Shown in pieces: positions 1-64,000 of a stretch of DNA of 64,000 nucleotides. Numbering within the stretch: position 1 is the stretch's first letter; every line of letters starts with the position of its first letter. The position numbers and the translations under genes are program-made. The notes beneath the pieces were generated by a model. It saw nothing but the letters and a program-made list of their open reading frames with translations, did no database searches and was not told where the DNA came from. The DNA comes from Heliocybe sulcata (Eukaryota; Basidiomycota; Agaricomycetes; Gloeophyllales; Gloeophyllaceae): contig ML213508.1 in assembly GCA_004369045.1 (NCBI GenBank), positions 711,748-775,747 of the forward strand, read 5' to 3'.

Positions 1-108
1 TGGGAGAATACAATGGACAGACCTGTTAGGCTAGCCGGTACGAGCCTATAGTCGGTGGCAGAAAAGATCAGTAGGCTCGGCATGCGCAATTCATGAGCTC
101 TGAAGAGC

Positions 109-1677
109 GCAATTCGGCTACTAGTAGCATGCGCTATGCGACAAGCAACGGAACTGCGATACGTTGGGTTTATAGTAGCAGAAATGGCGCTAACCTCAGA
201 ACGTATGAGTCATCAGCTCCGAAGGACACAGTTCCTATACTTGTTACATGCCACATGCGACAAGTAACGGAACTGCAGATACTTCGATGACGATTCTGAC
301 CAGGTCCCCAGTAGATGATCGTAGTACGTACCTCGCACACCGCTCGCCGTTCCACTACTCGTGACATGCTGTATGCGACAAGCAACGGAACTGCAGTATC
401 CTGAATTTTACTTCAGCAGTCCCGGCGGCCAGTAAAGTAGCCCAAAGACTCACCTGCAGACCCGTGAATTTGAGGCCTAATGTCTAACAGCGCCGAAGCA
501 TGCAGTTCCGCCACTCATGGCACGCCGTATGCGACAAGTAACGGAACTGCAATACTTCGAGTCTGCTTCTAGCCAGTCAGAGTATAGTAGCGAAGAAGGT
601 ACCCTGTGAAATACCAGCCCAAACATGTACGATCCGGCCGCACAATTCGACTTGTATGCAAAAAGCGACGGAAATACGATGCTCAAATACGATGCCGATC
701 GGTGGAGGCGGTCGGTGCAGGAGGGGACGATGACCTGTTGGTGAAGGCGCGCTCAATGACCGGCAGGGAACGCCGACCTGGCAGATCTGGAGCAGTATGC
801 GCGAGGTATACGCGTAGCCAGCTCCCATGATCAATGCTCAGTCGCAGAAACCGAGCCTAAATACGCGCCGACCACAACGGAGATCAGATTGAGTAACGTC
901 CAAGCTACACGTCACAGAAGGCTCGTACCGTTTCGGCAAAACAACAGGGAGGACAGTCGCCATGCGAAATCAAGACGCTTGAGTCCCACGTAAGAAGTGG
1001 CCCAGTCCTAAGGTTTAACAATAAGTGATGCCTCAGTATCAAGAGGCTCTTACCGTCTGTCAAAGCTATGACGGCGGTATGTGACCAAAGAGCACGGACC
1101 ATGACGAGGGCATCAGTGATTATGGGGCTGATAAGAGCTAGTGAGCCAAGCACTAGTATAGTTGCGGACAACACACCTTGCAGATAGGCAGGCACCCTCC
1201 ACCGGCTCCGCAGCGGGCAGTTCGGCTACATGGTGCACAACTTATGCGACAAGTAACGGAACTGCCATACTTCGAATCCGACTCTGATCAGCCGAGGGCG
1301 AGTACGGTAGCAGAGAATGCATTGCACGCATCGGAACCTCAGCCACCAGCGCGGAGAGCACAGTTCGGCTAATCGTAGCATGCTGTATGCGACAAGTAAC
1401 GGAACTGCGACACTTCGAGTCTGATTCAAGTCAGTCGCGGTGCAGTGACAGAAACTTATTGTGTCCAGCAGCTTCACCCAGCAGCACTGAAGCGCGCAGT
1501 TCGGCTACTCGTCGATGTGACATGCGACAAGTAACGGAACTGCGATCGTCCAGACGGCAAGTCCGATGGCGTAGCAGGCAGGTATAGACACTGGCCTCGA
1601 GATGGACTATCCATAAGCTCCGGAGTACACAGTTCGAGTACTTGTGGCATACTACATGCGACAAGTAACGGAACTGC
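109..1677. repeat. Array of imperfect palindromic repeats
   Basis: At least eight copies of a 22-bp core containing GACAAGTAACGGAACTGC (or GACAAGCAACGG...) lie at 136-157, 255-276, 373-394, 529-550, 1244-1265, 1387-1408, 1522-1543 and 1656-1677. Each is preceded by a left arm close to GCAGTTCGGCTACTCGTGGC, starting near 109, 228, 346, 502, 1217, 1360, 1496 and 1629. The left arm is an imperfect reverse complement of the core (about 18-19 of 23 positions), so each unit is a palindrome with a loop of a few bases. Copies recur every 118-156 bp. Several share a right flank like ACTTCGARTCTGA. A decayed copy lies at 656-677. The stretch 680-1200 has no clear copy. No reading frame is conserved across units, so this is probably not coding. 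Function is unknown: satellite, protein-binding array or transposon subterminal repeats are all possible. Confidence 0.85.
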
Positions 1678-2701
1678 GCTAGTTAGAATCTGACTCTGGC
1701 CGATAGACGCACCCCTAGATCAATAACTTCACACGCGCAATGCCGCTGCGTCGGTGGCCCATGGCATTATGTTGCGAGAAGTAAGTGGACAGCCAGGATA
1801 GATGGGTGAAGACGCTGAAGGTAGAGTGGGGGCCCAATCTGAAGCCCGACTTGATATATGCAGCAGCGAACAATAGAACGGCACGGACACTGAGCCGGAA
1901 AGTGCCACCGGGACGGCGGACCAATCGCAAGCATCGCTCGGACCTAGAGCGGGCGGTCCATCAAGGCGAGGCAATGGCACAGCCATACAGGGTCTGGCGG
2001 AGAATGAACTGCACAGAGACAATGACCACGAGGACGCGCCGAAGAGCCACAAGCGTGACAGTCATCAGAGAAGCGGCCATGTGTATCAGAAACATGGCCG
2101 AGGTTCCGATAAGCGCACAGCAAGCGGGGCTGTGACACTCGCGGATATAGGCTGCGTATGTCTGAATGACGACTTGCAGTGGTTTCTATGGTTTCTCTTA
2201 GGTTGCATAATGAGACAAACAACAGAGCCGGTGGCATCGGTCATGCAAGACAAGAGGATTGACTATCAAGCGACGCATCTTCTTCTCTTCCAGAAGGCGC
2301 CCGGGCAGGACGGGCGGGGTGTCGTGGTCGCCGTCTACGTCGGTACTGAGTATACTGAACATCTTCAACCATAGGATTGCAGCTCTCGAGTCCTACTGCC
2401 TACGGTTTGGAGTTTGCATGTCGCACAGCATGTAGCAGCAGAAACGGCATGGGCTTCACCTGGGGCTGGAAGCTGAACTTGGGCGATTTATGGCGATAAG
2501 AGAAGCGCCCCGCCACAAGTACTGTGCAGTGAGTCCATGTGGGTCCAAGAATGCCAAAGACCATTGTTCTACGTCAAGAATTCCTCTCATGCTCTTGTTC
2601 TACTGCTTAGTCTAGCTCTCAAACCCTTGTTCTGTCGTTGCCCAGGACTCATCCACCATCAAGTTCCTCTAAGCGAGTATGATGAGCACCTCAAGAAATT
2701 A
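1678..2701. other. Gene-poor stretch with decayed repeat units
   Basis: No convincing gene. Weak relatives of the upstream palindrome core are visible near 1767-1790 (TTGCGAGAAGTAAGTGGAC)  and 2208-2230 (ATGAGACAAACAACAGAGCC). The last 200 bases lead into the kinase promoter. Confidence 0.5.
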
Positions 2702-2709
2702 TATATAAG
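2702..2709 (+). promoter_or_regulatory. TATA box of the kinase gene
   Basis: TATATAAG lies 133 bp before the ATG at 2842, with pyrimidine-rich sequence between, a normal placement for a fungal TATA promoter. Confidence 0.55.
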
Positions 2710-2841
2710 GGCCTGCACCTGGGTCTAATCGTCCACCAAGCTCCCTGCCGACCCACACTCCGCAAGAACCTTTGCTTCAACCCTGCCTCTTGTCCAGAAC
2801 TCTCTCCTCGCTCCTCCTAGCTTTAGTCTCTGCCATTCAAA

Positions 2842-4181
2842 ATGGCCGACTTGCTGACGTCTCAGAGCATCAGACAATATAGTCTCGACAAGAATCTGTG
2901 GCCGACCTTGATGCAGCGTCTGCAGACAAAGGATAACGGTACGAAATACGTGGCGTACTTATACGACGTGCGTTCCCTCGTCCCACATCGGATTACGCCC
3001 GGTGCACTAACGCTTTTGCTCGCCTTCAGTATATAAAAAAAGAGCTGGCGTCCGACCTCAGGCTCCGCGGCGCAGCTCTGGTGCTCATGAAGGAAGTAGG
3101 ACAGCATTTCGACATATATCCCCCGCAGATCATGATTCAAGGTGCCGACATCGATCCAAACCCGTGTGGTGATGGCGGCTTCGCCGTAGTCTACAAAGGA
3201 CTCTACCAGGGTAAAGCAGTTGCAGGCAAACGACCGAAAGCCGACGGGCCGACGTTCGCCGAGCCACATCGCATGGCTAAGGTCCGCTCTCTCCCTCTTC
3301 AACGTCGAGTCAACGCTTACGGTTGCCATTCACGACTCAGATGTTTCGCCGAGAAGTGGCGATATGGTGCCTACTCGAGCATCCGTACATACAGCCCTTC
3401 ATAGGCGCACACGCTCTCGAGGGCGTCTCTGCGGTCCAAGCTGTCAGTCCCTGGTGCGAACGCGGTTCTATCAAGGCCTCGGAGCATGTGAAGACGTTGT
3501 CACAGGCTCACGTCAACCGATGGGTCAGTATCTGTTTTTCTCATTTGTTCCGCAACTGATCCTGGTACTACAAGATCTTCGAGATCGCGCAAGGTTTGAA
3601 GTACCTCCATTCGTGCGGAATCATCCACGGCGACCTTCGCGGGGTGAGTTACATTGTCTTCCGTCATGTCGCAAGGCTCACACTTTTACAGGACAACATT
3701 CTGATCTCTGATGACGGCAAGGCGCAGATCACCGACTTCGGCCTCGTGCTGTACACGGAGACAGTAGGTAAAGTTATAGGCACTACTTCCAAAGAACTCC
3801 AAACGGCTGGCGCTAGATCGTGGATGGCACCGGAAATCCTCGATCCGGAAAATATTGACAAATTCAGGCGAACCAAACCGACAGATATCTATGCGTTCGC
3901 TTGCACGATATGGGAGGTAGGCAGAATCTCACTCATCGAACGCACATTTGCTCTGATCCGGCTACTATTGCTAGCTATACATGGAAGGCGCTAAGCCGTG
4001 GCCGGGTAGGTTCTATCCTACTGGTTACAATGAAGTCATGAAAAGCAAGAGGCCCTCGCGACCCAGCGCCATGTCCGACGGCCTCTGGAATATTGTAGAA
4101 AGGTGTTGGGCCCAAGACCCAGCGGCAAGGCCGCACATAGATGCTGTGATAACCAGCCTTAGTTCTGCCAGGATCATGTAG
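2842..4181 (+). CDS. Tyrosine-kinase-like (TKL) protein kinase
   Basis: Six exons: 2842-2967, 3030-3281, 3341-3523, 3575-3643, 3692-3916 and 3975-4181. They splice to 1062 nt (353 aa). The start has good context (CAAAATGGC) behind a TATA box. Visible kinase elements: Gly-rich loop GDGGFAVVYKG (residues about 89-99), probable ATP-binding Lys109, catalytic loop HGDLRGDNIL (205-214), DFG (225-227) and APE (256-258). HGDLRG instead of HRDLK is usual in the large TKL kinase families of Agaricomycetes, so it does not imply inactivity. The first 80 residues match the helical leader often seen in that family. Predicted cytosolic, with no membrane segment; substrate unknown. Splicing across intron 2 (3282-3340) is the least certain part of the model. 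Confidence 0.85.
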
Positions 4182-5625
4182 ATACACTTGTCCCGTCGTG
4201 GGATGCTCTAGTGAAGTCTCGGATTCCTTGAAGTAGTCTTGCCAAGCCGCTCGAACGCCGTTTATATGAGAGATGTCCCCTTACTTTTCCATTTGTACTA
4301 CCGTTACTAGAGAGAATAACTTGTTTTCATTGGTCCCGTATTCCACAGCATTCATGTTTCCTCCATATGGCCTTGCGGGGTGACGACTACAAACAATGAT
4401 GCATCAAGCTTAGACGCGACACAAGATCCCTCACTGACCCACCTACAGAACTAACAAATAATGGATACCTTGTGCACAGGTATACCGATCCGCAAACAAT
4501 CGCATGCGTCTGCATCTGAGAGGATCACATCGCCCGGACTCGTCGAACGTTGGTACGTACCAGTTATGCGGCGCGCTGTAGAGGTCCCTTCTGTCGAGCG
4601 TCTTAGGGAAAGCCAGTGACTGCCTTTGCTCACGACAGACATTGGCGCCGACAGACTCATCGACGCCGAGTTTGGGGGCACTTCTGAGCAGAGTTGTAAG
4701 GAGGATCCTCAGAAGAGGCGGCGAGAGCTTTGACATAACGTACTGCGCACCTGCGAGTAGGGCATTCTGTGCTCCCTGCATGCGAGTCTTGAACGGAGAG
4801 ACAGTGATCGCAATCGCCTTTTTTTACAGCCGTGCACGATGCCTGGGTTAGTTCTGATCCTGCACCGCTAAACACGAGTTCGCGGACGTCGTATGGTACA
4901 CGAGAAGCGGGGTTTGGAAGAAAGCATCGGCGCCATATTATCCGGCGCATAGAATAGCGCCCGAGCACGCAGCGTCCGTGCATGTCACAACGTATGGCGG
5001 AGCTGGTGAACGTAGACACTTCATCGAGTACGGGCGCATTCTGTGAGAAGCATGGTGTTACTTGATCGTCTCGCCTCGCCCGCCTTTCCTCAAGTTATAA
5101 TACTGTTCGCCGGTGTGCCTTTGGAAGTGGCATGCATTGTCCGCTGCGGCGCTTCTGCGAGACGGGCATCCACCTGGTCCCGCAGAAACTCGTCTTACGA
5201 ATGAACAGACGTCCTCGTTCTGCCTTGAGACACGGGGAGGCTATGAGATACTCTTTTGTCTAGCCGTCTTGCACGACAATGATAGAGACAGGGAAGGGTA
5301 CCAAGCGGGTCAGCCTCATGCAGACGAGCCATCAGATCGAATAACGAGAGATCAAGCACTACATCTCAGAGACAATACTTTCAGAGGAGTTGCTCGGGTA
5401 CGCACGTAGTAAAGATAGTCACTGGAGCTGTTGCGCTGGTCCTTGTCAACGCAGAGCTATTTACTGGACACGCTATTGTCGACATCCTGGCATTGACTGG
5501 GTGTCTGGCCGTCAAAGGAGACGGTCGCTTTTCCAATAAGCATGCAATCTTTTGCCAGTGGTGCGTCCAGTACTAGAGGCAGCAATGACAGATGCATAGG
5601 GCCCTGAGAGGAGGAGAATCAGGTT
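4182..5625. other. Intergenic, no gene recognised
   Basis: Only short, compositionally random open frames. Neither strand gave an exon chain with consistent splice phase or a recognisable motif. Confidence 0.5.
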
Positions 5626-5991
5626 CTAGAGGGACAGCAAGGCGGTGTACAGCACGCCCGACATCACGCAGCGTTCATAGCGCATGTATGATATGGCATG
5701 AGAAGAGACATGCTCAGCCTGATCCTGGTCGGAAGTTTCTCGTTTCCCATGGGCGTCTGGGTCTCCTACAAGTATAAGTAAAGTTAGACGAGCATAGCCA
5801 TGCATATATGCGCGCACTACTCAGTACTCACCGGGGACGGCTGATAGATCATCTAAAGCCGGCTTGATATGTTCCCAAGATAGGGTGATCCAGCTATCCT
5901 CGTCTCCGCAGCATAGTATTCCTGCAACTGTGTTATTCTGGCTCACCGTCTCGAGATACATGTTGTATCGTAGCATGCCTTTGAAATGCAT
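5626..5991 (-). CDS. Small protein of unknown function
   Basis: Two exons, 5991-5832 and 5765-5626, are separated by a 66-bp intron with donor GTGAGT and acceptor TTGTAG. They splice in phase to 300 nt (99 aa). The N-terminal half contains CCGDEDSWITLSWEHIKP; the C-terminal half is polar, with DPDAHGKRETSDQDQAEH. I recognise no domain. Support comes from the clean splice sites with matching phase and the protein-like composition on both sides. The ATG at 5991 is simply the most upstream in frame; further 5' exons are possible, so this may be the end of a longer gene or a relic. It diverges from the NADPH oxidase gene. Confidence 0.35.
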
Positions 5992-6442
5992 CACCGTCGC
6001 GGCACGACGACTCCTTTCTCCTTACCGACCGACGGCCTGGGTTCTCTCCTGGTTATCAGTCGCTCCCGCGGGTTGCCCCGCACGTCTGAAAGCCGCGCAA
6101 TGAATCACTTGTGAGGCACGAATGTCCGCCCCGACGTGCATCTAATGTTGTGTCCCCGACGGCGGCGACACGGGTACCAGGTTCACGAAAGCTATGTTAG
6201 CATGAGTGTTGGGAACAATTCAGGGAAAACATAAATGGAACCGCAGGTCTAGAAACGGTGAATTTGTATTGGAGGAAGAGGGGTCTCTATGGGGACGTGC
6301 TGCGTCCGGCCGGCTGCCTTTTCATCAGCACGTATCAGACCTCCCCCTCAGGCCCTTTCCTTTCGCCCCATAACAGTGCTGCAGGCCGGTGCTTTCGTCG
6401 TCTCTTTCTCTTTTCTTCACTCGCGCAGGACGTCGACCAACC
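5992..6442. promoter_or_regulatory. Upstream region of the NADPH oxidase gene
   Basis: The 450 bp between two divergent gene models contain a pyrimidine-rich tract (CTTTCTCTTTTCTTCAC, near 6404-6421) just before the oxidase ATG, as is common at fungal transcription starts. No clear TATA box was identified. Confidence 0.35.
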
Positions 6443-8579
6443 ATGGCCTTCAACAAAAGATCCTCGGGTCTCGACTTTTCCGACCGTTCAGTCCCTCATT
6501 TAGACCAGCACCCTGACCTCGCGCCCCAGTACCAGAATGGCGGCGAGCAGCCCGCCCACCTCCAGCGCAACAAGACTGAGCGCAGGCGGTTGCAGGGCCT
6601 GCAGCGCACCACGACCAACAACAGCGTCACCCAGCCGTACCGGCCCGAGTCGTTCAAGGAGAAGTTCGATGCTTGGATGATCAACGAGGGTGGCAAGCGG
6701 TTGTTCTTTGGCGTTTGGATGCTTCTCCACGCCCTTGTCATCGCGTTCGGCTTCATGAACTACCAGTTGAAGGATAACACTGTGACAGCCCGGGCAACGT
6801 TTGGTATCACATATCGTAAGTAGAACATACCACCTCGCAAGCGCACGTCTAACGCCCATACAGCCATCGCGCGTACCGCCGCGCTCGTCCTTCACGTCGA
6901 TGTTGCGTTCATCCTTCTCCCCGTCTGCCGTAACTTTATCTCCCTGCTCCGGCGCACAGCTTTGAACCAAATCATCCCCTTCGACAAGAACATCACCTTC
7001 CACAAGGCGACCGGATGGTCCATCTTCTGGTTCACGAACATCCATATCGCCGCCCACATGGTCAACTTCACCAAGCTCGCCCTTGCTGACACCGACGCGA
7101 AGACCACTGGCCAGCGCATCGTTGCCTTCATTCTCGCCAACTTCGCCACCGGCCCCGGCGCGACCGGCTGGATCATGACGGCTGCCCTGTACACCATGAT
7201 CTGGTTCGCGATGGAGAAGAGACGCCGTGCCCACTTTGAGCGCTTCTGGTACTCCCACCACTTGTTCATCATATTCTTCATCTGCTGGCAATTGCACGGT
7301 ATGTTCTGCATGATCAAGCCCGACAGGCCACCCTACTGCTCGTTCAACACCATCGGTGTCTTCTGGGTAAGTGAATCGAGGGTCGTCATTCGATATAATC
7401 ACTCATGTTTCGCAGCGCTACTGGTTGGTCGGCGGTGTTATCTGGATCTACGAGCGTATCCTCCGTGAAATCCGCTCGCGTCACCGCACCTACATTTCCA
7501 AGGTCATCCAGCACCCGTCCAAAGTCATGGAGGTCCAGATCAAGAAGGAGAAGACCACGACTCGCGCCGGTCAATACATCTTCCTGTGCTGCCCTGAGAT
7601 TTCTTACTTCCAGTGGCACCCTTTCACGCTCACGAGGTCAGTAGCTTTCTATATGGCTCGAATTACCTGCGACTGACTGACTGCTGCACAGCGCTCCTGA
7701 GGAAGACTACATCTCTGTTCACATCCGTGTCGCCGGTGACTTCACGAGCGCCTTCGCCAAGTCTCTCGGCTGCGACTTCGACTCCAAGGGCGAGAAGAAC
7801 AGCGACGCCGGCGGGAAGGTCGTCCCCCCTCCCATCAACCGTGTCCTCCCACGTGTCATGGTCGACGGTCCCTTCGGCTCCGCGTCCGAGGACTTCTTGA
7901 ACTACGAGACCGTCCTCCTCGTCGGTGCCGGTATCGGTGTCACCCCGTTCGCGTCGATCCTCAAGTCCATCTGGTACCGCATGAACAACTTCAACCACTC
8001 GAAGCCGACGCGCCTGTCAAAGGTGTACTTTACGTGGGTCATCCGTGACTTTGGCGCTGCCGAGTGGTTCCACTCGCTCCTGCACGCTATCGAGGAGCAG
8101 GACACGCAGAACCGGATCGAGATCAACATTTACCTTACGGCGAAGATCAAGGATGATGATATGACCAACATCATTGTGAGTTATGGCGCAAATTGTTGTG
8201 ATGCGGTGGGTATCTGATAATGTCGCGATATCACAGGTTCAAGATGTCGGTGCTGAGAAGGATGCGATCACGAGCTTGCGTGCACCCACCCACTTCGGCC
8301 GTCCCAACTGGGACAAGGTCTTCTCCTCGCTTGCGGAGAAGCACCCTGAGACGGATTGCGGTGTGGTATGTCTTCATTCTTTCCACTTTATTGGGACTGT
8401 CCTGACTCATGCCGGTTTCTAGTTCTTCTGTGGTCCCGCAGTGCTCTCACGCCAGCTTCACATCATGTCCAACAAGTACTCGAACCCCAAGGGTACGCGG
8501 TTCTTCTTCGGGAAGGGTACGTCCACTTCTATCCTTTTTGTGGGCGAGGCGTGCTCATGCCTCTGCAGAGAACTTCTAG
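6443..8579 (+). CDS. NADPH oxidase (superoxide-generating, NoxA/NoxB type)
   Basis: Seven exons: 6443-6815, 6864-7366, 7416-7636, 7692-8175, 8237-8365, 8423-8516 and 8569-8579. They splice to 1815 nt (604 aa). A roughly 80-residue cytosolic N-terminus is followed by a six-helix ferric-reductase domain. The two haem-ligand histidine pairs are visible: His171/His185 and His256/His269, spaced 14 and 13 as in the Nox family. FAD binding is marked by HPFTLT, NADPH binding by GAGIGVTPFAS and FFCGP, and the protein ends FGKENF. No EF-hands are present, which excludes the NoxC/Nox5 type. The long N-terminal extension favours NoxB over NoxA, but I cannot settle it. Family role: controlled superoxide production at membranes during hyphal and fruiting-body differentiation, with NoxR and Rac as partners. 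The last exon encodes only the tail Glu-Asn-Phe and the stop. Confidence 0.95.
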
Positions 8580-8937
8580 ACGCTTGGTTGTATTGTCGCG
8601 ATGTTGTGCTTGCTAGGACTTGGATGCTTGGATTAGCGCCGTTCGCTCGTTATCGCTATTTATCACAGGGTGTATTAATAGTAGAGACGTGGAGGTCGGA
8701 ATGTATGTTTCAACCCGCTCGGTTGAGTGGAGGGTCATGGCCATATGTCGTTGTGTGACTCCGCGGGTGGATCCCAATCTATGTTGCTTATGATTCGGGA
8801 AATTGGTCATCGGTGTGAACTTACTGGCCAGCATGATTAGGGCGTCTCAAGCGCAAATATGACTTGATCTGAATGAGATTATCACTATATGGCTCTTCGT
8901 GCGACTCAGCTATGCATTACAAAGATGTCCTTTCACT
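8580..8937. other. Intergenic between convergent genes
   Basis: This 358-bp gap lies between the NADPH oxidase (+) and the retropepsin-like gene (-). It holds their 3' regions and no further feature that I can see. Confidence 0.5.
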
Positions 8938-9849
8938 TCACTCCATCCTGTACACGTCCTCGACCGCTCTGGTTCTCCTGGCGGCGGCTTTCGGGATCAT
9001 CATCTTGCCTCCTCCCATTAGTATCTCCAACCCACATACGCGTAGCCAGTCGTTGCCCAAGATGATCTCGAGAGGGAAGGAGATATCCGTTACCCAGCAG
9101 GGCATATTGAACTCGTACCCGTGTGCGTCAAAGAGCACGTCCACTCGTCCGTAGACGTGCATAGTAGTCCCGCCCGAGCCTCCCGGGAACGGCTCCAACT
9201 CGACGCGGTCGACGCCGTGGCGTAGGGGCACCATCTTCGGCAGCAAGCCAGCGAGCCTCACGAAACGCCAGTCGATGATGGACGTAGAGGACGTCGATGT
9301 CCACATGGCCCGCGTGTTTGCCAGATGCAGGGGGTGCACGGAGACCGAGAAGGTGGTGAGTCCAGGAAGGATCGCGGTAATGCGGGGATCGCGAGCTGGG
9401 TCCTCGAGCACGGTGCCGCCAATGACCTCTTTGACGACAAGCGGAGGGCCGGTAGGGGGGTCCAGAGTCACCTTGGGCCCGTAGTAAGCCTTGGTTTTCT
9501 GCGCTTCTCGCGTTGCCTGTGCGTCGCGCATTGCACGATTATTCGGGGATACGTGTACGTCTTCGTATGTTTCAGATTCGCTGTCGGAACTGATACAATC
9601 ACTGCAGTCGACGGTCAGGATCGTTGGCATCAGGAGGGACGATCCGAGTAGCATCGCTGCAAACAGAGACTATTATGAGTGCCACTGCCTCGAGGAAGAG
9701 TTGATAACATTACAGCCAGCCAATCCATCACTGCCTTCAGCACCGTTGGGATTGACATTGGCAGGCATGCCTCTTCCACCTCCGCGTCCGCGTCCCCGTC
9801 CGCGTCTACCTCCGCCTCTGGCTCTGCCTCGTTCACCTGTAGTATTCAT
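8938..9849 (-). CDS. Retropepsin-like protein with Gly/Arg-rich N-terminus
   Basis: An open gene model of about 284 aa. A short upstream segment is rich in Gly and Arg (GRARGGGRRGRGRG). A probable 57-bp intron separates it from a larger segment whose second half resembles the aspartic-protease (retropepsin) region of Ty3/gypsy Gag-Pol polyproteins, ending in the typical PLEIILGNDWLR stretch. An acidic/Ser segment links the two. No reverse transcriptase, integrase or flanking LTR is visible, so this is either a fossil fragment of such an element or a host gene derived from one. It looks whole as a gene model. I draw no conclusion about protease activity. Age cannot be estimated without LTRs. 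Confidence 0.5.
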
Positions 9850-10547
9850 GGTCTTTCTCCAGGGATGGGCGCGACTATTCTGCTCTGCGGTGTGAGGTGG
9901 TTGCTAGGTGAAATGCAGGAGAAAGACACAGCTGGCACCTTATAGGACGAGTAAGGATCCGCTCGGCTTCACCGCAATCGAAGCAACCACATAATGTCCG
10001 ATTACGGGAGTCGGCTTTCTCGTACTAGCCTTCACCAGAGTTGTCGCCCGCCAATCGTCTCCATCGCAGCGTTTCTTCTTGAGAGGATCTCTCACAAATG
10101 TACTTTGAGGCCTGCTAAATACCACTCACTAGTCAGCACTTCGATGTAAATGAGTGAACATAGCTTACAGAATGTCTACGGTACCCACTTGCTCTCAGAC
10201 CGGCAACATGTAAGTATTCTCCATTACCCCATGATTCCATAGGAGAATTTCGCGCCGGCGATTGAACGGTTTGAGATGGTGACAGAGAGGACCTTTTGCA
10301 GGTAAGACGGAGCCTGTTGTGCACATCAACAACCGTCTATCCGGGATAAAGATACGAAGCCATCACAAGAGAATTGCATTCCAAAAGGGAGCCCGTCGAC
10401 CTTGACATCATGTATGTAAGTAATGCAAGAAGAAACGTAGATCTAACGGGGCTAGCGGTCTCACACAGTGTAGTCGCAGGACCATCGGTATCCCCTATCC
10501 TAGGAGCCAGACACACGTGGTATATAATACATCTTTCAAGATACTCC
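9850..10547. other. Intergenic, no gene recognised
   Basis: About 700 bp between the start of the retropepsin-like gene and the 3' end of isocitrate dehydrogenase, both on the minus strand. No exon chain or RNA gene was seen. Confidence 0.5.
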
Positions 10548-12213
10548 TCACAACTTCGCGCCGCGAGATGAGAGCTTGCTGTTGAGACGTTTCTGTTGTC
10601 CGATTGTCAGAACACAAGGCAGCTATAACATGCACGGCATGACACGTACCGCAACGGCATCCATGTACTCGTTCGTGAGCACCCAGTGCTCCCTCTTCAT
10701 GTTCTTGCCATGGATCGCCAACGCCAAATCCTTCGTCATGATCCCTTCCTGATCGATGACCTCCACGCACGCGGCCTCCAGATCCTGACAGAACTTCCGG
10801 AGTGGCTCATTGCCATCCAGCTTCGCGCGGTGAATGAGCCCACGCGTCCACGCAAAGATCGACGCAACGGGGTTCGTCGACGTCTCGTTGCCCTTTTGGT
10901 ACTCGCGGTAGTGGCGCGTGACCGTCCCGTGCGCGGCCTCGCTCTCCACAACATCGCCGTCCGGTGTGATCAGCTCGCTGGTCATCATGCCGAGTGAACC
11001 GAAGCCCTGCGCGAGGATGTCGGACTGCACGTCGCCGTCGTAGTTCTTGCACGCCCAGACGAAACCCCCGGAGGACTTGATCGCCTGCGCGACCATGTCG
11101 TCGATCAGCCGGTGCTCGTAGTAGATTCCGAGCTTCTCGAACTCGGGCTTGTACTGCGTGTCGTAGATCTCCTGGAAGATGTCCTTGAAGCGCCCGTCGT
11201 ACTTCTTCAAGATAGTGTTCTTGGTCGACATGAACTGGCACCCCCGCATGAGCGCATATAGGCAGGAAACTATCTGACGACATACCAGTGGCATCTTCTT
11301 CGACAGAGCCATCTTGAACGAGGAGTGTGCAAAGCCGGTGATGGACTACGGAGGGTTAAGACAACGCGGCCGAAGCAATTGCGCTTGAGACTCACATCAT
11401 CGGTGTTGTACATAGCCAAGGCGACACCCTTGCCCTTGAAGTCGTATATGTCCAGAGCCGTCTTCTCGCCCCCACTCTCAGGAGTGAACACGAGCTGAAG
11501 CTTCCCTGGTCCCGGTGCGAGGAAGTCCGTGGCCCGATACTGTCATAGTGCTGTCTAGTGCCGCGATACAGCCAGCAGAATGCTTCCTCACCTGATCACC
11601 GAATGCATGACGGCCAATGACAATCGGCTTTACCCAGCCCGGGACTGGTTTGGGGATCTTCTCCAGGATGATGGGCTCACGGAAGACGGTACCTCCAAGG
11701 ATGTTACGGATCTGTGCTAAGGTAAATAGAGTCTCGCATTGAACAGATCTAGTACGTACGGTTCCATTCGGACTCTTCCACATCGACTTGAGGTTGAACT
11801 CCTTCACGCGGGCCTCATCAGGGGTGATGGTAGCACACTTGATGCCGACCTTGTGCTCGAGGATGGCATGCGCAGAATCAACCGTGACTTGGTCGTCCGT
11901 CTGCCTCAGTGTCAGTAGACTAGCGAGGAGAGCTTCACTGCACGTACAGCGTCACGGTGCTCGAGACCCAGATCGTAATACTTGATATCTAGATCTAGAT
12001 AGGGTAGAATGAGCTATACCAAAGGGATTTGATAAGCGATATACGAGGTAAGAAGAGTGAAGCACATACCTCTTCCCGGATCTTCTTCCAGATGATCCTC
12101 GTCATCTCATCGCCGTCTAACTCTACAACCGGGTTCTTGACCGCAATCTTCTGTTCTAAGTACACTCAGGACGTCAGAAGGGCTCTTCAACTCAATACAA
12201 TTGACGTACGCAT
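10548..12213 (-). CDS. NADP-dependent isocitrate dehydrogenase with C-terminal PTS1
   Basis: Nine exons: 12213-12210, 12155-12070, 12013-11948, 11900-11760, 11711-11592, 11539-11396, 11345-11286, 11234-10650 and 10592-10548. They splice to 1251 nt (416 aa), normal for a eukaryotic NADP-IDH. Family blocks include [53 protein letters not shown] and [14 protein letters not shown]. It oxidises isocitrate to 2-oxoglutarate and makes NADPH. The last exon gives the ending SSRGAKL; AKL fits the peroxisomal PTS1 consensus. If the last intron is retained, the ending becomes VRVMPCML and lacks the signal. The first coding exon is just ATG plus one base, joined to acceptor 12156-12158. A second acceptor 5 nt further would instead join an upstream open frame in phase. 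Single IDP genes serving several compartments are known in fungi. Confidence 0.93.
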
Positions 12214-12584
12214 TCTAGTAGACAGACTTGTCGCAAATCCTCTATGAAGGTATCCTGAGGTGGATGCAGCCAACCAGGCGGAGCGTTTGTGATAGACGCG
12301 GGTGGAGAGTATCGGCCGTGATAGCATCGTGAACTCGACGGCGCTCCGATGGACTTGAAGCTGATTCTAAGTCCTCTCCTTGACGTCGAAGTAGACGACC
12401 GACAGCAACCGGGTAAAGGGGTGCAATTTCTTAAATACGTACGCCGGGCGCTGCGAAAGTCCTTACCAAGAAGGAGGTCGGTAGAACAACGGAGTAAGCA
12501 TTTTCGAGGCAGCTGACCCACCGTGCAGAACGGCAGTGGGAACTGTCCCGGTTCGGCGGCATCGCGCTTCCTGGACATCAGGCT

Positions 12585-12890
12585 TTGTTTCTTTCTTTCT
12601 GGGCACTATCCGCGGCGGTCACGAGCGTAGCCTTTCATTGCATATACTTATCCAACGGGAAAGAACAGGGATACATGTCTGCGGTATATCACCAGATCCC
12701 GGGCGGAATGCAAATCCACGACTCTCAATTGTGGACGCCGTGTGCTCGAGAGCTTCCGAAGCCTGGAAACCCGCTGGCAGATCTCGCAGCATCAATCCCC
12801 GTGTATGACGAGACAAGGGTTGGGACTGAGTGCATATATGTGCCCCTTCCTATGGATGCCGTGATCTGGGCTCGCAAGGGTTTCTGTTAA
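12585..12890 (+). CDS. Possible small protein, unknown
   Basis: A 101-codon open frame with a hydrophobic start (FLSFWALSAAVTSVAFHCIY) that could be a signal peptide or anchor, then a region with GGMQIHDSQLWTPCAREL and IPVYDETRVGTECIYVPLP. The composition looks more protein-like than neighbouring frames, but I recognise no family and see no conserved exon partners. It diverges from the isocitrate dehydrogenase gene. It may be a fragment or a chance frame. Confidence 0.22.
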   Translation: MFLSFWALSAAVTSVAFHCIYLSNGKEQGYMSAVYHQIPGGMQIHDSQLWTPCARELPKPGNPLADLAASIPVYDETRVGTECIYVPLPMDAVIWARKGFC

Positions 12891-13672
12891 TTGAAGACTG
12901 CAAATCCTGATAACTTATTACAATGACCCTGATATCCTATTATCACTGGGGTAGAGATAACCGATGCACTGAATTGTGAGTGAATCGACCAGTGTGACTG
13001 CTGTTCTACTGATGTCCCATAGGATGCTTTCGATCGAGCTGAGACAACTCTTCGTCTACTGCATCATCACTGGGAGGCGCGTATTACGTCTATTTCGAGC
13101 TGTACTCCCCTGTCGTCAAATTGCAGTGAGCTCATCTTTGATAAGCTACGGTCCTCCCCATGAAAGCACAGTGCGCTTGGAGCGTATCCCTTCTGAGCGC
13201 GTCTACAGGATCTCTAAAACGCTCGCGTGTCTCTATTTTTCGCTGCATCGATCAGGTGCGACCGCGGCCTGTCCTCGACTATGTCTCCTCGTCGGATTCT
13301 TGGTCATCTCAGAACTCTGGCACTTGAAAGCCCAAGTAAGGAAAGGATCATCTTGGCACCAAAGACTCGGTTCGGAACGTCCCAAGAGCCTGAAAAGACG
13401 TCAACATAGTGAATAGGACGACTCAGACAAGTGCGGGCGGCGAATCCGCTCTGATTGCGTCCCTTCTACTATTGAAATCCGAAGTTCAAGGGTCTACCTC
13501 ACCCTGTATAGACGGGCAGAGTTTTGCTTCGCCTAAATTCCGGCAGCACTTCACACTCATCGCCGTCCTTAATATCTTGCCCAGTTCCTTTCCCCAGATC
13601 GATGCCACTAGTGCAAGGCGAGTGTGCAACCGATTCGAATCGCTACGCAGTACAACGGTAAAGCATATGGCT
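12891..13672. other. Intergenic, uncertain
   Basis: Two plus-strand open frames (12976-13416 and 13409-13732) cover this stretch. I could not tie the first to any family. The second runs into the RNase H1-like locus and could include its leader. Confidence 0.3.
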
Positions 13673-14746
13673 ATGGGACAATATCTTCTTGCTTTCATTG
13701 GACGCTATCTCGGTATTCATACACCATGGTAAGCGTATCTCACTCTAACCTGGCCTAACTACTCACTCCTATGCAAGCACACGAACAGGGGTGGCTGCGG
13801 CAAACGTGTCAAAGCGGTATGTGGTACAGGATACCAACAGTTCTGGACGACAGCAGGTGAGATTGTCGATCCATCAGCGCGTAGATAACGTGCGATGCTA
13901 AGGCATAACGGATAGGGAAACCCTGCCAACATCGAGACTCTGCAGCGTGATCGAAATAAGGAGAACGCACAGTGGGATGTGCTTTACACAGGAACGAGCT
14001 GCTTCAGCCACAAGGCATCACGACCCACGGGCGCTGGTGTTTGGTGGGGAATAGATGATCCGAGGTGCGCTGAACTACATCGTCGCTTTTTTATGCGACT
14101 GGTTGTGGCTGTCCCTCCTTGCTTGGCGGTCCTTCAGCCACGTCCCATCATCCTCAGTCGTGGAATCATTGCTCACAGAACTTGACGAGCAGAAATCTTT
14201 ACGAGCGTTGTCCTGGAGAACAGACGAGCAGTCATGGGGATCTGGTGGTAGTACTCTCTGCTCAATGATACTGTGGCTTATTGAGTGACAATCGTCATGC
14301 AGGCAATCGCTCGAGCTCTGGAAATAGCTCCGAAGACAGGAAATCATCTCGCGATTAAGACCAGCTCTGGATACGCGTTCAAAAGTGCCCATTTTCGCTC
14401 TCTGGTTGGGCTAGTGCTATACTGAACATCACAATGCAAAGGTATCCAGGAGAACATAACCAGATGGGAACGTAGTGAATGGTGTACCGGTGCAGGGAAG
14501 CCCGTACAGGATCAAGCCCTCCTTCGCTACGTGGAGGCGCTCCTGCGTTCGCGTTCGGGAACAGCAGCGGTAGAGTTCGTTCCAGCGCGAGGCAACCACG
14601 GGCGCGCATGCGCTCGCGGCCTTGCACGGATGGGGGTAAAACTCCCTCTCCCCGTCGATCGTGATTGGGACGCATGTCGGCTTGCCTTGGAGGCGGACGG
14701 CTTGCCCCCGAGAACGCAAGGAAAGAATGAGGATTCGGAAGCTTGA
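13673..14746 (+). pseudogene. Diverged RNase H1-like locus (hybrid-binding plus RNase H domains)
   Basis: Exon-like blocks at about 13673-13728, 13789-13856, 13916-14064, about 14158-14245, 14303-14398 and about 14446-14746. The first two read FIGRYLGIHTPW then GGCGKRVKAVCGTGYQQFWT, matching the spacing of the RNase H1 hybrid-binding (viroplasmin) domain (GR..GIY..W..C...V.G..G..F..F.T). The later blocks follow the RNase H fold order: WDVLYTGTSC..GAGVWWGIDDPR, then ALEIAPKTGNHLAIKTSSGY, then NITRWERSEWC and ALLRSRSGTAAVEFVPARGN. Residues expected as acidic ligands are replaced: YTDG by YTGT, DSxY by SSGY, and no final Asp. The reading phases of block 2 and block 3 also do not join under the obvious splice sites. 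I infer a decayed or non-catalytic host RNase H1 copy. Confidence 0.45.
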
Positions 14747-15160
14747 GGTGAGTGCATCAGATTATGCGGTGAGCAGGCCAAGCTGAAGACTATTATAATT
14801 GCAGTGATTCAACTTCCCCGCCCCGGAATGTTACGACATCGTCGAGGAAGGGGTAATGATATTCTTTTATCGCGTTTGATTTGTTGACATCATGTCCTTA
14901 TGGTGCTATGCATTCAATTCCGATCATTGCCTTGGCGTTTTATTTCAGTCTTAACACTTGGGAGCGCTCCAGCATGAATACTCGTCGACGCAAGTCGGTC
15001 GCCAGATGACCGTCCTGATACGAGGTATTGGCGTACCATGCCCAGTGGCGAAGGCACAACAATCAATATCTAAACCACACTTTCTAGGTGTACAGAAGCT
15101 AAAAAACGAAGTTACATACAAAGAGACGGGGAACATCATATCTCGGCATGAAGGTACATT
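14747..15160. other. Intergenic between convergent loci
   Basis: About 410 bp between the RNase H1-like locus (+) and the acyl-CoA synthetase 3' end (-). Nothing further was recognised. Confidence 0.5.
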
Positions 15161-17752
15161 TCACAGCTTCGCTTGTCGTTCGACATGCTTCTGCGCGCGT
15201 TCGTACAGTTGCACCTCCACGCCCTTGCACTCTTTGAAAAGGCGCCGCCTACGCACGCTCGTCAGCCGTATCTCAGAATAGTAGAACAGCACTTACAAAA
15301 TTTTGCCGGACGGGTTCTTCGGAACCTGGTCAACGAATAGTATCCCGCCCTTCAACCTGCTCCAATCAGCATGCCAGCGCCGTCGCATGGACTACCAACG
15401 CACCACTTATACTTGATAAGCTTGTTCTCCACACGCTTCTTCAGCTCCTCTGCGAGCGTGATGAGCTCAATCGAGGGCTTGTTGTCTTCCAACGACCTTG
15501 CCAAAGCCATCTTGTCCATGGGTACCACATACGCTCTCGGGTGCTCCGTAGCGTCCTCAGGAACGTAGATCGCTCCGACGCCGACGTCTGCCACCTGCGG
15601 GTGGCCGGCTAGGACGCCCTCGATCTCGACCGGTGAGCATTGGAAGCCGGAGGATTTGATCATGTCTTTCATGCGGTCTGTGATCTGCCTAATGAATGAT
15701 TTAGCTCATCTCAGACGGAGGAGAGTCATGGACTGGGTACGCACAGGTTACCCGTCTTCTCGAGCTTTCCTATGTCGCCTAGTCCACAGTTGAGCCTTAG
15801 TCGAGGGCAGGGGACAGAGATGAAGAATGCTCACCAGAACGGTACCACCCGTCATGTGTCAGCGTCTCGCTCGTTGTTTGCGGATCGTTCAGATACCCAG
15901 ACATGAGTGACGGCGACCTTGATAATGTCAGCGCCAGGCGGCATCTGCTAAAACATGTCGGGCCTTACTTTATCCAGATCTCGCCCTCCTCGCCATGGCA
16001 CAAAGCTAGATGTGCAAGTCTATTATATGCCCACACAGCAAAGAAGAGATGAAAGTACTCACTTCTCCCAGAGCCGTCGACATCCACTATCCTAATGATA
16101 ACCCCCGGCATCGGCACTCCTGTTAAACCCAGCTGCGGCTCAAGTTCTTCCCAAGTCTCGGCAACCTGCCCACAAATGCCACACGCTTCACTTGCGCCGT
16201 ACCCCATCTTAATTAGCACTGCCAAGAGAGGGCGGTGATGTTACCAACGAAGACAGCTTATGAAGGAGTGAACATACAGCCTAATCGTTCGTAGACGGTC
16301 CGAATTACGTCCGCAGCCAGCGGCGCACCGCCGGAGCTCAGGCCTTTCAGAGATGATAGATTGTATTCGCCCACTGAGGTCGAGTCAGTACATGTTTATT
16401 GAGTATTATCCAGATAGCATAGACTCACGTAACCGTGTCTTCGCAAGAGCAACCGCGACGCTTTGAGATAGATATCAAGAGGTGCTTCCTACGGTGAACA
16501 GAGAGAGCGTAACTTACGGAGGGGCCATGTGAATTGACGTCGCTCGGTGTGCTTCTATAAGTCGGAGGAAGACCTCCAGATCGAACTGTAAAGGACTAAA
16601 TAGGACGTTGAATCGGCGGTACGAGAGATGACGAACCCGAGGAAGTACAACGATTGACACGCCGATTGCTGGGGCTAGCAAGGCGACACAGGCTAGTCCT
16701 AGGACATGGAAGAAGGGAACGACTATTTTCGAGGTTGACTGACTGTGTATGCGCGCTGTGCGGTACACTTACATGCAATTTCAACCTGTTGAGAGTGTCA
16801 GCTATGAGGAAAATCTTTACACGCCACAAATGTACCTCGTCAGGGCCCATCCACGGGGTACTATACCGTTGTGATAGTACACTAGCAACCATTGCCCTAT
16901 GGCTAAGCACAACGCCCTTACTCCTACCAGACGTGCCACTCGACCAAAGGATGAAGCAAACTCGCTTCTCGGCCTCTTCTGGTGACCATTCGTCAATCTG
17001 AAATACGTGTTCGCCGAGGAGCCATTTATAATCTGCTGTGACCCAGCCATCCCGACCGACGTTTGGCGTGATGGTCTTTGGGAGGCCGTTGTAAAGTCCG
17101 TAGTCGTCGTGGGTGACGTCTACGACGAAGACGCGGCCGCCTTCTTTGTATAGACGTGCCTGGTCCTTGTCGTCGAGTTGTCTGGCGGCTTCTTTTAGGA
17201 TTGGAAGCCCGGCGGGAGTAGTGATGATCGCGGCAGGCTTAGCTGTAGTCATAACATGTAGCAGCTCGCCAGGAGTATAAAATGGATTGCACATGGTACT
17301 AGAAACCATTAGACTTCTTTGGCGCATTATGTTAACACATCTGCCACTCACACGGACAGTCCTGCGGCGGCTGCTCCTAGCATTATTGGAACATATGGGA
17401 GACAATTCGGTAGATGAAGTAGCACGGGTGACGACACAGTGTACCGATTGTGTGCTTGAAGAGGATCAGGCCTGAGACCGACCTTATTCCTGAATCCATC
17501 TGCGAACCTGTGCACGTCTTGCTTCAGTCTCTGCCAACTAATATGCGCTCCGGTATGCGGGTGTATGAATATCGGCTTCGCTGGGGGTACATGATGTTTT
17601 AGTCCTGATTTCCGGAGCTCCTCGGTTGGGGCCTGCGTGACCCCCACGCTCGACTCGTGGAACGGATTGCTGAAGACGTAGGAAACGACGTTGGTCGACA
17701 CTAGAGGAATGTTGGCGGCCTCAACGCCGGAAATGGCCTCGTTGGACGACAT
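15161..17752 (-). CDS. 4-coumarate-CoA-ligase-like acyl-CoA synthetase, peroxisomal
   Basis: Fourteen exons: 17752-17352, 17298-16836, 16785-16773, 16722-16637, 16585-16518, 16460-16429, 16373-16278, 16218-16063, 16005-15969, 15917-15835, 15778-15745, 15688-15404, 15356-15297 and 15248-15161. They splice to 1902 nt (633 aa). ANL-superfamily signatures in order: the AMP-binding loop SSGTSGRSKGV, PFFHVLGL, YGASEACG, GWYRSGDIG, DRMKDMIKSSG and PKNPSGKIL, with the catalytic Lys of the last. The enzyme should activate a carboxylic acid to its CoA thioester via an acyl-adenylate. The protein ends RQAKL, a PTS1, placing it in peroxisomes, perhaps for side-chain shortening of aromatic or fatty acids; the substrate is unknown. 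One exon is only 13 nt. The segment at 17410-17490 could hide another in-frame intron. Confidence 0.92.
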
Positions 17753-18208
17753 CAGTGGTGGTGTTGCAGAGAAAGACGTGAGCTAACATGGCGGACAGGG
17801 AAGATGGCGCTGAAGTAGTAGCAACTAGGAAATATAGTATGTCCGGCGGTTACCCCACATGCCCCGGATTGCTCTGCTGACCACGTTCATTATCAGCCAC
17901 TCGCTGATTATTGCACTCCTAAAAGTCTCTTCAGCTGCGTATTGATCTCTTCCGCCAAATGATGCACGTCTATTCTGACAGACGTAGCCCGATTGACTGA
18001 TACTTATTGCCTATATATACAATACTTTGAAGATGCCTGAGAAACAGGCGGTATAGCTGGGAAATTGCTCCTCCCTCGTTGGCGGAAGAACCACGAATAC
18101 TCCTGGACCGACAGGCCCGCACGTTTATAAGCAAATGCGTAAGTTTTATTACCATTCAACGTTCAGTGTGGAAGAATTGTTTAGCAGACTATGGATACAA
18201 TGCGCTTC

Positions 18209-18348
18209 CAATTGTCGAGCACTGCATCTCCCAAGAACGAGCTGCGGATGCACCGTGACGTCAATCATAAAGTGGTCGGATAAGGTTTGCAAGGGATCTC
18301 AGCTCGGCCTGCTATAATGACCGGTTCGAGCCATTCAGCTGGTGAGTC
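18209..18348. repeat. Diverged duplicated segment, copy 1
   Basis: Begins CAATTGTCGAGCACTGCATC, continues TCTCCCAAGAA and ends AGCTGGTGAGTC. A partner at 19103-19240 begins CAGTTGTCG, has ACATCTCCCAAGAA in the same place and ends AGCTGGTGAGTC. The marker-to-marker lengths are 140 and 138 bp. The middles are weakly similar. AGCTG|GTGAGTC looks like a splice donor, so these may be exon ends of an old duplicated gene. Confidence 0.4.
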
Positions 18349-19102
18349 TGAATGAAATTGTGCGCTGAATACCGAACCCCAGGACTGCCAAGTAACCTTC
18401 CCTGGCTTGCGAGACGCGCAGAAGACATGTGCTTGACACAATTCAAGGTGTAGCGGCTATACACATGCCGTTGCAATCTGCTTGACTATGAGCAAGGACT
18501 TAGACTTAATGAGTTTGAGTGACTTGTTCATATTGCTGCGATATATATTGATGATAAAAGGTATCCTAGCCATGGCAGCTCAACGTGTTAGCGCCTTCGA
18601 CTTCCAAATACCGTCACTCTGCACGTACGCAAGTAAGATCTGGCATGCAACAGACACGCACTCGCAGATGCATTTCCGCCTGCTGGTATACTCGCGGTCT
18701 CCTTGCCGAGCGTTCCATTGGATCCATTTCGAAGCGAATACTGATGGCTTATCCAGCTGCCAGCCACCGACCCTGCCAATTTTCGTGGCTGTTGCGAGAT
18801 ATGTGCGGCTTGTATCGTCCCGGAGGCACTGACGATGATAGTTCACAGCTCGGAGCCCAACGCGCAACAGTGAAATCGCTATCTCAAGGCTCCCTTTGAG
18901 CTTGATTCATGCGCCAGCCAGTCCATGGACGTAATCAGCTGCTGTCCTCCTACCGAATATGTCGTGGTCGTCAAGCTTGACCGACCCATATACCGACTCC
19001 CGCGCAGAACAGACCCTCGGGCGACATGGACCTGTCATCGGGCATCGGACATCGAGGAGCCTCGAGGTAAAGCACGGATACCCTCGTCTTCAAGTGGACT
19101 GG

Positions 19103-19240
19103 CAGTTGTCGTTCCACATCTCCCAAGAATAAACTCACGATGTGCAGTGACTTGAGGACTGACAAGACATGAATTGGAAGCAATCGCAACTTTTCCTAAT
19201 AGCCTAATTTCCATTACGCAACACGATAAGCTGGTGAGTC
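19103..19240. repeat. Diverged duplicated segment, copy 2
   Basis: Partner of 18209-18348, with the same three markers in the same order and nearly the same spacing. Some similarity may continue downstream in both copies (GGCTATACACATGCC near 18455 versus GGCTATCCACATACC near 19338). Confidence 0.4.
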
Positions 19241-20551
19241 AAACGTGATACCATACGCTGAGTAGGGACTTCTGAGATGGTAGGCAACGGAGTATAACCT
19301 TCACGGCTGTATATTTGGCTGGCTCGACAAGGCGACGTGGCTATCCACATACCCTTCATCAAGCGAGGTCATGCAGAAATTGGTACGAGGTCGAGTAATT
19401 TGTCCCGTCTTGGATCCATATTAACGATTAGGTGCAAGAGTACCGGCCCTTTTGCTTCTCGGAGTCCAGAAAAAGCTGAACTCGTTCCTTTCACGAACGA
19501 CAACGTGCCAATATCTTCGATCTCATCGGGCATTTGACTGGAAATACTGCGAGTAAAGTCTCCAATAACCGAGTATGATTCTGAAACTCACGCTTCATGT
19601 TCCAGCTATCCCTTCCAGCGTCGTTAGCGGACGTTCCCATTATTGACAACTTGTCGTAGGACGACAGTTCGCGACGCTCGGTGTTCACTATCCCGTGCGG
19701 CGGGCCAAATTTTGCTATTAGGACCATCAGGATAACTAATGCAAAAAGCGTGCTTGGCACTACTGGAGCGCACCCGAAACAGCAGCAGCGAATCAACAAA
19801 AGATGATGTGAGGCTCCCTTTATTCTGTATCATGCACTGATTAGGTCCTTGCTTATCTATAGACGTAAGCGGGCATACGCAGCTATAATGCAGCTCTAAG
19901 TCCATCCGATCCTACTGACTCGCTCACCGACAACCGGCAGAAGGCTCGCATGATATGAGCTTGTCACCGTATGCCGGGCCTCGGAGAGTCCCGAGGTAGA
20001 GACGCCATACCGGTGTGTGTAGGACTAGCAGGACTGAGGAGACTACATAATCTGGAGACTGTCCATGGGTAACGCAGCCTGCATACTGCTGCCGTACTTG
20101 TTTCATAGCGGGTGACCAGCGGTACGTCGGCGGGGAACCGTTTTGACTTTTACAGTTAGACTCCGTGGCCGGTGATGAAAGCCATGGTCGGCATGGCGTC
20201 CGAGTTCAGCCGCCTCCTTCGACGCGGTACCGACCCGCCGACAAGGACTGGGGGACTGCCGGGAACTTGGCAATGGGTAGCGTAATCTATGACTATTACG
20301 CTTCCGTCGGGTGTTCTTTTGGTACGTCTTCTCGGAAAAAGGCGAGTGTAGCATGTTAGCGAAAGCGGTTTCACTGCGATGATGCCTCTCTACAATAGGA
20401 CGTTAGCGGTGAATTGTGACGCCCGTTCGAGCCGCTCGCTTACTTGCCAGCGCCATTGCAAGGGTCTAGGTGCAGGAGCGACGGTAGCGGTATAAAGATG
20501 GAAGAAGCAGCCAGTCATGCTTTGCAAAAGCGGCAGTGGAGGCATAGCAAT

Positions 20552-21019
20552 TTAATCCGCAGTGTGTGAACGTAAGTATGCCTTATGCCTTCTGCTCAGG
20601 TCCGACGGTGGGACGGCCTGGAACGTAAGGATGGTGGAACCGACGGCAGAATCAGGACGCACGGGCGGTTCCGTCGACGACTGCCCTGTGCCGTCCTTCC
20701 CTTCCTTCCGCAGTCTGTTGGGTTCGCTGACTTGCTCTCTTAAACTATAGGTGAGCAAATGCAGAGAGATGTGTGTTCCGCTACTCAGTACTCACCGGCA
20801 GGAATTCAGTTCTTTTACGTTCCGACATACTCGGAAGATAAACTTCAGGTCTACAGGTCCGCAGTGAGGCGCTGTACCGCGTTCCCTGTCTCTCCTTTCG
20901 ACATATTGCCCGTCGGTGTCGGTCATCGGGCATGTTATAACTGGCCCGGGTGCTGACGAAGAGCTATGCAGGATAGAAGATCGAGACACTGTGTCGATTC
21001 TGATGGCACGACCGGCCAT
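20552..21019 (-). CDS. Possible two-exon small protein, unknown
   Basis: Exon-like frames 21019-20795 (ending RVCRNVKELNSC) and about 20748-20552 (starting LREQVSEPNRLRKEGKDG) join in phase across an intron with donor GTGAGT and acceptor CTATAG. The joined frame ends KAYLRSHTAD. The C-terminal half is polar and charged. I recognise no domain. The intron's 5' end, GTGAGTACTGAGTAG, is identical to that of the small gene at 5626-5991. The start at 21019 is only the first available ATG. It may be a relic. Confidence 0.22.
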
Positions 21020-22255
21020 CTTTTACGGTGGTATCAAGTCATCCGTCACGTTCCTGCCAGGGCTGCCGGTCGGCCGACCGAATCTGACGGCCATTGTATC
21101 AACTTCCCTTGTCACAATGGATCTCGTTTGGCGAAGATCCTGCTGGTAGTTTGCCTTTCAGGTTCAAGGTAAGTGATCCCCTACCCTACGCCCGAACCTG
21201 GGGGAATAGACTGTCCTCCTCGTGTGGCATATGAGTCTAGCTCAGGGCTAGCGCCCACTAGACCACTTTGAGCAAAGGCTAACTGACGGCAACACTGCCG
21301 CTGGATACCCACCTTGCTGCGTCGAGACCAGGGAAACGAGCTGCCTCCCGCGTCGGAGCGAAACGGTCACTATAAAAATAGCTGTATTCACAATTCGGAC
21401 AATCCATTTATTGAGCTGTTAAGCTGGCACGCTATCCCGTGAATTATCTGGGGAATGCTTTTTCGAGTATTGGCACCTTGGCATCGCGCTATTCGCAGAG
21501 AGTCTGTTTCAAAACGGAGCGGCAAGACGGCTTTGATTAGCTCAAGAAACGCTGATGCGTCGTAGAGAGGGTGTGCGAGCTATACGTGGATGAGAGTAAG
21601 GTGTTTCTGAAACTTGACGACTTGTGCCTCGCGCAGACGACCGGTGTCCCAGCCACCGGAATATGACTGTGGGAAGATTCGCTGGCGATGGGATGGCTCG
21701 ACCCTGAAGAGATCCTTTCTCACCTGCTTCGTGCTCGGGGCGAAGCCGTCGCTTCTCGAGCAGTTGTAACGCCTCTCGCAGACCTGCTATTTTCGCTCGC
21801 AATGTCGGAATGCGTCGCTTTATAACCCCCCGCCGCCGCTTGCTCCGGCACAGGCTGCAATTGCCCGCTCTTTATCGCACCGGATCAGGCCCGTGGCCCA
21901 TCGGCAAAAATCTGATATTTTATCGTTCCGGGATCGCAGACAGCGCGTTCATTGTTCCACTCCGGACAAGGTTCACTTGCAATTTGTAAGTCATCCTTCT
22001 CGCAGTCCCGCAGAAGGAGAATCAGACCGACGGCGCGGGCTTCTGAATGTTTCTTCTTTTTATAGAAGACGAATTGTTTGACTTAGAGGTGAGTGTGTGC
22101 GCCTTTATACGTATACGCGTGAAGGCCGACTTGACACAAGATTTTACACTAGTCCTGTCAAATTTTACGAGCCACTCATCTCCAAGCCACACCACTCCCG
22201 TCTCTCTAATCGGCGCCGACCTTATATCTATCACACTGTCGCACCCTGTCACACG
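21020..22255. other. Intergenic, no confident gene
   Basis: A minus-strand frame at 21542-21802 begins with a helical, heptad-like stretch (RAKIAGLREALQLLEKRRLR) and has a plausible donor (GCAG|GTGAGA), but no partner exon was found. Confidence 0.35.
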
Positions 22256-22972
22256 TAATGCGCTACCCTTCCCTCCCTGCGAATTTGGAGCCACTGGAGT
22301 ACGTTCGCAAGTAACGACCGCGTGTCTGCATAGACGACTGACTGACGCTTCGTCAGGGCTTTGTGCCGATATCTCAATGTTCAAAGGATCTCACTGTCAC
22401 CAGAAGAGACTGTCCCTTCCACGATAGATGTCCCGATTCTTACAGACGGTGGCAGATTACCTACCCACCTCTTTTGCATCTCGGACGCTTCGTCCTCCTC
22501 GAAGCCGTCTCCTCCAATTCTCGCGCCTGTTCCAGCGGACCTCTTCTCTCAAAAGTTCCGCTCCGATGTCATTCCTCCAGGCCGTCCAGATTCCCCATCA
22601 CCCGTCCCTCGCAACGAATCACTACCTGGCACTCAGAAGGCCGTCACGCTACCTGTCATCCCTCTTTCAGTCCCTCATGCAGCCTCAGTACCGCTGCTTC
22701 TGCTCTACGCTCTGGGGCTCCAACCTCATACAACCGGGATGGCCACCCATCTCCTTCCTCTCGAAGCCATCGAGGAGTTTCCGTCCGCCGCAGCTATGTC
22801 GCAAGCAATGGCTCGCTTCTGCGACGACGACGACCTGAGACGATACGTCTCGTTCAATCAGGGCCTGTGGAAGAACATCCTTGCCTTAGGCCCCCGTGAT
22901 ACGCAGGTGATCGAGATGGTGCAGACCGCCTGGAATGTGACGGCCGAGGCACGGCGGATTAGGCGGGTGTAA
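22256..22972 (+). CDS. Clp1-like protein, short form
   Basis: Two exons, 22256-22296 and 22357-22972, with a 60-bp intron. They splice to 657 nt (218 aa) starting MRYPSLPANLEPLE. The frame was fixed by collinearity with the longer gene at 34213-35411. LPTHLF aligns with LPTHMF, VTLPVIPLSVPHA with VKLPVVPVCLPSP, and NQGLWKNILALGPRDTQ with INGVWRNVCALGVFDDR, in the same order. I believe the pair belongs to the Clp1 (clampless1) family, basidiomycete nuclear regulators needed for clamp-cell formation downstream of mating-type genes; that assignment is from memory. This copy lacks the roughly 140-residue N-terminal region of the longer one. It is either a short paralogue or missing undetected 5' exons. 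Confidence 0.6.
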
Positions 22973-23995
22973 GGAGATTATAATGACCGGTAATGAACGT
23001 CCAGACTCTTATTTACAGCTTATAATTCTCTCGCTACGCTGTCGTAATGTTTCCGTACTATTGTCATAGTGTTCGTCTCACAGTCATGCTCTCCTCCATC
23101 CCTGCCCACGTATGTCTTTGTAGCTCCATCTTGCATATCTCATTGTTCCTCTAATCTTCCTATTGCACCCGTCTCCCATTTGCGCGTTGTTATATACCTT
23201 GATGTATACCGTCCACGTTCGATGTTAATATTTTCCACGGCTATCTACTCTTGCTTTGGCTTTCTGCGATGTTCCGTTATCAAGAATCAATGTTGCTGAT
23301 GCTCTTAGAGCGCAGGTGCGACAGCCGTTCTACCATAGCGTATAATAATCGCGCCGCTAACGCCATAACTGAGTATAACCGCGCGTGTTCGAGCGTCATC
23401 TAAGCGGTGGCACGGCATGTACGTCCTCCCGGGCCTATGATCCTTGGTTCGCCACACGGGCTTGAGAGAGAGATGCATTTAATACCGGTAAATCTGAAAC
23501 GTACTGAAGAGGAGCCTCCGTAAGGGTTCTGGTAAGCGTAAGGGATTCAGACTTTGGACATTCGTATACTAATTAGATCTTAGTGCCTGTAGCTAAGGCT
23601 TGCACTCGTACTGGGCTTTGTCGGCATAAAGTAATAAAGTTGACGATATTCTATCTAGCGTAGAAAGTATCGTATATATCAACGACAAAAGACAATGAAC
23701 AAACAAACGTGTATCATTGCCCTAAAGTCATTCAGTTATTGCCGCACCAATGGCTTCAAAAATAAGCCTTGAACAGATGAAGTAAGGAGCGGATGATTTC
23801 GAACCTGTGACACAAGGTTATACAGAGCTTTGGGTTATAAAATAAGCGGTGAATGCTCACTGCAATATTTGCTCCGTCACGTCCGTCAGCAAGAGGCACA
23901 ACAACAAAGGAGACCTTGTCGTTGTCTCCGAGTCCTGCCTTATTATTCCACATATGAAGGATATTTCAGTAGCTGGTAAATTACTATTGTGGTTA
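22973..23995. other. Intergenic, no gene recognised
   Basis: Somewhat AT-rich sequence with short frames only. The first part is probably the 3' region of the Clp1-like gene. Confidence 0.45.
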
Positions 23996-24361
23996 TTACT
24001 CCCTATCTGTGACACGCCGGGTCTCGGAAACATCCTCCTGCACTGCCCTAAGCTCCTGCTGCATATGTGTCACATCCTGCTGCACATGTGTCACGTCCTG
24101 CTGCAAACCTGCCACGTTCTCCTGCATGTTTGTCATATTCTGCTGCAGGTTTGTCACATCGTGCTGCAGGGATGCAAGCTGGTCCTTGATTACTGTGAAC
24201 TCGGCATGTATGCCAGCAAGCATAGGAGGCAGGACGTTATGTAGAGCCTGTGCTAAAGCATCTTGGAGACCAGGCGGCCCGTTAACTAGATAAGCAGTAT
24301 CAGCAGTCGATAAAATGCCACCATGGGTCACACATACGTGCATTATCGATGTCTCGCTCAT
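23996..24361 (-). CDS. Coiled-coil protein encoded by 21-bp repeats
   Basis: A single open frame of 121 aa starting MSETSIMHVCVTHGG. After a hydrophobic/Pro stretch (NVLPPMLAGIHAEF), residues from about 65 form consecutive seven-residue units such as LQHDVTN, LQQNMTN, MQENVAG, LQQDVTH, VQQDVTH and MQQELRA. Hydrophobic residues at fixed heptad positions predict a continuous coiled coil. At the DNA level this is seven 21-bp units at 24033-24179. No known domain. Agaricomycete genomes carry many short heptad proteins of this sort. A role in oligomerisation is likely, but partners are unknown. The gene may continue through an unseen 3' exon. Confidence 0.5.
   Translation of the reverse strand: MSETSIMHVCVTHGGILSTADTAYLVNGPPGLQDALAQALHNVLPPMLAGIHAEFTVIKDQLASLQHDVTNLQQNMTNMQENVAGLQQDVTHVQQDVTHMQQELRAVQEDVSETRRVTDRE
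24033..24179. repeat. Seven tandem 21-bp units
   Basis: Units starting TCCTGCTGCA.. follow one another without gaps (24033, 24054, 24075, 24096, 24117, 24138, 24159). Each encodes one heptad on the minus strand. They are diverged from each other but keep exact length. Confidence 0.75.
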
Positions 24362-26664
24362 ATTTTTTCGCGTTCAATATATCATCATCTAAGATGTTAC
24401 TTCCATGTTGGATATCCTCTAGATTATCCTGTCAGGACAAACAATTGACGCTGTATAATTACTCACTGCGTGCTTGGGTTACGGTATGGAGAAACAGATG
24501 AGCACTCAAGAGGTCTTGACGAGTAGGCGGGTCGGCCGGAGGTTTGGGTGGTCTGAAAGCTTCGCGGCAGTACTGGCTGAGGGCAGGCGGGTCAACTGGC
24601 ATATTGTGGGACGAGTTCGCGGTTGGTGTAGTAAAGTGCAGGTAAAGCGCTGGGCTCGAAACCAGCGGGCAGCCACTTGCAATTCAAAGTCCGCGAGCGC
24701 GGATCAATCGGAGGGTCGGCAAACGCCGGTATTGCGTCCTTTCTCTCGCCTTCCGCGGTCACCTACGGACGTCGACACCCATACAGCCTCTTTGAATCGT
24801 AGCAGCAACACCTATTCACAGACTGGTTGCTTAGAGTGCGCGGTTTGTTCACATATCATTCCTCGAACGATATCAATGAGCTGATGATGCACAGGTAATC
24901 GGAACCGGACGGGTCCTCTTCCGCAATGCGGTCGTACGACGCTGAAGGTCTTTGTTGACCGAGAACGAGCGCGTGTGCCTCACGGTGCGATGCGTAGAAG
25001 GACGCCTCAAACGCCACAGTTTAATATCCTCAGGCGAAACCGTGCAGCCAAGGACTAGTGCTTGATCTGTTTCGCCTTTCCTATCGCAAACGCATCTTTG
25101 GTGTTTGGATATGGACGCAACGGCCTAGGAACTGAGCTCTCGACAAGCTTTGGGTACCGGGGACTACCAGAGCCATCGGTTCTCATGAACGAGAGAATAC
25201 GCACAAGCAACGAAGCCTGGGTTCCCGAAACATGATCTGCAACAGTATGAAGATGGGCATGCTCAGGTCCCTTCGTGAAGCGCAGATCAGGAGATACTTT
25301 GCTGAGCTCGGCCCGAGCCATTTGAACCTTCTGATGACTCTATCAGGCACTTGGGCTGGCTCTCTTTCGCATATTGGGAAGATGCGGGCGTCTCTTCAAG
25401 TTACTTCTGATTCGGGATCTACTTCTTGTTCCAACGACGTGGAATGGCCTGGTTTCTGCGTCAGGGTCTTGGCTCGTAATTTGGTCCCAGCTCCCCCGTT
25501 ATTGCTCGAACAGCGCTCTGGTCGATCTCACAAATCGGAGGAGGGCGTGTACTTTGCATAACTACAGTCCCGTGAACATAACCTGTACCTACTCCGGGTC
25601 CTCGTCATGGTACTCTATATCTGCCGTGGCGATGATTATGGTGCGTTTGTGCTTCTATCGTAATACCAGTGCTGTTCAGCTGTTCTCTGTTCTCTCATTC
25701 AAAATCACCGCAGAACTCGGTTTCTTGCGAATAGAAGGATATATGCGCCTACTATCCATCACCAGAGCCCTTGGTACCATGAGCTAGTCAGAATCTGTCG
25801 ACGGCAATGCGACACGTCTCGCGGGAGTCGTGAATATAGGACTTTGTTGCAACCACCCTACGTCTTGTGTATAGGAAAATGGAGATGACACTTCCGCGTG
25901 TTCCCCTGGCCCCTCCGTGTCTCATCTTTAGCTCTGAGCTGAGCATATCTTTTCGCGTCTCTCCCGATGGCTCTCAAGAATACGAGTTACTCTTTCATGG
26001 GAATGAACCAAATGGTCATATTATGTCCGCCTGTCTGGCGACGAGACACCGAAGACGGGCCCATGATGGACAAAGCCTTTCTATTCTGTCATGCGCTGAA
26101 CTGGTTATAGCTGTACAGCTCGAGGCATCTATCAGCTTCCTGAGATAGGACCAACACTGATCTTCTACTCTTCGATATGCTCGTAGCCGATCCACGGGTT
26201 GGTCTCGGCTTGGATTGACGTGGCGATGTGATGTTCCGCGACCAGCGGGCTGAATCCGCGCAAGGAGGAGACGGCTTGTATCTCTTCTCCTTCCACATTC
26301 ACTTTGTGAGTACCGTATCCAAGTGACGACAGCTATTTACTCCAGCATCAGTTCCAGGATGGCCGCTCGCTCCGGAGTGCCCTACCGGCGACCTGCAGCG
26401 TGTCTTCATAACAAATTTCTCATCGACATTCGAAGACGCTTTGTGAAACTCCCGGCCAGTGACGTTTGATTATCTCATCATGCCTGCGATTGTTCCGGGA
26501 GTGTGGCGCACAAAACGACAAGGTGATAGCAAGCGTTCTGGCTGCGGTGGCTTGATGCTGCCGGATGCCGTGGCTGCTCAATTAACCAGCACAGCCTCGA
26601 CGCCATGCACTCCGGTTTTCCAAGTCCGTCGTTCAATTGTAGGTCTTCTTTTCCCGCGCAGCAG
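24362..26664. other. Gene-poor region
   Basis: Several 60-140 codon frames exist on both strands (for example 25055-25321 minus, 25374-25787 plus), but none shows a recognised motif or a convincing splice partner. Confidence 0.4.
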
Positions 26665-27228
26665 ATGGAAGCTTTGTTCCAGGACAACACGACTGAGCCA
26701 AAGGCCTCTATACAGCGGAACCCGCCATCACCGAGCGGTTCTCGTTTCAGGTGAATCTGTCTTCTATTACAATTGGCGAGAGCGGGTGCACTTTTATAGC
26801 GCGGCCATCTAGCCTTAGGTTGGGTCTGTGTGCGCCCTGGATGTACCCTTATTCTTACAGGCCGTCCATTTCGACGTACCGCACCGATGAAGGGGAGCAA
26901 GTCGTTAGCCAGCTTCCTGTGAGAGTTCACATTCCCTCCACCATAAACACATCGAGACATTATTTTATTCCTCAGCCCATGACCACGCAAGAAGACCTGT
27001 TGCAGGAAAGAGGATTGTATGATTCATATTTATATCGTGATGGATATCAAGGCGCTCCGTACGATGATCCTGCCATCAACCAACGCAGAGGAGCCCTCGC
27101 TCGAGTTCTCCAGGTGGGTTTTCCAGTCGATCCCACGAGACGAGCTTAACGCACACGTACAGACCATGCGAAGAGGAATCCGGCGGGGTCTGAAGAAACT
27201 GAAACGATCATTCACGAAGTCACGATAG
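26665..27228 (+). CDS. Small protein with strongly basic C-terminus, unknown
   Basis: Three exons, 26665-26750, 26813-27113 and 27163-27228, splice to 453 nt (150 aa). Introns of 62 and 49 bp have GTGAAT and GTGGGT donors and keep phase. The N-terminus is polar (MEALFQDNTTEPKASIQRNP). The middle is Tyr/Pro/Ser-rich with YDSYLYRDGYQGAPYDDP. The last exon encodes a basic tail (MRRGIRRGLKKLKRSFTKSR) that looks like a nuclear-localisation, nucleic-acid-binding or membrane-binding helix. No family recognised. The start is the first ATG after a pyrimidine-rich stretch; an upstream exon cannot be excluded. Confidence 0.4.
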
Positions 27229-27920
27229 CAGGCGCACCAATTACTATGCTGATACCCATGCATTGACTAAGTGATGCTGTCAAACATGCTCTGATGAACC
27301 TTGGTATTTATGTCTCCTTCTCATAACCGTCAGGATGGCTCATAGCAACTCCGACTTACACGCGGATCTGCCGATCAACCCGTGTATCCTTCCATGTCAT
27401 TGCTATTGCAGCCACCATATTCCATATTCCAGATCTGACGGTCCCGAGAAGAGCCCGCGGCAGTAGCAGTGGGCGTGGCTTTCCGATGACGGCACGACAA
27501 CATCCCTACTCATGGGTCACGGTCAATATACACTCGGCCGCCGTCGCCTTGTGCGTGGTCCTGCTAACTGTCTGCCTCCATGTATACGGTATACGTAGAT
27601 CTCTGCCACCAGTTGCAACTTTATCGTGATAATACAATAGCGGAGGTTCGTGGCCCGCACGTTCCATCGTATCCTGTCACACAGCAGATATTTACAGTGC
27701 AATATTTACACAGCTAAAATCAACGGGCGCAGAACGACAGACTGGAATAGCGGCCAGAGGAGAGCGGAAGTGCATGAGATATCAAGGTGATTCACAAAGC
27801 GAGAACAATGTAACCGATTCAGAAATCAATTTCAAACTCGGGCTCAATGGTGAAGGGAAACGTATCGGTCCATGGAAAATGATAATACACAAAACAGCGA
27901 CACTGACTGGTTCACAGGAT
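27229..27920. other. Intergenic between convergent genes
   Basis: About 690 bp; no feature recognised. Confidence 0.5.
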
Positions 27921-30900
27921 CTAGGCTTCCACATCCATAGACCCGGTCATAGCGACCTTCACCGGGCTCATCTGCCTCTTGCGCCTCGCAATCTCGCTCT
28001 TCCTCGCCCTCTTCTTCGCACTGGCCAGTATATCCGCACTCGTCGCGGCAGCCTTCCTCCCCGCGCCCCCCGAGCGGCCCACAGCAGCGCTGATCCTCTT
28101 GCGCCCAGTGGGGGTAGACGGCACAGCGCCGAGCTTTGCGATGACACGTGAGCGCGAGACGCGCGGCTTGCGCGGGATCAGGCCAGCGCTCCCGGTCTTC
28201 TTCTCTGCCGCACTAGGCGACGAGGACAAGACCGGGGCAGCCGTCGGGATGTGAGAGCCGCCGGCGGGCGTGGCAGACTTGGTGAGAGCTTTGGAAGACA
28301 GGAGCTGGGCAGCCTGGTTGGGCTTGTCGCTCTGCGAGAGAGGGCCCGAAGGCTTCCGTGCGTGTGATGAAGCAGCGGCAGTCGAGGCGGCCGGGCGGGG
28401 AACGGCGCTCTGCTTGGCGAGAGAGCTGGCAGTAGGAGCATAGAGCCTGGAGCTCCTATTGGCGCCGGTGATAGCGGCGGGCTTAGCAGGGGCGCTTGTC
28501 TTCACGCCCAGTGAATCGGCGCTGGTCTTGGGTCCAAGGGAGGACCCCTTGGGAAGAGTTGTAGCACGCGCCTTGGCATTGGAGGCACTAGCCGTAGTGG
28601 GGGCGGCAAAGTTGGGGATTGGCGGCCGAAGACGCGTCGAGGGCTTCGAGGAGGCAGCAGAAGAAATACTCGTGCTTGCCGTGCGAATTGATGTCGACGA
28701 GGAGCGGCTGCTCGAGCTTGAAACAGAGCTGGTCAGAGCAGAAGATGCCTTGGATGCGACAGTCGAAGCGGCTGGTTTTGAAGTAGTCGTGGAAGGTGCC
28801 ACTTTGGACGCGGCCGAACCGGCTTTCGGGATAGACGGCTTCGTAGGGGCAGGAGCTGAGGGCTTTGTTGAGGCGGGTGCACTGCTCTTAGATGCAGCGC
28901 TCTTATTCCAAGCATTCTTGACCATCGACTTTGCCGCCGAGAACAAGCCAAACTTCGAAGGCGACGCTTTCGCTGGAACATTCAGGCGACGTCAGCGGAC
29001 GCACGACGATAGAGGATAACGAACGAACTTACATGCAGCTTTGGGCGTCCCAACGTTAACCATCCCTCGGCCGCTGCGCCTACGAGCGGTATTCAACGCA
29101 AGCTTCTTCTTCATCGCCTCACGTTCCTTCTCCTTCCTTCCATCCTTGCTCGCCTCACCCTTGCCCATCTCCTTCTCCTCGGCTACCTTCTGCCTCTTCG
29201 CCGGCGACGGCCTCTCGCCCTCCTCGTTCACCTCATCAATCCCAACACCCATCTTCTTCCTAGTGCCTGCGCTGATCACCCGCGCAGGTCCCTTCGGACG
29301 GCTAGTACCAGGCGCAGCCATTGTACCATCCTCCAACACGCTCGACTTCCTCTTCGCGCCCAACCCTCTCTTCGCAGCATAACTCGCGATCGAGTCCATC
29401 TTCTCAAACTCCTTCTCATGCACCTTGTCAAACTTTTCCTTCACACCCAACCCCATCGAATCCTCCTTCTTCTCTTCGACCATGGTGCCACTACCCTTGT
29501 TCTTCAAGATATCCAGCCCGAGCGCCTGGTTACCCGACAACCCGAGTCGCTTGTTCATTTCCTCCAACACCGACGAGGCCGCGACCTCGAACTGGGCATT
29601 GCTGACACGGTGTTTCGGTGACGGCGAGCCGAAGATAAAAGGCTTAGGAGAGCGCGGTGACAGCGATTTCGACGCGTTTGACGCGTCCATGGTGGTCGTG
29701 CTGGTAGTGACAGGAGCGGCGGCTGACAGCGCGTTCGACGCGTCAAACGCGCCGGGCATGTCCATATCCTCGTCAGCCGCACTCTCCGCAACCGTCAACA
29801 CATCTCCCCTCATCACCGACGCCAAACTGGGGTACAGCCTGTCCGACGCGTCACCGCCAGGACTGGCCGCGCCCTTCACGGGCGACGCCGGCGGCCACAC
29901 GGGCAAGCCGGGGCTGGCAGGCAGCAAATCGAGCGTAGTATCGTACGGAGCGAGCCGCGGCGGGGACATGTTGGTATTACTGGTGCTGGGGATGAGCCGG
30001 ATGGTGGTGGTAGCGCCGTCGTCCAGACCGAGACTTAGGCGCGCGTTGAACGGCGCTGGCCGGCCCGGCCGGCGGGCGTGACCGGGGACGGGCGCGCTAA
30101 GCGAATCCCTTCTCCCGGTGCCGGCACCGAAGAACTCGAAGGTCGCGCTTGTGGCGGGAGGGCTAGGCGGCGGGGTGGAGTAGGATGTGGTTGGCCCGGG
30201 TGCGCGTGCCGCTGTGGCTTTCTCTGGCTCGGGCACGGGCACGAGGGGAGGCAATGTTGAGAATGGGCTGGGGAACGTTGGGGTCGATGCGGACCGGGTG
30301 AGGGACCTCATCTTGGACTTGGAGGATTTGCGGGAGATGCCGAAGGAGCTGGCGAGGGCGCGGATGGAGGAGGTGACACTGGAACCTGGAGGTGCGTTAG
30401 TTCAGCCGTAGACGCCTATTGACTGTGACATGAAGGCACGTGATACATTGTGAGTGCCTGTCACATACACGAGGTGCCTCATGTCAAGTGCAAAAAGGAA
30501 ACTCGAACATGATGGCGCGCGCCAATTAAGACGGGACGCGTCTCGTTAATGAGGTACGCGACCAACCCAGGACAGCATGCGAGGACGCGTACTGATATAC
30601 TGAATCACTTACATTTCGAGCTTACAGTGCCAAACTCTCCGGCAGCACCACTTCGGTTGCTCCGGAGAGATGAACAGGACCCCATATGCGACGAGGGCTC
30701 ATCGACCTCGGTAATGGTGTCCATGAGTTCCCACTGCTCGCTGGGTCGCGACTGGCTGATGTTCATTGCATTGTCATTGTCGTCGTCGTGATTCTTGCCT
30801 TCGTCTTCGTCACTGGGAGTCGTCGGGGATTGTGCAGTACCAGAGAGCAGAGCCTCTGCGTGCTGCTCGAGACGGTGGATGAGCTCCTCGTTGCGTCCTT

Positions 30901-31000
30901 GGGCGCGCAGGCCGTGTCGCTTACAGAGACCGACAAGCTGGTCGCGGCGCAGGGAGTGGAGGGCAGGGGAGTTGAAGAGGATCTGCGTGGTGGTAGACAT
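27921..31000 (-). CDS. SAP-domain protein with NuSAP-like motif
   Basis: Three exons, 31000-30613, 30385-29033 and 28972-27921, splice to 2793 nt (930 aa). The start MSTTTQILFNSPAL is the first in-frame ATG in good context. Residues about 9-48 form a SAP domain (LHSLRRDQLVGLCKRHGLRA then EELIHRLEQH), a DNA-binding fold. The rest is low complexity, rich in Ser, Pro and Ala, with PFIFGSPSPKHRVSNAQF and, near residue 450, FDKVHEKEFEKMDSI. The latter resembles the F..LHE..F.EMESI segment of nucleolar spindle-associated protein (NuSAP), which also carries an N-terminal SAP domain. The C-terminus is very basic (KKRARKSEIARRKRQ). I infer a nuclear chromatin- and possibly microtubule-binding protein. 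The 227-bp first intron is unusually long here; its phase matches on both sides. Confidence 0.7.
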
Positions 31001-34000
31001 GAGTAACGTAAAGTGAAGAGTTCGTCGCCGGTCGTGACAAAAATATAGGTACAAGGGAAGAGGAATAGAGCCTCCGAGACGGCGTGGCGTTCCGGTTCGA
31101 GCACAAATGCGATCTGTAATGACCGCCCGACTCGGAAGCAATGTGACGACATATTGGTCGCCGCGTCAATCTCAAATCGGATACTCGGACACTTGCGACC
31201 CTGAAAACTCCGTTACGCGAGATTTATAGATGCGATTCCAGTTGACATACCGGTGCCAGCTTCTGCTGCTTCTTCAGAGCGACTCCTCGAAGAACATGAT
31301 TGATGCACTGTGGATGCGTGGAAACCAGCGGACACTGGGATGTAACAAGTAGGCGGGATGGAGACGAGATTATACAACCCTGCTTTTGCAAGTCTCTACT
31401 CGTGTAACTTGTAGATCGTTAACGGGATGGTAGAAGGTGCTTAAGGCGATCCCATACAATCCGTACTAATGTCCAGGGTCCTACCCATATTTAAGTCTCA
31501 GATTTCCCAAGGTCATTGTTTCGGCATTTACCGGCAAGTCAATGGCAGAGACAAAAACAGCTGAGACACCATAAGACACCGTCTGTATGTATGATCAATG
31601 AGCTCATAACGAAAGGCGAAGCTGTGAGCAGGAGAACTCACTACTTACTAGAATGGCAAGCTATGGGAAGAGCCATCCGACTGGCGGTGTGATGGCATCA
31701 GTCCTGTAACACAGCCACCTCACGATCACAATAAAGCTCAGACGCCACTCGCTTGCTCTCTCCAGACGCCTAGCGACCCAGAAAGCCTACCAGCAAAAGA
31801 CTGTGGAAGAGGACGTCAGCTATACTATAGCACCGGATGCTTCAGGCAAGGCTGATACGCACCTCGAAATGCATGAAGGTAAATCTCGTACATGAATATT
31901 GAATGCTCACTTAGACTTACGGCTAATGTCGCTGTAGACAGTAATAGCGCGATAGGTCGTCCTTCCGCAGCTGTTGCCTCTTGGTCGGGTAGCAAGTAGA
32001 TTCCTATCTTAAAGAGGCTCACTTCCCGAGGACGCCTCTAGATGCCGTCCAGCTGCTCGCCTGTGGGTGACTCCGACGCCACAGCAGACGCGGCGTGGAG
32101 GCCTCGAGCACGCGTTGTGGACCTCCAAGTCCTATGAATGATGATGATATACCAGTGCGTGAGAGGACTGGTGCTTATATGCGCGGATATACGGCGCCCA
32201 TGTTGAAGAGTGCCCGCCTGCCCAGCTTGCGGCGAACATCTTGTGGAGAGTATGAAACTCCTATGCGCAATTAACCAGTATAGAAGCGCCTAGGTTTCCG
32301 CGCTATCTTGGGCCATTGCATGGGTCTAGGACTGCGCCCGTGGAAACGAACAGTCGAAGACAAGTCAAGTCGAAATCGCCGAACGCCTCCTGATTCCATG
32401 ACCTTTCCCAGTATGTCATCGGCTTCAAATATGTAAGCTTTTACATTTAGAAACTACTACTGCGCGGCACTCACGGTTACGCACCGTCCTCTTTCTGAAA
32501 TCTTAGGAAGCTCAATGCCTGGTACAATATACATCCCTAGGATGTCACATACGTCCCTTCGTAGCTGAATGGGACAACCTGAAACTTGATAATGCAACAG
32601 GTCCGTGAACAGCTCCGATTTTCGAAAATACGCGCAGAGGACTTACCATAGACAAGCAGAGTGCAGTCCTTGTTGGTCCGAGAGCGTTATCGTTATGGTG
32701 ACGAACGTATACACTCAGTTCGCAGAGCGGTGGCAGCACTCTCAAGCACGAACGCTACTTGCACCGCTCGCTGAAAGGATGCCCGACATTACAAGCCACG
32801 CTCGAAAGGTGTCCAAACCCAGAAGAACTTTCCAGGAAGCATTTGATCTCTGCCGTCCCGGGCATCGTACCCTTTGAAGCGCATTTGCCGTAGTGGCACA
32901 TCAACCACGCAGAATGTTCGCACCATTCCCCGCATAGCGCTCTTCTACCTTCTTCGTCACTGAAGGGCGCCGCCTTGCCTTGTTTCCTCGTGTTTCTAGA
33001 CGTACCCAATATCCGCACAGCCGAGACTACACTGCAAGAAGCTTGGTGCTGTGAAGGCTTTATGACAAGTGCCTCCCGCGCGTCCCCATCGAACTGGAAA
33101 CTATCCTTGGTTAGTCGGTGGCACGGATCGATTCCGCGATACGACTTGCGGCGTAGTGGCATTCGTGGTTCCTGGCAAAGAGCCATAGCACGCCTCCGTC
33201 ACGAGGCACAACCCGTGGCACGCCACCATCCCGACCAAGAAGCTGTGGCTGCACTATCAATGAAACATGACCAATGTTGCATCGTGTGCGCCATAGCGCT
33301 GGGTAAGGAACATCTGGTACGACACCACATATCAGCTCCTGTTTCGTCGCTCTGAGACACCGCACCTGCAGGTCTAGCCCGGAAACGCTGCGCCCAATCA
33401 CGAGTGAACTCAGTACAACGCTGAGCCTTCCGAGGATGAAGGAATGCCGCATTGGCGCCTAGGAACGACCCCACATGTTTCGGTTCCCAACGCCACGAAA
33501 GAGGAACAAGGCATCCTTCACATCGTGAACGCTGAACCTCGTGAAGAGGTTTCAGTCCTTTGCTAGGGCCAGGTACGTCTCTCATAAGCTCATCGCGGTG
33601 CGCACCACGAGTTTGCCAAAGACGAGGGCAAAAAGTCAAAGTGCCGACCACCCTCGTTCTAAAGAGTTTCACCCCGCTGCGCCTGGACCATCCCCTTTCA
33701 GAGGGTGCTCGTTTTTCCATTGTTCTTGCCTACCGATCGGAGAAGCGCAGTGGCATATCAAAGTGCTTTCCGTAATCAGCGCTTTCCGTTGACGCATTGA
33801 TGGATTGCTGTCTTCTCGGTGGGTCCATATTTGTCCTTATTGACACCTATGTAAGCTGTTCACTCCTCCGTTCGTACAGCTGTGGAATCATTTGAACACA
33901 GTATTACTGATACCAAACGATTGAGAAATATTTTATGACTCTTCACAATTTTTTCCAGGAATTATGGGGATATGGTTGGCTTGTGGGAGCCTTAGACATC

Positions 34001-34119
34001 GGAGCAAACATGGACCTACAACGTCACTCATAAATATGGACCTACAAGTCCCAACAACCATATACGGTAATTTTGGATTGCCTGCATACCTGTCGATTGC
34101 ATCCACCATGATCGCTCCT
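31001..34119. other. Gene-poor region of about 3.1 kb
   Basis: No confident gene. A long uninterrupted minus-strand frame (33199-33720, 173 codons) contains Cys/Trp-rich stretches such as RCEGCLVPLSWRWEPKHVG, and the frame at 32755-33186 contains CGEWCEHSAWLMCHYGKC. Both could be remains of one gene, but I recognise no family. Confidence 0.35.
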
Positions 34120-34125
34120 TATAAG
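34120..34125 (+). promoter_or_regulatory. TATA box of the Clp1-like gene
   Basis: TATAAG lies 93 bp before the ATG at 34213, followed by pyrimidine-rich sequence. This also argues that the true start is 34213 and not an ATG further upstream in the same open frame. Confidence 0.5.
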
Positions 34126-34212
34126 AGATGCCCCTCCCCCGCTTGTCGAACATCTCTCTGCGCCGGACGAACGAGCCAAAATCCTCCTCTCCTCTCGTCC
34201 TCTACTGCCAAT

Positions 34213-35411
34213 ATGGTCCTGCAGAATCACAACGTCAGCAAGCCTCTTCCCCCTGACGCCGAGGACCAGCCTGCGGTCAAGGGACCTGAAGATTCCCGTC
34301 TCCCCAGAGCCATTCGCGAGGCCTCGAGAAGACGCAGGGCCAGGGCAAATGCCGGCAGTGCAGCAGCGAAGTACGCCCTAGAGCAGGCCATGAGGAGGAG
34401 CAGGACAAGAAGCTCACCTCAGCAGCTTCGTTTGGAGATGCCGAGGGCCCAGCCGCCTGTGAGTGATACTGAGCTGGTAGAGCCGGATCAAAAGCCAAGG
34501 CCAAAGCCCGTGCCGATACCTAGGGAGACGGTTACGCTCCCGCGATTCTTGGAGCGCCCTGATTACAAGGATATACCGACTCAGAACATTGTGGCGATCG
34601 AGCCGGGCCTCGTTGAGACCCCAATCGATTACCTCCGTGATGGTTTGGAGGTTGAGGGACCCAAGTACGTGCTTCTCGTCTTTGCCTGCGCGACCGTGTC
34701 CTGATATCCCATGGCAGGATGCTTCACACTTTGAACGCGATGAAGCCAGTCCCTCTCGAGAGTGTCCTTCCGTCCGAAGTTTCCGTCGAAATCAAGGATG
34801 CCGCTTCCGACCTCCCTACGCACATGTTTGCGGTGTTTGGCCGCCAACCATTCGCGAAGGGGGCGCCAAAGGTCAACAAGCAGAAGGTCACCCTCTACCC
34901 CGTGCACGACATCATCTTCGCCTCGCACTGTGCGCACCTTCCGAAGCTTCGTACAAGCAAGCCGCAGAAGGAGAACGTCAAGCTCCCCGTTGTGCCCGTC
35001 TGTCTGCCGTCGCCGCAGACGTTCCCCATCCTTTCCTCGTACCTCTACACCAAGCGCGTCGACATCCTGCTGTCCGCGCTCCTCCCGGCGCCCCCCGCAA
35101 GCCTCTCGGGCCCGCTCGGGTTGACGAGCGTCGACGAGACCATTCCGGACGACTTCTTCAAGGCGCAGAAGATCGCCTACGCGCACCAGGTTTCGAAGAC
35201 GTTCACCGCGCGGGCACTTCTGCAGAACGCGATGGTGATCAACGGAGTGTGGCGCAATGTGTGTGCGTTGGGTGTGTTTGACGACAGGCTGTGGTCGGCG
35301 ATGGATTTCGCGTGGGACGCGTGCTTGACCGCGTTGGCGTTCGCTACTGGTAATCCCAAGGCGATGATTGCGACGCCGGTCGAGCGGGAGATTGCTGCCG
35401 CTGTGTTGTGA
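34213..35411 (+). CDS. Clp1-like (clampless1 family) developmental regulator
   Basis: Two exons, 34213-34664 and 34718-35411, splice to 1146 nt (381 aa). The N-terminal third is basic, with SRRRRARANAG. A linker PIDYLRDGLEVEGPKMLHTL leads into the conserved part: DLPTHMFAVFG, KVTLYPVHDIIFASHC, LPVVPVCLPSPQTFPIL, YLYTKRVDILLSALLP and NGVWRNVCALGVFDDRLW. I recognise this layout and length as the Clp1 family of basidiomycetes, first defined in Coprinopsis as essential for clamp formation under mating-type control. No catalytic motif is visible; it probably acts in the nucleus by protein contacts. A short paralogue lies at 22256-22972. The family call is from memory and should be treated as probable. 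Confidence 0.75.
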
Positions 35412-35938
35412 TTGTCTCGGTTGTTATGATTTTCTTCTTCTCACCGGGACTTTCATATGCATCATGCGGATCCTCTCCTACTCCGTCCATGCCCTCATGC
35501 ACCACGCTGTATCCCTATGCCGCCCGTTCGTTGCACTCATCCTTATTCCTATCATTATCAACTTACGCACTCATCATACCACTCACGCACTGCATCATAC
35601 CTATTGTCTGTAGCCTAGTGTATGCCAAGTTCAGCATACTAGAGTGTAGTAGAAGCAGAATGGCGCGCTTGTAATCTTCTTTGCTTCTTTTGTGAATCCA
35701 AATGCGTCGCCTAGGTCGATTGGCCATATACAAGGAGAAGTGAAGGTCTTTGAAGATGCACCGAGTAAAGTAGATTAAACTGAGTTTGAGCGTTAGGCAT
35801 TGAATTCGCGTTCTGCAACATATCCAACAATGGAAGGAGCGTTATGTAATGTCTGACTTTTTCCTTTTCGGAAGCCTTTCCTTTCTTCAGATCCCTCCTC
35901 TGCCGTCCTGCCACTGCTAAAACCTCTTGCGAAGTATC
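35412..35938. other. Intergenic, tandem genes
   Basis: 527 bp between the Clp1-like gene and the helicase. The 5' half is pyrimidine-rich and probably 3' untranslated; the rest should hold the helicase promoter. No clear TATA box. Confidence 0.4.
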
Positions 35939-38683
35939 ATGGCAGCTGGAGCGTCTGCTGTAGCTGGTCCCTCCAGGCCAAAATCTGCCAAAGGTGCGAA
36001 GTCAAAGAACGGACCACGGCATCCGTCGAAGGTCAAGAAAATGTCCGAAAAGCAACAAGTCGAGCAATTGGAGAGAGAGGTCGAGGCGTTCGTAAGTCAC
36101 TCCATCCATACTTGACAGTATTTCGGACTTATGATATTGACAGTGCTGTTATAGGTGGCCCCGAATGGTCTCAAGCTCTTCGCGGATTTACCCATCTCTT
36201 CGCAGACGAAACGCGGGCTGAAGAAGTCTTTTTTCGTGGATATGACAGACATCCAGCGAAAGAGTCTGCCTGTGTCATTAAAGGGCAAAGACGTGCTCGG
36301 GGCAGCGCGTACTGGCAGCGGCAAGACGCTCGCGTTCCTCGTTCCAGTATTGGAGGTGCTGTACCGGAGAAAGTGGGGTCCGCAGGATGGCCTAGGTGCT
36401 TTGATTATCTCGCCTACGCGTGAATTGGTATGTACGCTGTATCTCTTCTCGGCGCGGGACGACAGTTTTGACAATCGACAGGCGGTTCAAATATTCGAAG
36501 TGCTCCGTTCAATAGGCGGTTTCCATACTTTCTCTGCTGGCCTTGTCATCGGCGGAAAGAACCTGCGAGACGAGCGGGATAGGTTGGCAAAGATGAACAT
36601 TCTAGTTGCGACTCCTGGGCGGCTATTGCAGCACATGGACCAGACAGTAGGATTCGAGTGCGATAATCTCCAACTGCTCGGTGCGTTCTTCCATATCATC
36701 CATTCTCTGATACTTAATTCCCATCAGTACTGGACGAAGCGGACCGCATCCTGGACATGGGCTTCGCGAAAACGCTTTCGGCCCTCTTATCTCACCTCCC
36801 AAAATCTCGCCAGACCCTGCTTTTCTCTGCCACTCAGACCAAATCAGTCAAGGATCTCGCGCGCCTGAGTCTCAATGAACCCGTCTTTGTCTCCGCCGAC
36901 CCCGAGACAGAAGGCCTTGCCACACCCGCGTCTCTCCAACAGCACTATATCGTGTGCGATCTTGACCAAAAACTTGATATCTTGTGGAGCTTCATCAAGA
37001 GCCACCTTCAAGCCAAGATCCTCGTCTTCATGAGCTCATGCAAGCAGGTACGCTTTGTGTTCGAGACATTCCGCAGGATGCACCCAGGTGTGCCACTCCT
37101 GCATCTACACGGGAAGCAGAAACAAGCAACGCGCCTCACCGTCTACCAGAAGTTCACTGGCACACAGCATGCTGTGCTCTTTGCAACCGATATTGCCGCC
37201 CGTGGACTGGACTTCCCCGCGGTTGACTGGGTCCTGCAGGTCGACGCGCCCGAGGACGCGGAGACGTATATCCACCGTGTGGGTCGTACTGCGAGATATG
37301 GGAGTTCCGGGAAAGGGCTGCTGTTCTTGTTGCCGAGTGAAGAGGAAGGGATGAATGCGGCTTTGGAGAAGAGGGGTGTGAAAGTGGAGAAGACGAAGAT
37401 CAGGCAGAGCAAGACGCAGAGCATTGAGAACCAGCTGCAGAACTTGGCGTTCCAAGACCCCGAGATCAAGTATCTTGGTCAGCGGGTGAGTGATCTGCAA
37501 TGGATAGTTATCTGGTCGCTGAATGTTTTTGAACAGGCTTTTGTGTCCTACATGCGATCTGTTTATTTACAGAAGGATAAGGATATCTTCAAACTTGAGG
37601 AACTCCCTGCGGAGAAATACGCTGCCTCCCTTGGCTTGCCAGGCGCACCCAAGATAAAATTCCTTAGCCGCGAGATCGCGAAGAAGAAGAAGAATGCTCA
37701 GAGGATCGTGCCAGGCACTGAGAACGAGCAAGTTGCGGAGGTAATGCCTCACGAGAGCAGTGTTGAAGAAGAGGGCAGTGATGCGAGTGAACAGGAGTCT
37801 GACAGCGAGTCAGAAGGTGGGGAGAAGGAGGTCGAGGCGAAAGCTTCTTCTAAGCAGTCGAAAGTGCGTATATTTAGCCGAGTTTCGTGACACCTTCTAA
37901 TGTGCGGACAGACGAATGGCGTTCGCACTAGATATGATCGTATGTTCGAGCGCAAGAACCAGAATATCCTTTCCGAACACTACACCAAGCTCGTGGATCA
38001 CGGTGCCGACGAAGTGGACGAGGATGATGACTTCATTACGCTCAAGCGTGCGGATCACGAGCTTCCTAGTGACGGGCTTCCAGAGTCGCACAACATTTCG
38101 AAGCGGAAGCTGAAGGCTGGACTGTCGAAAAAGGCGATGCTCAAGTACAAGGGCGCCCCATCGAAGTTGGTCTTTGATGACGAGGGCCGGCCGCATGAAG
38201 TATATGAGATGCAGGATCCGGACGAGGTGTTCAAGGGACAGGAAGATGTGATGGAGGCTGGCAGGAAATTCGTGCAAGAGGAAAGGGGCAAGCTGGTGCA
38301 AGCTGATGTGACGGATAAGGCGGAGGCGAAGGAGAAGAAGAGGGAGAAGAAAAGGAAGCGGAAGGAGCGTGAGAAAGAGGTATGTTTACTGTGATTCCAC
38401 TGCGTTCATACGACTTACCGCCACTTCATAGGTTGATGCTGTTGGAGAAGATGACAACGGCGGCCCTTCTGTGGCGCCCCTCGCAGGCGATGATGGGTAT
38501 ATTTCGCCCGACTTTGATCTGCCGTCTGGAGATGAGACGGACGGCGCCAGCCCACCACCTCCGAAGAGAAGTAAGGGGTCGCCCTTGGCCAACCCTCAGA
38601 GACGGAAGGGTAAGGGCGTCGTGGCGGATACGTTGGAGGATGAGGAAGAACTGGCTTTGCGTATGTTGCGGGGTCAACGCTGA
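35939..38683 (+). CDS. DBP4: ATP-dependent RNA helicase Dbp4/Hca4 (DDX10)
   Basis: Seven exons: 35939-36091, 36155-36427, 36482-36680, 36728-37485, 37537-37863, 37912-38379 and 38432-38683. They splice to 2430 nt (809 aa, against about 770 in yeast). DEAD-box motifs in order: Q motif with FADLPIS..DIQ (60-85), Walker A ARTGSGKT (102-109), [23 protein letters not shown] (about 210-221), LLFSAT, the C-terminal RecA domain with [10 protein letters not shown], and [10 protein letters not shown]. After the core come a conserved [15 protein letters not shown] block and a long Lys/Glu-rich tail, as in Dbp4 orthologues. The family acts in the nucleolus in early 18S rRNA processing and U14 snoRNA release. 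The order and identity of the C-terminal blocks separate it from other DEAD-box subfamilies. Confidence 0.93.
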
Positions 38684-39357
38684 TGTTTATGAACTGTATC
38701 ACGCTCTTGTGTACTAACCCATGAAGCGTGCACAGTTCTTATCCACCAAAACATTTAGCACGGTTGTGGCTGAATTTAGTCTCACGTGACGAAGTAGAAG
38801 TCTCGTGAATGTGGCACGTCCTGACGCGCATCGGAGTTCCAAATATCCTGACCGCCAACTCCCATCATCTCCTCGATTGTCCTTTCGAGCCCAGCGCCGG
38901 TTGCGGCGACGCCAACACATTCGGTTCCCAGTGTTGATGCCGTTCTCGTTGCGCAGTCCTCGGGCATGACGACTGGACTCTGCCTGTATGGGTGTCGCTC
39001 TGCTCCGCTGAAGAACTCGGTTTGGAGGGAGCTGACCTCCCTTACATGCCTCTCATGATTTATGTATAGACGGTGAGTGTTAGATATTATGCCATCGCAG
39101 GCCAGGGCAATGAAAGCGTAGCGGCATAAATTTCGTCTGTCTCCGTCCATCCATCTACAGACAGGCGGGACAGCCTTATGCATGAAACATAATGGATTGA
39201 ATATACAAGGGTACTAAGATATTTCTTCCAGAGAATAGATGTATGAAGATCGAGGGAGATGAAGACAAATTAAACGAACAATCTAAGTAGATGGCGAAGA
39301 AAAACCACGATAGCTGAAGAAGAAGCGCACTGCACCATACTACCGACCCTCAGGCCC
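38684..39357. other. Intergenic between convergent genes
   Basis: 674 bp separating the 3' ends of the helicase (+) and the Zn2Cys6 factor (-). No additional gene was seen. Confidence 0.5.
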
Positions 39358-42300
39358 TCATCGACCAGGCATCTGCCACTGCTGCATGAGGGCAGACCAA
39401 TTCTCGTGGAGGCTGTAATTGGGCTGAATCTGCACTGGCTGCTCCGCCGGCACGCCAGTCATCACAACGGCAGCGCCATGCGCGTCTATCGCATGCTGGT
39501 TTTGAGATTGGTATACTGTGCTGCCGCTGCTCATATACTGTTGGGGGTCGACCGATGGATCTGGCGCGTGCTTCCAGTGTTCCTGGTGCTGTTGGATGGC
39601 GACGCTGGATCCAGTGTGATAATAGGCAGCATGATCGATGTGCTGCTGGGCCGGTGGTGTGTGATGCGATCCTGGATGATGGGGCGCTGGCCGGTGAAGT
39701 GGCTGTTGTGGCTGGTGGCTGTCGTGCACATAAAGTTGCTGGTGATGGCTCTCGTGCGCATGCAATTGCTGGTGGTGGCCATCGCGGATATACGCCTGCA
39801 TGGGCTGGGTATCGTGCTCGTACGCCTGCTGGTGCTGACCCTCATATCCATAGACCTCATTGGTGTAGGCCTCTTGTGCCGGTACAGCGTATCGCGGCTG
39901 ATGGTAGACTCCCGGATCAGACTCGTACTGAGGTTGGACTGCAGGTGGGTGCTGGGGCTGGGACTGCGGCGGCGGGTAGTGCTGCTGCTGAGCGACGGGT
40001 AGCCGTGAGTTGATTTCGTCCACCCACTCACGCATCTGCGCATTATTGTAGTACGCGTCATGCATCTGGGCGCTCAGCTGGCCTTCGAAGCCCTGCAGCT
40101 GATGTGCAAGGGCAGGATGTACGCCCGCGTACGGCTCGGAGTGAGGAGAATGGCTAGCCTCGGACCTCACTGGCGGCGCCGCATGAGAAGCTGTCCCATT
40201 GGACCCATCGACAGGACTTGCAACGGAACTTCCAACAGAAGCAGAGGCAGTCTCCGAGGGATGTCGTCTAGCGCTGCCGCTGCTACGCGAAGGCGGAGCG
40301 GATTTTGTGGCGACGGTATGCGTCCGGCCGCTGAATATGGAGAGCTCATCATTCGGCTTGTCAGGCCTTGTTGGGGTGAAGATATCTTTCCTCGGGGGCT
40401 CGACACCTTGCTGCCGGACGTCGACATACGTCTGGGACGCCTTATCATATAGGCGTCGAATTATGGGCTACAGAAAGAAGCATCAGTTTAAGCAATTCGC
40501 TCGACGTGTCTGAGAATCCTTACCAAAAACTTGACTGCCCGGCCTCCATAGGGCGCTGCTCGCTCGTACAAATCGCGGGCGAGACGCAGCTCCATCAATG
40601 CCGCCTGCGCCACCTTCGATTTTGTACCGTGGGTGACCACAGATGCCAGCATAACCTAGGACAGTCCGTCAAACCTCCATCCTTTCTCCACTTTCCAAGA
40701 AGGGCACGTACAGAACATGAGAAGCCGTGAGTGAATAACACCCAGAACCGCGCGATTTCTCTCGGGAACTGGTCGAACGACTCGCGGACGGACGCGAGCA
40801 GGTCACACGCACTACGGTACCCAGCCAAAAACGACGGTGCGTACTGGCTACGCAAGGGATCGTCTGGGAAGTCGTTCAGCGCCTGAGCGAAAAACGTGCG
40901 GTGGACGTATAACAACGCTGTACACCGTCAGCAATGCGTAGGAAGAGAAGTTGAAGTTAGATAGGAGCATACTTAGGTGCTGGTAGTTGATAGGCATGAG
41001 ATGTTTCATGGTCTCTGCCAGCCCACGATCTTGCGGCGTAGGACCCGTCGCATATCTGGGTAACTCCATTTCGCGGATTTTGCGATCCAAATCGAGGATG
41101 ACCGAGTACTTTGGCGAACGCGCCGTCAGTGTACCCTGCACGACCGCCGATACGCATTCTTTGCCAAAACGAGCTTTCCAGTACGGGACTGCAGGACCAG
41201 CGTGAATACGGGGAGGAGTAACATAACGGAGAGGAAGCAGCGTACAGCTAGGCAAGATCGTGCCATCCTCAGCCATCGTTTGATCGGTATCTTGAGGTAA
41301 CTCGGTGTCGACGAATGGGAGGGAGAATGTTGGAAGACGGCCCGTGGCCAGACTCTGTGGATACAAAACGTCAATCGATGCAAAGGGGACACCATCATGT
41401 ACTGACCTGCCAACAATCAGTGATGAACAACTCCCAGAACAACGCGCGGCGTTTCTGAACTTCGCCTGGTGGGAGGTTCCACCGAGCACAATCACGATCT
41501 GCGAACGGCGGATCAGCATAACATCAACAAATGTCTTTCGTCTGATCGCTCACGGAGTCCAATCTGTTCATCCCACCACATATATCAGATCCCCATGCAA
41601 GTCTGAGACTGGCCCACTCACACTCTGTGCAAGCTTACTTGCCAACCCCCACAAAGCCCACGTTGTCTCAATACTATGCTCGCCCGCACACATCCCCTGG
41701 TATATGGCCATGCAGCTCACCGTCTGCACCGTCGCCACACTCGGTGGCTTTTCTAGAATTGGCTCCAAATTCAGCGCCGCCCTGCTTAGCTGGTAGTACA
41801 GCTCTGCTTCGTCGTTATCCGGCGCCGCAGGCATATTCGGGTCCGTCAGCGCACCAAAGCAGAACACGACGAACATGAGCGCAAGCGCGTGCGGGCCCGA
41901 GTGGTTCTCCTTGTCCTTGACAGCGTGCTGGGTAGCGTAGGGGTTGCGGATGAAGGGCGCCGAGCCGTCGAGGCTCTCGGGATAAAAGTACGGGAAGAGC
42001 TCCTCGACGAGCTGCCGCCGCGCCACCGCACCGTAGTGCCAGCTCTCCTGCTCGAGGTAACATTCGCAGAGCGTCCACGCACGGTCGTAAGGTGGCAGGT
42101 AGCGTTCGATGAGTGTCTGGAGATCACTCGCGGCATATTCGGGCGGCTTGGCGGGGAAGGCGTTAGAGAGAGTTGTTATCTGCGAAGGCAGGTCGTACGC
42201 GGTGCGTGGGGGCTCGCCTCCGTGCAGCGCTGGTTCGTCGTCGCGGGTGTGGTCCTGGCTGGGTGTAAGATGTATTCTTCAAGCGGAAGCGTGCACTCAC

Positions 42301-43061
42301 GAGTAGCAAGCTCTACGTGCATCCATGAGTGACCGCGTATCCCGACTTGCACTGTCACCCACCTCGGACCCAGCAGACCTGCCATAAAACGTCGCCCCTC
42401 CGTCCTCCCTCACAGCCAGCGTCCCAAACGCATCCAAAGTCTCCGACTCCTCGCCCTCTTCGTCTGCGTACTGGAGGAACTCGCCCTGCGGCGCACCGTG
42501 CAACTCGAGTCCCGACTTGATTTTCAAAAGGTCGCGCCGTAGGAGTGGATGCGGGTCCCGCGTGATCGTCCCTTGCAGAATGGAGAGTGCATCTTCAAGC
42601 TGGCGAATGCGGTCGCCTACAAGCCAGTGAGCGTGCAGACGACCGAACGGAGGAAGGATACGCACTCATTTCCGCAATTTTGCGATGCAGTTTTTCTGTG
42701 TCGGCCAGGACAAACCTGTAAGACAGTCAGCACGGAATACATCCTTCGGCAGGTTGTCCTGTACCGAGTGCCCTGGCCCGTTGTCAGGCTGCCTGCAGTC
42801 CACCGTCAAACTGAGTCTGAACTGCGATACAACGCCACCTACCATTCGGACATATAGATGCGCATCCTCTTCGCTTGCATGACGAGCAGGGTATCGTTTT
42901 GTCACATTTCAGTTTTAACCTGAGTGCGAAAGAGACGGACTTCGATAGGTCGCATATAAAGAATACCCGCTGCCGACTTACCGTCGACACTCGGCGCAGG
43001 AGATGGCACCACGGGCGCGCTTGAGCTCTTGCTCTTGAGCGCGCAGGTTGTTGTTCTTCAT
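39358..43061 (-). CDS. Zn2Cys6 fungal-specific transcription factor
   Basis: Thirteen exons: 43061-42982, 42919-42843, 42792-42765, 42715-42666, 42616-42301, 42258-41622, 41563-41554, 41498-41407, 41354-41246, 41188-40973, 40917-40712, 40655-40524 and 40467-39358. They splice to 3063 nt (1020 aa). The binuclear cluster is Cys22, 25, 32, 38, 41 and 50 (CAECRRLKLKC...CSSC). A coiled-coil linker follows (TEKLHRKIAEMSDRIRQLED). The middle homology domain contains ALWGLASKLAQSIGLHRD, RRALFWELFITDCWQSLATG and RLPTFSLPFVDTELP, typical of fungal_trans. The C-terminal 250 residues are rich in His and Gln with HQQLHAHE-like repeats, a possible activation region. Nuclear; targets unknown. One exon is only 10 nt (IGLH region), and the intron at 42259-42300 is only 42 bp. 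Confidence 0.92.
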
Positions 43062-46000
43062 GACATGGACGGCGTCTGCTTCGTCGTTGTCGGCGTCAAA
43101 AACATGCCAAATATTATGGCTGGCGAAGTGCGGCCCACCAATAATCAGCTTCTTCGCACGCGCTGTCAGATTTCCCCCGAGATGCCTATTTAGGATTTGC
43201 TTCCGTTGTAAATGGAGGAGAAATTCTGCTGATGCTAACGTGGCAGCCGGCAGCGGGAGGAGTTTGCAAAGTACACTTCAGTGAAGGTGGGAGGAAAGGG
43301 GGTTGGATGCGGATCAGACACCCGGATTCACGCATACAAGCAACGATATTGTCAGAGTCGGACAGAAGCATGCCACTCTAATCGAAGTGTGTATTGTTCA
43401 GCTCATACTTTACACTTAAGCACTTGACAAGTGTACGTCTGAATATGTGCGGCGGAAGGCGTTGAGGCAGCGGAGGTTTCCGCGGCCTGGAGGCGCAACC
43501 AAAATATCTGAAGTACTCATCCTGCCACAGCCAAGGTGACGCACCAGACCCTTGCGTAACTTGGACGACTCCGGGGCTGGAGTTCCATGTTTCACGAACA
43601 CGCTTTGTAGACCCGGAGGAACAGCCGCTCGGGGAGGGGCCTCAGAAGTCAGAGGGAATATTACTTGAGACGGGGACGAGCGGGCGGCGACACCTAAACA
43701 TCGTCCTGGTGATAGAGCGCAGCCGCATGCGCGCGACAATGTCTTCTTAGTCTGGACGTAAGCACTCATCCGTCTATATCAAAGCACTGCCAGGTCAGTC
43801 AGGGAGATTTCCGCAGAATGAAGACGACATACAGTCAGATTGCAATCAGATGGGTCATTGTGCGTGAGTTCGTCCTCGGCGCAACGTAAATGCTAATAAC
43901 CTTCTGCGCCTCTATGCATAATATGCCGAACCGAAGTTAACACCTGGGCTCAGGTAGACCTGACACAAGCATCGTTATTGGCTGGAGGACCGGGCAGCAC
44001 ACAGGGATTCGCCAACGGTGGATACCGAGTAGCCGTATAGCGTCGATCCACAAGGCCTGATGGGAATCCGCGAGGATGTCTGGGCTTGGCTTGCGCAAAG
44101 GGAATGGTCGGTATTTTCCAGCAGCTATAGAAGGAACAACGAAATCAATTTGAATATCACGCACCGTAGTCGGGCCTTGCTTTCATGAGATCAAGATAAA
44201 ATTGGATCTAATTGAGGCGACGGCGACCAGAATAGGTGCAATACATATGTTGTGCTTGGCGACATCATCCCCGTAGATTTCGGACAGGCGATGGACCATA
44301 ACGAAAGTGATGCGAGAGCGCTCGACTCGATCACTCACAAGGCGGGGACTGTGCCTGGAGGAGGTTTGGCTTCCCGAATTTGACGACCTTGCGTCGGACC
44401 GAGCACTACGCACACTAGCCCCATGCGTCCTGCCCGTAATCTCGACCTCCGCGACTTGCCGGCCAATCGTGAGGACCGCTGGATTCATGTGGGAGAGAGA
44501 AATGCACGCACGGCCATTCGCTGGACCCAATAGCCATCTATGACGCATGGTCTTCTGTTTGCAGTTACACCGGGCGCAATAAAGGCTATCTCGGTCTTCA
44601 GAGAACAGGTCAGAACGCGAAGAAATGTCGCGGGAACCCAGCTAGACGGCCTAGAGCACTGGGGGCTTTAACCACTGCGGAATTGACGCTGACACAAGCT
44701 TTGAGGGTAATCGTGAGTTGCAGGCCTCGAGCCTGGACTCTCGGATGCGTGTTGCAGTCAGACTTAAGCTTCAAGCCCACCACGGACGCAATTAATCAAC
44801 AGGACCTTGCATCTAAGAGCCCGAGAGGAGAATTCGAAGAGGGCATTGATCGTATAGACCTCTCGTCCACCTACCTATCGCTTGGGTCTATCGGGTAAAG
44901 GCGTGGAACCCTCTATTTCAAGATAGCCTGTAGATCTGTTCCAAGAAAGCTAAGAGTTAACCGACTGTACGGCGAGACAGAATGAGAGAAGAAGACATAC
45001 ATCAATACGAGCTATTCTGGCTGGCCGTACGCATGGCTCACATTCCGTATGAGAGGTATAGCCTCACACACAGTGAAGGATTTTTCCCTGGTGGCCCTCT
45101 CGGCCGCCCGATCCAGACAAAGGATGTCACGCACAAAGCAAGCTTCGAGCCGGTAGCTGCATCGGCTGAATCTCATTCGTCCAGTTGAAAAGGGTATAGC
45201 ATTAACAGTGGACCCGTCCATTAGGAGTTGCGGTTCTTTCAGCGTGTCTAACAGCCGATCCGCTTAGAAAGTACAAGATTCAACCCAATCCGGCGGTGAA
45301 GGGAAATGAACCAGACACGATGACTTACCGGCGTCCGTCCAGAAAGCCCGCAGGGGTAAAGCTGCTGCATGGGCGTCATAGGGCGAGTTCGTTGCAGGGC
45401 AGTGTCTGGACTCCAGTCACCGGCCCAAGACACGACGGAAACAGCATAGTCCGGAAGACCTCGCAAGAAAACTGGAAGCTTAGTGCACTGTCCACTAGAC
45501 TTACCGACAAGTGGGGATTAAGGATGCACGGTGATCTAGCAAAATGACGGGATTTATCTTGGGTTGTACTTTTGTACCAGATAAGATGTGTACGATCAAC
45601 ACCGGCTACAGATTTCCAGGACCGTTTCGTGCCATGTTTTTCGTTCAGGGACAAAATCATTGTTCTATACCGACAGAGGGTACCACAGCTAAACGACAAG
45701 GCAACGATTAGAATCTTCGGGATCATACGTTGCTCAAAAGGTGGATCTGCTACGAGAAAAAAAGCGTATTCAGTAACACCGAGTGCAGACGGATATACGA
45801 GCGACACTCGCCTCGATGTTCTCCTATACGAGTACTTTGGACGTCTGTTCCAGGATCAGAAGATATTCGTTGGTCGCCTAGCACACTGTTCGGGACCCCC
45901 AATATAGCGGTGGACTCCTGATCACTGGGTGAGGAGCAGCGCCGGTGAGACGACCCATAATCCGATAGAAAGCGTGTTGACAGATCGAATCCACTTGCAC

Positions 46001-46358
46001 CATTACATGAGCTCCAGAGCTTAAGGCAGGGAAGCAGTTGATACCGGCCTTCCTTCAATGGGTGAAGGCTGCCAGTATCACTGTACTCGATCGAAGTCTG
46101 TTCAAAATAGTGCGGGCTAGGGCTTATGCGACAATCAGCTCTAGGTATACGCAAGCAAGTCTGAGAAACGCGCCATACCTTACTGAATCTATCATTCTGC
46201 CCGATTTAGCAAAGTGAGTATCAGATTTGAGCCCAAGCCGTTCGCTCAAACAGAGTCCGAGCATCGAAGAGGATAAATAATACACAATACCTATAATACA
46301 AGTCCATCACGATCACGTGCAGAAGCCCTTACCCAAAACCTCCTCAAAATGGTGCAAT
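43062..46358. other. Gene-poor region of about 3.3 kb
   Basis: No exon chain or motif was recognised on either strand. The 5' part should contain the promoter of the Zn2Cys6 gene. Confidence 0.45.
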
Positions 46359-47458
46359 CTAATCAGTCTTCACCCTTTCATACCCCTCTGTGCTCTGCCC
46401 TCCCCAGCCGAACAGCCAGCTCGAGCGCCTCTGCACCGGTGGCACCGGCCTCGCGTAGCCCGTCCCGGCGCTCGGCCCTTCGCCCTCATAGTCGCTGGGC
46501 ACCTCAACTTCCTCGAAGCGTCCCCCGCCGTTGCCGCTCCCACTGATGGTGCGAGTACGCTCCCGCAGATCAGAGTCCGACGAACCTCTAGACGACACAT
46601 AAGGCGGCATTGGAATTTCGGGAACGGGCATCTGGACGGGTGGGAGTGACGCAAGTTCGGCTTCGAGCCGCCTGCGCCGTTCCAGGACTGACTGAGTGTC
46701 CGAAGATTGGGCCTGAAACATACTCGGACGCAAGGGAGGTGACTCGTTGAGGGCACGGTTCGACGCGGAAGCAGAAGCAGCGCTGCTCTGCTTCATGAAC
46801 GCCGCGCCTGTGGCTAGTATACTGGGTCCGTAGGATCGCCAGAAGCCCATCGCGGTCTGTACTGGCCCCGACACGGGGTCGTTGAGCGTTGGTGGCACGG
46901 CGGCGTTTACATCCGGACGCTCAGCAGGCGCGTCTCCTTGATTGATTGTGGAGGCAGCTATATGGCTCCATATGGCCCTCAGTTTCTCCTGCGCAAAGGC
47001 CAATACACGGGTCTTAAGCGAGGCAAGCCCGGCGTCGATTTGCGTCTCGTGTTCGGCGAAAAAGGGCTTGATGTAGTAGAGGTATAAATAGGAAGAGCCT
47101 TGCGTCTGTGGAAGCGCGAGGTATAGCAAGAACAGAGTCTTGAATGGGTAGTAGAAAGGGACCCTACCGAGACGAAATAAGCTCAATTATGATTCTGATA
47201 CTGATGTGGGCCCGGGCGTACCAGGAGATCAACCACTCCGCTACATACTCCACACCAACTATACAACCCAGGACGGACCAGTACATGAGCCAGCGCTCCA
47301 GATCCTCTTCTGAAGCTGGCCGCTGAGACAGTGTCTTGTACGACGCGTAACCAGGGTAGAGGAATGCCGAGACCGAGCTGCTCGAGGATCAGAGAGGCTC
47401 TCCGAGCTCTAGCACGCTCTGCGCACCTTATAATGCGAAATGTGAGGTAGAACAACAT
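46359..47458 (-). CDS. REEP/TB2/DP1 (Yop1-related) ER membrane protein
   Basis: Three exons, 47458-47427, 47377-47222 and 47163-46359, splice to 993 nt (330 aa). The N-terminal 110 residues match the TB2/DP1/HVA22 domain: hydrophobic hairpin SAFLYPGYASYKTL, then EEDLERWLMYWSVLGCIVGV, SWVPFYYPFKTLFLLYLALP and YLYYIKPFFAEHE. Family members insert as hairpins into the ER, shape tubules and interact with microtubules or traffic factors. The C-terminal 220 residues are polar, Ser/Pro-rich and include an ERRRRLEAELASL helix; this long tail resembles the REEP1-4 side of the family more than the short Yop1. It diverges from the BAH-PHD gene, with about 200 bp between the start codons. Confidence 0.9.
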
Positions 47459-47658
47459 GTTGATTTATCGATGAGAGGAGGAAGGGACTTACGCCGCAGT
47501 GCTGCATGCACTGGAATGGCCGTAATTAGGAGCTCCAAAAATAGCCGAGACACTGATCGGCGAATGCCGAGTGTCGCAGTTCGAGTCGCAAGCTCGATCA
47601 CAACCAAGATCTTTCGTTTGCGTCCCGGATGCCTCGCAAACACCGTTTTCGCCTTACT
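47459..47658. promoter_or_regulatory. Shared bidirectional promoter
   Basis: Only 200 bp separate the ATG of the REEP gene (47458, minus) from the ATG of the BAH-PHD gene (47659, plus; an alternative in-frame ATG is at 47629). Both promoters must lie here. No TATA box was recognised. Confidence 0.6.
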
Positions 47659-49105
47659 ATGCCGAAAAAAAGCTTAGTACAGCGTAACCGAAATGCAGGA
47701 GCACCAAGCGACGCAGAATGGGAGAGAATGGAGGTGATTGCTGCGTTCCAAGGTAAGTCGAGGGATTTGCTTCCGCAGATCGTGAATCACGATCGAGGGC
47801 ATATTCGCGTACTGAGAACCACCCCATTTTGACAATGTAGTCGACGATGAGCAGAAATTCAAGAAGGGTGACTTGTAAGTTCTCAACTTGGGTGTAGAGA
47901 GTAGGTTTACTATCTACTTAGCCTGCCATTGATAGCGCGATTCTGCTGCCGGATATGGCAGACCCAGACAACCCTCCTCGACTCCATGAGTTCTGGGTGG
48001 GAATTCTTAGAGACATCCGAGCACGGCATATTCATGGTGAAAATGTCGGTTAGGGGTTGTATGGAGCCTGATGTTATACTAACAGTGTCATTAGGATGTA
48101 TGGGTAAGAGTACAGTGGTTTTACTCCCCAGATGATGTTAAAAGTCTTATAAAGTCCTTGTAAGACTTAAGGGATTTGATATTCATCCTAGTTTCCGCTG
48201 ACGTATAGATTGAGTGACGCCTCAACTTGCGGGAGATATGAACGAGTCTTGTCAGATGACTTTACGATTGTATCGTTGACTTGCTTTAGCGGTATATCCT
48301 CATCTTTCAAATGTTACCTTTGATGACTTACCATCTATGAATTGCAGATGTCATTTCCGTCAAGGAGTATGTTGAGTCTAATATCGACCAGGAAGATATC
48401 TACGCATGCGAAAGAGATCAAGATACAGGGTTCTTCTACCGATACGACCTGGAGCACAGGGCGCGCACCATCAATGTAAACCCTTCTCTCTGTTATACTT
48501 CCAGTTACTCACATCTTCTTCTCCCAAATAAGCCCAAGCACATTGGTACCTGCCTCTGCAGCATCCCGTACAACCCCGACAAGGATATTATGCATCTCTG
48601 TCCGCATCCGTCATGCCGACGTTGGTATCACCGCACATGTCTAGTCATTCGCGGTAGCATCGAGAGTAAGGTGACAAAACGGGAAAGAGAAGACAGTCTT
48701 CTCTCTTCCTCTCCCGATAGCGACGAACCCTTTCCCGTGGCAGCCTACCAGCATCCGGTGCCCATGCCATCTCCAAAGAAAGGAAGGGGTCCCGGTACTG
48801 GTCGAGGGAAAGGGAAGTCTATAGTGCACGTGAGTCCACTTGCAACCCTTCCAGAAGATCTCCTCGAGACTGCCCGGCTACCCATCGTAAAGGGAGCTAA
48901 GGTCGGGGGCCTGGTAGGCAATGTTCGTGGAGTAGTTGCCGCGAGAAGGATAGTCTACGCTGCCTTAGAGGGACGCGAGCCGGTGCCGAAGGGCTGGCGG
49001 GAAAAAGTTATTGATGGTTGCAAGGCAATTAGAGAAGAGGCCGCGTATGGGTGGGAGGACGAGGCACCGCCGCTGAAGTGCCCGCAGTGCCAAGGCGCGA
49101 TTTGA
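47659..49105 (+). CDS. BAH domain and split PHD finger protein
   Basis: Seven exons: 47659-47752, 47841-47874, 47936-48044, 48095-48159, 48209-48291, 48348-48475 and 48533-49105. They splice to 1086 nt (361 aa). The first 170 residues form a BAH domain (FKKGDFAILLPDMADPDNP, RLHEFWVGILRDIRARHI, VWVRVQWFYSPDDV, ACERDQDTGFFYRYD). A PHD-type zinc motif follows: CLC (about 178-180), LC, SC, WYHRTC. The final Cys pair, CPQC, comes only at the extreme C-terminus, after about 145 residues that include a Lys/Arg/Gly-rich stretch. Such BAH-PHD proteins read histone marks in fungal chromatin silencing or activation. The donor of intron 3 (GTCGGT) is weak. An alternative start at 47629 would add 10 residues. 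Confidence 0.85.
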
Positions 49106-49672
49106 AGTTCTCAAGGTGGCGTACACTGCGGGCACTTGACATACGTGCTATTCCCTTTCTTGGGCATGTTCTCTTTGGTCTACGGGTCTTGTTTTCTTGG
49201 ATGCTCTCGTTCTACACCCGGTTGTCCTCTCAATAAGTGCTGTGCCAGATAACACTCATTATATCAGAGTGTATCAATCACTGCCACAGAGGCTAGTAGG
49301 TCCGAGGACCGGACAAAGCTCGCCTCCTTACTAGTGGTCTGACTTATAGAGCATGACTCTTATCGAGATGTGCCGCTCCGAAACTCGACGCTGCAACTAG
49401 GAAGGCGGAAGAATGCAAATATGCGATACATCGGATACAGGAAGCAATGTTATGTACATTTTGTGATGTGGCAGCCATTGTCCCTGCGGCATGCAAGATA
49501 TGCGAGTGTCCAAACTGGTACTTGAACTATAACCAAGAAAATACTAGATGACGGGCAACTACGGTAGCACAAAACTACAGCTCGAAGGCATCGTGGCATC
49601 AAGAAATATAGGCCGACGCACGAGCAGTCTGTCCAATCTTCATCCTGGAAGAAAGAACTTGGTATCGGCGAT
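49106..49672. other. Intergenic between convergent genes
   Basis: 567 bp holding the 3' regions of the BAH-PHD gene (+) and the velvet gene (-). Nothing else recognised. Confidence 0.5.
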
Positions 49673-51111
49673 CTACGCGCTGTCCTCGTCCAAGGCGTGT
49701 TGGAGTTCGCTCCCACTCGCTCCGTCGTACGGTCGATATCGCCGCGACTTCGCCTTTTCTCTCGCTTGCGCAGCTGCCTGCTGTCGCGCACGCTCCTCGG
49801 CCTCGGCCTTCTGCGCAGCGAGGATCTCAGTCTTCGTGCGGCGCTTGCGCTCGCTTTCGCGGAGGTTGGTGCGCACTCCCGAATAGGATAGTTGCTGCCG
49901 TCGTAACATATTGGAATGAATACGGAAATAACAGGGAGATAATATGGAGCATGCATACCTTCGTGAGCGACGTCGAAGCGGCAAGACCAGGGAACTCCTT
50001 CGTCGAGTACACCCGGAAAGGCCCGCCGTAGCATTGAGCAAGGACCGCGAGATCGACATGGCCACGTGCTCGCGAGAATATGTCTAAGAATCGGTATCGT
50101 AAGACAAAGGTGCCTTCTCGTTTCACTGCGAGATCCTAAGGAATGCAGTATGTCAGAAACATGATGATGGCATGGTAAATGTGAGCGTCAAGCTACGACT
50201 TTCCACGGGAAGCAGAGAGGAAGATGGACACAAACATCACAAAGGAAATACACGGACAGAGAAGACGAACATCAACGCTTTCTTGCCATCATGCGTCACC
50301 TCGTTGCATTGAACGAACGTTGCACCTGAAATTGCCGTCGTGCACTTGGTGCTTTCCCGTATAGGAAATTCGCCCAGGTACGCCACCACATCCTGCTCGA
50401 GGCTGGCATTGGACGTAGTAGACAGCGAGGAGCTCCGGGACGTATGTTCAGGTTCAGACTCGGAATAGTGAGTGGACGGTCCGGCGAATGTCGGCATGGG
50501 CAGGAAAGATGCAGCCGGGATATTAAAATTCGAGACTGATGGCATCCCATTATCTGGATACGGCGCGTGGTGCTCCACGGGAACGGGGACCTGGTACGAA
50601 CCTCGGTTAGCGATGGGCTTCCTTTTCTTCGTCCGATCAGATCGCGAGTCAGGGGCGGGGGCCGTTGCCCCTTCGTCGGGCTCCTCCGTTGTGGGTACTT
50701 GGAAGAGATCGATATGGCACAGCAAACCGAAGTTTTGTACCTCCCTTCGAATGCATGCGGTTGTCAGCGTCTGGTGCATACGTGAAGGCGGGTAGACGTA
50801 CTCATAATTATCCACCTCCTCTTCGACTTCGCGGTCCGTGTCCAGGTTATAGACACGAAACAAACGCAGCTGGACGATGGGGGGAGGATCTAGTGGTCTG
50901 CGGTCCTTCCGAGCATATCTGCGCCAAATGCACTTAATGTAGGGCTTAATGAGACCGCGGAGGAAACTTACTTGCGTCCTAGATCAGCCTTCTGTAGTTC
51001 TTGCAACTCCGCGCGCATGGTCTGACCAGCGAATTGGCCCGCCACGAATTCGACAGGCTGGCCGATCGAAGATGACCTGGGCCGGCGGGGTCTCGTGAAG
51101 TTCGGCTGCAT
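49673..51111 (-). CDS. Velvet-domain regulator, VelB-like
   Basis: Five exons, 51111-50972, 50918-50802, 50744-50258, 50135-49959 and 49894-49673, splice to 1143 nt (380 aa). The velvet fold is visible: RPLDPPPIVQLRLFRV, NFGLLCHIDLF, then TAISGATFVQCNEV, KALMFVFSDLAVKREGTF, LRYRFLDIF and FRVYSTKEFPGL. Between the second and third blocks sits an insertion of about 115 residues; a long insertion at this place is characteristic of VelB. The C-terminus has the conserved GVRTNLRESERKRRTK nuclear-localisation block. Velvet proteins are NF-kB-like DNA-binding regulators that form VelB-VeA and VelB-VosA dimers and couple development to secondary metabolism. A 122-bp intron (50136-50257) inside the velvet domain is longer than neighbours. 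Confidence 0.92.
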
Positions 51112-51166
51112 GTAGGATGGAGTGGATGGAATGGAGTGCAAGACCAGGAATTGGAGGAGAGGGCGG

Positions 51167-51172
51167 TATATA
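51167..51172 (-). promoter_or_regulatory. TATA box of the velvet gene
   Basis: TATATA (in CTTATATACC on the minus strand), about 56 bp upstream of the ATG at 51111. Confidence 0.4.
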
Positions 51173-52199
51173 AGACGGCCACAAGCTATTACGATCTTGG
51201 AATACCTGTCAGCGAATAGAAAGATAGTGGAACGGCTTCAGAACCGGGAGATGGGCTAGACGCTTTATATGAACGGATAGGCTGGGACAGGGTGCTTGAG
51301 GGGTTTCTCGCCCTAACGGGAGTTGGATTTCAAATTCTCGCTTAGATCAGTTCGGAGAACTGGGCGATTCTCAGATTAGATCCCGCCTGTTCTCCCACAC
51401 GGCGCTTTGGATTTATGACCTTTCCTTTTCTGATGCGAAGAATAAATAGCCCTGGCCAGGTCTGTTACTTCATAATGCACGGACCTTTTATCTTTTGCCT
51501 GGATGGCAACCATGCTAACTTGCACGGATGCCACTCCCAACTCAAACACCTCACTGGACTGGCGTGCATGCAGAGAGACGTCAGTCGGTACCGAAGCTTT
51601 ACGAGATATCTTACCTGCTTGGAAACTATGAGAGGGACACAGGGTCCGGTTTCAGACCGTATCCAGCTGCGACAGCATGTCGAGTGTGCGATAATGTGCG
51701 AGTTCTCAGAACTGTTCGCAGGTTATCGCAGAAAGACATTCGCACCGCACCCTTCATAAACAGTTACCTAAGGCGGTATCGCGGGCCGCGCGTGTACCGG
51801 TTCCGGATTTGCTTCCGTTTCCTTCCTCTGATGCAGCGTGGTCTGCTGTATGTGTCTATGTATGGGTCGATATGCCCAAGCCGTCTTGCGAAAGACATAC
51901 GAAAGACTCATAATAAGTCTATGGTATGGCTTTCGCAAGCTATATGAAAGGAACTCAGCTCACCGGTCATCCTGGCTTCACACATTGAAATCCTGCCAGT
52001 TTGCAGCTGCCACCTGCACCGATGGAGGATCAGGGCCGTTCGCGAGCCACACTAGGTTCCGTCACTGTCAGGCTTCCTTTTCGGAACCAATCAGCAAAAT
52101 AAACAAAACTCGACATTACTTCATTGCATCCGTAAGTCATGGCGACACACGTGATTAGGACACTTTATCGTGGCGCGAAAAATAGAAGGTGCCTCCCAA
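51173..52199. other. Intergenic, no gene recognised
   Basis: Short frames only. The first part is upstream sequence of the velvet gene. Confidence 0.45.
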
Positions 52200-52262
52200 G
52201 TGAGAGATGGATGTTCTTGGGGAACTACTTGGAGTGATTCCCCAAGAACATCCATCTCTCAC
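52200..52262. repeat. Perfect 23-bp inverted repeat (hairpin)
   Basis: The arm 52200-52222 (GTGAGAGATGGATGTTCTTG...) is an exact reverse complement of 52240-52262, with a 17-base loop (AACTACTTGGAGTGATT). No gene overlaps it. Transcribed, it would fold into an uninterrupted 23-bp stem with a small loop. That is compatible with a small-RNA precursor, a miniature element core, a terminator-like structure or a protein-binding cruciform. Confidence 0.9.
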
Positions 52263-54798
52263 GGAAAGCAGTCAATCATGCCGGCATAGTGCTGGATGCC
52301 AAAACTCGGATGCCACTATGTATTCATGGTTCCGACGTCCCCGATTGAATTGTACGGCAATCAGCCCGACTCCAAACGCCACACGGAGGTCAATATATAG
52401 CAGGAGCGTTTCGAATGATCCGCTGTGAAAGGCCTTGTGCAGGTGCAGCTCTCCAGCAGCTCGTCTGATCGGGCGGCCCGGAACATGCAACAGAAGTGCC
52501 TCCGTCGTATGGTATTGTTGGCCATTTGTCAGATGACCCGCTACGCCGTATCCAGTTGCCCAAATCGATAGGAACTCTGGCGTCCGAGAGGGGTGAACGG
52601 CCTGGCACCATTCTCCATTAAGGACCAGAGGTTCAACAATTATGCTGCTGCAGTTACCCTATAAGGCACTCACGACGAGGAGGGTCGTACATGCTTTTTA
52701 CCCTCTTCGGCGGCTGGAGAAACATGGCGAAAGACAGCTATTGAAGCTCGAAGACTTCTGCGGTATCCGGAGACAGGTAAAGTAACACCATGGACATTCG
52801 ACATCGTAGCTGTGCTCACGATCTTGAACCTACCAAGGCAATACTCAAAAGATTTCACGCTGCGCAGCTCGTAGAGAAAAATCATGTCCCATCGATCGTG
52901 CACATCGCAATGTACAATTTACGACATGATTCAATACTTCACAATACTCGTAAGGGTAAGTGTATAGTGTGAAACATTTACACTCACCCGCACAAGCAGC
53001 GTTGCGGCACTTAGCGGGCCCTTTAATGACCACCATGTTTCTGGCCATGAGAGGAAAACAGCCTTGGAGTACTCAAAATATAAAGATCGCCCAGATTATC
53101 AAAGATGAAGGCCTCGACGTAGCCGGTATGTTCCGTTTAATTTGTGACCCCGATCACGTCAGTTTGACTATGCCACAGGCTTTTAGGAAGCTTTGCTGCG
53201 ACCAGTGAATGATTTGGAGCAGTTGCTGGACAGCGGCGATTGGATGTGCTCCGCCGTATTATCCACGCAGAGTGCCACTTATAGGCTATCTCTAGACTGG
53301 GGTTGGTCGAGAGGACGCTGCCGGCATTCAGTCCCATAGTCTTTCGCAAGTATGATTTTATCACTCATGGTAGTCGCACGGACCTTCAAATTCGACCGAC
53401 CTTTAGATCTTCCCTTTCCGGTTTCTCCTGATATCTTCGGTTTACCGTAAGTGCGATTCACCCTCGCAGCCCGCTCTCGGTATAATTGCTATAGTGCGGG
53501 TTGCTAGACATATCCTCTTCGAACCATCAAGATCTGTGCTGATTCAGTGCGAATCCGCGCTACATGCTGCATCAGGGTCGAAGAGGACCGCCGCCGACCG
53601 GAGAATTCACCAACTGTATTAAGTATGCATCTTGATGATTAGTCGGATGGACGGTGCATGGCCCATTGCTGCTCCCGGCACGCGCAAGATTTGAGGCCGC
53701 CAACTAGCAGGGCCTGTGGTTTTCTAAGTGATTTCCACAGGTAGGTGGCATAGGCTATCAGGTCGCCGTCCCTCACTGTTCGCGCTTATTCTTGTATATT
53801 ATGAGATTACCCCGATTAAATCAGCTCCTCGCAATACCCCATCGGATCGGACTGCGGAGCGTACGACATCACTACCGTTACATTTTAACCCGTGCTCATG
53901 AGCCCCGCTTTTTTGCCGCCAACTATGCCGTCCTGGGAGACAAAGAGCCGCACCTTCATTTCCAAGATTGCGTAGTTCAACCCACCGTCCGCGCATCCCT
54001 AGCAGATTCGCTACGTTCGCGGGTATTGCAGATCCTGGTGATGCGTCGCAGTACGCCCGCATCGACTTCATTTACGGCGGTACCAACGGCCACTAGTGGG
54101 TTGAGTCTATATATACATGTACTCATTCCCGTCGGCTCATCTATAGAGGACATCGAATAACTACAAGGTCGCAACTCCTTGCGGGTGACGGCGTATTGGC
54201 GAATGATCACCGCGGCTATGGACTGCCCACGATCATGTATGCCTCCTCGAGTCCTGGATGCCGATCAAATATATTTACGTCGAGCGGGGCGAAACAAACA
54301 TAATACAGCCAGATTGGCTTTCACAAAGCTCAACTACGATCTGGGACACGTCAATCATCAGATCTCCCAGGCCGTGCACGCTGAGCCCATGATCTTTCTA
54401 TACTAGACTGGTGTAACGCCAGACAGCTCCGCGGCCATCCAGTAGCTGAGCAATAGATACACCACGCCTAGATGATACACCCATGGTCGAGACCAGCTTC
54501 TCTGCGTAGATGAGCTGCTGGGCCTCGCGGGTGGGACTGCAAGTGGCAAAGACATTAGCATTTCGGGAGATCGTACGGCCACGGTACAAAGCACGTACTA
54601 GATGTTCCACTCGCTGGCGCAGAAGAGGATGCCGTGGAGGTGTTCCCTTCGGGCGCCACCGTGGTATCAGATCTGGACAGGGAAGCAAGGCCACGGTTAG
54701 TCTCGACGACAATATACAAATGAGGACTATGATGACAGGGAAAATGCCAAGAGTGCGGCCGGTGACCGTGACATAATACTTACAAAAAACCTCACTAC
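52263..54798. other. Gene-poor region
   Basis: 2.5 kb with no supported gene on either strand. The part nearest 54798 is the 3' flank of the thaumatin-like gene. An open frame at 54398-54853 (minus) overlaps that gene's end out of frame and is not supported. Confidence 0.45.
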
Positions 54799-56234
54799 TT
54801 ACGGGCAGAAGGTCAAGGTATAGTCGGCAGCGAGACTCGAGTTGCAAGTCCACAGGGCGGAGTTGCTGCTCTCGTCGTACGCATAGGCGTACGAGTCAGG
54901 GCAATTACTCTCTGAACACGACGCAGTCAGTCGGGGAGTCACAGACGAAAATAGCAGACCTGGCACAATGACGCCAGGTCCCGGACTCACTAAAGTATGA
55001 ATAGTACTGGACACCCGACGACGGGCATGTCGCGGCTGTACTATAGCTCCCGCTACAGCAGTTAGGAGAATTCTCTGCATCCAGGAAGGTTGCAGACAGG
55101 TCAGACGAGTTGAATCAGAAGATGCGCGTCAGATGTTATTGCCAATTTGAGCAAGGTCCAGAATGTATTGATCACCAGTATTGGACGACGTACGTGGATT
55201 CCCATCTACGTCGGCCACACACGCGCTCTTGCATCCCACAGGGAAGTTATTCGAATCGAACGGGCCTTTGAGAGGAGATGGGCCTGGGAAGGTGTTAGAA
55301 GGCACCCCTGTACGAGAGGGAAGCCAAGATAACTATATCTCACAATTTGGCCCGAGATCTACCGGGCAATCTGCCACAGAACAGCCTACAGAGTTGGCAA
55401 TGCTCATCGGTAGATTGTACCCGTCCACAAGCGACACTATTACAGGCACACAATTAGTCACAGGGCATCAAAGAGAAGACGATCGGTAATTCAAGGTTTG
55501 ACATCGCCTTACCGTCGTAGAAGTCCCTGCTGCCGTCACCATCGAGCGTCCATTCTGCCACCGTGGCGGGGGGCACGCCCTTGGCGATCGTCAATTTCTC
55601 CGCATTAGAATCAGACGTTTGACGCACCGTTCCGGTGTGAGGGTCGCACAGAAGCCCGCCGTTGCATCCCCCGTCTAGACAGGAGTTCGGACCAGGATTA
55701 GCATTATCGAAGTCGCAGTCTCGGCGACCCTGGGAGACGTTGCATTAAATCCGGCAGCATTGACAGTGCTCATCATACAAATGAGAGTCAAGTGGCGAGA
55801 CGTACCCATATTCGGCCCGACTTCCAGTTGTCTGGAACGCTGAAGGTTACGGAAGACCCAGGCGCAGCCTCCCATCTGTAACTTACATTCAGTACTTCAG
55901 GATGACATAGGACGGGGGAACCTCACCCGGTGGCTACATCAGGCACTGCGGTACCGACAGACAAATCGGTGAACACCTAGAACCAAGTTCATTGTAACGG
56001 TGCGGCAGCGGCCTTCTATAGCGCTTACCGCAGGCCTAGCATGAGAAGAGACGTGAGTACGATTCATTGCCTCCCTCCACTGAATACTCGTTCAGTTCGA
56101 TACACTCACCAGATGGTGAAGTTGCATGAATTAAGTACCGTAAAGGTCCTGCCTGATACGCCGGGCAGGAGGAGTAGTATTTCCAGGGGTAGAGCGACGG
56201 CTGTAACCCTGAAGGCACAATTCAGCCCTTTCAT
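54799..56234 (-). CDS. Secreted thaumatin-like protein
   Basis: Ten small exons starting at 56234 and ending at the stop 54799-54801 splice to 801 nt (266 aa). A signal peptide of about 28 residues (MKGLNCAFRVTAVALPLEIL...) precedes RTFTVLNSCNFTIWPAV. The mature part carries 16 cysteines in the order seen in large thaumatin-like proteins, with WKSGRIWGRRDCDFDN, CNGGLLCDPHTGT, FYDVSLVDGYNLPMSI, GCSVADC, CPDSYAYAYDE and the terminal TLTFCP. The REDDD acidic-cleft pattern appears largely kept (Arg, Glu, Asp positions). Family members are apoplastic; several bind or hydrolyse beta-1,3-glucan, and fungal ones are tied to wall remodelling and fruit-body senescence. The second exon is only 7 nt (56029-56035, encoding Pro-Ala). 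All ten junctions keep phase. Confidence 0.92.
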
Positions 56235-57236
56235 AGTGAGCTTGTCTTGGAATGTTCGCTGATACTCCGGTTACGCTGGCTTTCTCTTACAGCTGACGGA
56301 GCAACGGGATGAGAGTCGGGTAAGAAGAGAGAACAGAAAATTGTATGTTCTTCATTGTATCCTGATGCTCCGAGCGGTGCTTGCACGATGCTGAGGAGTG
56401 TCAATGGAGTATGTTTGCTGCGCGAAAGACGCGTGTAGAGGCACGTGACACGCATGCTAATTACAGCGTCTAAATCGGACTTTTTGCAAAAATTCGCTGG
56501 AGGCTTCTCCCTTCTCTTCCTTTCGCACATCAAGCTTGCGATCTCTAGTAAGAGGTGGCAAATAGGCCTCTGTCGTGGACGACGGGATTAACAGATCTGC
56601 TTATGCTGCCGGCATCGAAGTACATCCTGGCACATTCTTGGAGAAAAATTTTCATCTCACAACCTCCACGCCGTTCTCGAGCTCCACGTTCGGCATCAGC
56701 TGTGCTTTGGGCTATTCATCTCCACTCCGGGTGTAACTATTTCTGCGAAGAACTCAGTTCGGTCTTGCTGTGCTTAGGCTGCCCATCTTGGCATCGCTAC
56801 ATGGCTTGGTGGACTTTCTCTCTGTTTACCTTCCTATTACTTCGACAAAGGCATAACCGCCGCATGGATTCTGCCTCAGTAGCTCGACGCACTTCAGACG
56901 ACTATCACCCGCTGTCTTAGGTTGGCTACCTGATTCTGCGACACCCTGTCTTCCTGGACACCATATTCAAGTTTCAGACTCGACTGTATGGCGTCGGGCT
57001 TTTTCTGATGGTTGCCAGCGGTCGGGATCCTTATCGCAGAGAGAGGCCAAAGCTATTGCAGTCGTGAAATTGTCTCCTCCAATTTAGCCTATTTTCTATT
57101 CTAGAATGCTGAAGAGAACGATGCTTGGAGCCAAATGACTCTAGCTGCAAAAGAACGCTGGATTACTTGATTGACTCAATCATAGCACACGGTTCCAAAC
57201 TTTCTGGTTCTAGCTCGACGATACGCTGCCAACGTC
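56235..57236. other. Intergenic, no confident gene
   Basis: The first part is upstream of the thaumatin-like gene. A plus-strand frame at 56555-56920 has hydrophobic stretches (SSVLLCLGC, MAWWTFSLFTFLLL) and may belong with the membrane-protein relic that follows. Confidence 0.35.
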
Positions 57237-57695
57237 TTGGTGATCGCTTCCCTACTTCCGACCGCATCGGTATGTTCCGCGCCCGCATATTCTGGTTTCT
57301 CCTACGTGGTTTCGGAGCTTGTGCTTTCTGGCTCCTCGTTACCCTCACCTCTCACCGCTGGGTTACTTTTGTACGCAAGGTCTATCACTCTCGAGATTAC
57401 GCAAGAACAACGCCGTCTGCCACTTTCCAGAGTCAGGCGAAGCGGAATTGTCTCCTGTGTGGTTAGACTTGCGCACGCCAAAGGTGCCCAGGCTGTGCGA
57501 ACGCTTGGGTTCTATCGTGACGGGTTTTTGGCTCTATCGTGGTTGGCCATTGCGATTGATGCGGGCATTCTACTGGTCGTCTACAACTTGTCCATCTCAG
57601 ACCTCGTCATGCCATGGAACAGCAACCAAGAATCTACGCTGCCGATGTACGCCCTACTCAATTCTGATCGCTGCTCAATATGCTTCCCAGATTGA
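57237..57695 (+). pseudogene. Possible remnant of a multi-pass membrane protein
   Basis: An open frame of 152 codons has hydrophobic helices (LSWLAIAIDAGILLVVYNLS and others) and a TLGFYRDGF stretch reminiscent of the xxRDG block in the DUF6533-type seven-helix proteins common in Agaricomycetes. There is no good start in this frame (it opens at a non-ATG-initiated position in context), and I could not find upstream exons. I regard it as a relic or an incompletely read gene. Confidence 0.2.
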
Positions 57696-59137
57696 GAAAC
57701 CGTGGGGAATACGGGAAGAAGCACCCAACTCAATTGGACGAGCAGCGAGCGTACTAGACCGTCTACGGAAGCACGACAGCCAATGGAATACGACGTCAAG
57801 TCCGCGCGATTGTGTTCTGTCTTTCTGGCGAACTCGTTGATTGGCGGGTCCCTGCTCTCCTGTTGTTTGGTGCTGTACCACAGACCCGGCGGTTTGGACG
57901 AAGACGGTAAAAAGACAGCACCAGCGCTCCGGAAGTCCGAGATGCAGTTCCGCTATGGAGCTTGACAGGCACCAAGGTCGCTCGGCTGTTGCCAACCCTC
58001 GGATGGACGTGAAGGGCACCTATCACCCATCAGACTGACTCTTGCCTATCCCGACGTCATCGTAATTATTGGACCGCTCGGGACCGCGGTGTTGTTGAGC
58101 GCGCCCGGCACTCGCTCACTAAAGCCTGTCTTTGCGGCAATCGCATGGCCAAAGCATATGGGACATGCCGCCAGGGTGGCGGCCGGCGTAAGCTGATCCT
58201 TATAAGCTACTTACTTGCGTTGCTAACTGAGCACTCTTGCTGTGATTTCCGAACAGAGGTCCGCGTCGTATCAGTTGCTTACATGGGCGTGAGGAGGTTA
58301 TACCGAGGCAGGAATACCGTCCAACACTCGTGCGCCAGCAGAGAGCAGCGTCGATCATGCCCCTGGTTAATTAGTCAGTGCTATCTTTGGGCCGGCGGTA
58401 GCGGATAAAACGCGCCCTCGGTATCGAGAAGCCTCGGATCGAATGCACTGTGTAACTTGTCGGCATCGCTGCTATCATTGAGTCGGCGTCGAGACTCGAG
58501 AGCATATGCCACACTGCGTGCCTCGTCGTTAGGCAAAGCGAATATGACGTCTACCCGAGCAATGCGGCTCGTCACCGACAAGGCCAGAGAAAACAGCATA
58601 CGGTTGCAGTTCCCAGAGACTCCACCTTATTTTTGGCCGTCTCCTGAGCTTACAACGCAGCGGTAAAGAAGGAAGTGGTATCCTGGTGATAGTGAATCGT
58701 CCACGATAGTGAATGGTTTCCTCTGCTGGGGATGATAAGGCAAATTCTGAATAGAGTTTCGAGACACGCCTCATTGCATGGAAGCGGCACAAAACGTGCT
58801 ATGGAAGAGAGGAAATCGCCTGGGGAAGAGAGGCGAAAAAGAAATAAACTAGTAGAAAAGCGAAAACAATTCCCTCGCCTGAGCGATACCTCCCATTTCT
58901 CCTTGGCAAGTCAGGCAGTCGCCTGCCAGCCCAGAGCGTTGTACCGGCCTTTTGAACCGGCGCCGTGCCAAAGTTTCAAGGGGGCTGTGCATGACGCAAG
59001 TTGTAAGCCGCAGTCGGATTTTGCCGGAGTAAACAGGGCTTTTCTCAGGCCGTGCTCCTCCACCAATCCTCCCTTTTCCAACGCTCTCGCGCACGTCGCG
59101 CTACACGACGCCCACCACCCCCTGCACATCGCCGACC
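57696..59137. other. Intergenic and promoter of glucan synthase
   Basis: 1.4 kb with only short frames. The last few hundred bases are the upstream region of the glucan synthase gene; CCGACCATGGCG at 59138 gives a strong start context. Confidence 0.45.
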
Positions 59138-62100
59138 ATGGCGACGCCCAGGCACCCCGACAACATCTACCCTGGTTCTTCCCCGCCTTCCGACCCTCAT
59201 GACCCCTTCGCCTCCGCCAACCAGAGGTACTACGACAACGACTCTGACCAGGCTGACCCTTATCGTCGAAGAGATACTTATGCTTCGGACAGCAGCGATG
59301 CTGCCCTCAACGACGACGACAGATATTATGACCAGGGCGGGAATTATGGGCGCTACGGTAAGTGACACGTTCCAGACGGGATAGCCTCGCCGGCGCCGAA
59401 ACACGCCCTGATATACATCATTCCTGTAGGTAACCCTGATACCGACTCCGACGTGGATGTCTATGGGCAGAAGTACGCTCCTTCTGCAGAGTCCCTAGGC
59501 CCGCCGCGCATGGAGTCATCCACTCCGACGTTCGTTGATTACGGAGGCCCTCCGGGCGCTAGAGAGCAATACCCTGCGTGGACGGCAGAACGCAATATTC
59601 CCCTCTCGAAGGAGGAGATTGAGGACATCTTCCTCGACCTCACGCAGAAATTTGGCTTCCAGCGGGACTCTATGAGAAACATGGTGCGTAGCATGCGATC
59701 CTACGCGCTCTCGCTTTGCGGCATTCTAACGCCGTATTGTCGAATTTAGTTCGATTTCGTGATGCAGCTGCTCGACAGTCGCGCGTCGCGCATGTCGCCG
59801 GACCAGGCTCTACTAACGTTACACGCCGACTACATCGGCGGACAACACGCCAACTACCGCAAGTGGTACTTCGCCGCGCAGCTCGATCTCGATGACGCCG
59901 TCGGGCAGACGCAGAACCCTGGCCTGCAGCGGCTCAAGTCGACGAAGCGCCGGGGCGGAAGGGGTGCGGAGAAGTCGTTGAGTTCTGCAATGGAGCGGTG
60001 GCGTCAAGCTATGAACAACATGAGCCAGTACGATCGCCTGCGGCAAATCGCTTTGTTCCTCCTGTGTTGGGGCGAGGCGGCGCAAGTGCGGTTCATGCCG
60101 GAGTGCTTATGCTTCATCTTCAAGTGCGCGGATGACTATTACCGGTCCCCGGAGTGCCAAAACCGGCTAGACCCCGTGCCCGAGGGCTTGTATTTGCGTG
60201 CTGTGGTGAAGCCGCTGTATCGGTTTATCCGGGACCAGGGCTACGAGGTGGTTGATGGCAAGTTCGTGCGGAGGGAACGGGATCACGACCAAATCATCGG
60301 GTACGACGATGTGAACCAGCTTTTCTGGTACCCTGAAGGTATCGCGAGGATTGTCCTCGCCGACAAGGTATGTTGCTCAGTACTCATACTCCCTGGTAAG
60401 CCTAACTGTTCCCTACCAGACCCGCCTAGTCGACGTCGCGCCGGCACAACGCTTCATGAAGTTCGACCGCATCGAATGGAACCGCGTCTTCTTCAAGACC
60501 TACTACGAGAAGCGGTCGTTTGGTCACCTCCTGGTCAACTTCAACCGTATATGGGTAACCCACATCTCCATATATTGGTTCTACACGGCGTATAACTCAC
60601 CAACGGTGTACGGCGGTGACACCTCCGCCGCCATCACATGGTCCGCCACCGCACTCGGCGGCGCTGTTGCCACGGCTATCATGATCCTTGCGACGATTGC
60701 GGAGTTCTCGTACATCCCGACCACCTGGAACAACACGTCTCACCTTACGCGCCGATTAATCTTCCTGTTCATCACCCTCGGTCTCACTGCTGGCCCCACC
60801 TTTTACGTCGCGATTGCTGTCGGCAACGGGAGCGGCGGGTCGTTGCCGCTCATCCTCGGTATCGTCCAGTTCTTCATCTCCGTGGTCGCGACGGTCCTGT
60901 TCGCGATTATGCCCTCCGGTCGAATGTTCGGCGATCGTGTCGCGGGCAAGTCGAGGAAGTACCTCGCGAGCCAGACCTTCACGGCGAGTTACCCCGACCT
61001 GCATTTCCAGGCGCGCCTTGGCTCGGTTCTTCTTTGGGTGCTGATCTTTGGATGCAAGCTTACGGAGTCGTACTTCTTCTTGACGGCGCGTTTCGGAGAG
61101 TCCATCCGCGTCATGGCGGGTATGAAGATTCAAGGCTGCAATGATCGCTACTTCGGCAATGGGCTGTGTCGCAACCAGGCTGCGTTCACGCTCACGATCA
61201 TGTACATCATGGACCTCGTGCTGTTTTTCCTCGACACCTTCCTTTGGTACATCATCTGGTATACAGTGATTTCGATCGCCAGGAGCTTCATTTTGGGTCT
61301 GAGTATCTGGACGCCGTGGAAGGATATCTACACCCGCTTGCCGAAGAGGATCTACGCCAAACTCTTGGCTACTGCGGATATGGAGGTTAAATACAAGCCC
61401 AAGGTGAGTTCCGTCTCCGCTTACGACAGGTCTTGATTATTAATGCGTTGTACAGGTCTTGGTCTCGCAAATCTGGAACGCCATCATCATCTCGATGTAC
61501 CGCGAGCACCTCCTGTCCATCGACCACGTCCAGAAGCTGCTATACCACCAGGTTGACCAGGGTAACGAGGGTCGCCGGAGCCTGCGCGCCCCAGCGTTCT
61601 TCCTCTCGCAGAGTGACAAGAATTTCAAGGGAGAGTTCTTCCCCCGCGGTAGTGAGGCGGAGCGGAGGATTTCGTTCTTCGCGCAATCCTTGACCACGGC
61701 GATCCCCGAGCCAGTCCCTGTGGATGCCATGCCGACCTTCACGGTGTTGACCCCGCATTACAGCGAGAAGGTGGGAATTTGTGCATGAGCGTGCTTATAA
61801 TCCGTTCCCTGACTCCCGATTATTAGATCCTTCTGTCGTTGCGTGAGATCATCCGCGAAGAGGACCAGACGACCCGTGTTACGCTCCTCGAGTATCTGAA
61901 GCAGCTGCACCCCGTCGAGTGGGATAACTTCGTCAAGGACACCAAGATCCTGGCGGAGGAGTCTCAGATGTTCAATGGACCCAATCCCTTCGGCGCTGAT
62001 GAGAAGGGCCAGTCGAAGACTGATGACCTTCCATTCTACTGCATTGGTTTCAAGAGTGCGGCGCCCGAATTCACGCTTCGGACGCGTATTTGGGCTTCGC

Positions 62101-64000
62101 TGCGTGCTCAGACGCTCTACCGCACGGTCTCCGGTATGATGAATTACTCCAAGGCTATCAAGCTACTGTACCGTGTCGAGAACCCGGAGGTTGTCCAACT
62201 CTTCGGCGGGAACACTGACAAGCTCGAGCGCGAGCTCGAACGTATGGCACGCCGCAAATTTAAGTTCATCGTCTCGATGCAGCGCTACTCGAAGTTCAAC
62301 AAGGAGGAGCAGGAGAATGCGGAGTTCTTGCTTCGTGCGTACCCCGACCTCCAGATCGCATACCTCGACGAAGAACCTCCGCGCAAGGAAGGTGGCGATC
62401 CCCGAATCTTCTCTGCTCTCATCGACGGTCACTCCGAGTTTGTCCCCGAAACTGGTCGGCGCCGTCCCAAGTTCCGCATCGAGCTCCCTGGTAACCCCAT
62501 CTTGGGCGACGGTAAATCGGACAATCAGAACCACGCCATCATCTTCTACCGCGGCGAGTACATGCAGCTCATTGACGCCAATCAGGATAACTATCTTGAG
62601 GAGTGTTTGAAGATTAGGAACATCCTCGGCGAGTTCGAGGAGTACTCTGTCTCTACGCAGAGCCCGTACGCTACCTGGGGTCAGAAGGAGTTCAAGAAGC
62701 CTCCTGTCGCCATCGTCGGGGCTCGCGAGTACATCTTCTCCGAGAACATTGGTATCCTTGGCGACATCGCTGCTGGCAAGGAGCAGACGTTCGGTACTCT
62801 CGCCGCTCGGTCTTTAGCTTGGATCGGTGGAAAGCTTCACTATGGCCACCCGGATTTCCTCAATGCGCTCTTCATGAATACGCGCGGCGGTGTCTCTAAG
62901 GCACAGAAGGGTCTCCACCTGAACGAAGATATCTACGCTGGTATGAACGCCATCGGTCGTGGAGGACTTATCAAGCACACGGAGTACTACCAGTGCGGTA
63001 AAGGACGTGATCTCGGTTTCGGCACGATCTTGAACTTCCAGACGAAGATCGGCACTGGTATGGGGGAGCAGATGCTCTCTCGGGAGTATTATTATCTGGG
63101 CACCCAGCTTCCTATGGACCGCTTCCTCACGTTCTACTACGGCCATCCTGGTTTCCACATCAACAACATGCTTGTTATCCTCTCGGTGCAACTCTTCGTC
63201 GTTACCCGTGAGTGACAGGTCTCTATTGGGATGTACTCTAGCTGATGTTCTCTTGCAGTCGTGTTCTTGGGGACGTTGAATGCCGAACTCACGATCTGCC
63301 AATACACGTCGACCGGCGGATTGATTGGCGGTCAAGGAGGATGCTACAACCTCGTTCCGGTCTTCGGCTGGATCGAGCGCTGTATCATTGGTATCCTTTT
63401 GGTATTCATGATCAACTTCTTGCCGCTATTCTTACAAGGTACTTGTGTTCTCCGGTCCTCTTTTCGCTAAGCTGATGTGCTTTGCAGAGCTCGTCGAGCG
63501 TGGTACTGGCCGTGCGATCTTCCGTCTTGGCAAGCAGTTCTTGTCCCTGGCGCCTGTCTTCGAAGTCTTCTCGACGCAGATCTACACACACTCGATCTTG
63601 AGCAACTTGAATTTCGGTGGTGCTCGCTACATCGCGACCGGGCGTGGCTTTGCTACTTCCAGGATCTCGTTCAGCATCCTCCTGTCGCGTTTCGCTGGTC
63701 CCAGTATCTACCTTGGAATGCGCACCCTGCTCATGCTGTTGTACGTCACCATGGCACTCTGGACCCCGTACTTGATCTACTTCTGGATCTCGACGCTGTC
63801 TCTCTGCGTCGCGCCGTTCTTATTCAACCCGCATCAATTTGCCTTTGCTGACTTCGTCATTGACTACCGGTATGTTCCTTTGTCTTAGCATTCAGATGCT
63901 CGACTAATCTTCCCAAAGAGAATTCTTGCGGTGGATGTGCCGTGGCAACTCGCGGTCCCATAACAATTCCTGGATCGGGTACTGTCGGCTGTCGCGCACG
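59138..64000 (+). CDS. FKS1: 1,3-beta-glucan synthase catalytic subunit (cut by window edge)
   Basis: Nine exons lie in the window: 59138-59357, 59430-59683, 59750-60367, 60420-61403, 61456-61770, 61827-63207, 63259-63438, 63488-63869 and 63919-64000 onward. They give 1472 aa so far; the family is usually 1750-1950 aa. A Tyr/Asp-rich cytosolic N-terminus is followed by the FKS1 domain ([20 protein letters not shown]), a first transmembrane set ([17 protein letters not shown] onwards), and the GT48 catalytic region with [73 protein letters not shown] and [14 protein letters not shown]. The second membrane set begins near 63150. The plasma-membrane enzyme polymerises UDP-glucose into wall beta-1,3-glucan under Rho1 and is the echinocandin target. 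Confidence 0.97.

Follow-up and report, generated by a model that had tools for sequence, protein, structure and literature searches.

The array of spaced palindromes found near the left end of the window (the whole stretch of DNA that was analysed, 64,000 nt, C6:711748-775747) almost certainly arose by inverted duplication of the end of K0, an intact protein-kinase gene on the plus strand of the same contig (C6:691748-693169), about 18 kb from the array. It is likely that the array has been selected as an RNA hairpin of the minus strand and that it is or was transcribed, and we consider it probable that it forms a tandem milRNA- or hpRNA-like cluster with present or recent silencing of K0. 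The assembly comprises 31.6 Mb in 51 contigs; a 1,3-beta-glucan synthase, a velvet domain and short introns agree with a fungal host.

The 20-nt core of the repeat starts at positions 138, 257, 375, 531, 1246, 1389, 1524 and 1658 of the window, six times in its exact form and twice with one mismatch. A search of the window at up to three mismatches returned these eight copies and no further ones; shuffled windows contained 0.02 copies on average, and none of 100 shuffles reached eight. Each core is part of a spaced palindrome of 49 bp (48 bp in one unit), in which two arms of 22 nt each (21 nt for the left arm of unit 7) enclose a loop of 5 nt. The preliminary description is borne out with regard to the eight copies, to their extent from 109 to 1677 (the first unit begins at 109 and the last one ends at 1677), and to the palindromic units of about 50 bp with a spacer of a few bases. 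The period of 118 to 156 bp which it gave is correct for most of the core-to-core spacings (119, 118, 156, 715, 143, 135 and 134), the exception being the interval of 715 bases, which contains one decayed copy. The features of this region are, in window coordinates:

109..157, minus strand, hairpin unit 1: left arm 109-130, loop 131-135, right arm 136-157; right arm 21/22 against the consensus
228..276, minus strand, hairpin unit 2: right arm 255-276, 22/22
346..394, minus strand, hairpin unit 3: right arm 373-394, 21/22
502..550, minus strand, hairpin unit 4: right arm 529-550, 22/22; of all units the one with the strongest minus-strand fold (-48.2 kcal/mol, z -7.5)
656..677 (about), minus strand, decayed right arm: the 20-nt core carries 6 mismatches
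1217..1265, minus strand, hairpin unit 5: right arm 1244-1265, 22/22
1360..1408, minus strand, hairpin unit 6: right arm 1387-1408, 22/22
1496..1543, minus strand, hairpin unit 7: left arm one base shorter; right arm 1522-1543, 22/22
1629..1677, minus strand, hairpin unit 8: right arm 1656-1677, 22/22; the only unit in which the plus strand folds slightly better
1864..2094, no strand assigned, stretch right of the array, common to the right side of the sister array (C6:705724-705978): 94% identity over 34 bases, 82% over 190
2842..4181, plus strand, kinase gene K3, a K0 paralog downstream of the array: bounds read by eye, approximate

Leftward, the array does not stop at the edge of the window: degraded units, and among them a fairly good one (711441-711489), can be followed to about C6:711225. 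The stretch at 1864..2094 could possibly represent the promoter side of a minus-strand transcript. The spacing of the units keeps no reading frame, in line with the initial remark that no frame is conserved, and the longest stop-to-stop frame in positions 1-1700 corresponds to 106 aa; we rejected the reading of the array as a coding repeat. Its resemblance to coding sequence is real, since it is derived from a K0 exon.

The gene model of K0 has five introns of 48-59 nt and yields a protein of 386 aa, the frame upstream of the start codon having stops; the kinase domain was recognized as Pfam PK_Tyr_Ser-Thr (E 1.4e-29). Outside the array, the core is found with at most one mismatch at a single locus of the assembly, C6:693028-693047, in a K0 exon. 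The complete 22-nt site in K0 is C6:693026-693047, and the segment from 693026 encodes MRQVTEM..APELL. The right arms agree with K0 in 21 of 22 bases in six units and in 20 of 22 in two, and one position of K0 differs from the conserved arm of every unit. This K0 segment is also where the left arms and the flanks align, on the opposite strand, and the left arms match it more loosely. The alignment of both arms begins next to the loop, no more than three bases from 693026, and this is the geometry of an inverted duplication. The homology to K0 goes beyond the guide, reaching 55 bases in the best units and being shorter elsewhere, as in target-derived MIRNA or hpRNA loci. Moreover, the 3' flank of K0 is present in inverted orientation at two places. 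One copy, C6:710350-710708 (72%), precedes the first degraded unit of the big array on the left by about 0.5 kb, and the other, C6:705098-705251 (82%), is separated from the left end of the sister array by only 7 bases. A third copy of this flank was not among the matches listed in the assembly search. If the copy at 710350-710708 were colinear with K0, the K0 site should lie near 711508, and the nearest unit is that at 711441-711489. Thus, with the K0 3' flank lying inverted on the left of both arrays, the origin of the array by duplication of K0 in inverted orientation is well supported.

The conservation of the two arms is unequal. On the plus strand, the right arm reads ATGCGACAAGTAACGGAACTGC, and it is present with 22/22 bases in six units and with 21/22 in two. 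Differing cells were counted in the eight units over majority-scored columns and amounted to 2/176 in the right arm, 22/159 in the left arm and 100/406 in the flanks; columns lacking a clear majority were dropped from these counts, so that the flanks look more conserved than they are. The difference between right and left arm is significant with cells taken as independent (Fisher p=3e-6), and it qualifies the preliminary description, in which both arms were called conserved. The near-invariant block is 22 nt long and equals the arm antisense to K0. Hence it is the guide-like arm, antisense to K0, that is more conserved than the star arm, as is the case for target-derived MIRNA or hpRNA. One fixed and one drifting arm would be expected of a microRNA-like duplex with one guide arm, unlike a palindrome for a dimeric protein. 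Constraint on both half-sites, as in a protein-binding dyad, was not observed; a non-dyad site in the right arm is still compatible with these counts.

The nature of the changes in the arms points to the minus strand. When transitions were scored by the majority base, the arms showed 14 (12 left, 2 right) of the kind that keeps a G.U pair in the minus strand and none of the other kind, compared with 27 and 33, respectively, in the flanks; the bias is significant by cell (Fisher p=8e-5) and by distinct column change (8:0 in the arms, 19:20 in the flanks, p=0.007), the cell-based p-values being too strong because the copies share ancestry. Scoring against the pairing partner gave 24 minus-type G.U cells, 2 plus-type cells and 18 mismatches for the main eight units; expressed as distinct changes, the ratio is 10:1 for these units (p=0.03), and it becomes 10:2 (p=0.07) when all ten scored units are included. 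In the minus strand 155 of 175 cells form standard pairs, in the plus strand 133 of 175 (131 Watson-Crick and 2 G.U). The minus-strand fold is the stronger one in seven of the eight units by energy and by z-score, unit 8 being the exception. The minus-strand z-scores range from -2.2 to -7.5, and for each of the eight units only 0 to 5 of 200 shuffles fold as well, which means that the hairpins are more stable than expected by chance. Since the arm changes keep G.U pairs on that strand only, they argue for selection on the minus-strand hairpin. Two-sided compensatory change was detected in none of the 22 pairs, as would be expected with one arm fixed, and classical covariation is thereby unproved; two stem positions are mismatched, in 5/8 and 7/8 units. 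A strand asymmetry of mutation is conceivable, because the largest AT skew among 32 two-kb bins of the window (0.192, at 1-2000) lies over the array, although the flank transitions are balanced. The preliminary description had proposed a protein-binding site or a structure: the structure fits best, in the form of a minus-strand RNA hairpin with G.U-preserving transitions and stable folds, while a protein-binding dyad, which should constrain both half-sites alike, is less likely with one arm fixed and the other drifting.

Hairpins of comparable size are found outside the array as well. A scan of 124 kb for 22-nt arms with at least 15 Watson-Crick pairs revealed 30 hairpins, nine of them within the 2.3-kb array. 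Twenty block shuffles of the 124 kb contained 16.2 such hairpins on average and 23 at most, and the 21 hairpins outside the array therefore correspond roughly to the number expected by chance. At 52200-52262 of the window there is a single near-perfect hairpin with 30-nt arms (93% complementary), a 3-nt loop and a fold z-score of -10 to -11 on either strand. With three mismatches allowed, the assembly contains no second match to its arm, and the hairpin may be either a pre-miRNA-like element or a young inverted repeat. About 0.3 kb away, at 51885-51939, lies another hairpin, the 27-nt arms of which are 85% complementary. Its z-score is about -5 for both strands, and it has no assembly match within three mismatches besides its own arms. 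A match to a gene is thus not automatic for a hairpin, since these two other good hairpins of the window have none in the assembly. At 24054-24168, the window also harbours a tandem repeat with a period of 21 bp (5.5 copies, 78% matches).

We propose the following course of events for the silencing of K0. The array would be transcribed from the minus strand, so that each unit would form a hairpin, and the invariant 22-nt arm (GCAGUUCCGUUACUUGUCGCAU) would be the 5' arm in this transcript, antisense to the K0 mRNA. Dicer would cut each hairpin, Argonaute would load the invariant arm, and the K0 mRNA would be silenced at the matching site C6:693026-693047, the tandem copies raising the dose. The arguments from strand and from complementarity agree, because the 5' arm of the minus-strand transcript is the invariant arm antisense to K0. 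Dicer_dimer domains are encoded at three places in the assembly, Piwi domains above the cut-off on C2, C6 and C29, and RdRP domains on C1 and C3. Several observations count against silencing of K0: the guide would mispair with K0 at its fourth base and starts with G, the loop of 5 nt is short, and only one target, K0, was seen in the own genome.

An explanation at the DNA level is unlikely, yet it deserves the first place among the alternatives. The array, located about 1.2 kb upstream of K3, could be a cis-regulatory element, with a protein that recognises the nearly invariant 22-bp core, or the dyad, and acts on the neighbouring K3; the similarity to K0 would then reflect origin only. In this case it is hard to see why one half-site is fixed and the other drifts. 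DNA binding also does not explain that the drift in the arms is solely of the minus-strand G.U kind, and 20-21 of the 22 positions of the conserved block have remained the same as in the K0 exon.

We consider it quite improbable that the array is a functionless, decayed tandem repeat of kinase-derived DNA, the cores of which are alike via recent local homogenisation or by chance. Degraded units do occur, both in the array (left end and gap) and in its sister, and the region is a tandem kinase-gene duplication. On the other hand, conservation is confined to one 22-nt arm with diverged sequence on both sides (2/176 cells compared with 100/406 in the flanks), homogenisation of repeated 22-nt tracts would be unlikely, and the G.U asymmetry would be left without a cause.

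The sister array offers a comparison in this respect. It consists of three decayed units (C6:705258-705663) beside K1, and none of its three cores is intact. The three tandem kinase paralogs are located in the regions C6:706115-707732 (K1), C6:708309-710305 (K2) and C6:714439-716065 (K3, window 2692-4318); the K1 and K3 regions are 91% identical, K2 about 70%, and the gene family has expanded locally, with its members placed between the two arrays and next to them. The loss of all three cores, despite the 91% identity of the K1 and K3 stretches, suggests that cores decay here when they are not kept. At the same time, the decay of the sister array implies that such loci are dispensable, which has to be counted against a silencing function.

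Similarly improbable is that the hairpins give rise to small RNAs with another main target, which could be another K0 allele, a foreign organism's RNA or, through chromatin silencing in cis, the K1-K3 neighbourhood. In line with this possibility, the single K0 mismatch to the conserved arm is shared by all eight units, the arrays adjoin K1 and K3, and trans-species milRNAs are mentioned in parts of PMC9757828. However, K0 is the only exon of the assembly having the site at no more than one mismatch, and it is the source of the array. K1-K3 contain no match to the 20-mer within six mismatches, and among 17 listed matches to a piece of K0 (E up to 10, the weakest maybe not kinases) the site is found in K0 only, the other 16 having at least 7 mismatches in 22 positions. 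No match to the complement of the core was found in viral contigs. Near K0, at C6:688434-688610 on the minus strand, there is a further kinase-like stretch with 44% identity to a piece of K0 and one TGA inside the match, which may reflect an intron or a pseudogene.

Finally, the repeated palindromes with a conserved core had led to the idea of subterminal repeats of a DNA transposon or of a dispersed satellite, which can practically be dismissed: the arms derive from a kinase exon, the core at up to one mismatch is confined to the array and one kinase exon of the same contig in the whole 31.6-Mb assembly, the 1.6-kb array stretch matches in the assembly only itself and two nearby places on this contig, and dispersed copies were not found. 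With up to three mismatches the assembly contains 13 forward and 2 reverse matches to the core, 12 of which fall in C6:693028-713424; a control search with the reversed pattern gave 5 matches, and the three matches outside C6 (one with two, two with three mismatches) were therefore taken as noise.

Other known elements were also considered. By eye, the array contains strings resembling what we take to be the A-box and B-box motifs, in the wrong order for a tRNA-like element, and ARAGORN (bacterial code) predicted no tRNA in the window. The array lies near the middle of the 1.45-Mb contig, and a centromere was rejected: the GC content is ordinary, and the TA/AT ratio of 0.96 is the top of 62 bins without standing apart. 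A search of Rfam with positions 1-3000 of the window gave no hit at E<=5.

On paper, the array resembles hpRNAs, target-born MIRNAs and milRNAs, and we regard it as a candidate for membership as milRNA or hpRNA. Among the Drosophila hpRNAs, hp-CG4068 provides the tandem precedent and has mus308 as its target. According to parts of PMC10317233, hp-CG4068 forms 20 tandem hairpins in D. melanogaster and 9 in D. simulans, with fast turnover of copy number; some hpRNAs bear an inverted-repeat fragment of an exon of the nearby progenitor gene (Dsim-hp58 is one gene away from CG17385), and Dicer dependence, siRNAs and release of targets were shown. The array shares with hp-CG4068 the tandem hairpin units at one locus, and with some of the other hpRNAs described in those parts the derivation from an exon and the vicinity to the source gene. 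It is unlike them in that the host is a fungus, the source and candidate target is a kinase, and the array is known from sequence alone.

The second group of relatives is found in plants, where MIRNA genes were, as Allen et al. reportedly described in 2004, born by inverted duplication of the target. As in target-derived plant MIRNAs, the homology of the arms to the target extends beyond the putative mature RNA, the mature arm is kept while the rest of the stem drifts, and the guide is directed against sequence coding for a conserved protein motif. Tandem hairpins are also known from the MIR482-MIR1448 polycistron, where they are part of one transcript, as stated in a portion of PMC3475693. 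The differences from plant MIRNAs are the eight-fold tandem amplification of the same guide, the non-plant host, K0 as the sole target seen, and a mature RNA that is putative.

Fungal milRNA loci, as far as parts of PMC9757828 describe them, have short hairpins with a small distance between the duplex arms, and the array is similar in these features; further common points are a conserved arm within the range of 19-25 nt, the missing Rfam hit, and the Dicer and Argonaute domains in the genome. Unlike the loci in those parts of PMC9757828, the array has a traced origin from an own gene and is tandemly amplified, and it was recognized by its nucleotide sequence only. The main text of PMC9757828 nowhere uses the words 'tandem', 'cluster' or 'duplicat'. 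Two 16-mers of the guide had no match in published papers in a literature search, and literature searches, mostly judged on titles and the openings of abstracts, returned no recognisable report of a fungal target-derived or tandem milRNA array.

It is tempting to speculate, with considerable reserve, that the array is a fungal hairpin-RNA array born from its own source kinase and policing it, so that the expanding cluster of kinases would have produced its own silencing locus. A fast turnover, suggested by the decayed sister array and the degraded units, may then parallel that of Drosophila hpRNAs directed against selfish or dosage-sensitive paralogs, and the locus would be convergent with the birth of plant MIRNAs and with the tandem hpRNAs of insects. 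The origins and targets of fungal milRNAs are poorly known, and here a single genome is enough to read off the origin, the strand, the guide and the candidate target site, the decayed sister array serving as an internal contrast. If our interpretation is true, the locus offers one directly testable guide-target pair, and fungi would join plants and flies as organisms in which silencing hairpins are born when their target is duplicated in inverted orientation, here in a tandem form.
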